From positions 1 to 64,000 of the forward strand of contig JAHFCF010000005.1 in NCBI GenBank assembly GCA_023249645.1: a stretch of DNA of 64,000 bases, given 5' to 3'. The translations under genes were made by a program, and so were the position numbers. Below are positions 1 through 64,000 of this stretch, piece by piece. Below the pieces are notes generated by a model that saw only the letters and a program-made list of their open reading frames with translations, was not told where the DNA came from and did no database searches. This DNA is from Elusimicrobiota bacterium. Lineage in GTDB: Bacteria > Elusimicrobiota > Elusimicrobia > UBA1565 > UBA9628. Position 1 is the stretch's first letter, and each line of letters begins with the position of its first letter.

Positions 1-126
1 ATTGCCCGTGAGCTCCTCTAAAAAGAGGATGCACTCCGCGGCCGTGGTGGCCAAAGAATAGATGCGGACTTCCTTTTCGGCCGACCCGCCGGTATTCTTC
101 GGCCGTTCTTTGTCGCTTTTAGCCAT
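1..126 (-). CDS. Partial hypothetical protein, N-terminal 42 residues
   Basis: An open frame on the minus strand starts with ATG at 126 and runs off the left edge of the window. The visible part begins MAKSDKERPKNTGG and continues into a more ordered stretch ending in an acidic/hydrophobic helix (AAECILFLEELTGN). The first 18 residues are charged and look disordered. There is no signal peptide. I do not recognise the family from so short a fragment. The gene lies downstream of hflX in the same orientation, but the 77-nt gap contains an inverted repeat, so it may have its own promoter. Confidence 0.6.
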   Translation of the reverse strand, partial: MAKSDKERPKNTGGSAEKEVRIYSLATTAAECILFLEELTGN

Positions 127-164
127 ACGCGTAAGCGGAAAGTCTAGCAAATTTCTGCGAATTT

Positions 165-219
165 TGGGGTCAGGTCTTGATTTGTGACTGACTCAGTCAA
201 AAGTCAATGCCTGACCCCA
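165..219. repeat. Inverted GGGGTCAGG repeat, copy 1 (paired)
   Basis: Two 27-nt arms (165-191 and 193-219) are separated by one base and match at 23 of 27 positions when one is reverse-complemented. Each arm begins TGGGGTCAGG at its outer end. The same sequence recurs as single arms at 7715-7742 and 14749-14774. The hflX stop codon (204-206) lies inside the right arm, so the last residues of HflX (GVRH) are encoded by the repeat. The shape fits a REP/BIME-like or miniature mobile palindrome. It could also act as a transcription terminator, although it lacks a T-tract. Confidence 0.8.
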
Positions 220-1463
220 GCCAGCTTTTTTTGCAAACGGTTCCAGTTTTCTGCGGTAAGTCTCAAACGCAGGCGCAGCCTTCCCCCCTCGGCGGTCTGG
301 CTGAGGACTTGGGCGCAGGCGCGGATCTGGGCCATGTGTGCGAAAGCTTTGGTTGCCGGCAGATCGAGCTCGCGCAAAAGCCAGCGTTTGGAAATCGTGC
401 CTTCGAGGATTTTTAATGCTTGCGCAATCCCTTCTCCGGTGGATGCGGAGACGAAGAGAGCGCCGGGGTAGCGGCCTTCGAGGTCGAGCCGCCCGCGCTG
501 GTCCAGGAGGTCGGCCTTATTGAAGAGGAGCACGCGGGGGATGTCTTGGGCACCGAGTTCTCGAAGGATAGAATCCACCGCGGCCTGCTGCTCGGCGATC
601 TCCGGCGATGAGGCGTCCGCGACGATGACGAGGCAGTCGGCCAAGACTGCCTCCTCCAGGGTCGCGCGGAAGGCCGCGATGAGCGTGGTGGGCAGACGGC
701 GGATGAAGCCGACGGTGTCCGTGACAACGGCCCAGGAACCTTCGGGCAGGCGCACGCGTCGGGCGGTCGGGTCGAGGGTGGCGAAGAGCTTGTCGTCCGC
801 GTAGACGGAGTCCTTGCCGGTCAGGGCGTTCAAGAGCGTTGATTTGCCCACATTGGTGTAGCCGATGAGGGCCACCTGGGGGACTGGGACCGAGAGCCGT
901 TGTTCGCGGCGCAGGTGCCGGCCGGCGCGCACGCGCTCGAGCTCCCGGCGCAGATGCAAGATCCGGGACTGGATGTGACGCCTCTCGTATTCGAGCTTGC
1001 GCTCGCCCGGGCCGCGCGTGCCGATGCCGCCGACCTGCTGCGAGAATCCCCGCCAGGCGCCGGTCAGGCGCGGCAGCATGTAGGAGAGCTGGGCCAGCTC
1101 GACCTGCAGGCGGCCCTCGCTGGTCCGCGCGCGCTGGGCGAAGATGTCGAGGATGAGCCGCGTGCGGTCGATGATCTTGGCCGGGATGGCGGCCTCCAGG
1201 GATTTTTGCTGGGCGGGCGAGATCTCGCGGTCGAAGACGACGGTGCCCGCCTGGCGCGCTCGCACGGCCGCGGCGATCTCCGAGATCTTGCCCGAACCGA
1301 TGAGCGTGCCGGGATGCCAGCGGGGCAGCGTCTGCGAGAGGCTGTGCACGATCAGGCCTCCCGCGGTCTCGACGAGCCGATGGAGCTCGGCGAGGCTTGA
1401 GGCCATGAGACGGGCTTCGGACTTCAGACCGACGCCGACGAGAAGGGTGCGTTCGGGAGGCAC
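204..1463 (-). CDS. hflX: GTPase HflX
   Basis: HflX is a ribosome-associated GTPase that rescues or splits stalled 70S ribosomes, often under stress. The 419-aa product has the HflX N-terminal domain, the glycine-rich GGIGTRGPGE segment (about 145-154), and a GTPase domain with G1 GYTNVGKS (201-208), G3 DTVGF (249-253) and G4 NKAD (315-318). The length is normal for the family. The start is GTG at 1461-1463, directly abutting the TAA stop of the upstream membrane protein, which indicates translational coupling. The C-terminal residues after KKLA come from a dispersed repeat, so the native end was probably altered by repeat insertion. Confidence 0.95.
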   Translation of the reverse strand: MPPERTLLVGVGLKSEARLMASSLAELHRLVETAGGLIVHSLSQTLPRWHPGTLIGSGKISEIAAAVRARQAGTVVFDREISPAQQKSLEAAIPAKIIDRTRLILDIFAQRARTSEGRLQVELAQLSYMLPRLTGAWRGFSQQVGGIGTRGPGERKLEYERRHIQSRILHLRRELERVRAGRHLRREQRLSVPVPQVALIGYTNVGKSTLLNALTGKDSVYADDKLFATLDPTARRVRLPEGSWAVVTDTVGFIRRLPTTLIAAFRATLEEAVLADCLVIVADASSPEIAEQQAAVDSILRELGAQDIPRVLLFNKADLLDQRGRLDLEGRYPGALFVSASTGEGIAQALKILEGTISKRWLLRELDLPATKAFAHMAQIRACAQVLSQTAEGGRLRLRLRLTAENWNRLQKKLAGVRH

Positions 1464-3011
1464 TTAGTAGAGGAGGACGTCGGGGATCTGCCTCTGCAGC
1501 AGAGGCCGCCAGCGGCGCGCGGTCTGGGCCATGAGGAACTCCATGGGCGCGTGATCATCGCTCATGAGAGGGACCTGGGCCAGTTCTTCTGGGTCGGGGA
1601 GCAGCGGGGCCGCGAGCATGGTCTTTAAGTCGCGGGCCGCGGCGCTTCGCACTGCGGATGCCGCCTTTTGATCCGCGAGGCTTCCCTCCGAAGAGAAGAT
1701 CACGACGTTGGCGATGCCCTCGTGAATGTCGTCTCCGATGAAGGCGCGGACCTCCGGGAAGACGGCCTGCAGGGTCTTGTAGGCCGCCAGCCACGGCTCG
1801 TTTCCTGGGGAGTGCACAAGACTCGCGATGTTGACGGCGAATATCCCCCCCGGCTTCAGGCGGGCTTTGATGGCGGTGAAGGCCTCGCGGGTGAAAAGGT
1901 GGTAGGGAGGCTCCTCGTTGGCGAAGGCGTCGAGAACGACGATGTCATAGCGCTTTGGCGCGCGTTCCACGAAGGTCCGTCCATCCTCGATGAAGACCTG
2001 TCCGCGAGGAGCGTAACCGAAATATTTTTTAGCCACGGCCACGATGTCCGGGTCGATCTCGATGGAATCCACGACCAGGCCGTAGGATTTTTCCCATTCG
2101 GTGGACAAGAGCCCGGCGCCCAGGCCGATGACCAGCGCGTTCTTTGACTGCGGCCGCAAGAGCGGAGCCAATTCCAGAGAGTGGGCGTATTGCGAGCCAT
2201 TCTTGAGATCGGGAAGCAGCGCGAAGGATTGGTTCGTGCCGTTCATGAGCAGATAGCGTTTGTCGCCCGTCTCGAGGACCTTGATCTGGCCATAGGAGGA
2301 TTCCTTGTTGACCAGGACATTCGTTTTTGGGATGGGACGCGGCCAGAAGCCGAAAAGGATCGCGGCCGCCGCGACCGCCAGCTGCGGCAGAGGGATCTTG
2401 ATCTGTGAGAGCCAGGAGCCCAGAGCGGACAAGAGCAAGAGGAGGATGGCCATGCCGTAGAAGACCTGCAGGGTGGAGAGGTGAGGGATGAGCACGAAGC
2501 CGGCCAAAACCGCGCCCAACACGCTGCCCAAGGTGGAGACGGCGTAGACATGGCCGGATCGGCGGCCGACCGTGTCGAGGCCGAGCGTGGTCAGGCGGAT
2601 GGCCAGCGGCCCGAGCATGCTCAGAAAGACCAGGGCCGGAGCAAAGAGGATGACGGCGCTCGCCAAGGTTCCGAGTTCGACGCCCAGACCGGTCGTCACG
2701 CGCAGGACCGGTGAGCGCATCACGGGCGCCAAGGCGACGCAGGCCGCGGCCAAAGACAAAAGGCGCGCGAAAAGCGTCAAGCTCGGCCCCCGATCCGCGA
2801 CCGAGCCTCCCCACTGGTAGCCGGCGGCCAGGGCCACCAGCGTCACGGTGATAAGGGCCGACCAGCAGTAGATGGAGGAGCCGTAGAAGGGGCTGATCAC
2901 GCGGGTGCCGACGATCTCCAGGATGAGGACGATGGCGCCTGTTGTGAACATGCTCGCCATGAGATAGCGGTTCTGGACGGTCGTCAGGGCTTTAGGAGGC
3001 GATGGAAGCAT
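1464..3011 (-). CDS. Fused membrane/spermidine synthase-like protein
   Basis: The 515-aa product has about eight hydrophobic segments in its first 320 residues. A soluble domain with a spermidine-synthase-type Rossmann fold follows: VIGLGAGLLS (SAM/dcSAM-binding glycine loop), SIEIDPDIVAVAKKYF (acidic residue at the end of strand 2), EDGRTF and VVLDAFANEEPPYHLF. This matches the widespread family annotated as fused MFS/spermidine synthase. Their real substrate is mostly unknown, so aminopropyl transfer is only inferred. The ATG at 3011 lies 20 nt inside the end of miaA, and the stop abuts hflX, so it is part of the miaB-pilZ-miaA-hflX operon. A second, more degenerate protein of the same architecture lies at 5647-7122. 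Confidence 0.8.
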   Translation of the reverse strand: MLPSPPKALTTVQNRYLMASMFTTGAIVLILEIVGTRVISPFYGSSIYCWSALITVTLVALAAGYQWGGSVADRGPSLTLFARLLSLAAACVALAPVMRSPVLRVTTGLGVELGTLASAVILFAPALVFLSMLGPLAIRLTTLGLDTVGRRSGHVYAVSTLGSVLGAVLAGFVLIPHLSTLQVFYGMAILLLLLSALGSWLSQIKIPLPQLAVAAAAILFGFWPRPIPKTNVLVNKESSYGQIKVLETGDKRYLLMNGTNQSFALLPDLKNGSQYAHSLELAPLLRPQSKNALVIGLGAGLLSTEWEKSYGLVVDSIEIDPDIVAVAKKYFGYAPRGQVFIEDGRTFVERAPKRYDIVVLDAFANEEPPYHLFTREAFTAIKARLKPGGIFAVNIASLVHSPGNEPWLAAYKTLQAVFPEVRAFIGDDIHEGIANVVIFSSEGSLADQKAASAVRSAAARDLKTMLAAPLLPDPEELAQVPLMSDDHAPMEFLMAQTARRWRPLLQRQIPDVLLY

Positions 3012-3897
3012 GGAGGTTGAGAGAGGAAGAGATTTGTCGCAGCATGTCCTCTGTCTTGGCGCCGGAGATGGGGGTGGTTTGGATCTGATGTCTGAACCAA
3101 GTCCTTTGCCTTTTGGCGTAGGCGTGGGTGGCTTGGATCATCTTCAGGAGTCCTTCTTCCAAGGATGATTCCCCCCTCACGCAAGCTACGGCCTCGGGAT
3201 AGCCGAGGCTTTGAAAGCCGGGTTCACGGCCCGTGAAGTCGTTGAGCAGTGTCCGTACTTCCTGGAGCATGGCGGGCCACATGATTTCGGCGCGAGAGCG
3301 GATGCGCTGGCGGAGTTCTTCGGAGGGCCAGTCGATCATGAAGGCGGAAGCCGCGGGGAGTTTTTCCGCGGGCGCTTCTTTCCAGAGCTCCGTGATGGGG
3401 CGGCCCGTGAGCTCGATGACCTCCAGGGCCCTCACGAGGCGCTGAATGTTGTTGGATGGGATCCTGGCGGCCGCCTCCGGATCGAGCTGACCCAAGCGCT
3501 CATGCAGACGGCTGCGGCCCAGCGTCGCTGCTTCGTCTTCGAGCCGGCGGCGCAGGGCTTCGGAGCGCTGCGGCAGATCGCAGAGGCCTTCTGTCAAGGC
3601 GCGGATGTAGAGCCCCGTGCCTCCGACAACGAGCGCGGTCTTGCCGCGGCTCTCGATATCCCTGACCGCCGTGCGCGCGGCGGCGGCATAGCGTCCGGCG
3701 TCGAAGCGTTCGGAGATGCCGGCGCAGTCGATGAGGTGGATGGGGATCTTCCCGGGGGCGGGCTTGGCCGTGCCTGCCGAGAGTTCGCGGTAGATCTGCC
3801 GCGAGTCCGCTGAGACGATCTCGCCGGAGAGTTCTTGGGCCAAGGCCAGGGCGAGTTCGGTCTTGCCCGAGGCGGTGGGGCCGACGATGAGGATCAT
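2992..3897 (-). CDS. miaA: tRNA dimethylallyltransferase MiaA
   Basis: MiaA transfers a dimethylallyl group to N6 of A37 in tRNAs reading UNN codons, the step before MiaB. The 301-aa protein starts MILIVGPTASGKT with a P-loop at residues 6-13, followed by DSRQIYRELSAGTAKP, VGGTGLYIRALTEG and a C-terminal YAKRQRTWFR motif, all diagnostic. I chose the ATG at 3897 because the longer upstream frame encodes a low-complexity Arg/Ser/Pro stretch that is the shadow of the PilZ gene. The length is typical for MiaA. miaB lies two genes upstream in the same operon, so both steps of ms2i6A37 synthesis are encoded together. Confidence 0.95.
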   Translation of the reverse strand: MILIVGPTASGKTELALALAQELSGEIVSADSRQIYRELSAGTAKPAPGKIPIHLIDCAGISERFDAGRYAAAARTAVRDIESRGKTALVVGGTGLYIRALTEGLCDLPQRSEALRRRLEDEAATLGRSRLHERLGQLDPEAAARIPSNNIQRLVRALEVIELTGRPITELWKEAPAEKLPAASAFMIDWPSEELRQRIRSRAEIMWPAMLQEVRTLLNDFTGREPGFQSLGYPEAVACVRGESSLEEGLLKMIQATHAYAKRQRTWFRHQIQTTPISGAKTEDMLRQISSSLNLHASIAS

Positions 3898-3904
3898 GCG
3901 GCAG

Positions 3905-4369
3905 CTATTTCTTCGGCCAGAAGGGGCCTTTCTGGGGCTTGGCGCAGGGGACGTGGAAGGAGCAGGTCTTGACGCAGACTTCCGGCAGCTTGAGCCCGAT
4001 GCGGGCCTCGCAGTCGCCGTGGTCCTCGGCCATGGCGTTGATGTGCTCCTGGTGCTTCTTGCTGATCTGGATGAAGGCGATGCCGACGTTGAAGGTCGGG
4101 CCCTTCTCATGCACGCGCACGACCTTGCCCTTGATGGGCACGCGTTCCAAGCCGGGGATGTTGAGGACCATGTCGAGCTGTCGCGCGTGGGGCGGTTCGA
4201 CGAACATCAAGAGCGACATGCCGCCGGCGGAAAGGTTGGTGAGGATGGCGGGCTGCGCGGGGCCTTTATCTCCCGGGAGCTCGACGGTGATGGGCTCGAT
4301 CATGCCCTCGACCACCGGGAGGCGGGCGTGTTGGCGTCTTTCGACAACCGGCTTTTCTTTAGGGCTCAT
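3905..4369 (-). CDS. PilZ domain protein with Cys-rich tail
   Basis: The 154-aa protein begins MSPKEKPVVERRQHARLP and carries both c-di-GMP-binding signatures of PilZ: RxxxR within RRQHARL and NxSxxG as NLSAGG about 45 residues later. The C-terminal 40 residues contain four cysteines (GDC, EVC, KTC, VPC) before a basic tail, so they might bind metal or form disulfides; the PilZ core does not need them. The start at 4369 is preferred over an upstream in-frame start because the extra residues overlap miaB in another frame. It lies between miaB (4-nt overlap) and miaA (7-nt gap). Its output is unknown. Confidence 0.85.
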   Translation of the reverse strand: MSPKEKPVVERRQHARLPVVEGMIEPITVELPGDKGPAQPAILTNLSAGGMSLLMFVEPPHARQLDMVLNIPGLERVPIKGKVVRVHEKGPTFNVGIAFIQISKKHQEHINAMAEDHGDCEARIGLKLPEVCVKTCSFHVPCAKPQKGPFWPKK

Positions 4370-5610
4370 GATGAGATTTCTCCTGACAGCGTGCGGCGCG
4401 ACACTTCTGCGACTTGAAGCCGCAAAAGACTTCCCGGCGCGACGGCCTGCTTCCACCGCGCCTTGAACCCGGTCCGGGTCCGGCCGAAGTCCGGCGTTTC
4501 AGCCAGGACCTCGACCTCGCTCCCGATCTGGGAGTGCAGGGCGGCCTGGGCGAGCTTGGAGACGAGGGCATTGACCGCGCCCAGCCGGTCTTCTTTGACC
4601 TGGACCGGCACGTCGTCTTTAAGCCGCGCGGACGGCGTGCCTTCCCGGGCGGAATACTTGAAGCAGAAGGCCGCCGCGGGCTTGAGCTCTTCCAGGAGCG
4701 TCAGACTCTGCGCGAAGTCTTCCTCCGTCTCCGAGGGGAATCCTACTATAATGTCCGTGGAAAGCACAACGCCCGGCACGGCCTGCCGCAGGCGCTGGAT
4801 CATCTCCAGGAAATCCCGCCGCGTATGGCCGCGCTTCATGAGCGCCAAAACGCGGTCGTTGCCGGATTGGACCGGGATATGGATGGCGGGGCAGATGTGC
4901 TCCCCATCTCTGATGGCGGTGAAGGTCTTCTCGTCCATCAGCGCGGGATGCGGGCTCATGAAGCGCAAACGAGCCAGGCCTTCGATGCAGTCCGCTCGGC
5001 GCAGAAGGTCCGCGAAGGTCTTCCCTGATTCTCGGTAGGCGTTGACCCTCTGGCCCAGGAGCGTGATCTCTTTGGCGCCCGCGGCGATCTTGTCGCGCAT
5101 CTCTGAGAGGATATCCTCCAGGGGGCGGCACGCTTCAGGACCGCGGACCGAGGGGACGATGCAGTAGGAACAGGCGCAGTCGCAGCCGCGCATGATGGTG
5201 ACGCAGGCGCAGATCTTGTTTTTCACAGGGGCGGTCTTTGGCTGGGGTTGGAATCTCTTTCCCAAAAGTTCCGCCACGATCTGAGGCGTTCTGGCGGCCT
5301 CTCTGGCGCCGACGACCAGATCGACATGGGGGAAGCGCTGGGTCAAACGAGGACCCAGGCGTTCGGCAACACAGCCGGTCACGACGAGCATGCGGCGCGG
5401 GTCGGCGTCTTTCCAGGTGCGTAGCCGGCCGATCATCGAGATGGCCCGGTGTTCGGCGTGAGCGCGGACCGTGCAGGTGGTCAGCACGACCGCATCCGCT
5501 TCGCTGACGTCGTCGGTCTTCTGCCAACCGGCGTTCTCCAGAGCTTGAAGAGTCTCGGCGCCGTCCGCCGCGGACATCTGGCAGCCCAGTGTGATGGTAT
5601 GGACGCGCAT
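4366..5610 (-). CDS. miaB: tRNA methylthiotransferase MiaB
   Basis: MiaB is a radical-SAM enzyme that adds the 2-methylthio group to i6A37. The 414-aa protein has the N-terminal UPF0004 domain with three cluster cysteines (C10, C46, C80), the radical-SAM CxxxCxxC at C143/C147/C150, LLGQRVNAY, SPHPALMDE, HIPVQSGNDRVL and TDIIVGFPSETEEDF, then a short TRAM-like C-terminus. The motifs fit MiaB better than MtaB or RimO, and miaA in the same operon supports this. It is somewhat shorter than the E. coli enzyme (474 aa), mainly in the inter-domain linker. A TATAAT box ends 7 nt before the ATG, so the transcript may be leaderless. Confidence 0.92.
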   Translation of the reverse strand: MRVHTITLGCQMSAADGAETLQALENAGWQKTDDVSEADAVVLTTCTVRAHAEHRAISMIGRLRTWKDADPRRMLVVTGCVAERLGPRLTQRFPHVDLVVGAREAARTPQIVAELLGKRFQPQPKTAPVKNKICACVTIMRGCDCACSYCIVPSVRGPEACRPLEDILSEMRDKIAAGAKEITLLGQRVNAYRESGKTFADLLRRADCIEGLARLRFMSPHPALMDEKTFTAIRDGEHICPAIHIPVQSGNDRVLALMKRGHTRRDFLEMIQRLRQAVPGVVLSTDIIVGFPSETEEDFAQSLTLLEELKPAAAFCFKYSAREGTPSARLKDDVPVQVKEDRLGAVNALVSKLAQAALHSQIGSEVEVLAETPDFGRTRTGFKARWKQAVAPGSLLRLQVAEVSRRTLSGEISS

Positions 5611-5617
5611 TGAATTT

Positions 5618-5623
5618 ATTATA
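5618..5623 (-). promoter_or_regulatory. Candidate -10 box of the miaB operon
   Basis: A perfect TATAAT on the minus strand is separated from the miaB ATG by 7 nt (AAATTCA). Transcription would then start at or within a base or two of the A of the ATG. No convincing -35 is seen; the upstream spacer is almost pure GC. Confidence 0.6.
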
Positions 5624-5646
5624 CCACGCCCGCGCGCGAGGAGAAT

Positions 5647-7122
5647 CTACTTCTGCGGGGTGTCGAGATCGGTCCAGAGGATCTTCGGCAGATCCGTCTC
5701 CAAGTCGAAATCATCCACCTGTACGAAGACGCTGCGCCGCGCCAGCAGCGTCGGCGCGTCGGCGAGCAGCGGATGGTCGGCGGCGATGAGAAGCAGGCCG
5801 CCCGGCAGGGCGAAGGCCCCCGTGTGGGCGAAGACCCCTTGGAGGTTTTTCACGATCCGGGGCAGGCTTTGGTCGGGATAGGGCGCGGGCAGGCGCACGG
5901 CGGCCAGGCCGTCCGGCGCCAGATGGCGCTTGATCTCTTGGAAGCGTCTCTTCGTGACCAGCGCCGACGGTTGCGGCGCGTCCACCGGGAAGGGGACTTC
6001 CAGGATGATGACATCATAAGGTTGGGCCGAATGCAGATGAGGGCTCAAATCCTGGTTCACGAATCGCAGCTTCGCCTCTAAAGGTACGTCGGTCGGAGGC
6101 CAGGCCTTCTCCGCCAAGGCGGCCAGTATTTTTTTCGCTTGAGGATGCGCGTCGAGCGCCGTGACTTCCAGGCCGTGGGACAGCGCCGAGGCGATGGCGG
6201 CGGGATGGCGGACGTCGACCAAAAGCACTCGCCGGGCTGAGCCGTGCATCAAGATCGGCAGGTGAGCTTCGCACTTGGCCTCTGTGGGCCCATTGGCGCA
6301 CGCCAGGCCATCGCGCAAGAGCACGGTGGCGCCGGAAGAGAATTGGTAAGCGCCCAGGCATTCGTTGCCGTCGTCGACGAGCGCCAAGAACTTGCCGCCG
6401 GGCCAGGTGGCGTTCAAGCGGTTGAGCCAGACGTCATGGAAGAGATCTTGAGAAAGCCATGCCAGAAGACAGCCCGCGGCCAGCCCCAAGAGGGCGGCCT
6501 TGGAAAGGATGGGATAATCTCTGAGTCGCTTCCTTGCCCAGAGGAGTCCTCCAGCGGCCAGCGCGAGTTGAAAGGCCGCGGCCGCGCTCGGCGCCTGGAG
6601 CCGTCCGATGAGCAGCCACGCGGTCCAGGGACCGGCCAGGGCGAGGAGGGTCCCCCCCCAGCTCTGGGCGCGGCTCGACGGGGTCCATGGAAGCGGCAGA
6701 ATCCAGAGGCTGAAGGCGATGAAAGAAGGAACCAGGATGGGGAAGATGTCCTTCGGTAAGATCATGGGTGCGAGCAGCCTTTCGGCGGAACCGGCATTGA
6801 TGCCGATGAGCCTGAGCCAAGCCACGCCGAGCAGACCGCCCAATCCCGAGGCAAAGGCCCAGAGACCAGGCGGCAGCTCGGCTTCATCCACGGTGCGGCG
6901 CAGAGAAGAGCCGATGATGAGTCCCGCGCCGACGGCGGCCGCGGCGCCGCACAGGGCGTAGAAGGAGTGGCCCCAGAGCAGTTCCAGGCAGCGCACCCAG
7001 GCCACGGTCGACGCTCCGGCTAAGGCGAGTATCCAGGCCGCAGGACGTTTCGAACTCGAAGAGAGAATGGCCAGGGCCACGCTCGCTAAAGATGCGGCAA
7101 TGAAGGTTGTGCCCGGTGTCAT
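5647..7122 (-). CDS. Membrane protein with degenerate spermidine synthase-like domain
   Basis: The 491-aa protein has about eight predicted membrane segments (residues 5 to about 225) and a C-terminal soluble domain that follows the order of spermidine synthases: RRVLLVDVRHPAAIASAL, VTALDAHPQAKKIL and PYDVIILEVPFP. The nucleotide-binding glycine loop and the catalytic Asp motif are poorly conserved, so it may not be catalytic. The architecture is the same as the protein at 1464-3011. It stands alone between the miaB promoter and the palindrome-rich gap. A TTTACG-17-TATGAT promoter candidate precedes it on the minus strand. Function unknown. Confidence 0.7.
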   Translation of the reverse strand: MTPGTTFIAASLASVALAILSSSSKRPAAWILALAGASTVAWVRCLELLWGHSFYALCGAAAAVGAGLIIGSSLRRTVDEAELPPGLWAFASGLGGLLGVAWLRLIGINAGSAERLLAPMILPKDIFPILVPSFIAFSLWILPLPWTPSSRAQSWGGTLLALAGPWTAWLLIGRLQAPSAAAAFQLALAAGGLLWARKRLRDYPILSKAALLGLAAGCLLAWLSQDLFHDVWLNRLNATWPGGKFLALVDDGNECLGAYQFSSGATVLLRDGLACANGPTEAKCEAHLPILMHGSARRVLLVDVRHPAAIASALSHGLEVTALDAHPQAKKILAALAEKAWPPTDVPLEAKLRFVNQDLSPHLHSAQPYDVIILEVPFPVDAPQPSALVTKRRFQEIKRHLAPDGLAAVRLPAPYPDQSLPRIVKNLQGVFAHTGAFALPGGLLLIAADHPLLADAPTLLARRSVFVQVDDFDLETDLPKILWTDLDTPQK

Positions 7123-7204
7123 AAAGCGTCTACTGAACAGTAATCATAGAAAATATGACTCGGGGCGTAAAAACTTCAGTAGACTTTTTTTGAGTTATCC
7201 ACCG

Positions 7205-7222
7205 ACTCGCCGCGCGGCGAGT
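7205..7222. repeat. 18-nt palindrome, unit 1
   Basis: ACTCGCCGCGCGGCGAGT is a perfect 9+9 palindrome. It is the first of four ACT...AGT palindromes in the 7123-7400 gap. Confidence 0.75.
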
Positions 7223-7237
7223 TGAGCACGCTAGGTG

Positions 7238-7255
7238 ACTGTGTCCGGACACAGT
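7238..7255. repeat. 18-nt palindrome, unit 2
   Basis: ACTGTGTCCGGACACAGT is a perfect palindrome. A copy with a single mismatch lies at 11924-11941 in the Bat operon. Confidence 0.8.
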
Positions 7256-7260
7256 AGTCC

Positions 7261-7284
7261 CCAACTTGGTGCGCACCAAGTTGG
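7261..7284. repeat. 18-nt palindrome, unit 3 (extended to 24 nt)
   Basis: The core ACTTGGTGCGCACCAAGT (7264-7281) is a perfect palindrome. The symmetry extends three bases further on each side, giving a 24-nt perfect inverted repeat. Confidence 0.75.
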
Positions 7285-7291
7285 CCTCCCG

Positions 7292-7309
7292 ACTCTGTGC
7301 GCGAAGAGT
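7292..7309. repeat. 18-nt palindrome, unit 4 (imperfect)
   Basis: ACTCTGTGCGCGAAGAGT has the same length and ACT/AGT ends as its neighbours. Five outer pairs and two central pairs match, with two mismatches between. Confidence 0.55.
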
Positions 7310-7396
7310 TTGTGTATAACTTTCCGATAGATATTTTTTGAGATGATGTGACGGGGATTGTCGATGCGAGGATATATTTTCGTATCATGAAAACGA

Positions 7397-7402
7397 TATA
7401 AT
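7397..7402 (+). promoter_or_regulatory. Candidate -10 box, leaderless start
   Basis: A perfect TATAAT overlaps the first ATG of the open frame (7401), which therefore cannot be the translation start. The next in-frame ATG is at 7410, 7 nt after the box, consistent with a leaderless mRNA. No strong -35 is seen. Confidence 0.6.
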
Positions 7403-7409
7403 GGACGCG

Positions 7410-7706
7410 ATGTTTGGATTATTGATCTCGTTGTTTTTGACATTCCCTGTCCACGCGCAGGAAGATCAGCCTGCCGTCGTAGAGCCGGCCGCATCCCAAG
7501 ACACGCCGGTGGTCAAGCCTGCGGTCAAGCCGGTAAAAAAGAAGAGGCGGGTGTCCCGTCGCCTGCCGAAAAAGAAGAAAGCCGTTATTGCCCCGACAAA
7601 GCCTGTTCAAAATAAGGAAGTGATCGTGAAGGCGCCGCCTTCTCCCCCGCCTCCCAACCCTTTTGCGCCTGTGCCGCCCACGCCGTTTGAGCCCTCGAAT
7701 CCCTGA
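7410..7706 (+). CDS. Small secreted Lys/Pro-rich protein
   Basis: The 98-aa product starts MFGLLISLFLTFPVHAQ, a clear signal peptide with cleavage likely after HAQ. An acidic/valine stretch, a strongly basic core (KKKRRVSRRLPKKKK) and a proline-rich tail (PPSPPPPNPFAPVPP) follow. There is no recognisable domain. The basic centre plus Pro-rich end would suit binding to an anionic partner such as peptidoglycan or LPS, but that is speculation. The start at 7410 is chosen because the upstream ATG at 7401 overlaps the -10 box. It converges on the Bat operon. Confidence 0.65.
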   Translation: MFGLLISLFLTFPVHAQEDQPAVVEPAASQDTPVVKPAVKPVKKKRRVSRRLPKKKKAVIAPTKPVQNKEVIVKAPPSPPPPNPFAPVPPTPFEPSNP

Positions 7707-7714
7707 GGCGGCGG

Positions 7715-7742
7715 CTCAGTCAAAAGTCAAGACCTGACCCCA
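7715..7742. repeat. GGGGTCAGG repeat, copy 2 (single arm)
   Basis: The sequence CAGTCAAAAGTCAAGACCTGACCCCA closely matches the arms at 165-219. It ends at 7742, one base before the stop codon of the BatE-like gene (7743-7745), and begins 8 nt after the stop of the small secreted protein. It therefore fills the whole gap between two convergent genes. Confidence 0.8.
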
Positions 7743-8483
7743 TCAGATCTCTTCGACGGCTGATGCGGGGACCCAGCCCTTGACGCCTTCCTTGAGGACG
7801 CCGATCTCGAGCCAGGCGCCGTTCTCCGATAGGATCTGCACGCGCCGGCCTTCCGGGGCCGTGAAGCTGACGTTGAAATTCTCCCCCGGTCCTGAGCGCG
7901 CTTCCACGGAAGCCATGACGATGACTCCTCGATGCGGCGGCGTCACGCCTCGCATCGCCAGCCACCAAAGGCCGATGAATATCCAGAGAGCGCCGGCCAT
8001 CATGGCCCCTCCCAGAAGCTTTTCGCGCCACGAGGCGCGCCGCAGGCAGAGCCCGGCGAGGATCAGCGTCAGCCAGCAGGCCAGCCACTGCAGGCCGGCC
8101 AGCTCGCGCTCGCTCAAGAGATGGAAAGCCAGAAAGACCAGGGGCGGCATGCCGGAGGGCGAGAGTTCCTCGCCCGCGCGGCGCAGGGAGAAATCCAGGT
8201 TCTGGCGGATGTCCGAGTCGCGCGGATCGAGGTCGAAGGCCCTCTGATAGGAGGCGACGGCCTTGCCCACCTGCCCAGCCTTGAACAGCGCGTTGCCCCG
8301 ATCGTAATGAAGCGCCGCGCTGCTCGGATCCGCGGCCGAGGCCTGGCCGTACCAGGCGGCCGCGGATCTGTGATCTCCCAGGTCGTAGAGCCTCTGGCCT
8401 TCGGAGAGGGCCGTCTGCGCCGGGACGCTCCCTGCGTAGCAGGCGCAGGCAGCCAACGACACGGCGAGGAGGAGCGTGTTCAT
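7743..8483 (-). CDS. batE: BatE-like TPR/SH3 protein
   Basis: The 246-aa exported protein has a signal peptide, two or three TPR motifs (about 27-105; ALHYDRGNALFKAGQVGKA is typical), two membrane segments (about 110-180) and a C-terminal bacterial SH3-like domain (VEARSGPGENFNVSFTAPEG). This arrangement matches BatE of Bacteroides-type aerotolerance operons. It is the last gene of the Bat operon and its ATG overlaps the batD stop by 4 nt. BatE is thought to take part in a periplasmic Bat complex; the biochemical role is not established. Confidence 0.8.
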   Translation of the reverse strand: MNTLLLAVSLAACACYAGSVPAQTALSEGQRLYDLGDHRSAAAWYGQASAADPSSAALHYDRGNALFKAGQVGKAVASYQRAFDLDPRDSDIRQNLDFSLRRAGEELSPSGMPPLVFLAFHLLSERELAGLQWLACWLTLILAGLCLRRASWREKLLGGAMMAGALWIFIGLWWLAMRGVTPPHRGVIVMASVEARSGPGENFNVSFTAPEGRRVQILSENGAWLEIGVLKEGVKGWVPASAVEEI

Positions 8484-10270
8484 GATGGAAGCTCCTTGTC
8501 GAGGGTTTTGAGAAGCTTTTCTATGTCGCCTTTGAGCGCGGGCAGGGCGGCGTTCAAGTCCGTGCTGGGCGCAAAGCGTCTGGAATCAAGTTCTTCCCAC
8601 AAGGCCCGCACCTGCGCCAGCGTGGCCTCAGGCAGGCCGCGCATCCGCAGAAGGTCCAGGGCGCGCCGCAGCGTCAGGCTGGGCGCCGGCTCGTCGAGCT
8701 TGTCGGCCAGATATCCCGCCAAGGCTTCGGTCTCCCGGCCGGCCGACGAGAGACGGCGGCGGGCCGCTTTCAAGGCGCCTCGGCTGCGGGCGCCCTTCGG
8801 GTCCGAGGCGATCTTTTCTCGATAGAGACTCGATGCCAGGCACCAGGCGAAGAACAGGAAGGGCAGGGCATGCAGAGGACCGGCTGAGGTCCACGACCGA
8901 AGCAGCCGGGTCCCTGCGGAAGCCGTCGGCCTGACCTTGAGATAAGCGATGTCTTCGTTGACGCGGCTGATGCCCTTGGCCGTCGGCGCGCTCGGCGCGA
9001 TGTAGCCCACGGCGGGCGCTGCGTTCGCGTCGCCCGGCGCGACCGAGACGCTCAGGGGCTTGGTCTGCAGGCGCACGAACCGGCGCTGATCCGGGTCGAA
9101 GTAGGAGAGCGTGATCGGCGGGATCGTCAGTTCCCCGGAGACGCGCGCAACCAGGACCGTGCGCGTCACGCGCGAGCCTTGGACCAGGTCGCCCCTCTTC
9201 TCTTCGTTGACCGAGGCGACGGGATCGAAGACCCTCCAAGAGGGCATCTGCGGCAGGTCGGGATTGCCGAGAGACTTCAGATTCCCGCTGCCCTGCAGGG
9301 TCATGGTGAGGTTGACGGCATCCCCCACCTTGGCGCGGGTCTTGTCCAAGGAGGTGGAGAGGGAGAGGCGGCCCACCGCGCCGTTGAAATCCGGTGGCCT
9401 GCCGGCCGACGGGATGGGGTCGACCTGCAGGGTCAAGGGTTGGGTGTTGAGAGTCTTGGCCTTGGACGTCGTGAGTCCTTGCGCAAAGAACTTGTCGAAG
9501 AAGTCCGAGGCGAAGGGGTCGGCGCTGACATCCTGCTGGACTTGGCAATGCACCGTGGCCGGTCCGATGGAGAGCTTTCCCGCCTGCAAAGGGAAGAGCG
9601 CCATCTTGATCTCGGTCACGTAGTAGGTCCGCCCCTTGATGACTTCGTTGTAGTGGCGCAGCGGCGGAAGGTCCTCGCTCAGGAATCCCTCCAGCTTGGG
9701 CGGATTGTACTCGGGATTGCCCATGAGGCTGATCGCCGTGTGGAACTTGAAGGACAAGGTCACCTGCTCGTTGACCCAGGCCCGGCGGCGATCGAGTTCC
9801 GTGGTGACGAAGATGTCGGGTCCGGACGCCGCGTTGGGTCTCGGAGCCGGCCGAGCCTGAGGAGCCGGCTGCGGGGCGGCCGTCGGCTGATTGACGGACT
9901 TCGCCACGGATATCTCGATGGGGTCGGTCTTGGCGGTCGCGCCTGACGCCGAGACGGTGATCGGTCCGATGACGCCCTTGCCGACCATGCGAGGGATGAG
10001 CACGAAGGTGTGCGTCACGGAGCTTGAAACCTGGCCGTTGATGAAGGAGATGCTTTGGTTGCGTCCGGAGGAGTACATGCTGAAGTCGCGCAGAGGCGGC
10101 ATCTGCGGATCGGGGAGCGAGGCTGCCTGACCGGTCACGGTGACAGCCAGGACCACCTGGTCGTCCAAGGCGACCTGGGTCTTGTCCACCGCGGCTGTGA
10201 CCGAGAGCTGTTGCGCCGCGGCCAGGACCGGGGTCAGGAAAAACGCCAGGGCCAAGGAGATCGTCCTCAC
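8480..10270 (-). CDS. batD: BatD family oxygen-tolerance protein
   Basis: The product of about 596 aa starts with a signal peptide (VRTISLALAFFLTPVLAAA). A BatD-type extracytoplasmic region of beta-rich repeats follows (TAAVDKTQVALDDQVVLAV and later SLDKTRAKVGDAVNLTM), then a membrane segment near residue 465 and a cytoplasmic tail. I prefer the GTG at 10268-10270, which overlaps the batB stop as GTGA like the other junctions of this operon; a TTG one codon upstream is also possible. Its role is inferred from operon position and family. Confidence 0.85.
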   Translation of the reverse strand: MRTISLALAFFLTPVLAAAQQLSVTAAVDKTQVALDDQVVLAVTVTGQAASLPDPQMPPLRDFSMYSSGRNQSISFINGQVSSSVTHTFVLIPRMVGKGVIGPITVSASGATAKTDPIEISVAKSVNQPTAAPQPAPQARPAPRPNAASGPDIFVTTELDRRRAWVNEQVTLSFKFHTAISLMGNPEYNPPKLEGFLSEDLPPLRHYNEVIKGRTYYVTEIKMALFPLQAGKLSIGPATVHCQVQQDVSADPFASDFFDKFFAQGLTTSKAKTLNTQPLTLQVDPIPSAGRPPDFNGAVGRLSLSTSLDKTRAKVGDAVNLTMTLQGSGNLKSLGNPDLPQMPSWRVFDPVASVNEEKRGDLVQGSRVTRTVLVARVSGELTIPPITLSYFDPDQRRFVRLQTKPLSVSVAPGDANAAPAVGYIAPSAPTAKGISRVNEDIAYLKVRPTASAGTRLLRSWTSAGPLHALPFLFFAWCLASSLYREKIASDPKGARSRGALKAARRRLSSAGRETEALAGYLADKLDEPAPSLTLRRALDLLRMRGLPEATLAQVRALWEELDSRRFAPSTDLNAALPALKGDIEKLLKTLDKELPS

Positions 10271-11898
10271 CAATCCTCCTCGGGCGGCGTTTGTTTCTGC
10301 TTCGGAGACATCTGCTGGATCCTCTTGCGGGCGGCCTTCTCCTTCTCTCCCACCGCACGCATGATGCGTTGAGCGTCGTCCTTATCCATGCGGTCCTGAG
10401 GCCGGTTCTTGTCCCCCCCGCCTGGGGGTTTCTGGTCCTCCGGCTTCTTCTTGGGATTATCGCTTTTTTTGGGAGGAGGATTCTTGAGCAGGCGCAAAGC
10501 CACGGCGAGGTTGTGCCTGGCATCCGGGTCCTGGGGGTTGAGGATGATGGCGCGGCGGTACGCCGAGATGGCGCCGGGATAATCTTGTCTGCGGATCAGG
10601 GTGTCTCCGAGATTGTAAGAAGCGGCCGAGCGCAGGGCGCTGGGAAGCTTCGGGTCCTCGGCCAAGCGTTGGAACCTCCCGCCGGCCTCGTCATAATCCT
10701 CCAAGCGGTAGAGGGCATCTCCGGAGTTGAAATCAGGCCTCGTGTCTCCGGGCTTGCGGGCCTGGCTGTAGGCTTCCAAGGCGGCTTGGTACTGATCCTT
10801 GCCGTAGAGCCGGTTGCCTGCGCGCAGCTGGGCTTCCGTGCCGGCGGCCCGGGCGTTGGGAGCCCCGGCCATGAGAGTCAAAAGGAGAAGGATCTTTTTC
10901 GTGGCGTTCTTGAGAGGGATGAGAAGCTCGATTAGCAAGAGGAGGAAGGCCAGGAAGAGCGGATAGAGGAACCTGTTCTTGTATTGGTTGGAGGAGCCCA
11001 TGAGGCCCTGGGATTTCTCGAGGCCGGAGATCTGGCGCGCGATCTCGGAGACTTCGTCTTCCGAGGGACTGGAGCGCCAGTAAGCGCCGCCGGTCGCGGC
11101 CGCCATGTCGATGAGGGTCTTCTCGCCCAGGCGGCTGATCACGGTCTGGCCCTGGCGGTCCTTCTTGTAGCCGGTCAGGGCGTTGCTCCCTTCCTCCTTC
11201 AGCGGCAGGGGATTGCCTTCCGGCGTGCCGATGCCGATGGCGTAGATCTTGACGCCGGCCAAAGCGGCCTCAGCCGCCGCTCCCAGAGGATCGGTGTGGT
11301 GATCTTCGCCGTCGGTCAAAAGCACCAGGACCTTGCCGCCGGGCGCCTGTCCCAAGCTCTCGAGGCCCAGGCGTACGGCGGAGCCGATGGCGGTACCGGG
11401 CTGCGGGATGGAGCCGACGCCGATGGAGGCGAGGATCTGCTTGGCCGCGTCCACATCCTGGGTGAGCGGGCACATCACCGCGGCGTTTCCGGCAAAGGCG
11501 ATGACTCCCACCCGCTCGCCCTTCAAGGCGTCCAGGAGCAGCGCGAGTTCCCTCTTGGCTTTTTCCATGCGGCTGGGTTCGACGTCCGCCGCTGTCATGG
11601 AAAGAGAGGTGTCCACCAGGACGAATATCTGGCGCGCTTCGGAGCGCGTGGTCAGGAGCTCCACACCCCACTGCGGTCCGGCCAGGGCGATGACGAGCAG
11701 CGCCAGGGCCGCGAGCTGCAGCGCGGCTTTCCATCGCCTTCTTTGCTGCGTCTCCTGGGGGATCAGCCGGTCGATGGTCGCGGGCGCGCCGAAGAGAGCC
11801 GTCAGGCCCTTTCTTCTGGCCGCGGCCCAGGCGTGAAGGAGCGCGGCCCCGCCGAGTACGGGAAGAAGCCAGAGGAGAGTCCAAGGATTCCTAAACAT
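10267..11898 (-). CDS. batB: BatB/BatC fusion: VWA domain plus TPR protein
   Basis: The 543-aa protein has two N-terminal membrane segments, a von Willebrand A domain with the MIDAS motif DTSLS (96-100), TDGED downstream, and a third membrane segment near 315-345. After that come TPR repeats (about 355-470) and a Lys/Pro-rich, highly charged tail. In Bacteroidetes BatB (VWA) and BatC (TPR) are separate genes, so this looks like a natural fusion, and the charged tail resembles BatC. It is separated from batA by a 97-nt gap carrying two palindromes, the only sizeable gap in the operon. Confidence 0.85.
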   Translation of the reverse strand: MFRNPWTLLWLLPVLGGAALLHAWAAARRKGLTALFGAPATIDRLIPQETQQRRRWKAALQLAALALLVIALAGPQWGVELLTTRSEARQIFVLVDTSLSMTAADVEPSRMEKAKRELALLLDALKGERVGVIAFAGNAAVMCPLTQDVDAAKQILASIGVGSIPQPGTAIGSAVRLGLESLGQAPGGKVLVLLTDGEDHHTDPLGAAAEAALAGVKIYAIGIGTPEGNPLPLKEEGSNALTGYKKDRQGQTVISRLGEKTLIDMAAATGGAYWRSSPSEDEVSEIARQISGLEKSQGLMGSSNQYKNRFLYPLFLAFLLLLIELLIPLKNATKKILLLLTLMAGAPNARAAGTEAQLRAGNRLYGKDQYQAALEAYSQARKPGDTRPDFNSGDALYRLEDYDEAGGRFQRLAEDPKLPSALRSAASYNLGDTLIRRQDYPGAISAYRRAIILNPQDPDARHNLAVALRLLKNPPPKKSDNPKKKPEDQKPPGGGDKNRPQDRMDKDDAQRIMRAVGEKEKAARKRIQQMSPKQKQTPPEEDW

Positions 11899-11923
11899 TT
11901 TTGTGCTTCCTGGTCTTCCATGA

Positions 11924-11941
11924 ACTGTGTCCGGACATAGT
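11924..11941. repeat. 18-nt palindrome, unit 5
   Basis: ACTGTGTCCGGACATAGT differs from unit 2 at one base, which leaves a single mismatch in the palindrome. It lies between batA and batB. Confidence 0.75.
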
Positions 11942-11954
11942 ATCCTGCATATTC

Positions 11955-11972
11955 ACTGTGGTCAACCACAGT
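11955..11972. repeat. 18-nt palindrome, unit 6
   Basis: ACTGTGGTCAACCACAGT pairs at eight of nine positions, with only the central pair mismatched. It lies 13 nt from unit 5, in the same batA-batB gap. Confidence 0.7.
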
Positions 11973-11995
11973 TGCCCGGAAAAAGCGTTAACCAT

Positions 11996-12988
11996 TTAGG
12001 GCCACCTCAAGAGAAGTCCTTCGGCGATCCCTGTTTCGGCGAGAAGGATCAGGAGAGCGGCAAAAACCGGTCCCTCATAGAGGTCCGCTTGGGAGAAGAT
12101 CTCCGGCCGCTTGATCGCGGATTTTTCCAGACGGTCGATCTCCGCGTAGATGGCGCGCAGCTCCTTCAAGTTCGTCGCGCGCCAATATTTGCCGCCGGTG
12201 AGGCGCGCGACCTCCAAGAGCGTGTCCTCGTCGAGGTCCTCCTCCACGCGCACCATGACCCGTCCGAAGCGCGGGTCATCCACGGGCATGACGCTTTCCC
12301 CCCGCTTGGCCGTGCCGATGGCGTAGATCTTGACGCCCAGGGCCGCCGCGGTCTTGGCGGCCGTGCCCGCGTCCAAGCCTACGTTGCCTCGCCCGTCGGT
12401 CAAGAGGATGATGATCTTCGTCTTGGCGGGGCTGTTCTTGAGATGGTTCAGGGCCGAGATGATGCCCTCGCCCAGGGCCGTGCCGTCAGCGCCGGTCATG
12501 CCCGGGTTCAGGGCCTGGATGCGCTGTGCCAGCGCATCCGTGTCCACGGTGAGCGGGCAGGCGAGTTCCGGGCCTCCGCCGAAGACCACGAGCCCGAGGC
12601 GGTCCTCCACGCGCCCGCGAGCGAAGCGAGCGGCGGTATCCTTGGCCGCGTCCAAGCGGTTGAAGGGATCGAAATCGAGCGCGTTCATGGACAGCGAGGT
12701 ATCCACGGCCATCATGATGTCGATGCCGCGGCCTGAGGCGCCGAGGAGCCGATTGACCTTCTGCGGCCGGGCAAGGCCGATGCCCAGGAGCAGCAGCGCC
12801 ATGAGGCGCAGGGCCAGGGGCAGCCAGCGGGCCAGCAGTGAGCGTCCAGACTCGCCCGCGTTCCATGAGCTGAGCGCGGGAAAGGGAAGGGTCGGCCGTC
12901 GGCCTGGTTCCTGGCGCTTGACGACCCACCAGGCAGCGGCCAGCGCCGGGAGTATGGCGAGGAGCATGAAGGGATGACCGAACCTCAT
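11996..12988 (-). CDS. batA: BatA family VWA protein
   Basis: The 330-aa protein has two membrane segments (about 5-22 and 56-75), a VWA domain with the MIDAS motif DTSLS (96-100) and TDGRGN, and a C-terminal membrane segment near 305-325. The layout is that of BatA. Its ATG overlaps the stop of the DUF4381-like gene by 4 nt. BatA and BatB are paralogues and share the order membrane-VWA-membrane. It probably forms a membrane complex that MoxR acts on, by family analogy. Confidence 0.88.
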   Translation of the reverse strand: MRFGHPFMLLAILPALAAAWWVVKRQEPGRRPTLPFPALSSWNAGESGRSLLARWLPLALRLMALLLLGIGLARPQKVNRLLGASGRGIDIMMAVDTSLSMNALDFDPFNRLDAAKDTAARFARGRVEDRLGLVVFGGGPELACPLTVDTDALAQRIQALNPGMTGADGTALGEGIISALNHLKNSPAKTKIIILLTDGRGNVGLDAGTAAKTAAALGVKIYAIGTAKRGESVMPVDDPRFGRVMVRVEEDLDEDTLLEVARLTGGKYWRATNLKELRAIYAEIDRLEKSAIKRPEIFSQADLYEGPVFAALLILLAETGIAEGLLLRWP

Positions 12989-13881
12989 GGCTTTGCCTCG
13001 GCGGCGAGATTGTGCGGAGTCGTTTCATGCACGAAGGAGCTGGCTTCGGCGAGGTCCGCGTCCTTCCACGGATCTTCGGTCAAAAGCCTGGCGAATTTGA
13101 CCAGGTCGGCTTTGTCGAAAAGCTTCTTGAAAGCGGAGATCTGATGGCTGTCGAGTTCCCGGCGCCGCAAGCGCCGGAAGATCTCGTTGGATGTCTCCCG
13201 CGTAGCTGAAAAACCGTAGCGCCGCTCCAGATAGCGGCGCAGGATGTCGGTCAGTGCCAGATAGAATTCCTTGCGACGGCCCTGCTCCCAGAAGCCCGAG
13301 GCTTTGAGGCGCGCGAGCTCCTCCTCGGCGATGACTTCGGGCGGTCGGCGATCCAGGGCGAGTCCTGGGCCGGTGGGAAGTTCTGCGCGCTTCATCGTGC
13401 GCCGCTTGTTCCCATACCAGATCCCTAGGAGGATGGCGGCCAGCAGAAGCCACGGCCAAAGCAGGGGCCTGGCGCGGGCCGGCGGCTTGATGTCCTTGAC
13501 GTCTTGGGATTGGGCGGCTTGCGCAGGAGGTGCGACTTCCAGGTCAACGACCGATGAGAGTGTTCTCGTCGATCCTGCCGAGATGAATTTCCAAAAAAGA
13601 GGGAAGCTTTTCTTCCCGAGATCGAGCGGGAGCAGCGAGAGACGGAAGGTCTTCGGAGAGGCGCCGGGGAGCTCTTGGACGGCGGTGAGGGCGAAGGTTT
13701 CAGTCGTCGAGCGCTCCAGATCGAGGGCGAGGGTCTCTCCCTGAGAAAGGGCCGCCGAGACTTGGATCTCCACGGGCTCTCCGAGTTTGGCCGAAGCGGG
13801 AGCGTCGATCTTGATGGAAGGCCCAACGGGTCCTGCGAAACAAGAGAAGGAAACGGCGAAGAGAAAGGAAACAACGGTCAT
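12985..13881 (-). CDS. DUF4381-like membrane protein of Bat operon
   Basis: The 298-aa protein has a signal peptide and an extracytoplasmic beta-rich domain (IKIDAPASAKLGEPVEIQV, resembling the BatD N-terminus). One membrane helix near residue 145-160 (LLWPWLLLAAILLGIWYG) leads to a cytoplasmic alpha-helical region with the line FYLALTDILRRYLERRYGFSATRET, seen in DUF4381/BatD C-terminal domains. It lies between DUF58 and batA with 4-nt overlaps on both sides. It is probably a structural partner of the VWA proteins. Confidence 0.75.
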   Translation of the reverse strand: MTVVSFLFAVSFSCFAGPVGPSIKIDAPASAKLGEPVEIQVSAALSQGETLALDLERSTTETFALTAVQELPGASPKTFRLSLLPLDLGKKSFPLFWKFISAGSTRTLSSVVDLEVAPPAQAAQSQDVKDIKPPARARPLLWPWLLLAAILLGIWYGNKRRTMKRAELPTGPGLALDRRPPEVIAEEELARLKASGFWEQGRRKEFYLALTDILRRYLERRYGFSATRETSNEIFRRLRRRELDSHQISAFKKLFDKADLVKFARLLTEDPWKDADLAEASSFVHETTPHNLAAEAKP

Positions 13882-14780
13882 CTTCGCAGCCTCTTGGCTC
13901 GCGCCCGGAAGAATCGGATGAGGGGATCGAGGTAGGGACGGTCCGTGCTGATGCGGATGAAGTCCAAACCGGAGCGCTCGAAGAAGTCTTCCAGTTTTCT
14001 TAAGCGTTCTTCCTCAGAAAGCCGATGGCGCTGCAAAAGAGCTGTGGAGGAGGCGTCGATCAGGAGCCGCCGGCCGGATTCCGGATCCTCGAGATCCAGG
14101 CAGGCGTTCGCGGACGGAAGGAGGGCTTCTCTCGGATCCGCGATGATGATGGGCACCACATCGTGCTTGAGGGAAGCCAGGCGCAGGGTCTTCTCGAATC
14201 CTTGGTCGCGGAAATCCGACACCACAAAGAGGATGCAGCGGCGCTTGAGCACCTGGACGATGGTCTTGAGGCTCTCGGCGATGGCCGTGCCGCGGTGTTC
14301 GGGCTCGAAGGCCAGGATCTCCCGGATGATGTGCAGGACATGGCGGCGCCCCTTCTTGGGCGGGATATGCGCCTCCACTCGGTCGGTGAAGATGAAGAGG
14401 CCGGCCTTATCCTGGTTCTGCAGGGCCGAGAGGGCCAGGACCGCGCCCAGTTCGGCCGCGATCTCTTTTTTGAGGCGCTCGCCGCTGCCGAAGGACTGGG
14501 AGGCGGAGAGGTCGCAGGCGATGGCGACCGTGAGCTCGCGCTCCTCCGAGTAGCGGCGCACATGGGGCCGCCCGGTCCGGGCCGTGACGTTCCAGTCGAT
14601 GGAGCGGACGTCGTCGCCCGGCGCGTATTCGCGCACTTCGGCGAACTCCATGCCGCGGCCCTTGAACACGCTCAAGTATTCGCCGGCCAGGGTCTCGGTC
14701 ACGAGTCGTCCCGTGACGATCTCGATGCGCCTTACCTGGGCGAGAAGCGGGGTCAGGTCTTGACTTTTGACTGAAGCCAC
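13878..14780 (-). CDS. DUF58 domain protein
   Basis: The 300-aa cytoplasmic protein has the DUF58 signature GEYLSVFKGRGMEFAEVREYAPGDDVRSIDWNVTAR (given here in two parts: VFKGRGMEFAEVREY and DDVRSIDWNVTAR, about 33-66) followed by a VWA-like fold. DUF58 proteins accompany MoxR ATPases and are thought to be their substrates or adaptors. The start is GTG at 14778-14780, 4 nt after the moxR stop, with a GAGGGG Shine-Dalgarno inside the moxR end. Residues 3 to about 11 (SVKSQDLTP) are encoded by a dispersed repeat, so the native N-terminus has been replaced or extended. Confidence 0.88.
   Translation of the reverse strand: MASVKSQDLTPLLAQVRRIEIVTGRLVTETLAGEYLSVFKGRGMEFAEVREYAPGDDVRSIDWNVTARTGRPHVRRYSEERELTVAIACDLSASQSFGSGERLKKEIAAELGAVLALSALQNQDKAGLFIFTDRVEAHIPPKKGRRHVLHIIREILAFEPEHRGTAIAESLKTIVQVLKRRCILFVVSDFRDQGFEKTLRLASLKHDVVPIIIADPREALLPSANACLDLEDPESGRRLLIDASSTALLQRHRLSEEERLRKLEDFFERSGLDFIRISTDRPYLDPLIRFFRARAKRLRR
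14749..14774. repeat. GGGGTCAGG repeat, copy 3 (translated)
   Basis: GGGGTCAGGTCTTGAC followed by TTTTGACTGA matches the arms at 165-219 and the copy at 7715-7742. It lies inside the first codons of the DUF58 gene and is translated as SVKSQDLTP. Confidence 0.8.
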
Positions 14781-14784
14781 CCCC

Positions 14785-15774
14785 TCAGGGGACTTCGACG
14801 CCGGCGAAGAGCGTCTCGATGATGTTCTCGGAGGAGACGTTCTCCGCCTCGGCCTCGTAGCTCACCAGGATGCGGTGGCGCAGGACGTCGGCCCCGATGG
14901 ACTTGATGTCCTCGGGAGTCACGTAGCCGCGGCCGTTGAGGAAGGCGAAGGCCTTGGCGGCCTGGGCCAGATAGATGCTGGCCCGGGGGCTGGCCCCGTA
15001 GCTGATGAGGTTCTTGAGCTTGGAGAGCTTGTGTCCCTCCGGATCTCGCGTCGCGAAGACCAGGTCCATGATGTAGCCCTTGATCTTTTCGTCGAGATAG
15101 ATCTCGGAGACGATCTGGCGCGCGCGCAGGATCTGCGCGGGCTTGGCGACGGCGGAGGCTTGCGGGATCTGGGAGGAGGTCATGCGCTCGAGGATGGTCT
15201 TCTCCTCGGCCTTGGAGGGATAGCTGACGCGGATCTTGAGCATGAAGCGGTCGATCTGGGCTTCGGGCAGGGGATAGGTCCCCTCCGATTCGATGGGGTT
15301 CTGCGTGGCCAGCACCAGGAAGGGCGTGGGCAGGGGATAGGTGCGGTTGCCGATGGTGATCTGGCGCTCCTGCATGGCTTCCAAGAGCGCGCTCTGAACC
15401 TTGGCCGGCGCCCGATTGATCTCGTCGGCCAGGATGATGTTGGAGAAGAGAGGTCCCTGGTGAGCGGTGAAGGTCGAGTCCTTGGGGTTGAAGACCATGG
15501 TTCCGGTCAGGTCCGCGGGCAGAAGGTCCGGCGTGAACTGGATGCGGGAGAAGCCGCACTCCACACAGCGCGCCACGGTCTTGATGGTCAGGGTCTTGGC
15601 CAGGCCGGGCACTCCCTCCAGGAGGATGTGGCCGTCGGCCAGAAGGCCGGTCAGGATGCGCTCGACCACGTCGTCCTGGCCGACGATGACGCGGGCGATC
15701 TCGCGCTTGAGTTCGGCCACGAAGAGGCTTTCCTCGGCGACCTTGCGGTTGATTTCCTTGATGCCGGGTTCCAT
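14785..15774 (-). CDS. moxR: MoxR family AAA+ ATPase
   Basis: The 329-aa ATPase has Walker A GVPGLAKT (54-61), a Walker B region with ADEINRAP, the sensor segment LATQNPIESEGTYPLPEAQ and a C-terminal lid domain. MoxR proteins act as chaperone-like ATPases for VWA partners. Here it is the first Bat component transcribed, ahead of DUF58 and two VWA proteins. The length and motifs are typical. The ATG is at 15774, 30 nt after the HEAT-repeat gene. Confidence 0.95.
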   Translation of the reverse strand: MEPGIKEINRKVAEESLFVAELKREIARVIVGQDDVVERILTGLLADGHILLEGVPGLAKTLTIKTVARCVECGFSRIQFTPDLLPADLTGTMVFNPKDSTFTAHQGPLFSNIILADEINRAPAKVQSALLEAMQERQITIGNRTYPLPTPFLVLATQNPIESEGTYPLPEAQIDRFMLKIRVSYPSKAEEKTILERMTSSQIPQASAVAKPAQILRARQIVSEIYLDEKIKGYIMDLVFATRDPEGHKLSKLKNLISYGASPRASIYLAQAAKAFAFLNGRGYVTPEDIKSIGADVLRHRILVSYEAEAENVSSENIIETLFAGVEVP

Positions 15775-15804
15775 GGGTGAGATCCTCCTCGGGGATGGCG
15801 TCCG

Positions 15805-16416
15805 CTAGCGGTTCTTGGCGGCCTGTTCGGCCTGGAGGCGGAGCTCTTCCTGGTGCTTCCTTTCCTCTTCGATGACGGCGGCTTTCCTGTCCTGCAGGGC
15901 ATTGAGGGTCCTGAGAGCCTGCAGACGGACGCGTTCGTCCTGATCCTTGAGTGAATTCGTGATGGCGGAGGCGACGGAGTAGTCGCCGATGGTCTGCAGG
16001 GCCTGCAGAGCTGCCAGCCGGATGTCTGGTTCCGGATCCTTGGCCGCCAGGATCAGGTGCTCGGCGATGCGCGCGTCCGCGGGCTGTTGGGCGCCGCGCT
16101 GGGCCAGCAGCGCGATGACCTTCGCGCGCAGGGCCAGGTCCTGGTCCTTATGGAGCTTCTCGAACAGAAGGTCCAGGGCCATCGGGACCTTCATCTTGTC
16201 CAAGAACACGATGGCTTCCCAGCGCACGGCAGGGTCCTGGTCATGGGCGGACTTGATGACCTTGGCCTGCTCGGCTTCGCTGATGACGGGGGCCGGCTCG
16301 AGCAAGATGGCCGGGGTGGGGATGGGAGTCGGGACGACCACGGGCTTGGGCTTGAATTGCTGCCAGGCGAAGAATCCAGCCACAGCCAGAACGACGGCCA
16401 TCACGGCGTATCTCAT
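15805..16416 (-). CDS. Membrane-anchored HEAT-repeat protein
   Basis: The 203-aa product has an N-terminal membrane anchor (MRYAVMAVVLAVAGFFAW), a proline-rich linker, then four or five HEAT/PBS-lyase-type repeats (for example DPEPDIRLAALQALQTIGD and DQDERVRLQALRTLNAL), ending in a charged coiled-coil-like helix. It is likely a periplasmic-facing scaffold. Its ATG overlaps the ACT-protein stop by 4 nt, and moxR follows 30 nt downstream, so it may belong to the Bat transcription unit. The binding partner is unknown. Confidence 0.75.
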   Translation of the reverse strand: MRYAVMAVVLAVAGFFAWQQFKPKPVVVPTPIPTPAILLEPAPVISEAEQAKVIKSAHDQDPAVRWEAIVFLDKMKVPMALDLLFEKLHKDQDLALRAKVIALLAQRGAQQPADARIAEHLILAAKDPEPDIRLAALQALQTIGDYSVASAITNSLKDQDERVRLQALRTLNALQDRKAAVIEEERKHQEELRLQAEQAAKNR

Positions 16417-16841
16417 CGGGTGGGGACCTCCAGGCTTTCCAACAGGGCCCTGGCCTTGGGCACGTTCTCGACCGCGATGAAGATGCGCGAGACCTCGCCG
16501 GCGCCGGCAGCTCCGGCGGCTGAGGAGCCGTACACCGTGGTGATGTTGATCTTCCCATCGGCCAAGGCTTTGGCGATGCGGGAAAACCCACCGGGTTTGT
16601 TGTTCACTTCCACGGCCAGGACATTCGTCTCCACGCTGGAGAATCCACCGGAGGAGAGGATGGCGGAGACTTCGGCGTCCGGCGACACGGCCAGGCGCAC
16701 CACCCCGGAGTCGTCGCGGACTTCCGAGGCGACGCCCAGGATGTTGACCTCTTTTTCCGTCAAAAGACGCAGCAGGCCGCTCAAGGCGCCCGGCCGGTTG
16801 GGCATGAAGATGCTGAACTGCTTGAGGATATCGACTTTCAC
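16413..16841 (-). CDS. Tandem ACT domain protein
   Basis: The 142-aa protein starts with GTG and contains two ACT domains. The first (about 8-70) has FMPNRPGALSGLLRLLTEKEVNILG and the second (about 75-140) has VEVNNKPGGFSRIAKALADGKINIT. ACT domains bind small ligands, often amino acids. No catalytic domain is attached, so a regulatory role is likely. A Gly/Ala-rich loop (GSSAAGAAGAG) interrupts the second domain. It is coupled to the HEAT-repeat gene. Confidence 0.8.
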   Translation of the reverse strand: MKVDILKQFSIFMPNRPGALSGLLRLLTEKEVNILGVASEVRDDSGVVRLAVSPDAEVSAILSSGGFSSVETNVLAVEVNNKPGGFSRIAKALADGKINITTVYGSSAAGAAGAGEVSRIFIAVENVPKARALLESLEVPTR

Positions 16842-16863
16842 GCGAACGCTCCTGATGCGGGAT

Positions 16864-17682
16864 TCAGTTGAAGACAGGGTATTGTAGCGCCTTATTCAGG
16901 GCGTTGGCAACCTTGGCCAGGAAGGGACGCTCAAAGGGGCCGCCGATTTCCAGAAGGCGGCCATCTCCGGTCAGGTAGTAGAGCGCGCGATCATCCGTTT
17001 TCTGGAGGGGCGTGGAGATCGTCCACTTGACGATGACCTGCATGCCGGCGACCGGGTTCTCGACGGAGCCGGCGTTGAGCAGGCCCTTGTCGGGGATCTC
17101 GACGGAGAGCTGGAAGTCGTAGCCCCAACCGATCTCGACATGCACGGGCTGCACGGTGACCGCGGTCAGATATCTGCCCTGATTGTTGTAGCTGCCGTTG
17201 TATGAGCGCAGGACTTGGTAGCGCACGGCGACGACTTCCCGTCCGAGCTTGTTTTTTGCCGAGAATCCGTAGACGGGGCCCTGGGGCGGGGTCCAGCCTT
17301 GCAGTCGGTTCCACTGGGTGACCCCGTCCGGGGTGGCCGTGGCGTAGAGGGTCTTGATGTCGTCGGTCGGCTTGTTCTCTTTGATGATGTTCCAGATCTT
17401 GGCGCCGAGGTTGACGATCTCGCCGATCATGACGACGGGGTTGACGCTTTCCTTGGGTTGTGCGTCCTGCGCGGGTTTGGGTGCGGTGAAAGTTTTTTCT
17501 GGATCGCAGTTCTTGGTTCCCTGCGGATCGCAGTTCTCGGCGCGGATCGTGCCGGGAGCGAATGTGTAAAGTTCGGGATGGGTCTGGGCGGCTTGCCGCA
17601 TCTCTGAAGTGAATTCAGCGGCGGAGAGGAGACCGGGTGCGAGGAACAGCAGGGCGATGATGACTGCTCGGCGTGCAATCAT
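16864..17682 (-). CDS. Secreted protein of unknown function
   Basis: The 272-aa protein has a signal peptide (MIARRAVIIALLFLAPGLLSAAE) and no recognised domain. The mature part has a cysteine pair in a repeated unit (ENCDPQGTKNCDPEK), a short hydrophobic helix (VVMIGEIVNLGAKIWNIIKE) and a beta-rich C-terminal half with many aromatic residues (VHVEIGWGYDFQLSVEIP). It may be an outer-membrane-associated or periplasmic protein. A strong GGAGG Shine-Dalgarno precedes the ATG. It diverges from the RDD gene. Confidence 0.7.
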   Translation of the reverse strand: MIARRAVIIALLFLAPGLLSAAEFTSEMRQAAQTHPELYTFAPGTIRAENCDPQGTKNCDPEKTFTAPKPAQDAQPKESVNPVVMIGEIVNLGAKIWNIIKENKPTDDIKTLYATATPDGVTQWNRLQGWTPPQGPVYGFSAKNKLGREVVAVRYQVLRSYNGSYNNQGRYLTAVTVQPVHVEIGWGYDFQLSVEIPDKGLLNAGSVENPVAGMQVIVKWTISTPLQKTDDRALYYLTGDGRLLEIGGPFERPFLAKVANALNKALQYPVFN

Positions 17683-17785
17683 GGGATGCCTCCGTTGGTT
17701 GATTGGGATCTGTGGGAAGTTTAACGCCGCTATCCGATCGGGGGAGGGCCAAAGGACCTAGATCGATATAGGTCTAAAGACCTAC

Positions 17786-17815
17786 TTGCTTTTCTGTTGC
17801 TGGAGAGTCTATACT
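17786..17815 (+). promoter_or_regulatory. Promoter of the RDD gene, leaderless
   Basis: TTGCTT (17786-17791), an 18-nt spacer and TATACT (17810-17815). The ATG at 17824 begins 8 nt after the -10 box. Just upstream, nested inverted repeats built on AGGTC/GACCT (17752-17783) may form an operator. Confidence 0.6.
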
Positions 17816-17823
17816 TAATCACG

Positions 17824-18645
17824 ATGCCAGAGATTTCCCCCCTTCAGAATGCTCCCCAGGAGCTTGTCTGCGCCAAGTTCGGCGACCGCTTCGTCGCTTA
17901 TGCCCTGGACACGATCCCTTTCGTCGCCGGCTTCATCGCCACGCTCTTCATCGTCATGGTCCGGCTTCAGGCCCTACCGCCGGTGCCGCGCTCGGTCGAG
18001 CGGCTCGGCGCTTGGTGGCTCGGGCTCATGCTTCTGTATCAATTCGCGGGCAACCTCTGCGGCGCCAGCATCGGCAAGAGGCTCATGGGACTCAAGGTCG
18101 TGCGTCAGGACGGCACCTCCTTGGGATTTTTTCGCAGCTTCGTACGCACCCTCGGATGGGTCCTGAGCACGCCCTTTTTTAATTTCGGATTCCTCATCGC
18201 GCTCTTCCATCCGCAGACGCGCACCCTGCACGACATCCTCTCCGGCGCTGTCGTCATCGAAGCGAGACCCAAGAGCCGGTCGGAGACCTTCGTCTTGGCC
18301 GTCGCCGGACTCATCACGGCCGCGGGGCTCTTCTTCGGACAGATCTATTGGAACATGACCCGATCTTTGCCCTCGGATCTCTTGGCCATCCAGAAGGCGC
18401 AGGAGGGGCTCGTCATCCTTGCGCGCATCGAGGAGGCTTACCAGGTCCAGAACGGGTCCTACACGAAGTCGTTGAACGATCTGGCCGAAGCCAGCGGCAA
18501 CGTGGAGGAATTCAAGAGATCCATGCTGGAGATCTTCGACCCCTATCTCTTCCGCGTCGAGGCCGGCACGAGGCGCTATCGGATCTCAGCCGCGGCTAAG
18601 GACCGTCATAAGACCCGAGTCTCCATCGAAGGGCCCCTTCCTTAA
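17824..18645 (+). CDS. RDD family membrane protein with pilin-like tail
   Basis: The 273-aa protein has an RDD domain (about 15-150): GDRFVAYALDTIPF, GASIGKRLMGLKVV and LHDILSGAVVIEA are typical, with three or four membrane helices. A further helix (about 160-180) leads to an extracytoplasmic region (QKAQEGLVILARIEEAYQVQNGSYTKSLNDLAE) that resembles the globular part of type IV pilin-like proteins. RDD proteins are poorly characterised and sometimes linked to ion transport. The ATG at 17824 is chosen over an upstream in-frame non-ATG start because of the -10 box. It overlaps the convergent glycosyltransferase by 4 nt. Confidence 0.75.
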   Translation: MPEISPLQNAPQELVCAKFGDRFVAYALDTIPFVAGFIATLFIVMVRLQALPPVPRSVERLGAWWLGLMLLYQFAGNLCGASIGKRLMGLKVVRQDGTSLGFFRSFVRTLGWVLSTPFFNFGFLIALFHPQTRTLHDILSGAVVIEARPKSRSETFVLAVAGLITAAGLFFGQIYWNMTRSLPSDLLAIQKAQEGLVILARIEEAYQVQNGSYTKSLNDLAEASGNVEEFKRSMLEIFDPYLFRVEAGTRRYRISAAAKDRHKTRVSIEGPLP

Positions 18646-20231
18646 TATTCCAACAGAGCCCAGGGGCCGAACACCTGCACCGAGCGGGCGGCGTTGGGCG
18701 AATGCAGGCTCAAGAGGTAGGCCACGTCGCGGCGGCGGCACGCCACGAACACGGTCTTGCCGGGCAAGGGCAGGGCCCGGATAGCTTCCTCGCCGCCGAA
18801 GCGTTCTTGGAGGATCCGTTCATCCCTGGCGGCGTACTCGAGTTCCCCCCGCCAGTTGAGCAGTTTGTCTACGCGCCGGCCGGTATAGAAGGGCAGACCA
18901 TGGAGATAGATCCCATAGCCGTAAACCAGGTCGCCGGGTTTTTGGCGGCTTCGGACAGTCTCGGCCAGTTCGCGGCAGGAAAGATCGCTCATCGCATTGT
19001 TGAGTCCGCCTAAAAACAATCCCCCCGTGATCAGTCCAGCCAGCGCGCCCGTGAGCAGGGGCTTGAAATCCAGGCTTTGGCAGAGCATGGCCGTTCCCAG
19101 AGATGCCAACATGGCCGCAGCGAGAGCGATCAGCCATGGGGAATGGGGCACGTCGGCCGGGATGAAGCGCGCGGCCGGATAAGCCGCGGCTGCGGCCAGG
19201 AGGAGAAGGATCCCCAGGATGGCGCTGATGCGCTTGAGCCACTTCGGCGCTGGTTCCTGCAAGGCGTGCGCGCCTAGGATGCAGAGGTGCGGGAACACGG
19301 GCAGGATATAGCTGATGAGTTTGGATTGGGAAGTGGAGAAGAAGGCCGTGACCAGCGCGGCCCAGGCGGCCAAGGCCAGGCCTCGGCGGTCCGAAAAAGA
19401 GCGGATGATCCCGCCCAAGATGGATGCAGCCCAGGGCAGAAGTCCCGCGGGCAGGACGAGCAGGAAGAAATACCAGGGATTGGAGCGGTTGAATTTCTGG
19501 GTCAGGAACCTCTGGACATGATGCTCGTAGAAGAAGAAGCGCAGGAATCCCGGATGGCGATGTTCCATGAGGAGAAACCACGGCGCGGCGATGATGAGGA
19601 AGAGCAGCGGACCGGCCGGGCGCAGAAGAGCTAAGAAGCGGCTGCGGCTTTCCTTGAGGATGAGCCAGAGGGCTCCGGCCCAAAGGATCGGGAAGACGAT
19701 GCCGATGAGTCCCTTGCTTAAAAAGGCCAGACCCGCGAAGGCCCAGGCGGCCGGCGCGGCCCAGGCCGCATCCTCAGGCTTGAGCACGGCCCTCAAGAGC
19801 AGGCCCGAGCACCACAAAAGCCAGACGGTCAGGCCGAGATCCGGCGTGATGTAGTGGGATAGGAAAAAATACAGGCCGGATGTCCCCAGCATGAGAGCCG
19901 CTGTTTTGCCGGTCTTGTCATCATAGAGCCAAGCTCCCAGCCAGGCCGTGCCCAAGAGTCCCAGCACGGCCAACAGGGCCATCGGCAAGCGGGCCGCGGC
20001 CTCGCTCACGCCAAAGACCTTGCAGGAAGAGGCGCTCAGCCAATACCAGAGGGGCGGTTTCTCCACGTAATCGAGCTCATTGAGATGGGGAGTGGCCCAC
20101 TGGCCGGAAGCGACCATCTCGCGCGGGATCTCCGAGTAGCGCGCGTCATCCACCTCGACGAGAGGATGCCCGAGGCTCCAGAAAGGCGCCGTGGCGGCGA
20201 GCGCGAGGAGAAGCCAGAATCCGCGGCTCAT
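18642..20231 (-). CDS. ArnT-like family 39 glycosyltransferase
   Basis: The 529-aa polytopic protein has the GT39/ArnT hallmark in its first extracytoplasmic loop: DDARYSEIPREM (D and E as catalytic acids) and EKPPLWYWLSA. About 12 membrane segments and a soluble C-terminal domain follow. Enzymes of this fold use polyprenyl-phosphate sugars to glycosylate lipid A, other lipids or proteins. The ATG at 20231 overlaps the PorV-like stop by 4 nt, so it is translated with a PorV-like protein and a huge surface protein. That context suggests modification of the secreted cargo or of an anchor lipid (inference). Confidence 0.85.
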   Translation of the reverse strand: MSRGFWLLLALAATAPFWSLGHPLVEVDDARYSEIPREMVASGQWATPHLNELDYVEKPPLWYWLSASSCKVFGVSEAAARLPMALLAVLGLLGTAWLGAWLYDDKTGKTAALMLGTSGLYFFLSHYITPDLGLTVWLLWCSGLLLRAVLKPEDAAWAAPAAWAFAGLAFLSKGLIGIVFPILWAGALWLILKESRSRFLALLRPAGPLLFLIIAAPWFLLMEHRHPGFLRFFFYEHHVQRFLTQKFNRSNPWYFFLLVLPAGLLPWAASILGGIIRSFSDRRGLALAAWAALVTAFFSTSQSKLISYILPVFPHLCILGAHALQEPAPKWLKRISAILGILLLLAAAAAYPAARFIPADVPHSPWLIALAAAMLASLGTAMLCQSLDFKPLLTGALAGLITGGLFLGGLNNAMSDLSCRELAETVRSRQKPGDLVYGYGIYLHGLPFYTGRRVDKLLNWRGELEYAARDERILQERFGGEEAIRALPLPGKTVFVACRRRDVAYLLSLHSPNAARSVQVFGPWALLEY

Positions 20232-21229
20232 CGTTCGCGGTAGCTGCGCGACGCTTTGGCCGGCAGGTTGAAGCTGATGGAGAAGCGGTGCACTTGGCCC
20301 AGAACGCCCATGGGGGTGAAGGCGTAGTCGAAGGAAAAATCCGAGATGGAGAGCCCGACCCCCAGGTTCATGCCGTTCAAGGGCCCCAGATCGCTTAGGT
20401 TGAGGGTGGTGTAGCCCGCGCGCAGCATGGCCTTGACCGCCTCCTGGATCTCCAGGGTGTATTCGCATCCCGCGGCGCCGTAAGGGGCATTGTTGATGGG
20501 CAGGTCGACGTCGGCGGATAAGATCAGGTTGGAGAGGGGGTGCAGCGCGCCCCCGAACTTGACGCGTAGGGGCAGGGTGTCTCGGGTGCTGCCGAACTTC
20601 TGGCCCACGCCCATGTTCTGAACCACGGCTCCCAGGTCGTAGCCGAGGCTGTTGGTATAAAAGCGGGCCTGCAAGCCGATGTCGCCGCCGTAGCCGTCGG
20701 CATGCGCCAGCAGATCCGAGTGGATCCAGCGGCCTGTCGCGCCCAGGGCGACGTCCATGTCGCTGTCCGAGAGGTCGTAGACGGACTGTCCCCACCCGAG
20801 TTCCGCCACGTAGTTTCGGGGATGGAAGGTGCCCATGTCGTTGGCCGAGATGTCGGTGTGCGTGATCGCGCCCAGGTCTTGGTAGCGCAGGCCGGCGGCG
20901 AGCACCGAGGTGCTGTTGACGCGCTGGGCGTAGGAGAGCGACTGGTAGCTGACGTCGGCCACGTAGTTGCTGTACATGGCGCCCGCAGACAACCGTGGGA
21001 CTTTGGCCAGGCCTGCGGGATTCCAATAGATGGAATAGGCATCGTCCGCGACCGCGGTGTAGGCGCCGGCCATGGCGATGCCGCGCGCGCCGATGTCCAA
21101 GAGGAGGAACTCGGAGCCGGCGGTCCCGATGGCCGCGCTGGAGAAGTCGGAGGTGGCCAGCGCCGGCGCGGCGAAGAGCGCGGCCGCCAGGGCCAGGGCC
21201 AGGGAACGTCTGAGGATGTCGATCTTCAT
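20228..21229 (-). CDS. PorV/PorQ-like outer membrane barrel (UPF0164)
   Basis: The 333-aa protein has a signal peptide and the PorV-family signature near the N-terminus: GSEFLLLDIGARGIAMAGAYTAVADD followed by YWNPAGLA. The rest is amphipathic beta strands of a FadL-like barrel. In type IX secretion PorV receives substrates carrying C-terminal sorting domains and passes them to the attachment complex. The upstream coupled gene encodes exactly such a protein. The ATG overlaps the upstream stop by 4 nt. The core T9SS genes are not in this window. Confidence 0.8.
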   Translation of the reverse strand: MKIDILRRSLALALAAALFAAPALATSDFSSAAIGTAGSEFLLLDIGARGIAMAGAYTAVADDAYSIYWNPAGLAKVPRLSAGAMYSNYVADVSYQSLSYAQRVNSTSVLAAGLRYQDLGAITHTDISANDMGTFHPRNYVAELGWGQSVYDLSDSDMDVALGATGRWIHSDLLAHADGYGGDIGLQARFYTNSLGYDLGAVVQNMGVGQKFGSTRDTLPLRVKFGGALHPLSNLILSADVDLPINNAPYGAAGCEYTLEIQEAVKAMLRAGYTTLNLSDLGPLNGMNLGVGLSISDFSFDYAFTPMGVLGQVHRFSISFNLPAKASRSYRER

Positions 21230-24200
21230 CGGATGATGGCCAGTTTGAGGATCTTCTTGCCGTTGCCTTCAATGACCACGAAATACACGCCGCTGGCGAC
21301 CGGCCGCCCCCCGCGGCCGACGCCTTTCCAGGTCACGATCCCCGAGGCGCTGGCCGTCTGGTCGAGGAGCATCTCGCCTAAGAGCGTGAAGATCCTCACG
21401 CGCGCGCTCGTCGGGATCTGGTCGATGGTGACGTAGCCGTCGGTGGCCGTGTAGAAGGGATTGGGATAGATCCGGGCCGTGTCCGGGCTGGCGGCCGCCG
21501 TGATGCTCGCGACCTGGTAGATGGAGAGGTGGTTGAGCTGGACCGTGAGGGTGCGGCCGACAGTGTCGACCGTGGTGGGCACCGGCACGCATTGTCCCCC
21601 CACAGGGTCGTAGCGCATCATCACCAGGTGAGAGGTGTCCGCGATGCCGTCAGCGACGGGATCATAGGCCAGGGTGAAGAAGAGCGGGTTGACCGGCTGC
21701 AGGGAGGGGCTCGGCGTCACCGAGAAGGCCATATGCGAGTTGCCGTTGCTGCAGGGGGAGGCCGTCGTGGCGGGGTAGGTGGAGACGGTCAGGGTGGTAT
21801 CCGAGGGGAAGGAGCCGGCGGTGGCGCGCAGGGTCACCGCACGGGTGTTGGGCGCCAGGCCGATGGTCCCGCTGATGGAGGAATCCTTGAGGGAGGAGGC
21901 CAAGAGCGCCAGAGAGCCGAGGGCGCCGCCGCCATTGAAGGTGATGGTGGTCTGGGAATTGGAGTAAGCGGTGGGCAGACCCAAGGGATTCTGCGCCTGC
22001 ACCTGGATGGTGTAGGTCGTGGAGGTCAGCAGGCCCGTGATGGTGGTCGTGGTTGAGGAGAAGCCTTGAGAGAAGAAGACGGCCGTGGCGATGTATTGAT
22101 CGAAGGTGGAGGTCGTGTAGGTGACCTGATAGGTGGCCGAGGAGGTGTTCCCATTGGCGTCCCAGGCCACGCTGATGCTCGACGGGGTCGTGCCGGTGAT
22201 CCTCAGATTGGCCGGCGTCTGAGCCTGGGTCCAGGTGCTGATCAAGACCGGCCAGACGGTCGTCGTGGTCAAGGAGATGCCGTCGCCGTTGTAGGACTGC
22301 ACGCCGATCGTGTAGACCTGCGCCGGCGAGAGGCCCCCGAAGCTGAAGGATTGCGTTCCCAGGCCTTGCGAGGTCATGGTCGAGAGGGTGAAGGTGCTGA
22401 TCGTGATGTCCGTGCCTGTGGTCAGCCGCAGTTTGTAGAGGGTGCCGGCGGGGTTGCTGCCCGGGGGAGTGCTGGAATTCGCCCCGGACCAGGAGATCGT
22501 GATCGAGCCGGTGCTGGTGACGGGGTTGACATGGGCGTCGACGGGGAGGTTGGCCCAGGTGTAGACGGTCGTGGGGGTCGAGAGGGTTCCTTCGCCTCCA
22601 CTCGTCACGGCGCTGACCTGCAGGGAGCGCAGGGAATTGACGCCGAGGCCGGAATCCTCGAAAGTGCACGCCGTTGCGCATGCCGGCACGGTCGCGAAGT
22701 GCGCGCCCGGGCTGGTCGTGTAGTAGACGTTGTAAGTGACGCCCGCGCCGGCGCTCGTCCATTGCCACCGGATGCTGGCCGTGGAATCGGCGACTCCTTG
22801 CACATTCGTGACCGAGGCCCTGGTCCAGGCTGAGACCGTGGCGGTGAAGACGGAAAAAGAGCCGGCCAGATTGGCGGCGCGCACGCGGAAGTAATAGGTG
22901 GTGCTCTGGTCCAGGGGCGTGACGGTCACGGTCGTGGTCGTGATGCCGACAGCCGTCGGGTAGGGCGTGGAGACGAAAGCCGAGAAATCCGCGCTCGTGG
23001 CATAGCTGATCTCGTAGAGGGTGCCTTGCCCGTTGCTGTTGGAACTCCAAGCGAGCTGGACGCTGTTGAAGGTGATCGTCCCGACCGCCGGGGCCGCTGG
23101 TGCATTGGGCAGCGTGTAGTAGGTGGCTGAGACGGCCAGCGAGGTGGGCGCGGCGTCTCCCGTGATCGAGTAGGGCAGCACCTCGATCTGATGGGTGGCG
23201 CTGGGCGTGAGCCCGGTGAAGGTATAGCTGGTGGAAGGCGCGGTCGCCACCCAGACCCCGGAGGTGGCCTGATAGATGTTGTAGCCGTTGGAATCCGTCC
23301 CTGTCGCGCTCCAGGTGTAGGTGATAGAATTGGTGCTGATGGCCGTCGCGGCGGGAGACGTCGCGCCGCTGGCCGGCTTGGGCGGCCCGGATTGGACCAG
23401 GAGGGCTTGGGAGAGCTGGGCGTTGGCGCCCACGCGGACCTGATACCAGCCGAAGGGGATCGTGGATTGCGCCAGCGCGACCGTGATGGAGGAGTCGATG
23501 GTGGACCAAAGGCCATTGGGGTAGGTCACATTGTTCGTGTAGATCTGCGTGGTCAGATCCACAAGGAAGCCGGAATCCCCCATGGCCTGCAGGATGAGGC
23601 GCGGATGATGGTGGTCGGAATTCGCGCTGGCCGAGCCCCCCCCCGAAGCCTCGGTCACGCCCTTGAAATTGCTCCCCGTGACCGTCATCTGCGTGCTGAA
23701 GATCGTGGGGGTGACGGCCGTCATGCTGGCCACGCGCAGCGTGGGCGACCCCCCCACGCTATAGGCATCGGGCGTTTCAGCGTAGAAATCGGACTGGATG
23801 GTGCTGGCGGCGCCGGAGCCGCCGTAGCCGCCGATGAGATAGACGCTGTTGTTGGAGGCCAAGGTCATGGTGTGGTAGGCCATGGGCGCGGCCAGGGTGG
23901 CGAAGGACGCCGGTGAGCTCCAGGCGCCGGCCGCGACGTCGTAGATCTCAGCCGAGGAGAGCGGGCTGCCCAGCTCCGAGACGGCCTGGACGCCGCCGGC
24001 GACCAGGACCTGGCCGTTGGGCAGGAGCGTTGCCGTGTGATTGTACCGGGCGGTCCCTAGAGGGCTGGCCGTGCTCCAGGCATTGGCGGCCGGATCATAA
24101 AGGTAAGCCGCATTTGTTTCCCAGGACCCATCGTTTCCACCGGCCACGAGCACCCGGCCGTCAGGCAAAAGCGTTGCCGTGTGGGAGAAGAGGCTGCGGC

Positions 24201-26955
24201 CCGCGTTCAGCGGAGGGCTGGCGACCGTGCTCCAGGATCCGTTGCTGTAGATCTCAGCGATCCTGCTGGTGATGCCTTGGCCGCCCACGACCAGGACCTG
24301 CCCGTTGGACAGGAGCGTGGCCGTGTGCAAGGTTCGTGCGACGTTCATGGCGGCCGTATAGCCCCAGGAGGCGGAGGTGGAGTAGTATATCTCGACGGTG
24401 GTCGTGGAGGGCTGAGTGACCGAGGCGTAGCCCCCGGCGGCCATGACATTGCCGTCCGTCATGAGAACGGCCGTGTGCTGGCTGCGGTTGGATTTCATGG
24501 GAGAGGTGGGGATCCAGAGCCCCGTGTCGGGGTAATAGATCTCCGCGCTGCTGATCGAGACGGTCTGCCCGCCGAGAGTGGTGTAGCCGCCGGCCGCGAG
24601 GACCCGGCCGTTGGGCAGGAGCGTGGCCGTGTGGAGGTCGCGCGTGGAAGCCATGGAACCTGTAGGGGCCACGGCGTTGGCGACCGGGTCGAAGAGCTCA
24701 GCGGAGGAGAAGGGCGTGGCGCCGCCGTTGGTGCCGCCGGCGACGAGGAGCTTGCCGCTGGGCAGAAGCGTCGTCGTGTGGTTATACCGGCTGGTGCTGA
24801 GGCTGGCAGCGCCCGAGGCCCAGGCATTAAGGAAGGGATAGGATGTCTCGACTTGGAAGGAAACGCCGACGGGGCTGCCGGGAGAGGTCTGTCCTCCGAT
24901 GAATCGGATGCTGCCGGAGGGGGCCAGGGTAGCTGTGTGGTTGAAGCGCGGGGTGGACAGGTGGACGGAATACTGCCAGGCGTTGGTGTTGGGATGATAC
25001 TCCTCCTCATCGGCGAAGCCCATGCTGCGGATGACGACCGTGGCGATGTCCGCCGAGAACTGCTTGTTGGTCAGGTCCACGCTGTCCACCATATAGGTGA
25101 AGTTGCCTGCCAGCGAGGAGAAGGGATAGTCGGTCACGGTTTCGGTCCCATCAAAAGCGGGGCTGGGGTTTACGGAGGGAGTGCTCACCGTGACGATCCC
25201 TGCGATATTGTCGAAATGGACATCATTTAAAATGACGTAACCGATGCCGTTGTTGTCCATTTGCACGGTTCGGGCATGGCTGGAATCCGTGTCGAATGTC
25301 AGCGACCGGCCGCTCGTGATGGAGAAGCTCAGTCGGGGATCTCCGTTGGAAAATCTAGTGGCGATGCTGCCGCCCGTCAGATAGAGGATCCCGCTGGACA
25401 CATGGGCGCCCAAGAACTCCGGGGGCAGGCCCGAGACCGTCACAGTGCCTGCATAAAGGTCGCCGTCGCTGATGCTCGTTTGATCGTTCACGACGAAGGC
25501 GGGAGAGCTTCCCTGGGGAAAGGGGGTCGTATAAGTGATCTGACTGACATTGGCGCCGGACTTGAGGACTGAGCCATCCGCCATGCTCACGTCCTGATGG
25601 GGGGCGAGGGTCATGGTTCCTTGTCCATTGGCCACTTGAACGGCGAACTGTTTCTGGATGATGCCGCAGGTGCCGTTGAGGCACTGCACGGGGACTCCCG
25701 CCAGGCTGGCATGCAGCCCCGAACGGCTGGAGCTGTCTCCGGGAGTGAACCACGCCTGTCCGTTGGTGAAGGAGACGGAGGGCGAGGAGAAGAAGATGTC
25801 TCCATCATAGATCATCCCGCTGGCAGCGACGCTGAGCGGGAAATTAAGATTCATGTAGAGAGTGCTTCCTGTCGTGAGGGCCGGGCTGCCGTAGTTTATT
25901 TGGCCGACCGTGGCGCTGGAGAGCGGGAGGTCGATGCCAACGGCCGGATTGGTGGTCCCGCTGACCCGTGAGTCTTCCAGAGTCGAGGAATTCTGCGTCA
26001 GCTTGATCTTAAGGTTCTGAATGTAAGAAGTCGTCATGTTGCCCAGGCCGCCCATGATCTTGACCGAGCCGTCGGCGTCCAGGGTGGCGGTGTGATTGTC
26101 GCGGCGCACGAACATGGGCGCTTGGTCGATGGTGCCCGCGCCGCTGGGATCGTAGATCTCCGCGGATTCCAGGTAGCCGAGCCGGGCCCCGGCGATATCG
26201 AGGCGGCCGTCATAGCCTCCGGCGATGAAGATCTTGCCGTTGGCCAGAAGCGTGGCCGTGTGGTAGGCGCGGGCCTGGTTCATCGGGCGGGCGGAGAGCA
26301 GCGAGTTGTTGGAGGGATAGTAGAACTCCGTGGAATCCCAGTAGGTGGTCCCGTCGGTCCCCCCCGCGAGGAATACCCGGCCGTCCGGCAGGAGCGTGGC
26401 CGTGTGGAAGGCTCGGTGCTGCGTCATGGCCACGGCGGCGGCCCAGGAGTTGGCGGAGGGATCATAGAGCTCGCAATCGGCCCGGACAGCGCCTCCCGTG
26501 CCGTGGCCGCCGCAGGCCAGCACTTTTCCGCCGTTGGTCGCGTCTGAGAGGGTGGTGGCGGTATGGTTCATGCGGGGGTTCGCCAGGGGGGCTTTGGTGT
26601 GCCAGGTGTTGCTGGCCGGATCGTATTCCTCGGTGATGCCGATCGCGCTGCTCCCGTTGTATCCCCCCATCACGAAGACTTGTGCTGAGCTTTGCCCTTG
26701 AGTCACCAGGGTCGCTGTGTGTGAGGACCGCGCCGTGGGGAGGCTGGCGACTTGGGTGACCCCTCCCGTGGATTTGACCAGGAAGACGTCTGGGCTGGGA
26801 GAGCCGTTGACGATCCCGCCCACGACCAGGATGTCGCCGTTGGGCAGCAGTGTGGAGGTGTGGGCGTATCTGGGCAGCGTGGAGGCCAGGACGGGCGTGG
26901 ATATGCCCGCCAGGACGATCAAGCCCGCGATGAACCGAAGTTTCATTCGTGCCAT
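21226..26955 (-). CDS. Giant Kelch/FnIII surface protein with C-terminal sorting domain
   Basis: The 1909-aa exported protein has a signal peptide (residues 1 to about 25). Its first Kelch block (to about 300) has repeats such as HTATLLPNGDILVVGG. A unique region (about 300-650) follows, then a second Kelch block (about 660-1090), an IPT-like segment (TPTIFSTQMTVTGSNFKG), about five fibronectin type III domains (1170-1700) and a ZU5-like domain. The last 80 residues form a FlgD-like type A sorting domain (IYPNPF, VRIFTLLGEML, ASGVYFVVI, KILKLAIIR). It is probably cell-surface or secreted through a PorV-dependent route. Start alternatives at 26955 and 26946 both keep the signal peptide. Ligand unknown. 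Confidence 0.88.
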   Translation of the reverse strand: MARMKLRFIAGLIVLAGISTPVLASTLPRYAHTSTLLPNGDILVVGGIVNGSPSPDVFLVKSTGGVTQVASLPTARSSHTATLVTQGQSSAQVFVMGGYNGSSAIGITEEYDPASNTWHTKAPLANPRMNHTATTLSDATNGGKVLACGGHGTGGAVRADCELYDPSANSWAAAVAMTQHRAFHTATLLPDGRVFLAGGTDGTTYWDSTEFYYPSNNSLLSARPMNQARAYHTATLLANGKIFIAGGYDGRLDIAGARLGYLESAEIYDPSGAGTIDQAPMFVRRDNHTATLDADGSVKIMGGLGNMTTSYIQNLKIKLTQNSSTLEDSRVSGTTNPAVGIDLPLSSATVGQINYGSPALTTGSTLYMNLNFPLSVAASGMIYDGDIFFSSPSVSFTNGQAWFTPGDSSSRSGLHASLAGVPVQCLNGTCGIIQKQFAVQVANGQGTMTLAPHQDVSMADGSVLKSGANVSQITYTTPFPQGSSPAFVVNDQTSISDGDLYAGTVTVSGLPPEFLGAHVSSGILYLTGGSIATRFSNGDPRLSFSITSGRSLTFDTDSSHARTVQMDNNGIGYVILNDVHFDNIAGIVTVSTPSVNPSPAFDGTETVTDYPFSSLAGNFTYMVDSVDLTNKQFSADIATVVIRSMGFADEEEYHPNTNAWQYSVHLSTPRFNHTATLAPSGSIRFIGGQTSPGSPVGVSFQVETSYPFLNAWASGAASLSTSRYNHTTTLLPSGKLLVAGGTNGGATPFSSAELFDPVANAVAPTGSMASTRDLHTATLLPNGRVLAAGGYTTLGGQTVSISSAEIYYPDTGLWIPTSPMKSNRSQHTAVLMTDGNVMAAGGYASVTQPSTTTVEIYYSTSASWGYTAAMNVARTLHTATLLSNGQVLVVGGQGITSRIAEIYSNGSWSTVASPPLNAGRSLFSHTATLLPDGRVLVAGGNDGSWETNAAYLYDPAANAWSTASPLGTARYNHTATLLPNGQVLVAGGVQAVSELGSPLSSAEIYDVAAGAWSSPASFATLAAPMAYHTMTLASNNSVYLIGGYGGSGAASTIQSDFYAETPDAYSVGGSPTLRVASMTAVTPTIFSTQMTVTGSNFKGVTEASGGGSASANSDHHHPRLILQAMGDSGFLVDLTTQIYTNNVTYPNGLWSTIDSSITVALAQSTIPFGWYQVRVGANAQLSQALLVQSGPPKPASGATSPAATAISTNSITYTWSATGTDSNGYNIYQATSGVWVATAPSTSYTFTGLTPSATHQIEVLPYSITGDAAPTSLAVSATYYTLPNAPAAPAVGTITFNSVQLAWSSNSNGQGTLYEISYATSADFSAFVSTPYPTAVGITTTTVTVTPLDQSTTYYFRVRAANLAGSFSVFTATVSAWTRASVTNVQGVADSTASIRWQWTSAGAGVTYNVYYTTSPGAHFATVPACATACTFEDSGLGVNSLRSLQVSAVTSGGEGTLSTPTTVYTWANLPVDAHVNPVTSTGSITISWSGANSSTPPGSNPAGTLYKLRLTTGTDITISTFTLSTMTSQGLGTQSFSFGGLSPAQVYTIGVQSYNGDGISLTTTTVWPVLISTWTQAQTPANLRITGTTPSSISVAWDANGNTSSATYQVTYTTSTFDQYIATAVFFSQGFSSTTTTITGLLTSTTYTIQVQAQNPLGLPTAYSNSQTTITFNGGGALGSLALLASSLKDSSISGTIGLAPNTRAVTLRATAGSFPSDTTLTVSTYPATTASPCSNGNSHMAFSVTPSPSLQPVNPLFFTLAYDPVADGIADTSHLVMMRYDPVGGQCVPVPTTVDTVGRTLTVQLNHLSIYQVASITAAASPDTARIYPNPFYTATDGYVTIDQIPTSARVRIFTLLGEMLLDQTASASGIVTWKGVGRGGRPVASGVYFVVIEGNGKKILKLAIIR

Positions 26956-26996
26956 AAAAGCCGGAAGGACATGCTCCCGGCAGTGCGACTCAATGA

Positions 26997-27025
26997 ATGG
27001 TATCAGCGCGATGTTACAAAATCAA
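26997..27025 (-). promoter_or_regulatory. Candidate promoter of the surface-protein operon
   Basis: On the minus strand TTGATT (27020-27025), a 17-nt spacer and TACCAT (26997-27002) lie about 41 nt upstream of the giant gene. Unlike several promoters here, it leaves room for an untranslated leader of about 35 nt. Confidence 0.45.
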
Positions 27026-27046
27026 TAACAAGCTGGGGCTGGCCGG

Positions 27047-27703
27047 TTACGGCACAGCCAGCACCGAGGCGCCCCTTTCCACCCTGGGATTCTCAGGATC
27101 CACGGCCTTCTTTCCATCCACGACGAACCAATAGCGGTAGGAGTTGGACGGCAAGAGATGCAAGGTCAGGCTCCACGTGCCGTTGCCGTTATAGGTCATT
27201 TCCTTGCGGCCGCCGCTGCGCACGAGGAATGCGCCCACCAGATGCACGCTCTTGGCTCGCGGGGCTCTGAGCTTGAACTCCACGGCCGCGGCATGGGCCT
27301 TCCCCGCGGAGGCGCCTGTTCGGGCTGCAGCCTTAGGCGCCGGCTTGGACGCCGGTTTCGCGGGGGCTGGCGGCGGGACCGGCTTGACGGCTGCGGGCGC
27401 TGCCATCGGCGGCGCCGGCTCGGCAGGCGGAGTCCCGGGCGCCGGCTTGTGGCGGAGGACTTGCGGCATGGCCGCCGCGGGCGGGGCTTGCAAATGCTGA
27501 TAGAGCTTGGCTGCCAAGGCTCCGCCGAACACGATGACGAGGGCGGCGTCAGCTACCAGCAGGGCGGCCCAGAGTTTAGGGCGACCGGGCGTCAGGCCAT
27601 CGTGGGGCCAGGGAGCTTCGCCGCCAGAGGACGCGGGGTTCGGGATGGTTTCATCGGTGAAAAGCGGTTCCGCATCCTTCTTGAGTCCGAAGAGGTCGAC
27701 CAT
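27047..27703 (-). CDS. Membrane-anchored glycogen-binding-domain (CBM48-like) protein
   Basis: The 218-aa protein has a short cytoplasmic N-terminus and one membrane helix (about 45-67). A long Ala/Pro-rich linker (about 75-135) leads to a C-terminal domain of the AMPK/isoamylase N-terminal type (VEFKLRAPRAKSVHLVGAF, NGNGTWSLTLHL, YRYWFVVDGKKAVDPENP). Such domains bind alpha-glucans, which fits a genome that also encodes glycogen synthase (60643-62469). TTGACA-18-TAGAAT lies upstream with the ATG only 6 nt after the -10. Confidence 0.78.
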   Translation of the reverse strand: MVDLFGLKKDAEPLFTDETIPNPASSGGEAPWPHDGLTPGRPKLWAALLVADAALVIVFGGALAAKLYQHLQAPPAAAMPQVLRHKPAPGTPPAEPAPPMAAPAAVKPVPPPAPAKPASKPAPKAAARTGASAGKAHAAAVEFKLRAPRAKSVHLVGAFLVRSGGRKEMTYNGNGTWSLTLHLLPSNSYRYWFVVDGKKAVDPENPRVERGASVLAVP

Positions 27704-27709
27704 GGACAG

Positions 27710-27739
27710 ATTCTAGCGTCTGTGCGGCAGGCGTGTCAA
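27710..27739 (-). promoter_or_regulatory. Promoter of the CBM48-like gene, leaderless
   Basis: Minus-strand TTGACA (27734-27739), 18-nt spacer, TAGAAT (27710-27715), then 6 nt to the ATG. The kdsC stop codon TGA (27736-27738) lies within the -35 box. Confidence 0.75.
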
Positions 27740-28284
27740 CAAAACTTATCCAGGATCCTTGGCCAGAGGCCTTGCGCCTTCAAAAGGGCTTCGGCCGCTT
27801 CGCGCACCGCGCCGTCGCCTCCGGCGCGGCGCGTGATCCAGTGGGCCGCGGCCTTGACCTCGGGCCGGGCATTGGGGACGGCCACGGCCACCCCCACGGC
27901 GCGCAGGACCGGCAGGTCCTGGAGGTCATCGCCGATGTAAAGGACCTGGGACGGAGAAACGCCCGCCTGGCGGCAGATCCGGGCCAGGACGTTCTTCTTG
28001 TCCAGGCGGTGCTGATAGATGAAGCTCATCTTCAGGATCTTCATGCGCTCGGCCACGCCCTGGGATATGCGGCCGGAGATGATCCCGGTCTTCAATCCCA
28101 TCTGCGCCAGCCAAGCCAGGGCGATCGCGTCCTGGGAACCGATGCCTTTGAGTTCCACCAGCGAGCCTGACGTGTCCACGAAATGAAAGAGCCGCCCATC
28201 GCTCAAGACGCCGTCCACGTCCATGAGCACGACTCGCACGCGCTTGAGGCGTGCCTGAAGGGTCTGAGAGTTCAACGGGGGCAT
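27736..28284 (-). CDS. kdsC: 3-deoxy-D-manno-octulosonate 8-phosphate phosphatase KdsC
   Basis: The 182-aa HAD-superfamily enzyme has motif I DVDGVLSDG (22-30), GIISGR (motif II region) and YIGDDLQDLPVL (motif IV), with no cap domain, as in KdsC. It hydrolyses Kdo-8-phosphate to Kdo for LPS inner core, evidence for a diderm envelope. The ATG lies 13 nt inside the end of the tal-pgi fusion. The motif order and length match KdsC better than other small HAD enzymes. Confidence 0.88.
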   Translation of the reverse strand: MPPLNSQTLQARLKRVRVVLMDVDGVLSDGRLFHFVDTSGSLVELKGIGSQDAIALAWLAQMGLKTGIISGRISQGVAERMKILKMSFIYQHRLDKKNVLARICRQAGVSPSQVLYIGDDLQDLPVLRAVGVAVAVPNARPEVKAAAHWITRRAGGDGAVREAAEALLKAQGLWPRILDKFC

Positions 28285-31082
28285 GGCGAGAGCTCCTCGC
28301 AGGCATTGGCCAGGGCTCGGAGGGACTCCGCGGTGCGCGAGCCGAGGTCCAGGCGCAGGATCCGACGCTTGCCCGCGAGCATCGCCGCATAGTCGCCCTT
28401 CGCTTGGGCGCGGTGGAGGACGCCGAAGCTGAAATCCTTTTGGGGGATCGGGAGGGGCGCGCCGTCGGTTTCGACCAATTCCAGGAACAGTCCATTGTTC
28501 CCCCCTCCTTTATAGAGTTGGCCGGTGGAGTGGAGGTAGCGGGGGCCGTACTGAACTGTGACGGCGGCTTTGAAGAGCTGGCGCAGGCGCTTTTGCAGGC
28601 TTTCCAGGGCGATCGTCGCCTCTTCGAAGGGATGCACATAAGCCAGGATCGCGCAGTAGTCTCCAGCCTTGAGTCTCCCCAGGTGGGCCGTGAGGACGCG
28701 GCTCAAGGGGAGGTCCAGGCCTTTGTCCGCCCCCAGTTTTTTGAGAAGGTCCTTGTCGGCGAAGGCGGCCAGACCTCCCGCGCGCAGGTCCGCCGTCTCT
28801 TTGGGGAGAGTCCCCCCTTGGAGGCTGCCCAGGAGCTGCTGGGTCTGAGTCTTGGCGCTCTGGACGTCCGGCTGATCGAAGGGGTCGACCTGGAGGAAAA
28901 AGCCCGCGGCCGCGGTCGCCATCTCCCAAAGGAAGAACTGAGCCCCCAGTTCATGGCGGTCGACGAGCGTCAGGCGTAGGACCGGATGCCCCGCCTGTTC
29001 CAGGGCGGACAGCCTGTTCTCGGCGTCTCGATCCTGCGGACCTTTGAGGCTGATGCGCACGAAGAGCCTGTCCTGGCCGTATGAGGAAGGATCGCCCAGG
29101 GATTCTCCGTGGACCGGGAGGATCCCGCGGCCTTCCTTGCCCGTGGATTCGGCGACGAGCTGCTCGATCCACAGCCCCAGGGCCTCGAGCTCGGGCGCGA
29201 CGCTGAGCGTGAGCTTGTCCTTGCCTTGGCGAGCGTGCAGGCCCAGAGCGGCGCCGAGGCGCAGGGCCGGGTTCTGGGCCGGCGGGACCTCGGCCGCGCA
29301 GGCTCGAGCGCAGGCGCGCGCGGGGTTGAGGAGTTTTTGCAGATCGACACCCATGACCGCGGCCGGGACCAGGCCGAAGAGCGAGAGAGCGGAAAAGCGT
29401 CCCCCCACGTCCGGGGGGTTGAGGAAGACCTTGCGAAAACGGCGCTGGACGGCCAGCTTGGCCAGGGAACTGCCGGGATCCGTGATGGCCGCGAACTGCC
29501 GGCCGGCCTTATCGCCGGCGCGTTGGGAGACTTTTTCGAAGAAATACTCCATGAGGCAGTGGGGCTCGATCGTCGAGCCGGACTTGCTGGAGACGAAGAA
29601 AAGCGTGCGCTCCAGACGCAGGCGGCTTTCCAAGGTCCGTAGGGCCGCGGGATTGGTGGAATCGAGGACCTCCAGGACCGGGTGTCCGGGGATCTTTCCG
29701 AAGACTTGGCGCAAGACCTCGCAGGCCAGGCTGGAGCCGCCCATGCCCAGGACGACCGCATGTTCGAATCCTTCCTTCCTTATTTCCTCGGCAAAGCCGC
29801 GCACGGGGCCCAGGGAGACGGCCATGGAGTCCGGCAGGGTGAGCCAGCCGAGGCTTTTGCGGATGATGGCTTGATGGGCGGGTTCCGTCTTCCAGAGAGA
29901 GGCGTCCTGGCTCCACAGCCTGGATGCGAAGCGGACCCGCGTCAGTTTCTTCAAGGCATCCTCGACTTCGTCTTCAGAAGCCAGGACCGCTTCTTTTTTC
30001 TCCGTCAAAGTCCGAAGGACCGCCGTGTAGGATTTTTGAAAGGCTTCCAAGCCCGCAGCTTCCAGGTGAGCGGCTGTTTCTTCCGGGTCGATGCCCAGGG
30101 CCTGGAGCCTTTCCCACACCAAGCCGGCCCCGGCCGCGTCTTCTTCGAGGCTGGGGCGGGTGAGGCCATGGTCGGCGAAGGCGCGAAGCGTGGCCGGCGG
30201 CATGGTATTGACCGTGTCCGGTCCGATGAGTTCCTCGACGTAGAGGGTGTCCTTGGTGGCAGGGTTCTTGACTCCGGTGGAGGCCCACAGCAAGCGCTGT
30301 GTCTTGGCCCCCTTCCGCTTCAAGGCAGAGAATCTGTCGCTCGAAAAAGCCTTCTTATAGATCCCATAAGCCAACTTGGCATTGGCCACGGCTGCCTGGC
30401 CGAGAAGATCGGCGTGGTTTGTCTGCAGGGACTTGAGTTTCTGGTCCACGGCCGTGTCCACCCGGCTGACAAAGAAGCTGGCGACTGACGCAAGCGAGGC
30501 GAGGTCTTTTCCGCGGCTGGCCCGCAGTTCCAGACCTTTGAGATAGGCTTCTACGACATCGCCGTAGCGCTGCCGGGAGAAGAGCAGAGTGATATTGACC
30601 GGCACGCCGTCTGCGAGCGTCTGGGTGACGGCCTCCAGGCACGCCGCTGTGCCGGGGATCTTGATCATGACATTGGGCCGTCCCGCGAGATGGAAGAGGC
30701 GCAGGGCCTCGGCGTGGCTGGCCTTGGCGTTCTGGGCGAGTTCCGGGGGCAGCTCGATGCTCACGAACCCGTCGCGTCCGGCGCTGGTTTTGTAGACGCC
30801 TTGCAGGATGTCGGCCGCAGCCCGGATGTCTTCGATGGCGATGGCCTCGAAGAGGTCCTGCACTTCGCCATGGCGAGGGGCCAGGGTGCGAACGGTCTCG
30901 TCGTAGTCGTGGGAGGAGGATAGGGCGTTGGCGAAGATGGTGGGGTTTGAGGTCAGTCCCGTGACTCCATCCTCGGCGACCAGGCGGGAGAGCTCTCCGG
31001 ATTCCAGCAGGCCGCGGCTCAAATCGTCGTACCAGACGCTGACGCCGAAGCGAGCGAGTTCTTTGAGGGGATGGCCGCTCAT
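28272..31082 (-). CDS. tal-pgi: Bifunctional transaldolase/glucose-6-phosphate isomerase
   Basis: The 936-aa fusion starts MSGHPLKELARFGVSVWYDDLSRG. Residues 1 to about 370 are a TalB/TalC-like transaldolase, with GVTGLTSNPTIF, the Schiff-base lysine segment VMIKIPGT and ITLLFS. The remaining 550 residues are phosphoglucose isomerase, with MGGSSLACEVL and FFVSSKSGSTIEPHCLMEYF. The fusion connects the non-oxidative pentose phosphate pathway with glycolysis and occurs in several phyla. The ATG at 31082 overlaps the rpiB stop (ATGA); the longer upstream frame is out of family and was discarded. All conserved regions appear intact. Confidence 0.92.
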   Translation of the reverse strand: MSGHPLKELARFGVSVWYDDLSRGLLESGELSRLVAEDGVTGLTSNPTIFANALSSSHDYDETVRTLAPRHGEVQDLFEAIAIEDIRAAADILQGVYKTSAGRDGFVSIELPPELAQNAKASHAEALRLFHLAGRPNVMIKIPGTAACLEAVTQTLADGVPVNITLLFSRQRYGDVVEAYLKGLELRASRGKDLASLASVASFFVSRVDTAVDQKLKSLQTNHADLLGQAAVANAKLAYGIYKKAFSSDRFSALKRKGAKTQRLLWASTGVKNPATKDTLYVEELIGPDTVNTMPPATLRAFADHGLTRPSLEEDAAGAGLVWERLQALGIDPEETAAHLEAAGLEAFQKSYTAVLRTLTEKKEAVLASEDEVEDALKKLTRVRFASRLWSQDASLWKTEPAHQAIIRKSLGWLTLPDSMAVSLGPVRGFAEEIRKEGFEHAVVLGMGGSSLACEVLRQVFGKIPGHPVLEVLDSTNPAALRTLESRLRLERTLFFVSSKSGSTIEPHCLMEYFFEKVSQRAGDKAGRQFAAITDPGSSLAKLAVQRRFRKVFLNPPDVGGRFSALSLFGLVPAAVMGVDLQKLLNPARACARACAAEVPPAQNPALRLGAALGLHARQGKDKLTLSVAPELEALGLWIEQLVAESTGKEGRGILPVHGESLGDPSSYGQDRLFVRISLKGPQDRDAENRLSALEQAGHPVLRLTLVDRHELGAQFFLWEMATAAAGFFLQVDPFDQPDVQSAKTQTQQLLGSLQGGTLPKETADLRAGGLAAFADKDLLKKLGADKGLDLPLSRVLTAHLGRLKAGDYCAILAYVHPFEEATIALESLQKRLRQLFKAAVTVQYGPRYLHSTGQLYKGGGNNGLFLELVETDGAPLPIPQKDFSFGVLHRAQAKGDYAAMLAGKRRILRLDLGSRTAESLRALANACEELSPCPR

Positions 31083-31540
31083 GGCCGTTGGGCGCGGCCT
31101 TCCTTTTCCAGGGCCAGGACCTTGTCGCGGCGGCGCACGTGGCGTTCGGCTTGGGAGAAACGCGCGGCGACAAAGGCGCGCACCACTTCCGCGGCGAGCT
31201 CGGACCCGATGATCCGGCCGCCCAGGCAGAGGAAATTGGCGTCGTCGTCCTCCACGCCCTGACGGGCGGAGAAGGTGTCGTGGCACAGGGCCGCGCGGAT
31301 GCCGGCGATCTTGTTGGCCGCGATGCAGGCGCCCACACCGCTGCCGCAGACCATGATGCCGCGCTCGGCTTGGCCGCTCAAGACGGCTTGGGCGGCCTTG
31401 CGGGTGTAGTCCGGATAGTCCACGGGTTGAGGCGCGTCGACGCCGACGTTGACGACCTCGTGGCCTTCGCGCGTCAGGAACTTCTGCAGGAAGGCCTTGA
31501 GCTCGAAGCCGCCGTGGTCCGCGCCGAGGGCTATGCGCAT
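31079..31540 (-). CDS. rpiB: Ribose-5-phosphate isomerase B
   Basis: The 153-aa RpiB/LacAB enzyme has GADHGGFELK at the N-terminus, VCGSGVGACIAANK with the active-site cysteine, and ARQGVEDDDANFLCLGGR. It interconverts ribulose-5-P and ribose-5-P and lies directly before the transaldolase/isomerase fusion, so it forms a pentose-phosphate operon with it and kdsC. The promoter is TTGACC-17-TAGAAT with the ATG 8 nt after the -10 box. Confidence 0.93.
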   Translation of the reverse strand: MRIALGADHGGFELKAFLQKFLTREGHEVVNVGVDAPQPVDYPDYTRKAAQAVLSGQAERGIMVCGSGVGACIAANKIAGIRAALCHDTFSARQGVEDDDANFLCLGGRIIGSELAAEVVRAFVAARFSQAERHVRRRDKVLALEKEGRAQRP

Positions 31541-31548
31541 GATGGGAG

Positions 31549-31577
31549 ATTCTAGCGCCTTGCGTGGTTGCGGTCAA
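31549..31577 (-). promoter_or_regulatory. Promoter of rpiB operon, leaderless
   Basis: Minus-strand TTGACC (31572-31577), 17-nt spacer, TAGAAT (31549-31554), then CTCCCATC and the ATG. No Shine-Dalgarno can fit in the 8-nt gap. Confidence 0.75.
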
Positions 31578-31612
31578 TGCGATTTTAGATTTCAGATCGA
31601 ATTGTGGGAATT

Positions 31613-31652
31613 TTTTTAAGGTAACTGTTGCCGGCAACAGTTACCTTAAAAA
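31613..31652. repeat. 40-nt perfect palindrome containing 18-nt unit 7
   Basis: The centre ACTGTTGCCGGCAACAGT (31624-31641) is extended symmetrically by GGTA/TACC, AA/TT and T5/A5 to a perfect 40-nt palindrome. It lies between the 3' end of a kinase-like gene and the rpiB promoter. With its flanking T and A runs it could act as a bidirectional terminator. The same 18-nt core recurs at 54211-54228. Confidence 0.85.
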
Positions 31653-31675
31653 GTGTTGAAGCAATCCGGATGCTT

Positions 31676-32428
31676 CTAGCTCTCAGCTTGCAATCGGAAC
31701 TCGGCTTGTGGAAGCTGACGGTGAAGGAGTCGGAGAACGGTCCTTCGGAAGGCGATATCTTGGAAAAGTCCCCCCCAGCATGATACGGGAATGTGAGAAT
31801 TTCCTCCGGCTTCGCTGGCCAGATCCGCCAGATGGCGCGCCGCCTCGTTGCGGATGCGGCGGGCGCGGGGATCTGTGCGGGCCAGACGAAGGACCTGGGG
31901 AGCGAGTTGAGCGACGGCTCTGACCGGATCTTTGGCATGCGCCAGGCCCAGGGGATCGAGGTGGAGTTTTCGCCGCAGGACCGGGTCCTTGAGCGCGGAC
32001 TTGCCGATCCAGAATCCGGAGCCTTCATCGCCCAGAAGCGGTCCCCATCCCCCGCTGCGATGCCATCGCCCGCGTCGGTCTCTGGCCAGGGCGATGGAGC
32101 CCGTGCTGGCCACGATCAGAAGGCCGGGTCCAGAACCGAAGATCAGGGTATGAGCCAGCTCGGCGTCGGAGAGGGCTTGGATCTTTTTCGCCCAACCGCG
32201 CCAAAGGCGTCTGGCCTCGGCTCTGTCGGCAACGCTCCAGAGTCCTGTCGCGCCGACCCTCAAGCGATCTAGTCGGGAGAATTGAAGGCGTCGGTGCAAC
32301 TGCGGCCAGGCTTTCGCGAGCTGGCGCCAGGGGACGGCGGGGAATCGGACGTGCCGCTGTACGCGGCCCGCCTCATCGCAGAGGGAGGCTCTCAGCCAGG
32401 TGCGTCCCAGGTCAATGTCGAGGTTCAC
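31676..32428 (-). CDS. BadF/BadG/N-acetylglucosamine kinase-like protein, C-terminus short
   Basis: The 250-aa ASKHA-fold protein begins with GTG at 32428. It has a phosphate-1-like DIDLGRTWLRAS, IVASTGSIALARD and the family signature GGWGPLLGDEGSGFWIG, then SCWGGLFQ near the end. Members usually run to about 290-300 aa and finish with an LGA-type helix after the last glycine pair; here the frame stops about 35 residues after that motif, roughly 20 short. A perfect palindrome lies 24 nt further on. It may be a truncated or diverged sugar kinase, with activity uncertain. Confidence 0.65.
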   Translation of the reverse strand: MNLDIDLGRTWLRASLCDEAGRVQRHVRFPAVPWRQLAKAWPQLHRRLQFSRLDRLRVGATGLWSVADRAEARRLWRGWAKKIQALSDAELAHTLIFGSGPGLLIVASTGSIALARDRRGRWHRSGGWGPLLGDEGSGFWIGKSALKDPVLRRKLHLDPLGLAHAKDPVRAVAQLAPQVLRLARTDPRARRIRNEAARHLADLASEAGGNSHIPVSCWGGLFQDIAFRRTVLRLLHRQLPQAEFRLQAES

Positions 32429-33050
32429 TGGAGGTCGTCAATTCCATGAGGCTGTTTTGGAGTTCCTGTGACCAGGCGATCGCGCTTTCGCGGTCTTCCG
32501 GCGCCAGGGCGGGATTCATCATCTCATGGATGATGTCTTGGACCATGCGGCTCCGGGCTTCGAGGGAATCATCGAGCCGGACATGGATGACCGGATCTTG
32601 ACGGGGAAGGGCTGGCTCGAGACGGACCTCGAAGACGCCGATGGGCACGATCTTCTTGCGCGGCGCTGGCAAGACCGCGTGATCGGTGATGTCGCTCGGC
32701 CAGGGCACGCGGTAATCCTTGCCTTCGATGGAGACCGTGAGCGCGGCATGGGGCGATCCGAAGATGCCGCGCGTCGGGCCCAGGCGGTAGTTTCCCGGCT
32801 CGATCTGATATAGGAGATTTTTCTTCGGCAGGATCTCGAGCCGGTAGATCTCTCCGCTGGAGCCGGGCATCGATTCCAGGTCGAGGGCCAGCCGGCCGGA
32901 TTGCGTCTCGCCCGAGGGTGCGATGAACCGGCCGCTCACAAGGACGGCGGCCATGCCCCGGTCGGGGGCGCCGCGCAGCTGAGGGGCCGTGCCGGAGCAG
33001 CCGGCGGCCAGGAGCGCTGCCGCGGACACGATTGCTGGCGCGATTTTCAT
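32412..33050 (-). CDS. Putative lipoprotein
   Basis: The 212-aa protein starts MKIAPAIVSAAALLAAGCSG, a lipoprotein signal with lipobox LAAGC and Cys at residue 18. The mature part is beta-rich (GRFIAPSGETQSGRLALDLE, YRLEILPKKNLLYQIEPGNYRLG) with a charged helical C-terminus. No family is recognised. The ATG at 33050 is preferred because residues further upstream in the frame are not lipoprotein-like. It overlaps the kinase-like gene by 17 nt. A TATAAT lies 12 nt upstream of the ATG on the minus strand. Confidence 0.72.
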   Translation of the reverse strand: MKIAPAIVSAAALLAAGCSGTAPQLRGAPDRGMAAVLVSGRFIAPSGETQSGRLALDLESMPGSSGEIYRLEILPKKNLLYQIEPGNYRLGPTRGIFGSPHAALTVSIEGKDYRVPWPSDITDHAVLPAPRKKIVPIGVFEVRLEPALPRQDPVIHVRLDDSLEARSRMVQDIIHEMMNPALAPEDRESAIAWSQELQNSLMELTTSSEPRH

Positions 33051-33062
33051 GGGCCGAGGAGG

Positions 33063-33068
33063 ATTATA
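33063..33068 (-). promoter_or_regulatory. Candidate -10 box of lipoprotein gene
   Basis: TATAAT on the minus strand, 12 nt before the ATG at 33050. The expected leader is only about 5 nt. Confidence 0.5.
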
Positions 33069-33131
33069 CAAGATTGAAGAATGTTTAATCTGGCAACAGG
33101 AATAAGGTAGAGTCTTTGTCGACAAACGCCT

Positions 33132-33509
33132 ATGCCCGAGGGAAAATATGCCGGCCAGGAACTGAGGAAATACCTGCGCCTGGAGACGTTCTTTGACGTC
33201 TGGTATTCCGTGGTGGGCCGGCCGGAGGAAACGCGCAAAGCCTGCTGCGTGGACCTCACGCGCGAAGGCTGCAAGCTGGTGAGTCATGATTCGCTGCCGA
33301 TGGGTCTGGAAGTGGAATTGAAGATGAAGATCCCCAGCGACCCGGTCCCCATCTTCGCGACGGGCCAGGTCGTCTGGACTTCGCAGCAGAGCGCCGATCT
33401 GTTCGCCGCGGGACTCAGGATCGTCCAGATCCAGCCGCTGGACCGCTTCAAGCTCCTGGATTACGTCTGCGAAGAATGGCTGAAGATGAAGCGCGAGAAA
33501 AAAGGGTAG
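33132..33509 (+). CDS. PilZ domain protein
   Basis: The 125-aa protein has RxxxR (RKYLR, about 12-16) and DLTREG, a D/N-x-S/T-x-x-G variant, about 29 residues later, then a beta-barrel pattern (GLEVELKMKIPSDPVPIFATGQVVWT). These are the two c-di-GMP-contact motifs of PilZ, with Thr replacing the usual Ser. It is divergent from the lipoprotein gene and lies 7 nt before the DUF3800 gene. The downstream effect is unknown. Confidence 0.8.
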   Translation: MPEGKYAGQELRKYLRLETFFDVWYSVVGRPEETRKACCVDLTREGCKLVSHDSLPMGLEVELKMKIPSDPVPIFATGQVVWTSQQSADLFAAGLRIVQIQPLDRFKLLDYVCEEWLKMKREKKG

Positions 33510-33516
33510 TTGGGCG

Positions 33517-34188
33517 ATGGCACCCCGCTACCGATATGTATTCCTAGATGAAGGGGGCAATCTCGATTTCTCCCCCAGTGGGACAAAATATTTTACCCTG
33601 ACAACCGTCACCACTTCTCGTCCCTTCGCGCTTTATGGCCCGCTATCGGCTCTCCGCTACGATCTGATTGAGTTGGGCCTGGATATTGAATATTTTCATG
33701 CCGCGGAAGATCGGCAGGCGGTCCGGGATAAAGTCTTTGCTGAAATCCAGAAGCATCTCGCAGACCTGCGCATTGACTCGCTGATCGTGGAAAAGAGCAA
33801 GACGGGTCCAGCGTTGCAGGCGATGGACCAATTTTATCCCCGGATGCTGGGTTATCTGCTGCGCCATCTATTCGGCGGTGATGCGGTGAAGAACTACGAC
33901 GAAGTGGTGGTCATGACAGACTCATTGCCATTCACCAGCAAGCGTCGTGTGGTTGAGAAAGCGGTCAAGACAGAGCTTGGCAGGATGCTGCCTTCTCACA
34001 TTCGTTATCGACTTCTGCATCATTCGTCAAAAGCCTGCCTCTACCTGCAGGTCGCCGATTACTGCAACTGGGCAATATACCGGAAGTGGGAGGGCGGAGA
34101 CCGGCGCAGCTTGGATTTGATTTCCCCCGCCGTCAAAAGCCAATACGATATCTTCCAGACGGGCACAATTCGCTACTATAAAAAGTGA
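33517..34188 (+). CDS. DUF3800 domain protein
   Basis: The 223-aa protein has the DUF3800 signatures: an N-terminal YVFLDEGGNLDF (usual form FLDESG.xGF), TLTTVTT, a middle VVVMTDSLP, and C-terminal LQVADYCNWAIYRKWEGGDRR. The acidic residues on a beta strand suggest an RNase H-like nuclease fold, an inference from the family. DUF3800 genes are usually accessory and are known to lie near candidate structured RNAs. Here a compact three-way-junction element begins at the base after the stop codon. The gene is AT-richer than its neighbours. Confidence 0.85.
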   Translation: MAPRYRYVFLDEGGNLDFSPSGTKYFTLTTVTTSRPFALYGPLSALRYDLIELGLDIEYFHAAEDRQAVRDKVFAEIQKHLADLRIDSLIVEKSKTGPALQAMDQFYPRMLGYLLRHLFGGDAVKNYDEVVVMTDSLPFTSKRRVVEKAVKTELGRMLPSHIRYRLLHHSSKACLYLQVADYCNWAIYRKWEGGDRRSLDLISPAVKSQYDIFQTGTIRYYKK

Positions 34189-34243
34189 CCGCCCCGACTA
34201 CCCCTTGCGGGGAGAGCCCCATGGGCTCTTGTCGTCGGGGCGG
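34189..34243 (+). ncRNA. Three-way-junction structured element after DUF3800 gene
   Basis: The 55-nt element has a perfect 10-bp closing stem, CCGCCCCGAC (34189-34198) with GTCGGGGCGG (34234-34243). Inside lie hairpin 1 (CCCC/GGGG, loop TTGC, 34201-34212) and hairpin 2 (AGAGCCC/GGGCTCT, loop CAT, 34213-34229). It starts immediately after the DUF3800 stop codon and lies between convergent genes. Comparative searches have reported several RNA motifs named DUF3800-I to -XI near such genes; whether this is one of them cannot be decided here. It has no T-tract, so a simple terminator is less likely. The strand is assigned from the neighbouring gene. Confidence 0.65.
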
Positions 34244-34311
34244 AACCTTTAACTACTCATAGGGTAACATCCGCGGCACACTTTGTCAAGACCCAGATTT
34301 TTTCTGGTTTT

Positions 34312-35076
34312 TCACACTCTTTCCTTAACAGCGAAACATCCCCAGTTTTTGTCAGCTCTTTTTTCATTGTGGCATTCTCTCTCTATCCTGAACCCCAACG
34401 AAACAATAAGTCTTCTGAATGAGTCCGAATCGGGGGTAATATCGTAGTGTCCTTCATTAGCCTTGCCGCCATGGTCAAGGTCAGTCCATAGCAAAAGGCG
34501 GCATCCCTTTGCCGCATAAGATGAAATTAGCGAAAGCACAAATGGCCAGTGCGGTGTATGATCAAGCATGTTCCTGCAAAAAATTGCGCCATCAACCATT
34601 CCGAAAAGTTCGGGCACTGGCTGCTCTGCTTGTTGTCCATGGCAGATCAATTCGCTAAATACCGACCTCCCTAAATTTTTTATCTGCCACTCGTGAATTG
34701 GCAAATATAACGGCTCAATTATATGCCTTTGAAGCGAGACGTCCCACCCGGCGATAGGACTCATCACGCAGGGGCCGATGTCCAGCGTTGTTTTATTGCG
34801 TATATGGTCAACAAAAGATTGCCACTGCTCTTTTGAGTTATCAAAAAACTCCTGCAAAATAAGGTCACTGACATACCCTTGAGAGACACGCTGCCTGCCG
34901 GCCATGAGATCGCTATACAGTTTCAAGAAATGTTCTTGCTGCATAAACTCAATAGCATGGTTCAATTCATATTCCTGAGACACATTCCAAGTTTTTCCAT
35001 TTCTCACTGCCCTTACCTTGATCGCAATCCTGTTTTTCAATCTGGATGCTATTGGAATCAAATTGTTCAACTTCAT
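34312..35076 (-). CDS. Methyltransferase-like protein of unknown function
   Basis: The 254-aa protein has a C-terminal half that looks like the later strands of a class I SAM methyltransferase: DGAIFCRNMLDHTPHWPFVLS (motif region IV/V) and GCRLLLWTDLDHGG, then FRRLIVSLGFRIERE. The N-terminal half lacks the usual glycine-rich SAM loop, so the fold is uncertain. A GGGAGG Shine-Dalgarno precedes the ATG. It is clearly AT-richer than the surrounding housekeeping genes and lies downstream of a long structured noncoding stretch and tRNA-Gly, suggesting acquisition by transfer. Confidence 0.6.
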   Translation of the reverse strand: MKLNNLIPIASRLKNRIAIKVRAVRNGKTWNVSQEYELNHAIEFMQQEHFLKLYSDLMAGRQRVSQGYVSDLILQEFFDNSKEQWQSFVDHIRNKTTLDIGPCVMSPIAGWDVSLQRHIIEPLYLPIHEWQIKNLGRSVFSELICHGQQAEQPVPELFGMVDGAIFCRNMLDHTPHWPFVLSLISSYAAKGCRLLLWTDLDHGGKANEGHYDITPDSDSFRRLIVSLGFRIERECHNEKRADKNWGCFAVKERV

Positions 35077-35099
35077 TTTCGATCCTCCCGTTAAAGAAT

Positions 35100-35395
35100 C
35101 CTCAGCGGATATCTTCTTCGTCTGGGAAGGATTGCCGGTGGGAAAGAATCAGCGGCAACCACCCCAGCTACAAGCATAACCAGGAATTGATTGCCGCCTT
35201 TCTCCATGCCGAAGCATGGATATCAGCGGCTTCAACCCAGTTGCTTGTATGCCCCCTCTGCGTGAGGTGAGCTTACCGCGCTCTTACGCGCGGTCCTGGT
35301 GAAGCCAGAACGTCAGAGTGATTTTATTTCTGTTTCATTGCCTCCGGGTGCGGTTGCCCGCGTCTGTTGACAAGTCTAGCAAAATCCAACCGCAC
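35100..35395 (-). ncRNA. Predicted structured RNA or leader upstream of methyltransferase-like gene
   Basis: No ORF is credible here, and several stems fit a minus-strand RNA. There is a 9-bp stem GTGCGGTTG/CAACCGCAC (35348-35356 with 35387-35395), CCGCGC/GCGCGG (35276-35293), and an 8-bp stem TACAAGCA/TGCTTGTA (35169-35176 with 35242-35249). The last encloses TCCATGC-UUCG-GCATGGA (35203-35220), whose loop is a UUCG tetraloop only on the minus strand. G-U pairs beside the enclosed stem also favour the minus strand. It could be a long 5' leader of the gene at 34312-35076 or an independent RNA. I could not match it to RNase P RNA, tmRNA or SRP RNA landmarks. Confidence 0.5.
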
Positions 35396-35405
35396 TTCAT
35401 CCTAA

Positions 35406-35568
35406 CCTGCTTGTACTTATTCGGCCGTGGTCCCATGCGATCCAGTGTGGTAGGCCGAAGCTTCCAATATCAGAGGCCATTTTCTGGCCTTCTGATCTCA
35501 TTTTTACGGCACCAGGTGGGATATTTCCCGTCTCAAAACAAGCGGGCGCCCTACGCCTTCGGCGTAGG
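35406..35568 (+). ncRNA. Second predicted structured element
   Basis: A closing stem CCTGCTTGT/ACAAGCGGG (35406-35414 with 35538-35546) contains a T-G pair that would be a C-A mismatch on the other strand, so the plus strand is favoured. It encloses TTCGGCC/GGCCGAA (35420-35459) and ATCAGA-GGCCA/TGGCC-TCTGAT with one bulge (35469-35496). An 8-bp hairpin CCTACGCC/GGCGTAGG follows (35550-35568). I see no ORF, no good promoter and no T-tract. Together with the preceding element it fills the 518-nt gap between the methyltransferase-like gene and tRNA-Gly. Confidence 0.45.
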
Positions 35569-35594
35569 ACAGCCCACCAGCACTCCGAAAAACC

Positions 35595-35668
35595 TGGAGC
35601 GGGCGAAGGGAATCGAACCCTCGTCTAGAGCTTGGGAAGCTCCCATTCTACCATTGAACCACGCCCGC
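35595..35668 (-). tRNA. tRNA-Gly (anticodon CCC)
   Basis: The 74-nt gene folds into a complete cloverleaf: 7-bp acceptor stem GCGGGCG/CGCCCGC, 4-bp D stem, 5-bp anticodon stem with loop TTCCCAA (anticodon CCC), a 4-nt variable loop and T arm GAGGG-TTCGATT-CCCTT. The discriminator is T and CCA is encoded. The promoter is TTGACG-17-TAGAAT. The accessory patch lies on its 3' side, the usual side for integration next to tRNA genes, but I found no duplicated 3' end. Confidence 0.93.
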
Positions 35669-35677
35669 GATGATCGT

Positions 35678-35706
35678 ATTCTAGTGCATCCCGGCCAGGC
35701 CGTCAA
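35678..35706 (-). promoter_or_regulatory. tRNA-Gly promoter
   Basis: Minus-strand TTGACG (35701-35706), 17-nt spacer, TAGAAT (35678-35683). The expected start is a few bases before the tRNA 5' end at 35668. It overlaps the last codons of folE. Confidence 0.75.
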
Positions 35707-36272
35707 CCCTTCCTGATGAGCTCGAGGAATTCCTTCCTCGTGCGCGCATCCTTTTGAAAACAGCCGAACATGGCGCTGGTCACCGTGGGCGACAAGAGGC
35801 TCCTGACCCCGCGCATCTCCATGCACAGATGCCGCGCCTCCATGACCACGGCCACGCCCTTCGGGGCGAGCTTGGCGTCGAGGGCCTCCGCGATCTGCGT
35901 GGTGAGCCTTTCCTGAACCTGGAGCCGTCGCGAGAAGACCTCCACGATCTTCGGGATCTTGGAGAGCCCGATGATCCGGCGGTCGGGGATGTAGCCGACA
36001 TGGGCTTTGCCGAAGAAGGGCAGCAGGTGGTGCTCGCAGAGGCTGTAGAAGGTGATGTCCTTGACCAGGACCATCTCGTTGCAGGGCTCCTCGAAGATGG
36101 CGCCGTTGATGGTCGAGTCCACATCCTCGCGATAGCCCGCGGTGAGATCCCTCAGGGATTTGGCCACCCGCTGAGGGGTCTTGAGCAAACCATGCCGGGA
36201 GGGATCCTCGCCCAGTTCGCGCAGGATCTGGTGTATGGAGGAGGCGATGGGATCTTTTCTGTGCCGGTTCAT
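35703..36272 (-). CDS. folE: GTP cyclohydrolase I
   Basis: The 189-aa enzyme opens GTP to dihydroneopterin triphosphate, the first step of folate and pterin synthesis. It has the zinc and active-site segments [43 protein letters not shown] and [11 protein letters not shown]. The start at MNRHRKDP (36272) is preferred because TATAAT ends 7 nt upstream and the extra upstream residues lie within the promoter. The length is typical. Confidence 0.95.
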
Positions 36273-36279
36273 GGGACTT

Positions 36280-36308
36280 ATTATAGGAAAGAAGCGCTCA
36301 GGCGCCAA
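36280..36308 (-). promoter_or_regulatory. folE promoter, leaderless
   Basis: Minus-strand TTGGCG (36303-36308), 17-nt spacer, TATAAT (36280-36285), then AAGTCCC and the ATG. The spacer holds the stop codon of the upstream gene. Confidence 0.7.
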
Positions 36309-37824
36309 GCCGGGCTTTGAGGCCGCGCACGAATTCGACGGCTTGCGTCTTCGTTTTCACGCGGGAACAGGCCTGCGCCTCGCGGAGTTTCTCGAGGACT
36401 TGGCCCACCAACGGTCCCGGCGGCAGGTCCAGGATCCTCATCACCGCGTGGCCGTCGAGGAGCTTTTCCGGCGCGACCAGGCTCTGGGCCTCGAAGCGCC
36501 GGCGCAGGAGCTGGTTGATGACTTGCAGATGGTGCAGGGTCTTGCGCGCCTCGACGGGCCGCGCCTTGGCCGAGGCCTCCGAGTCCGGATCGGCCGACGC
36601 CCAGCCGAGCAGGCGTTCCAGCTGGCGCTGGGGCATGTAGCTGGCGTGGTCGGCCCAGCAGACCAGGAGCAAGGCCTCGGCCTCGGGGCCCAGGTCCCGG
36701 AAGAAGCGGTAGGTCGCCTTGTCCGTGACCGGACCGCCGGCGGCGAGATTGCCGGGCCTTAAGTGTTGGGCGATGACGGTCGAGACCGTGCGCACGGTCT
36801 CGTTGGGAAAGCGCAGAGCCTTGAGGATGGCCGTGGCGCGCTCCGCGCCGCGGAGCTCATGCTTGAAGAAGCGCAGGCGGCCGCCGACGCGGCGGGCGGT
36901 CTCCGGTTTGGAGACGTCGTGCAGAAGCGCGGCGAGCATGAGCGTGGCCCGCCAAGGGTTCCCGGATCGGAGGTGCTCTCCCAGGGCTTGGCGCAGGGGT
37001 GCGGCGGATCGCGGGAAGGCTGGGCTGAGATGGTCCAGCAGGAAATCAAGCCGGTCGACCACGTCGAGGGTGTGTGTGAGCACTCCTCCCCGGCCGTAGT
37101 AGACCAGGGCGCACTGCCGGGCAGCTTCCAGGTCGTCGAAGAGGACGGTCAGCACCCCTGTCTCTTCCATGAGGCGCACCCAGCGGCCGGCGCCGGGAAG
37201 GCAGAGCAGTCCGATGAGCTCAACCGCGATCCTTTCCGCCGCTGGTCGGCGCACCCGTGAGCGCAGGCGGTTGAGATGCTTGAGCGTTTGCGGTTCGATC
37301 GTCCAGCCGAGCTGCGCGGCGAGGCGGAAGGCGCGCAGGATGCGCAGGGGGTCCGCTTTGAGGATCTCTTCGTTTTCGCAGCGGAGGAGGTGCTGGGAGA
37401 TATCCTCCGCTCCTCCGCGCGGATCGAGGAGGTCCTTGAGATGGATCGTGGCGGACATCTCCGGAGTTAGCGGCAGGGCCAGGGCATTGGCCGTGAAATC
37501 CCGGCGTCCGAGATCCTCCTCGATGGTCTTGCCTTGGAGTTCGCTGAAGTCCAGATGGCGGACGGTTGCGTTCTTGCCGGGGAGGATCAGCCGAAAGGTC
37601 CCGGCCTTGTCATCGAGGGTGACGCAGGTGGCCTTCCAGCGCTTGGCCAATTGCGCGGCGGCTTCTTTGGCCTGGGGAAGGGCCAAGTCCAGATCCAGGG
37701 AAGGGCGGTCGATGAGGGCATCGCGCAGGGCTCCGCCGACGAGCCAGCAGGCCCCGGGCCGGATCCGCGCGACTGTGCGCAGCAGAGCCGCCGCGGCCAA
37801 GGGCAATCGCGGAGTCTGCGTCAC
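36298..37824 (-). CDS. CCA-adding enzyme/poly(A) polymerase family nucleotidyltransferase with HD domain
   Basis: The 508-aa class II nucleotidyltransferase has [22 protein letters not shown] near residue 30-50 (the GG...RD and DxD signature) and [12 protein letters not shown] neck domain follows, then an HD domain with [12 protein letters not shown]. Both CCA-adding enzymes and poly(A) polymerases look like this, and sequence alone does not separate them. Because tRNA-Gly here already encodes CCA, the enzyme may serve repair. The GTG start overlaps the fadD stop (GTGA). Confidence 0.85.
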
Positions 37825-39425
37825 GTCGTTGGACGCCCGAGTTTTTCCAATTCCCGCTGCCGAAGGACGTTCTTGAGGACTTTTTGGAGCGTGTTCTTGG
37901 GGAGCAGGTCGACGACCTCGATGTCGCGCGGCCGCTTGTAGGCGTCAAGCTTCTGGCGGCAATGGCGCAACAGCTCGGCGCGGTCGGCCACGGCGTCGCG
38001 GCGCAGGACCACGAAGGCCTTGACCGTCTCATCGGCGGTGGAGTCCGGCACGCCGATGACCGCGGCCTCGGCGACGGCTGGATGATCGAGCAGCACGGTC
38101 TCCACTTGGGCCGAGAAGACCTTGAGTCCCTTGACGATGATCATGTCTTTCTTGCGGTCCTTGATGGAAAGATATCCTTCTTTGTCGAGACAGCCCAGGT
38201 CGCCGGTCTTGAACCAGCCGTCGGCGGTGAAGGCCTGGAGAGTCTCCTCGGGGCGGTGAAAATAGCCCTGCATGACGCAATCGCCTTGGACGCAGACCTC
38301 GCCGACTTCTCCCGCGGGCAGCTGCCGGCCCCCTTCATCGATGATCTGGACCCGGACTCCGGAGAGGGGCGTTCCGGTGGTTCCGGGCTTGCGATGCTGG
38401 GCGGGGTTCAAGGTCACGATCGGCGAGGTCTCCGTGAGTCCATAGCCCTCGAAGATGGGGACGCCGAAGATGGATTCGAATTGTTTCAGGACCGGGAGCG
38501 GCAGGGGCCCCGCTCCGGAAGTGGCGAAGCGGACCTTGCGGAAGAACCACCAGCGCAGGAGGACCCGGTTGAGGCCGGTCGCTTCCTTAGCCAGGAGAGC
38601 GAAGATCTGCGGGATGGCGGTCATGACCGTCACGCCGCGGTGCGCCATGAGCTTGAGCCAGAGCCTGGCCGGGGTGATCGATGGGGCCATCGCGATGGTG
38701 GCGCCGGCGCGCATGGGGGTGATCACGTTGGCGGTCCAGGCGAAGGTGTGGAAGGTGGGCAGGATGCACAGGGAGACGTCGCTTTGGTGCAGTTGGGAGC
38801 GCGTGACCGCGGATGTGGCGTTGGTGATCAGATTGCGGTGGCTGAGCATCACGCCTTTGGGGATGCCGGTCGTGCCGGAGGTGTAGAGCACGGCGGCCGT
38901 GTCGTTCTCCTCGGCGTGATGGTGCGGCAGGTGATGCGCGCTGGTCATGAGCAGGTCCGTGAAGGGCCTCTCCGCGGGGATGTGGGGGTGGTGGCCGTGG
39001 CCATGTCCGGCCAGGTCGCTGATCCAGACGCGCTTCAAGGTGGGCACGCGCGCCGCGGCGGCGCGCAGGCCGGGCAGGAATTCGTTCTGTGTCACGGCGG
39101 CCACGGCCCGGCAGTCGTTGAGCATGAAAGCCAGATCGTGGGGTTTCTGGATCATGAAGTTGATGGGCACGATGAGCGCGCCCAGGCGCGCGGCGGCAAA
39201 ATAGGACGTGACGAAGGGGACGCCGTTGCGGTGGATGAGGGCGACGCAGTCTCCCCGGCGTACCCCGGCGGCGTGCAGGCCCGCCGCCATCCGGATGACG
39301 AGCAGGCGCAGATCGTCGTAATTGAGGCTGGTTTCCAGGGTGATGATCGCCGGATGTTTGGGCCGCCGCCGGGCGGCGGCATCGATGAGATCGTTGAGCG
39401 TGCGGATGTTCTTTTCTTGGAGCAT
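37821..39425 (-). CDS. fadD: Long-chain acyl-CoA synthetase (AMP-dependent ligase)
   Basis: The 534-aa adenylate-forming enzyme has the ATP loop YTSGTTGIPKGVMLSH, YGLTETSP, GWFKTGDLG, DRKKDMIIVKGLKVF and a C-terminal KRPRDIEVVDLLPKNTLQKV with the catalytic lysine. The overall pattern is closest to long-chain fatty-acid CoA ligases, though the acyl substrate is inferred. A His-rich loop (GHGHGHHPH and HHLPHHHAEEN) is unusual. An Lrp-like ligand domain gene lies 25 nt upstream. Confidence 0.85.
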   Translation of the reverse strand: MLQEKNIRTLNDLIDAAARRRPKHPAIITLETSLNYDDLRLLVIRMAAGLHAAGVRRGDCVALIHRNGVPFVTSYFAAARLGALIVPINFMIQKPHDLAFMLNDCRAVAAVTQNEFLPGLRAAAARVPTLKRVWISDLAGHGHGHHPHIPAERPFTDLLMTSAHHLPHHHAEENDTAAVLYTSGTTGIPKGVMLSHRNLITNATSAVTRSQLHQSDVSLCILPTFHTFAWTANVITPMRAGATIAMAPSITPARLWLKLMAHRGVTVMTAIPQIFALLAKEATGLNRVLLRWWFFRKVRFATSGAGPLPLPVLKQFESIFGVPIFEGYGLTETSPIVTLNPAQHRKPGTTGTPLSGVRVQIIDEGGRQLPAGEVGEVCVQGDCVMQGYFHRPEETLQAFTADGWFKTGDLGCLDKEGYLSIKDRKKDMIIVKGLKVFSAQVETVLLDHPAVAEAAVIGVPDSTADETVKAFVVLRRDAVADRAELLRHCRQKLDAYKRPRDIEVVDLLPKNTLQKVLKNVLRQRELEKLGRPTT

Positions 39426-39450
39426 TCGTGGCGGGGACGCGCTCGAAGCT

Positions 39451-39684
39451 TTAAATGGCCGTGGTGATGAGGCTTTCCGTGGAAAGCACGCCCGGGATGG
39501 CCCGGATGTCTCGCACGATGACGTTGGAGAGCGTGGCGATGTCCTGGGTCTCGATGTCCAGGACCAGGTCCCATCGGCCGAAGACGGCGGTGACGTGGGA
39601 GACTCCCGTCGTTTTTCGGATGTCCGACAGGGTTTTGGTTTCCTTGCCTGCCATGAGTCGGACCAGCACGAGACCTGTCACCAT
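39451..39684 (-). CDS. Stand-alone Lrp/AsnC ligand-binding (RAM) domain
   Basis: The 77-aa protein MVTGLVLVRLMAGKETKTLSD... is a complete alpha-beta RAM/ACT-like domain (GVSHVTAVFGRWDLVLDIE, PGVLSTESLITT) without the DNA-binding helix-turn-helix. Such single-domain proteins sense small ligands or tune full-length Lrp regulators. The ATG at 39684 is supported by an AAAGGAG Shine-Dalgarno and a TATACT -10 further up. It is first in an operon with the acyl-CoA ligase. Confidence 0.82.
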   Translation of the reverse strand: MVTGLVLVRLMAGKETKTLSDIRKTTGVSHVTAVFGRWDLVLDIETQDIATLSNVIVRDIRAIPGVLSTESLITTAI

Positions 39685-39733
39685 GATTTTTTCTCCTTTT
39701 TCGCAGTATATCAAATTATTATCATTCCTTGAG

Positions 39734-41260
39734 ATGGAACGCTCGTGGCGGCTTTTTTTATCTCTGGCGGTCTTCTATGCCCTTCTCTTCTTGGGGGTCT
39801 GGGGTTGGCTGCGGGTGACGCGTTCCGTGCGCCTTTATCCAGGCCGGGCCGCGTATGGCCACGATGAGTTCGTCGACATCATCCTCAAGACCAGGGACCC
39901 GGCTCTCCGGAGCGATTGGAACTCTCAGCCTCCTAGCGTGGTCGTGACGCGCCAGGGCCTGCCCGTGCCCACGATCGCCGGCCTGCGCCGGGTGCGTCTG
40001 GTCCCCTCGCCAGGAGGGGCGTGGGTCGGCCGCTGGCCCTGTCCCTGGAACGCCCCGGCCGGTGAATATCGGCTGGAATTGTCCGGCGCCGCTGCTTTGG
40101 GAGATCGCCTCCAGACGCGGTCTTTTCGCATCGCCTATCGCCGGCCCCGCCCACTGCCAAAAGCTTGGACCGTCCTGACCTTGGAAAGCGACATGCCTTG
40201 GTCCGCCCTGCGGGTCCAGGCGCCGGATGGGACGACCAAGGATTGGCATGGGCTTCTGGATTGGGTCGAGTACGTGGGCGCCGACGCCTTCTGGGTCCTG
40301 GCCGGCCGCACGCCCGGCGAGAAGCCCGGCGAGGTCTGGCTGAGCTACAACTTCCATCTTCTGCCCGAGATGGCCAAGGAATGCCGTCGCCGCCAGATCA
40401 AGTTCGGGGCCTACGTCCAGTGCTATCTGACCATGTCCGGCAGGGATCACGTGCCGGGCTATGAATACGCTCTCGACGTCAAAGACAGCCGCACGGTCGA
40501 GACCCGCGCGATCTCCTTGCGCGAGGAGAAGCGGGTGCGGGATGTCGCTGAGCTCTTGAAGCGTCTGCGGGACATCCCGGGGGTCGACTATCTCGGCTTG
40601 GACTACATCCGCAACGCCCTGGGCGGGGTGGAACTCGTCGACGACTTCTACGCGGACATGGCAGGCGTCATCTCCCCCCCTCCCGAGTTCTCCCATCTCA
40701 ATCGGGAGGAGCGCATGGTCTATTTCGCGCGCAAGAAGGCGATGCGCAAGGACATGGCCTTCATCGACGCCTGGCAGTGGTGGCGGGCGCACCGCGTGTG
40801 CGCGGTTTTAAGACAGCTGAAATCCGAGATCGGCGAGTCCAAGCCTTTGTGGGCGTTCATGCTGACGTGGGATAAGGGCTGGCACCACGGCCAGGACCCG
40901 GTGATGTTCAACGACGCGGGCGTGGATGCCGATGCCCTCATGCTCTATGAGGCCGACTCCGCCCAGTACAAGGCGCTTCTCTCCGACTGGAGCGGTTATG
41001 TTCATCGTGGCGACGCCCAGCTCGTCGTGGGCGACGTGGTGGATTGGCCTCTGCACCAGCGCGACCCCGACGGTCCCAAGGAGTTCTACCGCCGCACCAT
41101 GCTGGCGGCCTCCGGCATCTACGGCGACGGCCCGGCCCGCGGGATCTTCATCCACGATCTGGGCCGCGCGCTCTGGGGCCGCCTGGGTCCATGGACGACG
41201 CGGGACTGGATGGATGCGGCGCGCGCCGCCGTCAGGAATTTCAAGGAGAAGAATCCGTGA
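39734..41260 (+). CDS. Membrane-anchored protein with putative TIM-barrel glycosidase-like domain
   Basis: The 508-aa protein starts MERSWRLFLSLAVFYALLFLGVWGW, a signal anchor. A beta-sandwich region (about 35-145; PAGEYRLELSG) follows, then a domain with alternating strands and acidic ends: FGAYVQCYLTM, VDYLGLDYIRNALGG, LWAFMLTWDKGWHHGQDP and DADALMLYEADSAQY. This resembles GH-like TIM barrels acting on glycans, but I cannot assign a family. The ATG follows TATTAT by 11 nt. A GTGA overlap couples it to the DUF192 gene. Confidence 0.6.
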   Translation: MERSWRLFLSLAVFYALLFLGVWGWLRVTRSVRLYPGRAAYGHDEFVDIILKTRDPALRSDWNSQPPSVVVTRQGLPVPTIAGLRRVRLVPSPGGAWVGRWPCPWNAPAGEYRLELSGAAALGDRLQTRSFRIAYRRPRPLPKAWTVLTLESDMPWSALRVQAPDGTTKDWHGLLDWVEYVGADAFWVLAGRTPGEKPGEVWLSYNFHLLPEMAKECRRRQIKFGAYVQCYLTMSGRDHVPGYEYALDVKDSRTVETRAISLREEKRVRDVAELLKRLRDIPGVDYLGLDYIRNALGGVELVDDFYADMAGVISPPPEFSHLNREERMVYFARKKAMRKDMAFIDAWQWWRAHRVCAVLRQLKSEIGESKPLWAFMLTWDKGWHHGQDPVMFNDAGVDADALMLYEADSAQYKALLSDWSGYVHRGDAQLVVGDVVDWPLHQRDPDGPKEFYRRTMLAASGIYGDGPARGIFIHDLGRALWGRLGPWTTRDWMDAARAAVRNFKEKNP

Positions 41261-41718
41261 GGAGATCCGGCCGGATTGTTCTCGCGATGATGCTGTTCGC
41301 TTTCCTGGCGAAAGCCTCCCCCGCTTTGGGGCGCGTCTCTCTGCGATTCCCATCGGGAGCGAGGATCATGGCCGAGGTGGCGGACACTCCGGATCTGCGG
41401 GAGACAGGGCTGATGTTCCGCCAAAGTCTTCCCAAAAACTACGGCATGCTTTTTGTCTTTCCGGATGAGCAGGACCGGCGCTTTTGGATGAAGAACACCT
41501 GGGTCAGCCTCGACATCGTGTTTATCGGCGCGGACAAGACAGTGCGGCGCATCCACGAGCGCGTGAAGGCCTCGACGTCACAGACGACCGACGCAGAGAT
41601 CGCCAGGGTCGGCGGGCCGGGCCAATTCGTGCTGGAACTTCCTGCCGGCAGCGCCAAGCGCTATCGATTAAAGGAAGGGCGCAGGCTCGATTTTCTGGTG
41701 GACATTCCGAAGTTTTGA
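41257..41718 (+). CDS. DUF192 family exported protein
   Basis: The 153-aa protein starts with GTG overlapping the previous stop. It has a signal peptide (residues about 1-24) and the DUF192 core: MAEVADTPDLRETGLMFRQSL, MLFVFPDEQDRRFWMKNTWVSLDIVFIGAD, and VLELPAGSAKRYRLKEGRRLDF. DUF192 proteins are small periplasmic or secreted domains with unknown biochemical role. The length is typical. Confidence 0.88.
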   Translation: MRRSGRIVLAMMLFAFLAKASPALGRVSLRFPSGARIMAEVADTPDLRETGLMFRQSLPKNYGMLFVFPDEQDRRFWMKNTWVSLDIVFIGADKTVRRIHERVKASTSQTTDAEIARVGGPGQFVLELPAGSAKRYRLKEGRRLDFLVDIPKF

Positions 41719-41764
41719 GCCAGTTTTTTCTGTAAAAAAGTTGCCACCCCTCTTTTAAATTAAG

Positions 41765-41838
41765 ATTATTTTATAAGCACTTTTTTAAGATTACCGCCAG
41801 CGCTGGCGGTAAAATAAAAATAATGATTATAAAATAAT
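41765..41838. repeat. 74-nt concentric palindrome upstream of HNH gene
   Basis: A perfect 22-nt palindrome, TTACCGCCAGCGCTGGCGGTAA (41791-41812; outer TTA/TAA ends included), is flanked at equal distance by perfect 12-nt arms ATTATTTTATAA (41765-41776) and TTATAAAATAAT (41827-41838). All arms share one symmetry centre (41801/41802), and the 14-nt segments between them also match at more than half of positions. This is the form of a miniature inverted-repeat element or a cruciform. ACTTTTTTAAG occurs twice in the same gap (41779 and 41871). Confidence 0.75.
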
Positions 41839-41890
41839 AACTTTTCGACAACCCCCCGTCATCTTGGGAACTTTTTTAAGGGTCGATCGT

Positions 41891-42928
41891 ATGTATATCA
41901 TGGAAATGGAACTCGCGCAACTTTCGGATGAAGCATTGTTTGGCAAGGTGGAGGCGTTGGCCGAGACTGAACGCTTCAGTCTGGTCGATCAACTCATCTA
42001 CTTGGGGGAACTCGACCAACGCGGTGCCTGCCAGAAGAAAGGCTATTCCTCTGTATTCGCCTATCTCACCCGACGGCTGGGCTATTCAGAAGGTGATGCT
42101 GTCAGACGCGTGCGGAGCGCCAGGGTGGCCCGCCAATACCCATCGATCCTGCGCATGCTCGCCACAGGAGATCTGCATATGGTCAGTGTGGCCATGCTCG
42201 AACCAGTACTCACTTCCGAGAACCATAAGCAGCTGTTGCATCAGGCATCCCGTAAGAGCACGCGGGAGGTGGAGCGTCTTGTTGCGGAGCTTTCTCCCGC
42301 GACGGTGGAGCCGCGCGATCGGATGAGAGCGCTTCCTCCGCCGACCAATGCTCCTGTGGCGAGCCCTCCCAATATGCCGCTCTTGGAAGGTCCCTTGCCT
42401 GGTCTTGAACTCGTCTTGCCGGCCAGTCCTGTCTTTGCGGCAGTCCCGATGGAGAAGCGTGTGGCGTTCTCCTTCACTGCCAACGCGCAGGTGCAAAGCT
42501 GGTTCGAGCAGGCGCGCGACCTGCTCCGGCATCGGTTCCCCAGGGGCCGCATGGAAGAGGTGTTCGGCGAGGCCCTCAGGCGCTTGGTGACGCAAGAGTT
42601 TTTCGCAAAACCCAGTCGGCGCAAGAAGAAGGAGTCGGCCTCACCTTGCGGACGACATATTCCAAAGTGGGTGCAGGACGAGGTCTGGCAGCGAGACGCG
42701 GGCCGATGCTCCTACGCGGGTCCGGATGGTATCCGTTGCGGCGCGACAACTTGGCTTGAATACGACCACATCATTCCGTGGGCTCTAGGCGGAAGATCGA
42801 ACGACCCGTCGAACATCCGGCTCCTATGCCGCGCGCATAACAAGTCGGAAGCGCAACGCTTGGGCGTGTGGAAGGAGGCGCGCTTCAAAAGTTCAGGGAA
42901 GCTTCCCAGCAGTGGTGGAAGCGGATAG
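41891..42928 (+). CDS. HNH endonuclease with DUF222-like N-terminal domain
   Basis: The protein of about 345 aa has a helical DUF222-type region (LIYLGELDQRGACQKKGYSSVFAYLTRRLGYSEGDAVRRV) and a C-terminal HNH nuclease: CSYAGPDGIRCGATTW, LEYDHIIPWALGGRSNDPSNIRLLCRAHN. Such genes are common, often multicopy and associated with repeats, and their targets are unknown. The start at MYIMEMELAQ (41891) is preferred over an earlier TTG at 41864 lying in the repeat-rich upstream DNA. The end overlaps the convergent gene by 36 nt. Confidence 0.85.
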   Translation: MYIMEMELAQLSDEALFGKVEALAETERFSLVDQLIYLGELDQRGACQKKGYSSVFAYLTRRLGYSEGDAVRRVRSARVARQYPSILRMLATGDLHMVSVAMLEPVLTSENHKQLLHQASRKSTREVERLVAELSPATVEPRDRMRALPPPTNAPVASPPNMPLLEGPLPGLELVLPASPVFAAVPMEKRVAFSFTANAQVQSWFEQARDLLRHRFPRGRMEEVFGEALRRLVTQEFFAKPSRRKKKESASPCGRHIPKWVQDEVWQRDAGRCSYAGPDGIRCGATTWLEYDHIIPWALGGRSNDPSNIRLLCRAHNKSEAQRLGVWKEARFKSSGKLPSSGGSG

Positions 42929-44728
42929 TTGGACCAAACGCTGGCCAGCTTCCGTGAACGCAGACTTAAGGCGCTGGCGCCAGAGGGCGTAGGACTTCAT
43001 CATATAGGCTGCGGGAGCGAAATGGTGTCTGGCTTCTCGCCGGAGCACCCTGGTTTTTGCGTCTCTGATGCCGCCCGACCAGAAGGCGACTGCATTGCCC
43101 AGCTTTTTTTCGAGTCGAGCGCGCTCGGTTCTCGGCAAAAGAGCGCGCCGTCTGAGTTCTGCGTATATGGGCCGCAGATGTCGTTGGGCCACATACTGGA
43201 TGGCGTAGTAAACAGGGCTCATCGCGGCTTCTATGGAAGGGTAGCTCAGGTACACGTCCGAGGAGACGACATGCTTCTTAAATTCCATCACATTCGGTTT
43301 CAGATGACGGGCGTGTCTCAGGGTGCGCTGGGACAATTCTTCGCCTGGGATGTCGAGTCCAAGGCTCTGTTTGTAGGCAGGATCAGCTTGCATCTTCTCC
43401 AGGGCGTGCAGGCACTGGAACAAACAGGCCTCGAGCTCTGTGAGTTGGCAGCCTAACAAATCCTGTATCCCCAGTGTTCGAGCCCAAACATGCTGCATGC
43501 GGTGGGTGGTTTCGTGGACCCACAGGGGCGCCATCGGCTGGACCAATTGACGGAAAACATCCTTGTCGGTCCAGAGGTCCTTGGGCTGGAATCCTCGGAC
43601 TTTGAGGAATTGGACGATGAATCGGACATTGAAATCTATGGCGTCTGTCCAGGCCGAGTACGAGCCCAGCCAGTGCTTGCTGATCTGGCTCGTGATGGAA
43701 AACCCGAGGGGATGGCCGCTGTTGTAGAAATCGTGCACTTTGTTGCCCGCGAGGGTGCCTGGGAGTTCCCGGGCAAAGGCCTCCGTGAGGCGCTTCTCAA
43801 GCCTGAGGCTCTGCGGACCGGTCAGTTCTTCGTGAGGAAGGTCCGGCCTGAGTGCGATGAGATCGCCGTCGCGTATGCCCATGCCATCGAAGAGTGTGCC
43901 CAGGCTGGCCAGCATCTGGTCGAGGTCTTGGGCAGTGCGGGCTTCTCGCGCCAGCGCCGCCCATTTTGGATCGTCTGCGGTTTTGAGTCGTGCCTCGGCC
44001 CGGGTGAGCGTGCGGACGGCGGTCCTGGCTTTTTGCATCTGATCGTCGATCTCATATCTCTCGCTGGCATGGAGCGTGGCCCAGATGCGCTTTTTGAGGT
44101 CCTCCATCCGTTGGAGTTCTTCCCGCGATTTCGGCACGGCGGATTGGAATTCATTCAGCGCGCCGTTCGCCCACTGGCGGAGATTGATCTGCCGATTTTC
44201 TACGTCTAACTTATCCCACATCTCTGGCGTGATCTGATGTTCTTTTTCAAGCCATTCCTGGGTTCCTTTGGGCAATGTCGACCAGTCCCAACGGACAAAG
44301 GCGATGCGCTGCTTAAGAGCGGGAGATCTTTGGGTCAGAGCATCTAAAGTGCGCCAGGATTGCTCATGACGCTTGAGCAGCGCCAGCCGCAGGTCGTCTG
44401 GGTCTTGATAGGTTTGCAGCATGTCCTGCAGGTCCTTGAGGAGCAGGGCGTGGGAGAGAACCTCGCCGGCGATGGCCGGCTTGTTCTCGATGAACCAGGC
44501 TTGGGCCCCCGGATCTTCCAGCAATTGGGAAGCTGAGAATGTGTCGTTGTTGTGCAAGATGTCCCATTGATAACGCAGGGCGGTTTGCGGCAGAAGGGGT
44601 GCGACGGGCGCTTGCGAGACGACGACATGCGCTACATCGGCCGCGACTGAAAGAGATGGCGTGAGGGAAAGAACGGCGGCCAGCAGAAGCGCTGAGACAG
44701 CTTTGAGGCGGCGTGTGGGGGTCTTCAT
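42893..44728 (-). CDS. Secreted HExxH putative metalloprotease, paralogue A
   Basis: The 611-aa protein has a signal peptide (MKTPTRRLKAVSALLLAAVLS, cleaved near VAA). A long alpha-helical, charged region (about 60-330) leads to a C-terminal half with HETTH (405-409) in the context WVHETTHRMQHVWA, followed by TELEA (430-434), whose glutamates could be a third zinc ligand. This is the pattern of a zincin, possibly gluzincin. I recognise no known family. It is 4 nt overlapped with a paralogue upstream and shares motifs throughout, so it arose by tandem duplication. Confidence 0.7.
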   Translation of the reverse strand: MKTPTRRLKAVSALLLAAVLSLTPSLSVAADVAHVVVSQAPVAPLLPQTALRYQWDILHNNDTFSASQLLEDPGAQAWFIENKPAIAGEVLSHALLLKDLQDMLQTYQDPDDLRLALLKRHEQSWRTLDALTQRSPALKQRIAFVRWDWSTLPKGTQEWLEKEHQITPEMWDKLDVENRQINLRQWANGALNEFQSAVPKSREELQRMEDLKKRIWATLHASERYEIDDQMQKARTAVRTLTRAEARLKTADDPKWAALAREARTAQDLDQMLASLGTLFDGMGIRDGDLIALRPDLPHEELTGPQSLRLEKRLTEAFARELPGTLAGNKVHDFYNSGHPLGFSITSQISKHWLGSYSAWTDAIDFNVRFIVQFLKVRGFQPKDLWTDKDVFRQLVQPMAPLWVHETTHRMQHVWARTLGIQDLLGCQLTELEACLFQCLHALEKMQADPAYKQSLGLDIPGEELSQRTLRHARHLKPNVMEFKKHVVSSDVYLSYPSIEAAMSPVYYAIQYVAQRHLRPIYAELRRRALLPRTERARLEKKLGNAVAFWSGGIRDAKTRVLRREARHHFAPAAYMMKSYALWRQRLKSAFTEAGQRLVQLSASTTAGKLP

Positions 44729-46539
44729 GGTTTTGGAACAGCCACAGGCTGGTGGGAGAGCTGAGTCAGACGCCGCGTCACTTGGGCGATCGTTGACTTG
44801 AGGCGCTGGCGCCAGAGGGCGTAGGATGCCGGATCGCGGTCGCGACTGGCTGCTTGCCGGAGCGCTCTGGTTTTGGCGTTGCCGATGCCGCCCTCCTTCC
44901 ATAGGTCGACGTCATTAGACAGGCGTTTTTCCAGCCTGGCACGTTGGGCGTTCGGCAGGAAAGATCGCCATCTTAGCTCCGAGGCGATTTTCCTCCGAGA
45001 ATCATAGATCCCTAAACCCCAGCCCGGCTCAGATCCAGAGCTTATGGCGGATTCCAAAGAAGATGTCTGCAGATAGGCAGCGAGAGTGCGCTTTTTGAAT
45101 TGTATCGCGTTCGACAACAGAGCGCGTGCGTCTCCGAGGTATCGTTTGGAAGAGAGGTCGCTATCGGCATTTTTTTCCAAAATCTGCTTGAAGGAGGGAT
45201 CGGAGAGCATCTTTTCCAGGACATAGAGGCTATGCCAAAGAAAGGCCTCCATCTCGATCGATTGATTGCCATCCTCGGGAATTTCGAGTTTTTGCGCCCA
45301 GACATGCTGCATGCGATGGATGCTTTCGTGGATGAAGGTGGGGGCCAGCACCTGGACTAATTGATGAAAAACGTTCTTGTCCGAGAAAAGTTGCCTTGGA
45401 GTCAGGTTGTTGGCCTGGAGGAATTTGGCCATGTAATAGCTATTGAACCGCATGAGGTCTCGCCAAAAGGCGTAATCACCCAAAAAAGGCTCTTTGTGCT
45501 CGCGGATCACAAACTGGAGTGGATGACTGCGGTAGAAAGCCGCCACTTGGTCCCCCACGAGAGTTCCTCGGACTTCCTTGAGAAGAGCCTTCTTCAGGCG
45601 TTTCTCGAGTCGGCGTTTCTGCGGGCTGGTGAATTTTTCTTGAGCCAGCGCAGGCCTCGCCGCTGAGAGCTTCGCATCGCTGATGCCCATTCCGTCGAAG
45701 AGCTTGCCCAGGCTGGACAACATGCGGTCCAGGTTCTTGGCATGGCGAGCCTCGTGCGCCAGCGAATTCCATTGCGGATTCTCCTCGGATTTGAGTCGGG
45801 ACTCGGCTCGGGCGAGCGCGTGGACGGCTGTCTGGGCTTTTATCAGCTTTTCGCGGACACGATATCTTTCGTTACTGTCGAGGGTGCCCCAGATGCGCTT
45901 TTTCAGATCTTCCATCCGTCGGAGATCCTCCTTCGATCGGGGCGAGATGGAGTGAAATTCATTGAATGCGTTCGTGGCCAACCAGCGGAGCACCTCCTGC
46001 CTGCTTTTTACGCCTAAATCCCCCCATATCTCCTGAGGCATCTGGTTTTCTTTTTCAAGCCATTCTTGGACTTCTTGAGGCAGGGTTGACCAGTCCGAAC
46101 GGGCCACGGTGATGCGCTGCTTGAGAGAGGGCGAATGTGCGATGAGAGCATCCAGGACTTGCGGAGATTCATTGGCATCGCGCAGAGTCAGGGCTGATCG
46201 GAGGTCGTCCGTGTCTTCATGGGTGGTCAGGACCTCCTGGAGATCCTTGATGCGCAAGGCTTGGGTGAATATTTTTTCGGCGGACTCTGGTTTGTTTTGC
46301 AAAAACCAGGCTTGGGCTCCGGAATCTTGCAGGAATCGAGAAGCCGCGGCGAGGTCTGTGTTGTGAAGGATATCCAATTGATATCGCAGCGCGGTTTGCG
46401 GCAGAACGGGCGCGACGGGCGCTTGAGAGCCGACGACATGCGACGCATTGATCGCGGCTTCAATGGATGGTGTGACGGACAAAAGGACGATCCCAAGCAA
46501 AGCCGGGACAAAGGAAATGAATCCTCTACGAGACTTCAT
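44725..46539 (-). CDS. Secreted HExxH putative metalloprotease, paralogue B
   Basis: The 604-aa protein (start at MKSRRGF, 46539; an ATG two codons upstream is also possible) has a signal peptide, the same helical region and FIHESIHRMQHVWAQ with HESIH at about 404-408, then SIEMEAFLW. The HExxH, the downstream E-x-E and the surrounding RMQHVWA are conserved between the two copies while much of the rest has diverged, which supports a functional metal site. It is probably the first gene of a two-gene operon. TACACT lies 7 nt before the chosen ATG. Confidence 0.7.
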   Translation of the reverse strand: MKSRRGFISFVPALLGIVLLSVTPSIEAAINASHVVGSQAPVAPVLPQTALRYQLDILHNTDLAAASRFLQDSGAQAWFLQNKPESAEKIFTQALRIKDLQEVLTTHEDTDDLRSALTLRDANESPQVLDALIAHSPSLKQRITVARSDWSTLPQEVQEWLEKENQMPQEIWGDLGVKSRQEVLRWLATNAFNEFHSISPRSKEDLRRMEDLKKRIWGTLDSNERYRVREKLIKAQTAVHALARAESRLKSEENPQWNSLAHEARHAKNLDRMLSSLGKLFDGMGISDAKLSAARPALAQEKFTSPQKRRLEKRLKKALLKEVRGTLVGDQVAAFYRSHPLQFVIREHKEPFLGDYAFWRDLMRFNSYYMAKFLQANNLTPRQLFSDKNVFHQLVQVLAPTFIHESIHRMQHVWAQKLEIPEDGNQSIEMEAFLWHSLYVLEKMLSDPSFKQILEKNADSDLSSKRYLGDARALLSNAIQFKKRTLAAYLQTSSLESAISSGSEPGWGLGIYDSRRKIASELRWRSFLPNAQRARLEKRLSNDVDLWKEGGIGNAKTRALRQAASRDRDPASYALWRQRLKSTIAQVTRRLTQLSHQPVAVPKP

Positions 46540-46657
46540 AATCATTAGTGTAGAGGGAAGCGGGAAAAGATGGCTGGGCCTTTGGGGTACTTCGGGGCCG
46601 GCAAAGGGCCTAGGTTTTTCTGGGCCCGAAGGCCTAGGCGTTGGGCGTCAGATTATC

Positions 46658-46663
46658 TACACT
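46658..46663 (+). promoter_or_regulatory. Candidate -10 box of histidine kinase gene
   Basis: TACACT on the plus strand ends 7 nt before the ATG at 46671. The -35 region is not convincing. The same TACACT hexamer and 7-nt spacing precede the divergent HExxH gene. Between them lie two copies of GGCCTAGG (46610-46637 region). Confidence 0.4.
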
Positions 46664-46670
46664 ATGGACC

Positions 46671-48296
46671 ATGTCCGAGCCGAAGGAATGGTTCAGCGGG
46701 CCGGTCGATGGCGTGGTCTTCGCGGTCATCATGGTCATGGCCGCGTTCCTCGGCCGTGAGAATCCGGACTTCATCTATCCCGAGATCCTCGTCAGTTTTC
46801 TGGCGCTCTTGGTCTTCAACTTCATCAACTTCTCGATTTTGCCGCGCTACGTGACGGATCAGCGGCGCGTGGCTTTGGCCGTGGGCCTCAACATCGTCTT
46901 CCTCATTTTCGTCCTCCATTTTTCAGGAGGCAGCGAATCCTATTTCTGGGTGCTCTATCTGCTGCCCCTCTTCAACGCCTGCCTGGCTTTCGATCGCCGC
47001 GGGGTCCTGGCCACGGCCGGCGCCATCGTGCTGATCTTGCTCTCCTTCCACGCCCGGGCCTTCGCCCACCGCATCTGGGTCGATGCGCTGGCGGCGCTCA
47101 TCAAGGTGGCGACCATCTCGGCGTCCGCTTTCGTGGTCATGGGTGTTGCCGGCCGCGAGCGCGAGGCGCGCCGGCGGTTGGCCGAGGAGGAGCGGCGCAT
47201 CGAGCGCGAGCGCCTGCAGACGCGCGAGAAGATCCAACGCATGGATCGTCTCGCCACCCTCGGCACGCTCACGGCCGCGGTCGCCCACGAGCTCAACTCC
47301 CCCCTGATGACGATTTTGGGCTACGCGGAGATGATCCTGCAGAAATCCTACCCCCCCTCCGAGACGGAGCGCGTCTTCAACCGCATCGAGCAGGGCGCGC
47401 GCCGCTGCCGGCAGATCATCCAGGACATGCTCTCCTTCTCGCGCCAGAAGATCGATCGACGCAAGCCCTGCGACGTCCATGCGCTGCTGCGCGAGTGCGT
47501 GGAGCTCAAGGAGCACGACTGGGTCCTCGATCGCATCCGGGTGGAGTGGGACTTGGCCGCGGATATGCCGCCCATCATCCTCGCTGGTTCGGAATTCCAG
47601 CAGGTGATCTTCAATCTCCTGGCCAACGCCCATCACGCCATCCGCGCGGCCGCCAGGCCTACGGGTCGCATCCGGCTGCGGACTCGTCAGGAGAAGGGCG
47701 AACTTTTCGTGGCCGTGGAGGATGACGGTCCCGGCATTCCCCCCGAGATCGCGGGCAGGATCTGGGAGCCCTTCTTCACCACGAAGCCGGAGGGCGAGGG
47801 CACGGGGTTGGGACTGGCCATCTGTCGGCGAATCGTCGAGGGTCAGGGAGGGACATTGACGTTTGAGTCCTCGCCCTTGGGAGGAGCGGCTTTTCTCATC
47901 CGCCTGCCCATATCGCAGGCCGTGCGCCGGCCGACTGGCCGCATCCTGGTGGCTGACGGTGATCCCGCCGTTCGCGTACTGATGACCCGGTTCATGGCCC
48001 GCTATGGCTCGCCCGTGGTGTGCTTCGAGTCCTTCGAAGAGATCCTCGCCGCGCTGCGCCGCGAACCCACGAGGCTCCTGATCTGCGATCTGGGCCTGTC
48101 GGGCATGGGCGTGTTCGATTTCTTCCGGCAGATGGAAGCCGAAGGCTTTCTGGAAGCGGTGCCGATCGTTCTGGCGAGCGCCTCTTCACCGAACGCTCCG
48201 ATGCGGGCCTTCATCCAGGAGCGCCGGTTGATCTACCTGGCCAAGCCTTTCGACATGGCTGTTCTGGAAAAAAAGGTCTCGGAGTTGATCGCATGA
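46671..48296 (+). CDS. Sensor histidine kinase with C-terminal receiver domain
   Basis: The 541-aa membrane kinase has five or six N-terminal membrane segments (about 14-160) and a charged coiled coil. The HisKA domain has phospho-acceptor H206 in AAVAHELNSPL; the HATPase domain has an N box (NLLANAHHAI), G1 (DDGPGIP) and G2 (GTGLGLAICRRIVEG). The C-terminal receiver (about 415-541) has CDLGLSG with the phospho-Asp and YLAKPF. It is a hybrid kinase lacking an obvious periplasmic sensor, so signals are probably sensed in the membrane. The stop overlaps the dxr start (ATGA). Confidence 0.92.
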   Translation: MSEPKEWFSGPVDGVVFAVIMVMAAFLGRENPDFIYPEILVSFLALLVFNFINFSILPRYVTDQRRVALAVGLNIVFLIFVLHFSGGSESYFWVLYLLPLFNACLAFDRRGVLATAGAIVLILLSFHARAFAHRIWVDALAALIKVATISASAFVVMGVAGREREARRRLAEEERRIERERLQTREKIQRMDRLATLGTLTAAVAHELNSPLMTILGYAEMILQKSYPPSETERVFNRIEQGARRCRQIIQDMLSFSRQKIDRRKPCDVHALLRECVELKEHDWVLDRIRVEWDLAADMPPIILAGSEFQQVIFNLLANAHHAIRAAARPTGRIRLRTRQEKGELFVAVEDDGPGIPPEIAGRIWEPFFTTKPEGEGTGLGLAICRRIVEGQGGTLTFESSPLGGAAFLIRLPISQAVRRPTGRILVADGDPAVRVLMTRFMARYGSPVVCFESFEEILAALRREPTRLLICDLGLSGMGVFDFFRQMEAEGFLEAVPIVLASASSPNAPMRAFIQERRLIYLAKPFDMAVLEKKVSELIA

Positions 48297-49441
48297 AAAA
48301 GCTTTCCCTCATCGGCTGCACTGGTTCCATCGGGACCCAGACCCTGGATGTGGTCCGTCAGTTCCCGGAGAAATTCCAGGTGGTGGGCTTGGCCTCGCTC
48401 AACGAGGTTGATGTGATGGTCAAGCAGATCGCCGAGTTCCATCCGGCGGCCGTGGGACTGGCGGATGAGAAGGCCGCGGAGAAGCTGCGATCCCTGATCC
48501 CTGCGACGGTCCAGGTGTTCGGCGGGCCGGAGGCGGCGTCTCGCATCGCCACTTTATCCGAGGCGGACACGGTGGTCACGGCCGTGGTCGGGGCTGTGGG
48601 CATCGGCCCAACGCTCGAGGCCATCCGCTGTGGGAAAAGCGTTGCCTTGGCCAACAAGGAGACCTTGGTGGCCGCTGGAGCGCTTGTCATGCCGGCGGTG
48701 CGCAAGGCCAAAGTCAGCCTGATGCCGATAGACTCCGAGCACTCGGCGCTTTTCCAATGCCTCAACGGCGAGAAGCGCTCCGAGCTCCGCCGTCTCATCC
48801 TGACCTGTTCAGGCGGTCCGTTCCGCGGCAAGGCTCTCCAGGATCTGTCCTCCATCTCCGTGGAGCAGGCCTTGGGCCATCCGACCTGGAGCATGGGCGC
48901 CAAGATCACCATCGATTCGGCGACCCTCATGAACAAGGGGCTCGAGGTCATCGAGGCCATGTGGCTCTACGACGTTCCCATCGACCAAGTCGACGTGGTC
49001 GTGCACCCGCAGAGCATCATCCATTCCATGGTGGAGTTCGTGGACGGCAGCGTCATGGCCCAGCTGGGCTGCCACGACATGCGCCTGCCCATCCAGTACG
49101 CCCTGGGCTTTCCGGAGCGGCTGCCCAGCGAACGCCTGCGTCTGGATTTCGAGAAGACCGCTCAGCTGACTTTCGAGAAGCCGGATAAGAAAACCTTCCG
49201 TTGTCTGGCCTTGGCCTACGACGCGGCCCGCGCGGGAGGGACGATGCCCGCGGTGATGAACGCGGCCAACGAGGTCGCGGTCGGGGCCTTCCTTAAGAAG
49301 AAGGCTTCCTTCCTGGACATCCCTCGGACGACCGAAAAGGTGATGGGGCTCTGCGGCGTCGCGCCCATCTCGGATTTGGCGGCCGTGCTCGCCGCGGATC
49401 GCGAGGCACGAGCCAAGGCCGGCGAACTTCTTCACCTCTAA
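48293..49441 (+). CDS. dxr: 1-deoxy-D-xylulose 5-phosphate reductoisomerase
   Basis: The 382-aa enzyme makes MEP from DXP in isoprenoid synthesis. It has the NADPH loop GCTGSIGTQTL (8-18), ALANKETLVAAG, PIDSEHSALFQCL (metal-binding acid residues) and SATLMNKGLEVIEAMWLYD. The ATG at 48293 overlaps the kinase stop, so the longer upstream frame is rejected. The length is typical. Coupling to a hybrid kinase is unusual. Confidence 0.95.
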   Translation: MKKLSLIGCTGSIGTQTLDVVRQFPEKFQVVGLASLNEVDVMVKQIAEFHPAAVGLADEKAAEKLRSLIPATVQVFGGPEAASRIATLSEADTVVTAVVGAVGIGPTLEAIRCGKSVALANKETLVAAGALVMPAVRKAKVSLMPIDSEHSALFQCLNGEKRSELRRLILTCSGGPFRGKALQDLSSISVEQALGHPTWSMGAKITIDSATLMNKGLEVIEAMWLYDVPIDQVDVVVHPQSIIHSMVEFVDGSVMAQLGCHDMRLPIQYALGFPERLPSERLRLDFEKTAQLTFEKPDKKTFRCLALAYDAARAGGTMPAVMNAANEVAVGAFLKKKASFLDIPRTTEKVMGLCGVAPISDLAAVLAADREARAKAGELLHL

Positions 49442-49458
49442 AATAAAGACTACTTGAC

Positions 49459-49483
49459 TTGTCAAGGTCCTGGGCCTTGACAA
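49459..49483. promoter_or_regulatory. Hairpin overlapping the -35 box
   Basis: TTGTCAAGG (49459-49467) and CCTTGACAA (49475-49483) form a perfect 9-bp inverted repeat with a 7-nt loop, 17 nt after the dxr stop. The right arm contains the TTGACA -35 box of the next promoter. It could be an operator, or a dxr terminator without a T-tract. Confidence 0.55.
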
Positions 49484-49504
49484 ACCGGAGAATCCCGCTA
49501 TACT
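49477..49504 (+). promoter_or_regulatory. Promoter of the secreted protein gene at 49542
   Basis: TTGACA (49477-49482), 16-nt spacer, TATACT (49499-49504). The ATG at 49542 is preceded by a GGGGAGG Shine-Dalgarno, so this gene, unlike many here, has a normal leader of about 30 nt. Confidence 0.75.
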
Positions 49505-49541
49505 TTTCTTGGAATCGATACTTTTTGGGGAGGTCGTTCCC

Positions 49542-50234
49542 ATGAGAAAAACTATCATCGCCATGGTTTTGATGGCTGTTCCTTCGTTGATTTTTTCTGA
49601 TGAGGCTCTTCCCAACCCTGAGTGCCGCAGGCCTGGTTTATATTCAGTAAGTTGTGATCAGCCTCAAGTTCAGGGCGTTCTGGTTGATTCGGAGTTTGAT
49701 ATATCTGTTAACCTCGGCGAAGGTTTTAAATTTATAGTTAAGGATCAGTCTGGATCCGAAAATTCCAAGAAAGCTGCCGGCACTGGCGCCTATAAATTGT
49801 CTTGCAATGCCGTGGCCTGGATTGACCGAGATGGGCGCCTTCATAAGTATGAGGTTGGGGGTGAGGATAGAGCTCTTGGTCATGTGAGCAATCAAGACAA
49901 TTACACAATGAATAACCAAACGGGAATCGTGATTTGGCATCCCGACGATGCTTCGAACAGTTTGCACAAAGACAATGTCTCGCTTTCGCATAATGCGCCA
50001 TTTTATAAGATAGCCGAACAAACCGGCGATGTGGTCTGGGAGGAACAGGACAATAAAATTTATATTTATTCGGCCGCACAGCAACGATCAATCCCCTTGG
50101 GCCAGACGAATATACTAGGATCAAACGCATTTACGATCTCACCCGCAGGTTGTGTCTGCTACAAGGATTCGCATAACAAGCCGACATACTATCCCCCCAA
50201 CGCTGCCTCGGATGACAATTGCCGTTGGGAGTAG
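49542..50234 (+). CDS. Secreted protein of unknown function, AT-rich
   Basis: The 230-aa protein starts MRKTIIAMVLMAVPSLIFSDE, a signal peptide. The mature part is polar with many Asn, Asp and Ser and several cysteines (NPECRRPG, VSCDQP, LSCNAV, GCVCYKD, DDNCRWE), as expected of a disulfide-stabilised extracellular protein. No family is recognised. Its base composition is markedly more AT-rich than its neighbours, a sign of recent acquisition or relaxed selection. An upstream in-frame start at 49509 is rejected because the Shine-Dalgarno lies between the two. Confidence 0.72.
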   Translation: MRKTIIAMVLMAVPSLIFSDEALPNPECRRPGLYSVSCDQPQVQGVLVDSEFDISVNLGEGFKFIVKDQSGSENSKKAAGTGAYKLSCNAVAWIDRDGRLHKYEVGGEDRALGHVSNQDNYTMNNQTGIVIWHPDDASNSLHKDNVSLSHNAPFYKIAEQTGDVVWEEQDNKIYIYSAAQQRSIPLGQTNILGSNAFTISPAGCVCYKDSHNKPTYYPPNAASDDNCRWE

Positions 50235-50242
50235 TCTGACCG

Positions 50243-50926
50243 TTAGGCGTCGAACCGGTAGCCGAAGCCGCGCACGGCCACGATCTTGTCAGCGGCAGCC
50301 CCGATCTTGTCTTTCAGGTGCGACAGGGTGACGTCGATGACCTTGGTGGACAAGTCCAGCCCCTGCTCGTAGCCCCAGACGTGCTGGAGCAGGAAATCGC
50401 GGGTCAGCACCCGGTTGCGGCGCAGCATCAAGAACCACAGCAGATCGAACTCTTTGGCGCTCAGGGGTATTTCTTGGCGCTTCAGGAACGCCTTGCGCGA
50501 GGAGGCCTCGAGCCTGAGCTCGCCCGCTTCCTGGCCGGCGGGCTCCTCCAGGGTCCCCGCGCGGCGCAGCAGGGCATCGACGCGGGCCGCGAGTTCCTCG
50601 GTGTTGAAAGGTTTGGCGATGTAGTCGTCCGCGCCCGTGCGCAGTCCGGCCACTTTGTCATCGATGCTGTCGCGGGCGGTGAGGATGAGGACGGGGAGCT
50701 TGGCCGAGCGTTCTTCCCGGCGCAGCCCCTGGAGGAGGTCGAGGCCCTCGCCGTCGGGGAGCGTGCGGTCGAGGATCAGCAGATCCGGCAGGGCGCGCGC
50801 GAGGATCTTGCGGGCCTCGGCCAGGGAGGCGGCGGCCTGGGTCCCGCAGCCCTCGTTGCGGAGCACGTCGCCGATGAGTTCCGCGGTGACCGGCTGGTCC
50901 TCGACGATGAGGATCTGCGCTTTCAT
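50243..50926 (-). CDS. OmpR-family response regulator
   Basis: The 227-aa regulator has a receiver domain with the acidic pair ED (9-10), phospho-acceptor D53 (LILDRTLPDGEG) and conserved lysine in IAKPF. The winged-helix C-terminal DNA-binding domain carries LSAKEFDLLWFLM, VWGYEQGLDLSTKVIDVTLSHLKDKI and VRGFGYRFDA. No kinase lies beside it; the nearest is the hybrid kinase at 46671-48296. It diverges from the gene at 50990 with partly overlapping promoters, so it might regulate that gene or itself. Confidence 0.92.
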   Translation of the reverse strand: MKAQILIVEDQPVTAELIGDVLRNEGCGTQAAASLAEARKILARALPDLLILDRTLPDGEGLDLLQGLRREERSAKLPVLILTARDSIDDKVAGLRTGADDYIAKPFNTEELAARVDALLRRAGTLEEPAGQEAGELRLEASSRKAFLKRQEIPLSAKEFDLLWFLMLRRNRVLTRDFLLQHVWGYEQGLDLSTKVIDVTLSHLKDKIGAAADKIVAVRGFGYRFDA

Positions 50927-50934
50927 GACGCGTG

Positions 50935-50940
50935 ATTATA
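50935..50940 (-). promoter_or_regulatory. -10 box of response regulator gene
   Basis: Perfect TATAAT on the minus strand, 8 nt before the ATG at 50926, with a weak -35. The mRNA is probably leaderless. Confidence 0.6.
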
Positions 50941-50953
50941 CAACATTCGTTCC

Positions 50954-50983
50954 TTGACAGAAAACGGAGCAATCCGATAAGAT
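50954..50983 (+). promoter_or_regulatory. Promoter of gene at 50990, leaderless
   Basis: TTGACA (50954-50959), 18-nt spacer, TAAGAT (50978-50983), then 6 nt and the ATG at 50990. It is back to back with the response regulator promoter. Confidence 0.75.
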
Positions 50984-50989
50984 TCACTC

Positions 50990-51673
50990 ATGGCGACCTT
51001 ATGGGCGGACGGCTGGTTCTATATCTCGGCGCTGGGCTTCTGCGCGAGTCTGACCCTTTTCTTCTACCTGCTCGGTCTCTATCGCCATGCCGTCGAGAGC
51101 TCGGATGAGTCCTTCGTCTTGGCGGCGGACGAGCCGACGCCGACTCCTCAGCCCGCGGACACCCTTCAAGTGCCCGGGGTGACTCCCATCCTCGCGCCGG
51201 CGGCGGAAAAGAAGGAGACCATGGCGACGCTTCCCCTTCCGGCGGCGGTCCCGGAGGGTGTCTCTTTACAGGATATCCAGCAGGATATTAAATCGGAGAC
51301 AGAGCATTTCGACCGGGAGATCTTCGAGCTGCGGGACATGGTCGCCCGGCAGGCCGCGCAAGGGGAGATCATCCTCAAGCGGCTCATGGATCTTTCCGAG
51401 TCCGTCAAGGCCAGCGCTGCTGCGCCGGTGCGCGTCGAGCCTGCGGTCCGGGAGGCCGCCGCGTTCGTGCCGATCCAGAGGGCGCCTCTTCCCGAGCCGG
51501 CGCCGGTCGAGAAAGTGCCTGTACCGGCCCCCATGCCAGCCTCCATGCCGGTCGAGCTGCATCTTGAATCCGTGGCGCCCCAAAGCGCGCCGTCTCCCCA
51601 GGCAGTTCCCCCGGCGGCGGCTCAGGAACCGGCGGCAGAGCCCAGGCGCAAGGGGCCAGTCTGGCCGGTCTAG
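50990..51673 (+). CDS. Membrane-anchored coiled-coil, Pro/Ala-rich protein
   Basis: The 227-aa protein has one N-terminal membrane helix (WFYISALGFCASLTLFFYLLGLY, about 7-29), an acidic/proline linker and a predicted coiled coil (about 88-145; DIKSETEHFDREIFELRDM). A long Pro/Ala/Val-rich tail ends in RRKGPVWPV. No family is recognised. The layout suits a protein spanning the periplasm. The PorV-like gene follows 15 nt later, so the two are probably co-transcribed. Confidence 0.68.
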   Translation: MATLWADGWFYISALGFCASLTLFFYLLGLYRHAVESSDESFVLAADEPTPTPQPADTLQVPGVTPILAPAAEKKETMATLPLPAAVPEGVSLQDIQQDIKSETEHFDREIFELRDMVARQAAQGEIILKRLMDLSESVKASAAAPVRVEPAVREAAAFVPIQRAPLPEPAPVEKVPVPAPMPASMPVELHLESVAPQSAPSPQAVPPAAAQEPAAEPRRKGPVWPV

Positions 51674-51688
51674 GCTCCCCGGTCACCC

Positions 51689-52651
51689 GTGCAGGCCCTA
51701 GCGCTCCCCCTCATCCTTCTGGTCGTCGCAACGGCTCAGGCCGGTTCCGTGTTCCCGGATTCTCCTTTCTCCAGCCGCGCCGCCGGTACGACGGGCGCCG
51801 CCTTCCTCAAGCTGGCCCGCCCGGCGAGGAGCGAGGCTTTGGGCGGCGCGTTCGCGGCCGACAGCGAGGGCGCCGACGCGCTCTTGACCAACCCGGCCGG
51901 ATTGACGAGCCTGCAGTCAGGCGCGCCGTCGGACCTGAGCTTCGCTTATAACAACCTGCTCGAGTCTTCCTACCTCGGTTATGGCTCTTACGGCCGTTCC
52001 CTGGGACGCTTCGGGACCGTAGCCGCTGGCGTGATCTATTTTTCCCAGGCCCCGCTGACGGGATACAACGCGCGGGGCGATGCGTCCGGCAGTTTTCAGC
52101 CCTATGACGTGGCCCTGTCCATGGCCTACGCCCGCCAGTTCGAGGGTTTCGCCGTGGGAGCCGCGGCCAAGATGATCCGCTCCTCCATTGACGATGTTTC
52201 CGGGATGAGCGCGGCGCTCGATGTCGGCGTGCAGGCCAAGGATGTCAGCCGCGTGGGAGAGGGTGCTGTCGACGCGGGCGCGAGTTTCTCCAATCTCGGC
52301 CCCCCCCTCAAGGTGGGAGGCGTTGCGGCTCCCCTGCCCTTCGCCTTGACCGGCGGATTCCTTTGGCACGCGACGCCTGCTTTCAACGCGATGCTCGATG
52401 TGAACCTGCCCTCGGACAATGATCCCTATGTGTCGTTCGGTCTGCAAGCCCAGCTGTGGTCCGATCGCGAGAAGCGGGCGCTCTGCCTGCGCGTCGGCTA
52501 CAACCAGAGCCATGGCCGCGACATCGACGGTTTGACCGGCCTGACGGCCGGGGCCGGATTCGACCTGGTGGGCTTTCGTCTCGACTACGCCTGGGACCCC
52601 TATGGCGACCTGGGCATGCAGAACCGCGTCACCTTGGCCTTCCGGTTTTAG
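51689..52651 (+). CDS. PorV-like outer membrane protein, second copy
   Basis: The 320-aa protein (GTG start) has a signal peptide and the PorV/UPF0164 N-terminal pattern TGAAFLKLARPARSEALGGAFAAD followed by LLTNPAGL, then barrel strands ending in LAFRF with a C-terminal aromatic. It is shorter and distinct from the copy at 20228-21229. No sorting-domain protein lies beside it. Its stop region overlaps the convergent inositol-phosphatase-family gene by 23 nt. Confidence 0.78.
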   Translation: MQALALPLILLVVATAQAGSVFPDSPFSSRAAGTTGAAFLKLARPARSEALGGAFAADSEGADALLTNPAGLTSLQSGAPSDLSFAYNNLLESSYLGYGSYGRSLGRFGTVAAGVIYFSQAPLTGYNARGDASGSFQPYDVALSMAYARQFEGFAVGAAAKMIRSSIDDVSGMSAALDVGVQAKDVSRVGEGAVDAGASFSNLGPPLKVGGVAAPLPFALTGGFLWHATPAFNAMLDVNLPSDNDPYVSFGLQAQLWSDREKRALCLRVGYNQSHGRDIDGLTGLTAGAGFDLVGFRLDYAWDPYGDLGMQNRVTLAFRF

Positions 52652-53438
52652 GTGCCAGGCAGTCACTAATGACACTTTTCATGGCTGAGTGGATGCGGCC
52701 GTTGGTGGCCAGGGTCTGACGGCCGAAATCATCCACGCGACGCCAGACCCGGCTGGAAAAATCCGTGACCTTCCCCCCCGCTTCGGTGACGAGCAAACAA
52801 CCGGCGGCCACGTCCCAGGGGCAGAGATTGAATTCCCAATAGCCGTCGGCGCGGCCTGCCGCGATCCAGGCCAGATCGAGGGCGGCTGAGCCGCTGCGGC
52901 GCACGTCGTGAGAGCGGATCATGAAGGAGCGGTAGAACTCGGTGTAGAAGCGGGATTTCTCAGAGCGGTCGTAGGGAAAGCCTGTGATGAGCAGGGATTC
53001 GGAGAGGCGGTTCACTCTCGACACATGGATGGGTTTTCCATTGAGCTTGGCCCCGCGGTTTTTTTCAGCGAGAAAACATTCCTGGCGGAACGGATCAAAA
53101 ACTCCGGCCAGTATGGGTTTGTTTCGATGCAAGAGCGCGATGGAGATGCAGGCGACCGGATAGCCGTGGGCAAAATTCGTCGTGCCATCCAAGGGGTCGA
53201 TGACCCAGAGATAGGGAGAGCCCGTGTCTTTGCGCTCCTTTTCTTCAGCTCTATAATCGTGGCCGGGGAATCTGCGGCGGATGAGGCCGAGGATGGCTTC
53301 CTGGCTTTCCAGGTCCGCCTGGGTCAGCAGGTCGGCTTTCCCCTTATAGCGGATGCTGACCGAGCCGAACCGGCGCATAAGGATCCGCCCGGCTTTGTCC
53401 AAGGCTTCTTCAAGGACGGCTGTGGGGTCAGGCTTCAC
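52629..53438 (-). CDS. suhB: Inositol monophosphatase family protein
   Basis: The 269-aa phosphatase has the metal-binding motif WVIDPLDGTTNFAHG, EE at the first metal site (YRAEEKE) and the C-terminal WEFNLCPWDVAAGCLLVTEAGG. Members hydrolyse inositol-1-phosphate or related sugar phosphates; SuhB also acts in rRNA antitermination. The natural C-terminus (ATNGRIH) is followed by KSVISDCLAPKTGRPR, encoded by a dispersed repeat and by the antisense of the PorV-like gene. The end was therefore extended by repeat insertion. The GTG start lies 11 nt inside the hemD-like gene. Confidence 0.88.
   Translation of the reverse strand: MKPDPTAVLEEALDKAGRILMRRFGSVSIRYKGKADLLTQADLESQEAILGLIRRRFPGHDYRAEEKERKDTGSPYLWVIDPLDGTTNFAHGYPVACISIALLHRNKPILAGVFDPFRQECFLAEKNRGAKLNGKPIHVSRVNRLSESLLITGFPYDRSEKSRFYTEFYRSFMIRSHDVRRSGSAALDLAWIAAGRADGYWEFNLCPWDVAAGCLLVTEAGGKVTDFSSRVWRRVDDFGRQTLATNGRIHSAMKSVISDCLAPKTGRPR
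52651..52680. repeat. GTGCCAGGCAGTCA repeat (variant)
   Basis: GGTGCCAGGCAGTCAC followed by TAATGACACTTTTC lies directly after the PorV-like stop. On the minus strand it supplies codons for the last residues of the inositol-phosphatase-family protein. It has the same plan as the GGGGTCAGG repeat (a CCTG(G/A)C end, a TGAC/GTCA middle and an AAAAGT start) but a different sequence. Confidence 0.6.
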
Positions 53439-54306
53439 GGGATTGATTCCGAGCCCATCGGATGATTGCTTTGGCCAGAGCGGTCATCGTCGCTTGAGGA
53501 GCTTCGATGTCCGGCCTCAGTCCTCGCCGTCTGAGCGCCGCCGTGGTCGAGGGCCCCAGCGAGGCGATGGCGGTCTGGGCGAAGAAACGCCGGCGCGCGG
53601 GCGCTTGCAGGCACGCGAGGAAGTGGTCGACGGCAGAGCCGAAAGTGAACGCGATCAGATCGGCGGAGGGCTTGGCCGGGAGCGAGAAACGCTGCGGGAC
53701 GATCCTGTAGACCGTCACCGCGTCCACGCGCGCGCCTCTGCGGCGCAGGGTCCGAGGGAGGATCTCGCGGCCCTTCTCAGCGCGCGGCAGCAGGATGCGC
53801 CATCCCTTCACATTTCCCATGAAGTTCGCCAAGGCTTCAGCATGAAAGGATCTGGGGATGCGCGCTCGCCAGCCTTTCCGGCGCAGGGCCCGGGCCGTCT
53901 CGGGACCGACGGCGAAGACTCGGGGCGGCGCCTTGAGCCGCAGTCTCAAGGCCCGCGCGCGGGAAAAAAAATATTCGACCGCGTTCTGGCTGGCGAAGAT
54001 AATTGCGTCATAATCACCCAAGCGCTCCAGGGCTCTGTCGAGGGTGCATGATGCAATTGGCTCCACTCTGGCGATGGTAATTCTAATGATCCGGTTGCCC
54101 AGGGTTTTTAAATGGAATTCCAGTGAGTGGTGGCTTCCGTCCAGAGTGGGCAATAGGATAACAGGCTTAAAGCGGGGACATCCAATATCAGTAAGAGAAT
54201 ATTTGACCTGACTGTTGCCGGCAACAGTTGACCTGCGGAGCTCGCCTTTATGACGCTCGGCCTGCTTGCCTTCCGCTGGGCGCATCCGCTTAAATTGACG
54301 CTGCAT
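53428..54306 (-). CDS. hemD: Uroporphyrinogen-III synthase-like protein with repeat-coded N-terminus
   Basis: The 292-aa protein has the HemD two-lobe pattern: VILLPTLDGS at the first strand, YDAIIFASQNAVEYFF, VFAVGPETARALRRKG, ILLPRAEKGREILPRTLRRRGARVDAVTVYRIV, IAFTFGSAVDHFL and IASLGPSTTAALRRRG. It cyclises hydroxymethylbilane in tetrapyrrole synthesis. The first 45 residues are not HemD-like, and STVAGNSQV within them is encoded by an 18-nt palindrome with its flanks. The ATG at 54306 is the only good start; an internal non-ATG start after the palindrome cannot be excluded. No other heme genes are nearby. Confidence 0.8.
   Translation of the reverse strand: MQRQFKRMRPAEGKQAERHKGELRRSTVAGNSQVKYSLTDIGCPRFKPVILLPTLDGSHHSLEFHLKTLGNRIIRITIARVEPIASCTLDRALERLGDYDAIIFASQNAVEYFFSRARALRLRLKAPPRVFAVGPETARALRRKGWRARIPRSFHAEALANFMGNVKGWRILLPRAEKGREILPRTLRRRGARVDAVTVYRIVPQRFSLPAKPSADLIAFTFGSAVDHFLACLQAPARRRFFAQTAIASLGPSTTAALRRRGLRPDIEAPQATMTALAKAIIRWARNQSREA
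54204..54235. repeat. 18-nt palindrome unit 8 with 7-nt direct repeats
   Basis: ACTGTTGCCGGCAACAGT (54211-54228) is identical to unit 7. It is flanked immediately on both sides by TGACCTG (54204-54210 and 54229-54235). The arrangement looks like an insertion with target-site duplication. It lies in the N-terminal codons of the hemD-like gene. Confidence 0.8.
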
Positions 54307-54324
54307 TCTCGCGCATGATATAAT
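54295..54324 (+). promoter_or_regulatory. Promoter of the ptsN-like/def operon
   Basis: TTGACG (54295-54300), 18-nt spacer, TATAAT (54319-54324), ATG at 54336 after 11 nt, giving a leader of about 4-5 nt. The minus strand reads TATTAT at nearly the same bases (54320-54325), 13 nt before the hemD-like ATG, so the -10 may be shared by divergent transcripts. Confidence 0.7.
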
Positions 54325-54335
54325 ATTTATCTTCC

Positions 54336-54902
54336 ATGGCGCTGCCGTTTTTCCCGAAAAGAAGAAAAAACAGCCCGTCGGCTTCTCCGAATCCTTTGGA
54401 GAAGCTTTCCGACAGGCCTTCTGCGTTGGTTAAGCCGGATCTCGTGCGCATCTCCAGGATCTTGACCGAGGAGGACGTTCTCATCGCCCCGCCCGGCATC
54501 GGCAAGAAAGAACTCATCGAGCTTCTCGTCCGCAGGCTGTGCGATCGCCGCGGGTTCAAATCCCCCGAACTTCTTTTAGCCAAGGTCATCGAGAGGGAGC
54601 AGGGCATCAGCACGACGCTCGACACGGGCTTGAGCCTCCCCCATGCGCGCCTCGACGACATCGAGGACCTGGTGGCGGCCATGGCCGTGGTCCCGCAGGA
54701 GATCGCGGACGCCCAGGCCGGCGGCCTCGTCATCCGCCTGATGTTCCTTTTCTTTTCGTCGAGCCGGCCCGCGATGCTCCCCCGGCATCTTCAGCTTTTG
54801 CGTCGGATCGCTTCCCTTTTTGATCCTGGCTTGATCGGACGGGTGGGCGCCGCGCCGTCCCCGGCCGCGGCTTGGGAGATCATCCGGCAGACCGAGGGCT
54901 GA
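54336..54902 (+). CDS. PTS EIIA-2 (PtsN-like) domain protein
   Basis: The 188-aa protein has a basic, Pro/Ser-rich N-terminal tail (about 1-30) and a type 2 EIIA domain with the phospho-histidine H103 in TGLSLPHARLDD. PtsN proteins relay phosphate from PTS-Ntr and regulate potassium and nitrogen responses. The domain is complete, but no other PTS gene is visible. It is the first gene of the def-fmt run. Confidence 0.85.
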   Translation: MALPFFPKRRKNSPSASPNPLEKLSDRPSALVKPDLVRISRILTEEDVLIAPPGIGKKELIELLVRRLCDRRGFKSPELLLAKVIEREQGISTTLDTGLSLPHARLDDIEDLVAAMAVVPQEIADAQAGGLVIRLMFLFFSSSRPAMLPRHLQLLRRIASLFDPGLIGRVGAAPSPAAAWEIIRQTEG

Positions 54903-54925
54903 GGCCGTCCTCCGCGAGAGAATCC

Positions 54926-55438
54926 ATGGCGATCCTGCGCATCTTCAAGCACGGCGAGTCGGTCTTGAAAAAAGTCTCTCGCCCCGTCGATTGCGGCGCC
55001 ATCCGGGGCGAGTTGCCGAAGCTTCTCAAGGACATGTGGGCCACGATGGAATCGGTCCGAGGCGTGGGCTTGGCCGCGCCGCAGGTCGGGATCAATCTCC
55101 GGCTCTCCGTCGTGGACGTCCGGCCCGAGGGAAAATCCAAGCGCCTGGTCCTCATCAACCCGGAGATCCTCTCCCGCGAGGGAAGCGTTTTCGAAGAGGA
55201 GGGCTGCCTCTCTGTGCCGGGCCTCTACGCCAAGATCCAGCGCTTCGCGCGGGTGCGCCTGCGCGCGCTCGACGAGCACGGAGAGCCCTATGAGATGGAT
55301 GGCGAGGGCCTTTTGGCGCGCGCCTTCCAGCATGAGGTCGATCACTTGGACGGCCGGCTCTTCATCGACCATCTGGCCTTCGCCGAGAGGCTCAAGCTCA
55401 TGCCGCTGCTCAAGGACCTGCGGCGGACCTGGCAATGA
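54926..55438 (+). CDS. def: Peptide deformylase
   Basis: The 170-aa metalloenzyme removes the formyl group from nascent N-termini. It has all three motifs: GVGLAAPQ (46-53), EGCLS (92-96) and QHEVDH (135-140) with the zinc/iron ligands. The ATG at 54926 lies 24 nt after the ptsN-like stop. The next gene, fmt, overlaps by 4 nt, the classic def-fmt pair. Confidence 0.96.
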   Translation: MAILRIFKHGESVLKKVSRPVDCGAIRGELPKLLKDMWATMESVRGVGLAAPQVGINLRLSVVDVRPEGKSKRLVLINPEILSREGSVFEEEGCLSVPGLYAKIQRFARVRLRALDEHGEPYEMDGEGLLARAFQHEVDHLDGRLFIDHLAFAERLKLMPLLKDLRRTWQ

Positions 55439-56382
55439 GGACCGTCTTCTACGGCACGCCGGAGTTGGCCGTGCCCTTCCTGGAGCTTCTCTCGCGCAAG
55501 ACCTCGGTCGTCGCCGTCGTGACTCAGCCCGACAAGCCGGCGGGCCGGTCTCTGGCGATCGCGCCCAGCCCCGTGAAGACGGCGGCAATCCGGCTCGGCT
55601 TGAGCGTTCTTTCACCGGAGAAGCCTGCCGACGCTCTCGCGCCGCTGGGCGTTCTCAAGCCCGACCTGGCCGTGGCGGTCGCTTATGGGAAGATCCTTCC
55701 GCGCGAGGTCCTTTCCCTGCCGACTTTGGGCAGCTGGAACATCCACTTCTCGCTCTTGCCTCTCTATCGCGGCGCGGCCCCGGTGCAATGGAGCTTGGCG
55801 CAGGGAGCGACCCAGAGCGGGGTCACGCTCTTCTGGATGGAACCCCAGCTCGATGCCGGCCCGATATTCCTTCAGCGTGAAACGGCTGTGTCCGAAGATG
55901 AGGATGCCGTCGGGCTTTTCGCCCGGCTGGGCCGGCTGGGACTGGGGGTCCTGGAGGAGGCTCTCGACGAGGCCGCGGCGGGCCGCGTGCGCCGCGAGCC
56001 GCAGAGAGGCGAACCGACCTTCGCTGCGCGCATCCGCCGGGAGGACGCGCGGCTTTCGTTGGAACGCTCCGCGCGTGAGAATCACAATCGGACGCGCGCC
56101 ATGGTGGTGTGGCCCACGGCCTATCTCGAACTCAAGGGTCCGGCGCCCCGAGGCCTCAAGGTTCTGAAGACCCGGTTGGCCGTCGACGCGCAGGCCTCGG
56201 GCGAGGGGGTCGCCGGACGCATCCTGCGCATTGAACGCGGAGGCGGGATTTTGGTACAATGCCAAGACCGCAGCGCTCTTTGGCTTCTCACGGTTCAACC
56301 TGAGGGAAAAAAGCCGGTTGGCGCTGCGGATTTTCTCAACGGCCTGCGTCTCGGCGTTGGGGATCTTTTACCTCTGGCATGA
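55435..56382 (+). CDS. fmt: Methionyl-tRNA formyltransferase
   Basis: The 315-aa enzyme formylates initiator Met-tRNA. It has VVTQPDKPAGR, the catalytic Asn/His segment SWNIHFSLLPLYRGAAPVQW and LDAGPIF with the conserved Asp, then a C-terminal OB-like domain. The length is normal. ATGA overlaps occur on both sides (def and the PASTA gene). Confidence 0.95.
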   Translation: MRTVFYGTPELAVPFLELLSRKTSVVAVVTQPDKPAGRSLAIAPSPVKTAAIRLGLSVLSPEKPADALAPLGVLKPDLAVAVAYGKILPREVLSLPTLGSWNIHFSLLPLYRGAAPVQWSLAQGATQSGVTLFWMEPQLDAGPIFLQRETAVSEDEDAVGLFARLGRLGLGVLEEALDEAAAGRVRREPQRGEPTFAARIRREDARLSLERSARENHNRTRAMVVWPTAYLELKGPAPRGLKVLKTRLAVDAQASGEGVAGRILRIERGGGILVQCQDRSALWLLTVQPEGKKPVGAADFLNGLRLGVGDLLPLA

Positions 56383-57341
56383 TTCTAAAAGGAGAAGTCC
56401 GAGCATGGGAAGCGGTCGGCGTCGGCCTGATTTTGGCCGCGATGGCGTTCGCCCTGCTTCAATGGGGGATCGAGGGAGTGGTGCATAACCGCCGCACTGA
56501 GACGCTGCCGGATCTCAAGGGCAGATCGCTGCCCGCGGCCCTGGATCTTTTGGCTTCCCTGAACATCGGCCTGCGCAAGGAAGGCTCTGAGTTCAACAGC
56601 GCGGTCCCCATGGCTTCGGTCCTGCGCCAGGACCCCCCCGCCGGGACCGTGGTGCGCGAAGGCAAGATCGTGCGCGTCGTGGTCAGCCAGGGCGGGGAGA
56701 CGGTCCTCGTGCCCTCCATCGTCGGCTTGCCCCTGCGCAACGCCGAGATGCTCCTGCGCCAGAGCCGGCTCGCCCTGGGCGAGGTCAATGAGACCTATTC
56801 GTTGCGCTTTGAGAAGGGCGTCGTCCTCTCCCAGGAGCCCCAGGCCGAGGGAAGTGTGGAGCGCAACGCCTTGGTCAATGTCACGGTCTGCGGCGGGGCG
56901 CCTCCGGCCGGAGTCCTGCTCATGCCGGACCTCCTGCGCAAGAACGTGACGCAGGCCCAGTCGTGGGCCAGCGCCTCGGGGATCACCCTGGAGGTGAAGA
57001 AGGACAAGGCTTCGCCTTTCCCGGCCGGCACCATCCTCTCCCAGCAGCCGGCCGCCGATTCCTCGATCTCCGCCGGAGCCAGGGCCTCGGTGATCGTCAG
57101 CGTGAAGTCAGGCAATCCCGGAGACTCGGAGCCTGCGGCGCGCTATTTCCACTACGAGATCCCTCAGGGTTCCGGGGAAAGCCAGGTGCGCATCGTGGTC
57201 TCGGACAAATACGGGGAGCGCGAGCTCTTCAATGGCCTGCGCCGTCCCGGCTCCAAGCTCGATCTTCCGTTGCAGGAGACGGGCGGGGCTCATGCCAAGA
57301 TCTTCCTCAACGGCATCCTGGTCGACGAGAGGGACCTGTGA
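56379..57341 (+). CDS. Membrane-anchored PASTA domain protein without kinase
   Basis: The 320-aa protein has one N-terminal membrane helix (about 14-33) and three PASTA domains (about 42-108, 110-172 and 180-244), with repeated VPS/MPDL...A...L....I and ILSQQPAADSSIS patterns. A C-terminal beta domain (about 255-320) follows. PASTA domains bind peptidoglycan fragments and are usually attached to Ser/Thr kinases or PBPs; here no kinase is attached. It lies between fmt and rpe, a place where PknB-type kinases occur in other phyla. Confidence 0.83.
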   Translation: MILKGEVRAWEAVGVGLILAAMAFALLQWGIEGVVHNRRTETLPDLKGRSLPAALDLLASLNIGLRKEGSEFNSAVPMASVLRQDPPAGTVVREGKIVRVVVSQGGETVLVPSIVGLPLRNAEMLLRQSRLALGEVNETYSLRFEKGVVLSQEPQAEGSVERNALVNVTVCGGAPPAGVLLMPDLLRKNVTQAQSWASASGITLEVKKDKASPFPAGTILSQQPAADSSISAGARASVIVSVKSGNPGDSEPAARYFHYEIPQGSGESQVRIVVSDKYGERELFNGLRRPGSKLDLPLQETGGAHAKIFLNGILVDERDL

Positions 57342-57343
57342 TC

Positions 57344-58057
57344 ATGGCGCCCGCTCGCCGTGTCCAGATCGTCCCGTCGCTGCTTTCCGCGGACCTGGCG
57401 CGGTTGCCGGAGGCTCTGAAGCAAGTGCAGAGCGCCGGAGCTGCGGAAGTGACGGTGGACGTGATGGACGGCCATTTCGTGGCGAACCTCGCCTTCGGGC
57501 CGGATTTCGTCAGGACCGTCAAGCGCCTGGCTCCGGACCTGCGCGTGGACGCGCATCTCATGGTGACCAATCCCGAGACGACGGCTCCCTGGTTCATCGA
57601 GGCGGGAGCGGACTCGGTGACCTTCCACTGGGAGGCGGCGTCCGACGCCCGCGCCTTGGCGCGCCGTCTGCGGGCCCGGGGTGTCGCGGTCGGCGTCGCG
57701 ATCAAGCCCGCCACGGCGGCGGAGGGGCTCCTGCCGCTTCTTGGCGAGGTGGATACGGCCTTGGTCATGACCGTGGAGCCGGGATTCGGCGGGGCCAGAT
57801 TCTTGGAGGGCATGCTCCCCAAGATCGCGAGCCTGCGCCGGGCCTTGGATGAGCGCGGGCTCGCCTGCCGCTTGCAGGTGGACGGCGGAGTGAATGGGGA
57901 TACCGCGGCCTTGGCCGCCAGCGCGGGAGCCGACAGTCTGGTGGCGGGAGCCGGTGTCTTTGGAAAGCCGGACGCGGCGGAGAACATCCGCGTTTTGCTT
58001 CAGATCGCGCAGGCCGCTTTTGACGGCCGAAACAAGCAGGAGGGAACATGTCTGTAG
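57344..58057 (+). CDS. rpe: Ribulose-phosphate 3-epimerase
   Basis: The 237-aa TIM-barrel enzyme has IVPSLLSADLARL, VDVMDGHFVANLAFGPDFV, DAHLMVTNPE, TVEPGFGGARFL and LQVDGGVN, with the metal-binding Asp and His residues. It acts in the pentose phosphate pathway with the rpiB/tal-pgi operon elsewhere in the window. The ATG at 57344 is chosen; an in-frame GTG two codons upstream overlaps the PASTA stop and is also possible. Confidence 0.95.
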   Translation: MAPARRVQIVPSLLSADLARLPEALKQVQSAGAAEVTVDVMDGHFVANLAFGPDFVRTVKRLAPDLRVDAHLMVTNPETTAPWFIEAGADSVTFHWEAASDARALARRLRARGVAVGVAIKPATAAEGLLPLLGEVDTALVMTVEPGFGGARFLEGMLPKIASLRRALDERGLACRLQVDGGVNGDTAALAASAGADSLVAGAGVFGKPDAAENIRVLLQIAQAAFDGRNKQEGTCL

Positions 58058-58302
58058 TCATCAGGTTGCAAAGGACGGGAAAGCCGAAACAGGCGCATTT
58101 CCGGCTCGTCGCCATCGAGAAGCGGCGGGGCTCGACGGGCAAGCCGCTCGAGGTGCTGGGCAATTACGATCCCACGGGCGAGACGGCGGTCAAGAAATTG
58201 GCCGTGCGCCGGGATCGCTACGAGGTATGGCTCAAGAACGGGGCCCTGCCCTCGCAGACGGTGGCCACCCTCGTGCGCGCCATCGATGGGAAGAAGCCAT
58301 GA
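58048..58302 (+). CDS. rpsP: 30S ribosomal protein S16
   Basis: The 84-aa protein starts MSVVIRLQRTGKPKQAHFRLVAIEKRRG, the conserved S16 N-terminus, followed by LEVLGNYDPTG. It begins 10 nt inside rpe with an AGGGA Shine-Dalgarno. It heads the rpsP-khpA-trmD-rplS block. Confidence 0.97.
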   Translation: MSVVIRLQRTGKPKQAHFRLVAIEKRRGSTGKPLEVLGNYDPTGETAVKKLAVRRDRYEVWLKNGALPSQTVATLVRAIDGKKP

Positions 58303-58526
58303 AGGCCCTGGCTGATTTCCTGGTCAAGCATCTGGCCGACCATCCGGAGAAGGCCGGCGTGCAGGATTCCGAGCAGAACGGCGTGGTGAGCCTGAAACTC
58401 GTCGTGGCTGACGAGGACAAGGGCAAGATCATCGGCAAGAAGGGCAAGGTGATCCGCGCCATCCGCGCCCTGGTCTCCTCTCTGGGCGAGAAGCAGGGGC
58501 AGCGGAGCGTGGTGGACATCGATTAG
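58299..58526 (+). CDS. khpA: KH domain RNA-binding protein KhpA
   Basis: The 75-aa protein is one KH domain with the GxxG loop IIGKKGKVI (around 44-52). KhpA binds RNA, often with KhpB, and is normally encoded right after rpsP. The ATG overlaps the rpsP stop (ATGA). rimM, which usually follows, is absent. Confidence 0.93.
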   Translation: MKALADFLVKHLADHPEKAGVQDSEQNGVVSLKLVVADEDKGKIIGKKGKVIRAIRALVSSLGEKQGQRSVVDID

Positions 58527-58527
58527 A

Positions 58528-59202
58528 GTGAAGATCGACATCATCACGCTTTTCCCGGACATGTTCGAGCCCGTTCTGGGTACCAGCATCGTCGGGCGCG
58601 CTCGCGAGCGGGGATTGCTGGACCTGCGATTGATCAACCCGCGCGATTTCACGACGGACAAGCATCGCACGGTGGACGATCGGCCCTTCGGCGGCGGGCC
58701 CGGCATGGTGCTCAAGGCTGCGCCTCTCTATGCCGCCATCGAAAGTGCGCGCCAGCCGGCCAGCCGCGTGGTCTGCCTTTCCCCCCAGGGGCGGCGCTTC
58801 GACGCCGCCGCGGCTCGACGATTGTCGCATGAGAAGCACCTGATCCTGATCTGCGGCCATTACGAGGGTATCGACGAGCGGGTCCTGCGCCATTGCGACG
58901 AGGAGATCTCCATCGGCGATTTCGTGCTCACGGGCGGGGAGCTGGCCGCCATGATGGTGACGGACGCCGTGACCCGGCTTTTGCCCGGGGTCCTTAAAAA
59001 ACCGGAGGCCACGGCGCGTGAGTCGTTCGAAGGCGGTCTCCTGGAGCATCCCCAGTATACCCGGCCCCGGGTCTGGAAGGGGCGACACGTCCCGAAGGTC
59101 CTGTTGGGAGGCGATCATCAGCGCATCTCCCAATGGCAGAGCCGCGCCGCGCAACGCATCACGCGCAAGAAGCGCCCGGATTTGCAGTCAATTCAAGCAT
59201 AG
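58528..59202 (+). CDS. trmD: tRNA (guanine-N1-)-methyltransferase TrmD
   Basis: The 224-aa SPOUT enzyme makes m1G37. It has FPDMFEPVLGTSIVGRA, RPFGGGPGMV, CGHYEGIDERV and ISIGDFVLTGGE, which form the trefoil-knot SAM site. The start is GTG one base after the khpA stop. It is slightly short compared with the usual 240-250 aa, trimmed at the C-terminus. Confidence 0.96.
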   Translation: MKIDIITLFPDMFEPVLGTSIVGRARERGLLDLRLINPRDFTTDKHRTVDDRPFGGGPGMVLKAAPLYAAIESARQPASRVVCLSPQGRRFDAAAARRLSHEKHLILICGHYEGIDERVLRHCDEEISIGDFVLTGGELAAMMVTDAVTRLLPGVLKKPEATARESFEGGLLEHPQYTRPRVWKGRHVPKVLLGGDHQRISQWQSRAAQRITRKKRPDLQSIQA

Positions 59203-59211
59203 GAGAACATT

Positions 59212-59673
59212 ATGACGGCAGCAGAACAGACGAAGAGGCAGATTCCGGATTTCTTCCCCGGCGATACCTTGAAGATCCACATCAAGGTCGTCGAGGGCGA
59301 CAGCGAGCGCATCCAGGTCTTCGAGGGTGCTTGCTTGTCTCGGCGCGGCCACGGCAACGGCGAGAGCTTCACCGTGCGCAAGATCTCGTTCGGCGTGGGA
59401 GTGGAAAGGACCTTTCCGCTCTTCTCGCCGCACATCGACAAGATCGAGGTGGTCAGATCCGGCAAGGTCCGCCGGGCCAAGCTCTACTATCTGCGGGGCC
59501 TCACCGGCCGCGCCGCGCGTTTGAGCGAGGAGCAAGGTTCGCAGCCCTCTGAGAACGCCGGCCCGGCGGCGGCTCCTGCGCCTGAAGCCCCGAAGAACGT
59601 CGGCAAGTCCGAGGGGACGAAGGCTCCTGCGGTCAGCCGGCCCACGGCCGGCGTCGTGACGCCGACAAAATGA
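59212..59673 (+). CDS. rplS: 50S ribosomal protein L19 with Ala/Pro-rich tail
   Basis: The 153-aa protein has the L19 core ([33 protein letters not shown], shown as [17 protein letters not shown] and [13 protein letters not shown]; then [13 protein letters not shown]). A 45-residue low-complexity tail ([12 protein letters not shown]) is absent from typical L19 of about 115 aa. The tail is likely disordered. An AGGAG Shine-Dalgarno precedes the ATG. Confidence 0.95.
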
Positions 59674-60299
59674 GCGAGCTCTTCGACGCGTCTTTGCGCG
59701 CGTCGAGGAACAAGCGCTGGCTCATCGGCGTCGATGAGGCGGGCCGGGGTCCCTGGGCCGGTCCCTTGATGGTCTCTGCCGTGCGCCTGGATGCTGCCGC
59801 GGCGCCCGAGCTCCGAGAGGTCCGCGATTCCAAGCTCCTCTCCCCCCACCGGCGGGAGATCCTCTTTGAAAAGATCCGCGTCCAGGCCGCGGCCGTGGCG
59901 GTCGCCTGGGCCGAGCCCCGGGAGATCGATCGTTCCAATATCCTTGCCGAGACCTTGAAGGCCATGCGTCGGGCGGCCCTGCGCGCTGCGGCCGGCATCC
60001 CCGCCGGCGAGTGTCTGGCCGTCGTGGACGGCAATCGCCGCATCCCGGACCTGGAACTGGAGCAGCTGACCGTCGTCGAGGGAGACCGCCTGTCTCAAGC
60101 CGTGGGCGCGGCGAGCATCGTGGCCAAGGTCATGCGCGACCGGTGGATGTCCTCCTTGGACCGCCGCTATCCGGGCTACGGCCTGGCCCGGCACAAGGGC
60201 TATGGCACGAGGGTTCACCGTGAGGCCTTGAAGAGCCTGGGGCCCTCGCCCACGCATCGGCGCAGCTACGAGCCGGTCAGCCAATTGAGTCTCTGGTGA
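59670..60299 (+). CDS. rnhB: Ribonuclease HII
   Basis: The 209-aa enzyme cleaves RNA in RNA-DNA hybrids. The catalytic DEAGRG is at 22-27, with [21 protein letters not shown] and [11 protein letters not shown]. It overlaps rplS by 4 nt, matching the common rplS-rnhB-yraN order. Confidence 0.95.
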
Positions 60300-60646
60300 G
60301 CAAGGTCAAGGGCGACGCGGCGGAAAGGCAGGCGGAGGAGTTCTTGAAGTCCCGCGGTTTTGCTATTGTAGAGCGCAACTTCCGCACGCGCATGGGAGAG
60401 ATCGACTTGGTGGCCAAGGATGGTGAGACAGCGGTCTTTGTCGAGGTGCGTTCCCGCTCCTCGAGCGCTTTCGGCTCCCCGGAGGAAACGGTGACCGCCC
60501 CCAAGCGTCGGCGCCTGATCTTGACCGCGCAGGCCTGGGCCCAGAGCCGCGCCTGGGAAGGCCCCATGCGCTTCGACGTGGTCGCGATCACGCCAGCCGA
60601 GACGCTGCACATCCCGGATGCCTTCGACGCCGCGGGGGCCTGGTGA
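60296..60646 (+). CDS. yraN: YraN/UPF0102 family protein
   Basis: The 116-aa protein (GTG start overlapping the rnhB stop) has GDAAERQAEEFLKSRGFAIVERNFRTRMGEIDLVAKDG and VFVEVRSR, the nuclease-like D...ExK/R fold of UPF0102. The biochemical role is not settled. Its location next to rnhB is conserved in many bacteria. Confidence 0.92.
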   Translation: MSKVKGDAAERQAEEFLKSRGFAIVERNFRTRMGEIDLVAKDGETAVFVEVRSRSSSAFGSPEETVTAPKRRRLILTAQAWAQSRAWEGPMRFDVVAITPAETLHIPDAFDAAGAW

Positions 60647-62469
60647 AGGTCGCCCTGGCCTCCTGGGAGATCGGCCGCGCGCACAGCGGCTTCGGCGTCA
60701 AGATCGGCGGGCTGGGTTCGGTGATGGAGGAGTTGCCGGCGGAACTCGTCAAGGCCGCGGCCCTTCAGGGACATCCCCTGGAGATCGAGCTCCTCTCTCC
60801 GTGTTTCGCGCATTACGACAGGTCGGCGCTCAAAAAGATCGCCCTGCCGCTGCCGGCAGTCATCGACGGCCAGGCCTTCGAGTTCGAGGCTTACGAGCAT
60901 GTCTTCGACGAGGGCGTGAAGATCCGCAGCATCTATTTCTGGGACCCCTGGCAATTGGGCTGGACCGACGGACAGGATGTGTATCCCGAGGACGCCTGGA
61001 TGGGCCTCAAGCTCTACGCCGCGGTCTCCCAGGCCATGGCCGGCTACATCCGGCAGGGCCATTTCGACACCGTGCATCTGCACGACTACCATGTGGGCCT
61101 GGTGCCCCTCTATCTGGGCGATGAGTTCCTCAAAGACGTGCCGGCCCACTTCACGATCCACAATGCCTCCTACCAGGGCATGGCTCCCTTGATCGGCGGG
61201 GGCTATGCGTGCGTGAGCCGTCTCAATCTCCCGGGCGAGAAGCTGTTCCACAAATACTTCGATTTCTTCGACACGATCAATCCCACCAAGGCGGCCCTGC
61301 TCAAGGTCCATGAGAACGGCGGCCGCGTCACCACGGTGAGCGGGGATCTGGAGGGCTCCTGGGGCTACGCGGCCGAGCTGCGCGAAAGCCGCGAGGCGCT
61401 CAAAGGGCGGGCCTGGATCCAGAAGGGTTCGGCGCCCGTCGACGTGTTCTTCCCCAATCTGGGCCTCGACCTCTTCGAGAAGATCCCCGTGGCGGGCATC
61501 ACGAACGGGCTCTCGGCCAAGAACTGGCCGGATCGGATGCCGGAGCTCAAGGCCAAGAATCTGAGCGCGCTCCAAGCGGAGAGTCCCTCGCCGATTTTTT
61601 CCCAGCCGAGAGTCCTCAAAGAGATGCTGGCCAAGGACCACTATTTCGATGCCGGGCATCTGGAGATCAAACGCCAGCTCAAGCGCCTTCTCTATCTGGA
61701 GATTTTTAGGCGTGAGATGCGGGGGCCTGCCGTCCTTCTCTGCGCGGTGGGGCGCATGGCGGCTCAGAAAAACCTTGGTCTCATCGTCGCCAACATGGAA
61801 AGGGTCCTGATCCATGACCCGCGCGCGCACTTCGTGATACTGGCTTGCGCCCAGGACGAGGCCTCGCGTCGCCTGGAATCAGCTTTCTTTTCCTTGGCCG
61901 CCCAGCATCCGGACCGGGTCTTCTTCAGCAATGCCTTCAATCAGCCGCTCTCGCGCTTGATCCTGGCCGGCTCGGATTTCGTGCTCGTGCCCTCGCGCTT
62001 CGAGCCCTGCGGCTTGGTGGACTACGAGGCTTCTCTTCTCGGCACGCTACCCATCGCGCACGCCACGGGCGGGCTGGCCAAGACGCGGGACTTCGGCTAT
62101 CTCTACGACTGGCTCGACATCGGCGACAACGCGGGCGAGTCGGCAGCTTTCTTCGGCGCGATGGAAAAGGCCCTGAAGGTCTTCCATGGCGATGAGGCCG
62201 GGCATCTGCGGCGCGTGCGCGCGGCGATGGCCATGGATGCTTCCTGGGAGAGGTCCGCGGCCCAGTATATCGAGCTTTACCGCTACGGGCTGCTGGTCAA
62301 GCGTTGGCGCCAGCGGCGCTCCGAGGCTGTCGAGGAATTCGTCGCTGAGCTGGGTCCGGACAAGGAACTTTTCCGCCGATTCCTGGCGCCGGGTCTTGAG
62401 GAGTACGGCGACCGGCTGGATTGGGAACTGAAGCAGGCCTTGGGGCGCGGGTACAACGATCTCTCATGA
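60643..62469 (+). CDS. glgA: Glycogen/starch synthase (GT5), extended
   Basis: The 608-aa enzyme has the ADP-glucose-binding KIGGLGSVMEELP (20-32), HLHDYHVGLVPL, FTIHNASYQG, GRMAAQKN and SRFEPCGLVDYEASLLGTLPIAHATGGL with the catalytic Glu. It is about 100 aa longer than typical GlgA, with an insertion in the middle and a C-terminal helical extension (about 545-608). The product is probably an alpha-1,4-glucan. The GTG start overlaps the yraN stop. Confidence 0.88.
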   Translation: MKVALASWEIGRAHSGFGVKIGGLGSVMEELPAELVKAAALQGHPLEIELLSPCFAHYDRSALKKIALPLPAVIDGQAFEFEAYEHVFDEGVKIRSIYFWDPWQLGWTDGQDVYPEDAWMGLKLYAAVSQAMAGYIRQGHFDTVHLHDYHVGLVPLYLGDEFLKDVPAHFTIHNASYQGMAPLIGGGYACVSRLNLPGEKLFHKYFDFFDTINPTKAALLKVHENGGRVTTVSGDLEGSWGYAAELRESREALKGRAWIQKGSAPVDVFFPNLGLDLFEKIPVAGITNGLSAKNWPDRMPELKAKNLSALQAESPSPIFSQPRVLKEMLAKDHYFDAGHLEIKRQLKRLLYLEIFRREMRGPAVLLCAVGRMAAQKNLGLIVANMERVLIHDPRAHFVILACAQDEASRRLESAFFSLAAQHPDRVFFSNAFNQPLSRLILAGSDFVLVPSRFEPCGLVDYEASLLGTLPIAHATGGLAKTRDFGYLYDWLDIGDNAGESAAFFGAMEKALKVFHGDEAGHLRRVRAAMAMDASWERSAAQYIELYRYGLLVKRWRQRRSEAVEEFVAELGPDKELFRRFLAPGLEEYGDRLDWELKQALGRGYNDLS

Positions 62470-64000
62470 AAGTCGGCATAGGCTTAAGTCTCGATTCTGA
62501 TCCCACCAAGGCAGCCGCCGAGGCGGTCGCTCAGGCCAAAGAAGCGGTCCCCCAGCCGGACCTCGCCCTGGTCTTCGGCTCGATCCAATACGACCAGGCC
62601 AAGCTTCACGCGGAACTCTGCCGGCATCTTCCCCCCAAGATCCTCATCGGCGGCTCCTCCTACGCCGAGATCACCAACGCGGGCGTGTCCAAGGGAAGCG
62701 TGGCCGTGCTGCTGGTCTCTCTTCCTGGAGCGAAGATCCGCTTTGCCCAGGCGCAGGAGTTCGATCCCCGGCAGGCCGGTACGGCCCTGGCCAAAGCTTT
62801 GGACTGGCGTCGCGACAAGGCTTCCGGATTCCCGACAGCGCTTCTTTTTGCTTTCACGGTCCTCTCTTCCGACGACAACAGGAATAACCTCATTCAGGGC
62901 TTGACGCAAGCCTTGGGTCGCGTGCCGGTGTTCGGGGGTCTGACCTGCGGCAACTACGACTTGGACTTCAATGACCCGACGATGTGGAACAACTTCCAGT
63001 ATTGCTCGCAGTCTCTGACCCAGACCTCCTCGTGTCTGGCCCTCTTGGACCTGCCCAAGGAGGACTATCGGGTCAGCTTCGGTTTTGGCCATGGATGGAA
63101 GCCCATAGCGCCCGCAGTCGAGCTCACGCGTTGCAAAGGCCCCAAGGTCTATGAGGTCGGCGGGATGCCGATCTTCGATTATTATCGACAATTTTTAGGC
63201 GAGGCTGACTCGAACGATTTCTTCGGTCAGATGATCCAGCGCTTCGGGTTTTCTCTTCTTTTGGAAGAGGAGGGCGGCCGTTCGCGCGTGAAGCTGCCCA
63301 TTCAATGCGATTTCAAGGAGGGCTGCATCCATTTCGCGCCGGCTGAGGATTTGCAGGGCCGCCGGGTCCAGCTTTTGCAGGTGAGCCGGTTGGGATTGCT
63401 TCAGGGCGCACGAGAGGCGGCCCAGAGCTGCAAGGCCGCTCTCGACGGTTGGGCCCCGGCCCTGGTCTTGGTAGTCAGTTGTTGCGTGCGCCACGGAATC
63501 CTGCACAGCCGTGTGGATGATGAGATCACGGCCATCCGAAAGGTGTTTGGCTCATCGGTGCCTGTTTTTGGATATTATTCAGGCGGTGAACTGGCTCCTG
63601 TGTTGAACCGCTATGCGGAGATCGTGGATGGCTCCAGCAGCCTTGCCGGCTCGTTCCACCACGCTTCCAGCGTCGGCATCCTCGCTTTGGGTTGCCGTAA
63701 GCCGGCGACGGCCGTGCGCATGCCTTCTGTGATGCTTTCGCAATCGAAGAAAGAGGATCCTGCATGGATCAAGCGCCTCTTGGCCAGGAGCGAGGAGATC
63801 CAAGATACGACAGAAAGCTTCCTTTCCAACTTAAGCCGCAAGTCCTATCTCGACGGAGAGCGCATCCGCAAGCAGAGCGAGGTCATCCATCGCTACACCC
63901 CGCACCAGGTCTGGGAGCGCGTAGGAGAAAGCGTGGCGCGCGGAGAATTCGAACTGCCGGACTCTGAGTTCAACGGCTGTTTCCTCTTCATGGACGTGAA
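62466..64000 (+). CDS. FIST domain signalling protein, probably fused to a nucleotide cyclase (partial)
   Basis: The frame starts with ATG overlapping the glgA stop and runs off the right edge, giving 511 residues. It has a FIST N domain (about 10-190; VFGSIQYD, LIGGSSYAEI, VPVFGGLTCGN) and a FIST C domain (about 215-380; VFGYYSGGELAP). A helical linker (about 430-480) ends in SEFNGCFLFMDV. That last motif, a hydrophobic strand with Asp after a YTPHQVWERV helix, looks like the beginning of a class III adenylate/guanylate cyclase domain (usual form LFxDIxGFT). FIST domains sense small ligands, perhaps amino acids. The C-terminus is outside the window. Confidence 0.78.
   Translation, partial: MKVGIGLSLDSDPTKAAAEAVAQAKEAVPQPDLALVFGSIQYDQAKLHAELCRHLPPKILIGGSSYAEITNAGVSKGSVAVLLVSLPGAKIRFAQAQEFDPRQAGTALAKALDWRRDKASGFPTALLFAFTVLSSDDNRNNLIQGLTQALGRVPVFGGLTCGNYDLDFNDPTMWNNFQYCSQSLTQTSSCLALLDLPKEDYRVSFGFGHGWKPIAPAVELTRCKGPKVYEVGGMPIFDYYRQFLGEADSNDFFGQMIQRFGFSLLLEEEGGRSRVKLPIQCDFKEGCIHFAPAEDLQGRRVQLLQVSRLGLLQGAREAAQSCKAALDGWAPALVLVVSCCVRHGILHSRVDDEITAIRKVFGSSVPVFGYYSGGELAPVLNRYAEIVDGSSSLAGSFHHASSVGILALGCRKPATAVRMPSVMLSQSKKEDPAWIKRLLARSEEIQDTTESFLSNLSRKSYLDGERIRKQSEVIHRYTPHQVWERVGESVARGEFELPDSEFNGCFLFMDV

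What the first reader, a model, noticed from the sequence alone, without database searches (positions are those of the whole stretch)
33517..34243. DUF3800 gene followed directly by a compact three-way-junction element
The 55-nt element starts at the base after the DUF3800 stop and has a perfect 10-bp closing stem plus two perfect hairpins. Candidate RNAs called DUF3800-I to -XI have been reported near such genes, with unknown function. The adjacency here supports a protein-RNA (or protein-hairpin DNA) unit and offers a specific case. A nuclease or RNA-processing role for the DUF3800 fold is only inferred.
Basis: partly seen in the sequence, partly recalled or inferred. Interest (0 to 1): 0.68.

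Follow-up and report, generated by a model that had tools for sequence, protein, structure and literature searches.

The report
Small RNA paired with DUF3800 nuclease
A bacterial gene for a probable RNase H-like nuclease (DUF3800) is always followed by a tiny gene for a structured small RNA on the opposite DNA strand, and this inseparable, mobile pair, found across more than a dozen bacterial phyla, looks like an RNA-controlled toxin or defence module whose RNA class is not yet catalogued.

Summary
The functional molecule is transcribed from the minus strand, convergent with the DUF3800 gene. It is a ~75-nt small RNA with sigma-70-like promoters (TTGACA), a three-way junction with a GNRA loop, and a closing stem followed by a U-run that doubles as terminator. 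In 47 relatives 98.5% of paired cells are kept and 17 of 20 pairs have double changes. All 47 testable DUF3800 relatives, from more than 15 phyla, carry it. In 341 genomes of the window's phylum the six with the RNA are exactly the six with this DUF3800 clade. No Rfam family claims it; the nearest is DUF3800-IX (same architecture, 31.9 bits, cutoff 36.8). Other DUF3800 clades carry DUF3800-V or -IX RNAs in the same place and strand. The protein is predicted to be RNase HII-like, with invariant D11, D135 and D181. The unit is patchy, horizontally spread, and often sits between hsdS and hsdR of type I restriction systems. I read it as a protein-RNA module, most likely a nuclease toxin or defence effector held by a convergent RNA antitoxin or cofactor. 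RNA gene and pairing: well supported. Function: inferred.

The parts
33517..34188 (+). DUF3800 protein, 223 aa, predicted RNase HII-like nuclease (D11, E12, D135, D181)
   Evidence: Pfam PF12686 E=4.6e-9; alignment of 48 relatives; AlphaFold2 pLDDT 91; Foldseek RNase HII E=3e-5
34180..34254 (-). small RNA gene (approximate ends: predicted start near 34254, U-run ends at 34180)
   Evidence: covariance model R1, 89.6 bits at 34250-34181 minus; strand evidence
34284..34289 (-). -35 box TTGACA of the small RNA promoter
   Evidence: sequence; 17-nt spacer to TACCCT; TTGAC in this region in 23 of 48 relatives against 3 on the other strand
34261..34266 (-). -10 box TACCCT (weak here; TATACT/TATAAT in many relatives)
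   Evidence: below the threshold of the simple scan
34242..34250 (-). AAAGGUUCC, almost invariant 5' end of the RNA (CC belongs to the closing stem)
   Evidence: alignment A1
34234..34243 (-). closing stem P1, 5' arm
   Evidence: 99.8% of cells paired, 7 of 9 counted pairs with double changes
34189..34198 (-). closing stem P1, 3' arm
34213..34229 (-). hairpin P2 (AGAGCCC-AUG-GGGCUCU)
   Evidence: 97.6% of cells paired, 6 of 7 pairs with double changes
34201..34212 (-). hairpin P3 with GNRA tetraloop (CCCC-GCAA-GGGG)
   Evidence: 96.8% of cells paired, all 4 pairs with double changes; GNRA loop in 33 of 48
34180..34184 (-). U-run after P1, intrinsic-terminator-like 3' end, overlapping the last DUF3800 codons
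   Evidence: run of 4 or more T in 37 of 47 relatives against 8 of 47 on the other strand
34293..34312 (+). terminator-like hairpin with T-run, possible end of the DUF3800 mRNA
   Evidence: consensus scan only

Best explanation
This is a two-gene protein-RNA module. One gene encodes a DUF3800 protein, predicted to be an RNase HII-like nuclease. The other, convergent with it, makes a ~75-nt small RNA from its own promoter; the RNA folds into a GNRA-capped three-way junction and ends at its own closing stem plus U-run. Shown here: RNA structure, strand, promoter and terminator signals, obligate and clade-specific pairing, horizontal spread. Inferred: the RNA binds the DUF3800 protein and controls its nuclease, most likely as an RNA antitoxin or inhibitory cofactor, so that the module acts as a toxin-antitoxin-like or abortive-infection defence unit. 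The RNA has no room for a variable guide, so RNA-guided targeting is less likely.
For: Covariation: 17 of 20 pairs with double changes, 140 such cells against 33+-4 in shuffles. Strand: G-U 26 to A-C 3, GNRA loops, promoter score 10.66 against 8.83+-0.14, U-run 37/47 to 8/47. Pairing: the RNA was found at all 47 loci where it could be seen; the same six of 341 genomes carry both. An exact DNA pattern in viral contigs hit 2 places, both beside DUF3800. RNA class follows protein clade. DUF3800-V and -IX RNAs sit in the same place and strand after other DUF3800 clades. Nuclease fold and invariant aspartates. Asymmetry: no intact protein without RNA, but RNA persists where the protein is broken, a remnant or replaced (L053; L112; L107; L101 and L108). 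Defence setting: 13 of 56 loci have hsdR or hsdS within the fetched flanks; a temperate Gordonia phage carries the unit beside its repressor and integrase.
Against: No expression, binding, toxicity or defence data. The window's own -10 box is weak and the simple promoter scan missed it. About three quarters of the loci have no type I restriction genes nearby, and the window's own neighbours are a PilZ gene and an unassigned ORF. The RNase HII match has a TM-score of only ~0.5 and the active sites were not superimposed.
Confidence: 0.5

Rival explanations
1. The RNA is a positive cofactor or processed partner: DUF3800 needs the RNA to recognise and cut a target (invader RNA, DNA or a hybrid), or matures it, rather than being inhibited by it.
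For: Obligate pairing and clade-specific RNA class fit equally well. DUF3800 proteins occur as accessory RNase H-fold nucleases in some CRISPR V-A2 and VI-F loci (PMC10910872, PMC12669027).
Against: RNA copies that outlive the protein (L107, L053, L112) fit an antitoxin somewhat better, although young decay would look the same.
Confidence: 0.28
2. The RNA is a guide-bearing scaffold as with TnpB or IscB omega RNAs: transcribed with the gene and extending into variable flanking DNA as guide, for target cleavage or homing.
For: RNase H-type fold, mobile and patchy distribution, RNA directly 3' of the gene, variable sequence beyond GGAACCTTT on the + strand. RAGATH-18-derived RNAs proved to be guides of TnpB-type nucleases (abstract of PMC11061315).
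Against: The functional strand is minus, so the variable flank is the promoter. The predicted 5' leader is only ~0-15 nt and the 3' side runs into the conserved DUF3800 C-terminus. In L050, L052 and L053 the RNA lies upstream of the gene.
Confidence: 0.07
3. It is only a bidirectional transcription terminator or a dispersed palindromic repeat (REP or MITE-like).
For: GC-rich stem at the end of a gene, U-run on one side, and RNA-only copies exist.
Against: One copy in 36 of 40 genomes; conserved joining bases and loops (AAAGGUUCC, GNRA, UAG) across phyla; own promoter upstream; strict co-occurrence with one protein clade. In Chloroflexi it precedes the gene.
Confidence: 0.04
4. The RNA mainly regulates DUF3800 expression in cis, as an antisense RNA overlapping the 3' end of its mRNA, without binding the protein.
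For: Convergent arrangement with the 3' ends overlapping in the window.
Against: In many relatives the RNA is separated from the stop codon by 10-60 nt, in three it is upstream, and the conserved parts are structural, not complementary to the mRNA outside the overlap.
Confidence: 0.08

Closest known systems
DUF3800-IX RNA (Rfam RF02968)
   Same: Three-way junction with long closing stem, 7-bp and ~5-bp hairpins, UA(G) before the closing strand, U-run at the 3' end; opposite strand right after a DUF3800 gene (own genome, L001). One member of the new class matches it weakly (L026, 31.9 bits).
   Different: Below the gathering score (36.8) in L026 and not listed for the other members scanned. The L001 protein falls outside the new-RNA clade on the tree. 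Different conserved bases (AAAGGUUCC 5' end, GNRA loop).
DUF3800-V RNA (Rfam RF02964)
   Same: Same placement and strand: minus, just after the DUF3800 stop, with TTGACA...TATAAT upstream.
   Different: Different, longer structure (96 nt) and a separate, well-supported protein clade.
Type III toxin-antitoxin systems (ToxIN; PMC8860590, PMC5772629 abstracts)
   Same: Nuclease protein plus small structured RNA in one compact unit; the mechanism is proposed by analogy.
   Different: ToxI is a co-transcribed RNA pseudoknot made of several repeats and ToxN is an endoribonuclease of another family; here the RNA is single-copy, convergent, has its own promoter and a three-way junction, and the protein is RNase H-like.
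Retrons with a DUF3800 effector (PADLOC profile DUF3800_VII)
   Same: Best PADLOC match of all four DUF3800 proteins tested is DUF3800_VII (E from 6e-5 to 3e-12); that this profile belongs to type VII retrons is own knowledge, not verified here.
   Different: No reverse transcriptase is seen beside the gene in the window; the RNA is far too small for an msr-msd.

Membership tests
DUF3800-associated RNAs (general kind) | conserved structured RNA next to DUF3800 genes | tested here: met
Rfam DUF3800-I to -XI, individual families | score at or above the gathering cutoff of one covariance model | tested here: not met
   no hit at gathering in the window and 16 loci; none at E<=10 in the window stretch; best is DUF3800-IX on L026, 31.9 against 36.8 bits
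DUF3800-IX | three-way junction, convergent position after DUF3800 | tested here: met
Pfam DUF3800 (PF12686) | profile score above the curated cutoff (21 bits) | tested here: met
   37.6 bits
RNase HII / RNase H-like superfamily | fold similarity | tested here: met
   Foldseek E=3e-5, probability 1.00, TM about 0.5
RNase HII / RNase H-like superfamily | superposed D-E-D-D active site | tested here: inconclusive
   D11, D135, D181 invariant, E12 nearly so, but not superimposed on a solved active site
Type III toxin-antitoxin | RNA antitoxin as repeats in the toxin operon | tested here: not met
   single copy, opposite strand, own promoter
Type III toxin-antitoxin | protein toxic, neutralised by the RNA | not testable with these tools
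   needs expression tests
Omega-RNA systems (TnpB, IscB) | variable guide attached to the RNA | tested here: not met
   short promoter-proximal leader, 3' end in conserved coding sequence
Retron | reverse transcriptase gene in the unit | tested here: inconclusive
   none noticed in the window unit; no reverse transcriptase among the 25 most frequent Pfam families of neighbours, list not exhaustive
REP/MITE/CRISPR repeat | many copies per genome | tested here: not met
   one copy in 36 of 40 genomes, one in each of the six carriers of the own phylum

The most novel reading that the evidence does not exclude
A new type of RNA-controlled toxin-antitoxin or anti-phage unit: a stand-alone RNase H-fold DUF3800 nuclease kept in check by a convergently transcribed single-copy three-way-junction RNA. 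Each DUF3800 clade would own its RNA class, a general two-gene design behind the unexplained DUF3800-I to -XI RNAs, often slotted between hsdS and hsdR of type I restriction operons.
Probability: 0.4. Interest if true: 0.8.

Novelty: new variant of a known kind. Interest (0 to 1): 0.64.

Why it matters
The DUF3800 RNAs have been known as motifs without function. This case supplies a clean, uncatalogued class with decisive covariation, fixes the transcribed strand, shows that the layout (convergent small RNA with promoter and terminator) is shared with DUF3800-V and -IX, and ties RNA class to protein clade. That turns a vague association into a testable two-part system with a predicted nuclease, defence-type surroundings, and carriers that include named Phaeobacter, Ruegeria and Gordonia phage records.

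Tried and rejected
Empty-site comparison: the PilZ neighbour has no match in the genus, and Phaeobacter plasmids gave no clean empty site, so insertion ends stay undefined. tRNA-Gly beside the unit as attachment site: no shared repeat of 11 bases or more found. Reading the element as a + strand RNA with a guide: rejected on G-U/A-C counts, GNRA loops, promoter and U-tail. Dispersed repeat: rejected. The discovery paper of the DUF3800 motifs and the retron classification paper are not held. Solved relatives by sequence: none. NCBIfam: no match.

Full report
Observation. The ORF 33517-34188 (+) is DUF3800 (PF12686, 37.6 bits over a cutoff of 21). The 55-nt element begins at the base after its stop and folds as described (-39 kcal/mol; no shuffle reaches it). 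Rfam has no family for it at gathering score in the window or at E<=10 in the local stretch apart from chance hits. It occurs once in the genome.

Relatives. A scan of 84,980 species genomes with the DUF3800 protein gave 50 loci, 31-78% identical where most of the protein matched, in more than 15 phyla, against only 3 of 38 genomes near the window's own: patchy distribution and horizontal spread. The closest named relative is an Elusimicrobia MAG, so the window is probably Elusimicrobiota (inference). Nearly every locus has the same element after the stop, 0-100 nt downstream. Of the 50, L029 and L046 are cut by contig ends and L056 is a gene fragment. In the remaining 47 the RNA is present: 46 by the covariance model at 58-95 bits, and L055 at 28 bits.

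Structure. In 47 sequences, 98.5% of 906 paired cells are standard pairs; 17 of 20 pairs show changes on both sides; 140 double-change cells against 33+-4 in shuffles, 0 of 500 as high; sliding the structure destroys all measures.

Strand. Four independent signs put the RNA on the minus strand. (a) Wobble: 26 G-U cells against 3 A-C, p=1.5e-5 by a sign test that ignores relatedness. (b) The small hairpin carries a GNRA loop (GCAA, GAAA, GCGA, GAGA, GUGA) in 33 of 48. (c) A sigma-70-like promoter lies just upstream on that strand: mean best score 10.66 against 8.83+-0.14 in shuffles; TTGAC in 23 of 48, against 3 of 48 with the same word on the other strand; in the window TTGACA-N17-TACCCT at 34289-34261. 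(d) A run of 4 or more U follows the closing stem in 37 of 47, against 8 of 47 for the other strand. In three Chloroflexi loci the RNA lies upstream of the gene and on its strand, so it is a separate gene. The window's own -10 box is poor and a simple scan misses it.

Pairing with the protein. In 341 genomes of the window's phylum the RNA model hits six, and a profile of this DUF3800 clade hits the same six at E<1e-95; 23 others hold only other DUF3800 proteins and lack the RNA. Searches that start from RNA agree: both viral contigs found by an exact pattern carry a convergent DUF3800. In a sample of 388 genomes from another carrier's phylum there were eight strong hits: five with an intact DUF3800 of the clade, L112 with it broken into several frames, L107 with only its last codons, L108 with a different DUF3800. 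In 40 carrier genomes, 36 have one copy and four a second match, two of these strong: L101 lies near another DUF3800, L102 is alone. So the protein is not seen without RNA, while RNA sometimes survives without its intact partner.

Other DUF3800 clades. After other DUF3800 genes of the same phylum the Rfam families DUF3800-V and, for the window genome's own second DUF3800 gene, DUF3800-IX lie in the same place and strand, with strong TTGACA/TATAAT upstream in several. On a protein tree the RNA classes fall into separate clades: 5 label changes against 22 in shuffles; the new RNA's clade is one branch (support 96). One member of the new class weakly matches DUF3800-IX (31.9 bits, cutoff 36.8), with the same three-way architecture. 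The new RNA is therefore best called a new class of DUF3800 RNA, related in design to IX, not a member of it.

Protein. The model (pLDDT 91, pTM 0.89) matches RNase HII and H2 best among solved structures (E=3e-5, probability 1.00, TM about 0.5) and a phage DUF3800 protein among viral models. D11, D135 and D181 are invariant and E12 nearly so, the D-E...D...D order of RNase HII (own knowledge; not superimposed). Published work calls DUF3800 an RNase H-fold nuclease found with some CRISPR V-A2 and VI-F loci (PMC10910872; PMC12669027).

Surroundings. Type I restriction genes lie in the flanks of 13 of 56 loci, in several exactly as hsdS, DUF3800, RNA, hsdR; among immediate neighbours HSDR_N, ResIII, methylases and specificity domains lead the Pfam and PADLOC tallies. 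Other carriers are conjugative plasmids and a Gordonia temperate phage beside repressor and integrase (RNA at 62 bits). Most loci have ordinary neighbours. In the window the unit sits in a GC dip (53% and lower in a 63% window) near a tRNA-Gly.

Mechanism. The RNA has no variable part long enough for a guide. With obligate pairing, a nuclease fold, mobility, partial defence context and RNA outliving protein, the likeliest reading is an RNA that binds and restrains the DUF3800 nuclease (toxin-antitoxin or abortive infection). An activating cofactor is the main rival. Neither has been shown. My confidence is about 0.95 in the minus-strand RNA gene and its pairing, and about 0.5 in the restraining-RNA, defence-like function.

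Noticed in passing
L001:2116-2179 (G000 contig C37): The window's own genome holds a second DUF3800 gene of another clade, followed on the minus strand by a DUF3800-IX RNA (64.5 bits): two DUF3800-RNA units of different classes in one genome.
   Followed up: yes
L076, L077, L078, L079, L080 downstream of DUF3800: Another, apparently uncatalogued DUF3800 RNA class (GGGGUUCCGNAUGGUUCCUC core), minus strand, no Rfam hit at E<=0.5; 10 of 23 predicted pairs have double changes in five sequences. L095 and L097 may carry a further one.
   Followed up: partly
L075 (G178 contig C62): Array of tandem DUF3800 genes with DUF3800-V RNAs after them (four RNAs in 3.6 kb).
   Followed up: no
L045:3940-4850: The DUF3800 start is fused to what look like the first codons of hsdR, and a diverged second hsdR start follows the RNA: the unit seems to have entered at an hsdR start and restored it.
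   Followed up: partly
L107:1460-1570: Decayed unit: only the last codons of DUF3800 remain before an intact RNA, between an AAA ATPase (AbiEii/OLD-like) gene and hsdR.
   Followed up: partly
L068:2878-3697 (Gordonia phage Kenna): DUF3800 gp54 with the RNA (62 bits) beside repressor and integrase genes, a likely prophage-encoded defence or immunity cargo.
   Followed up: partly
L058:1606-2422: HepT/NTase-substrate and nucleotidyltransferase pair (HEPN-MNT-like toxin-antitoxin) next to the DUF3800 unit of a family relative.
   Followed up: no
window 33500-35600: GC dip to 44-53% in a 63% GC window, ending near tRNA-Gly (35595-35668, minus): small foreign segment; no attachment repeat found.
   Followed up: partly
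window 13872-14339: ARAGORN reports a permuted tmRNA that Rfam does not confirm; probably a false positive.
   Followed up: no
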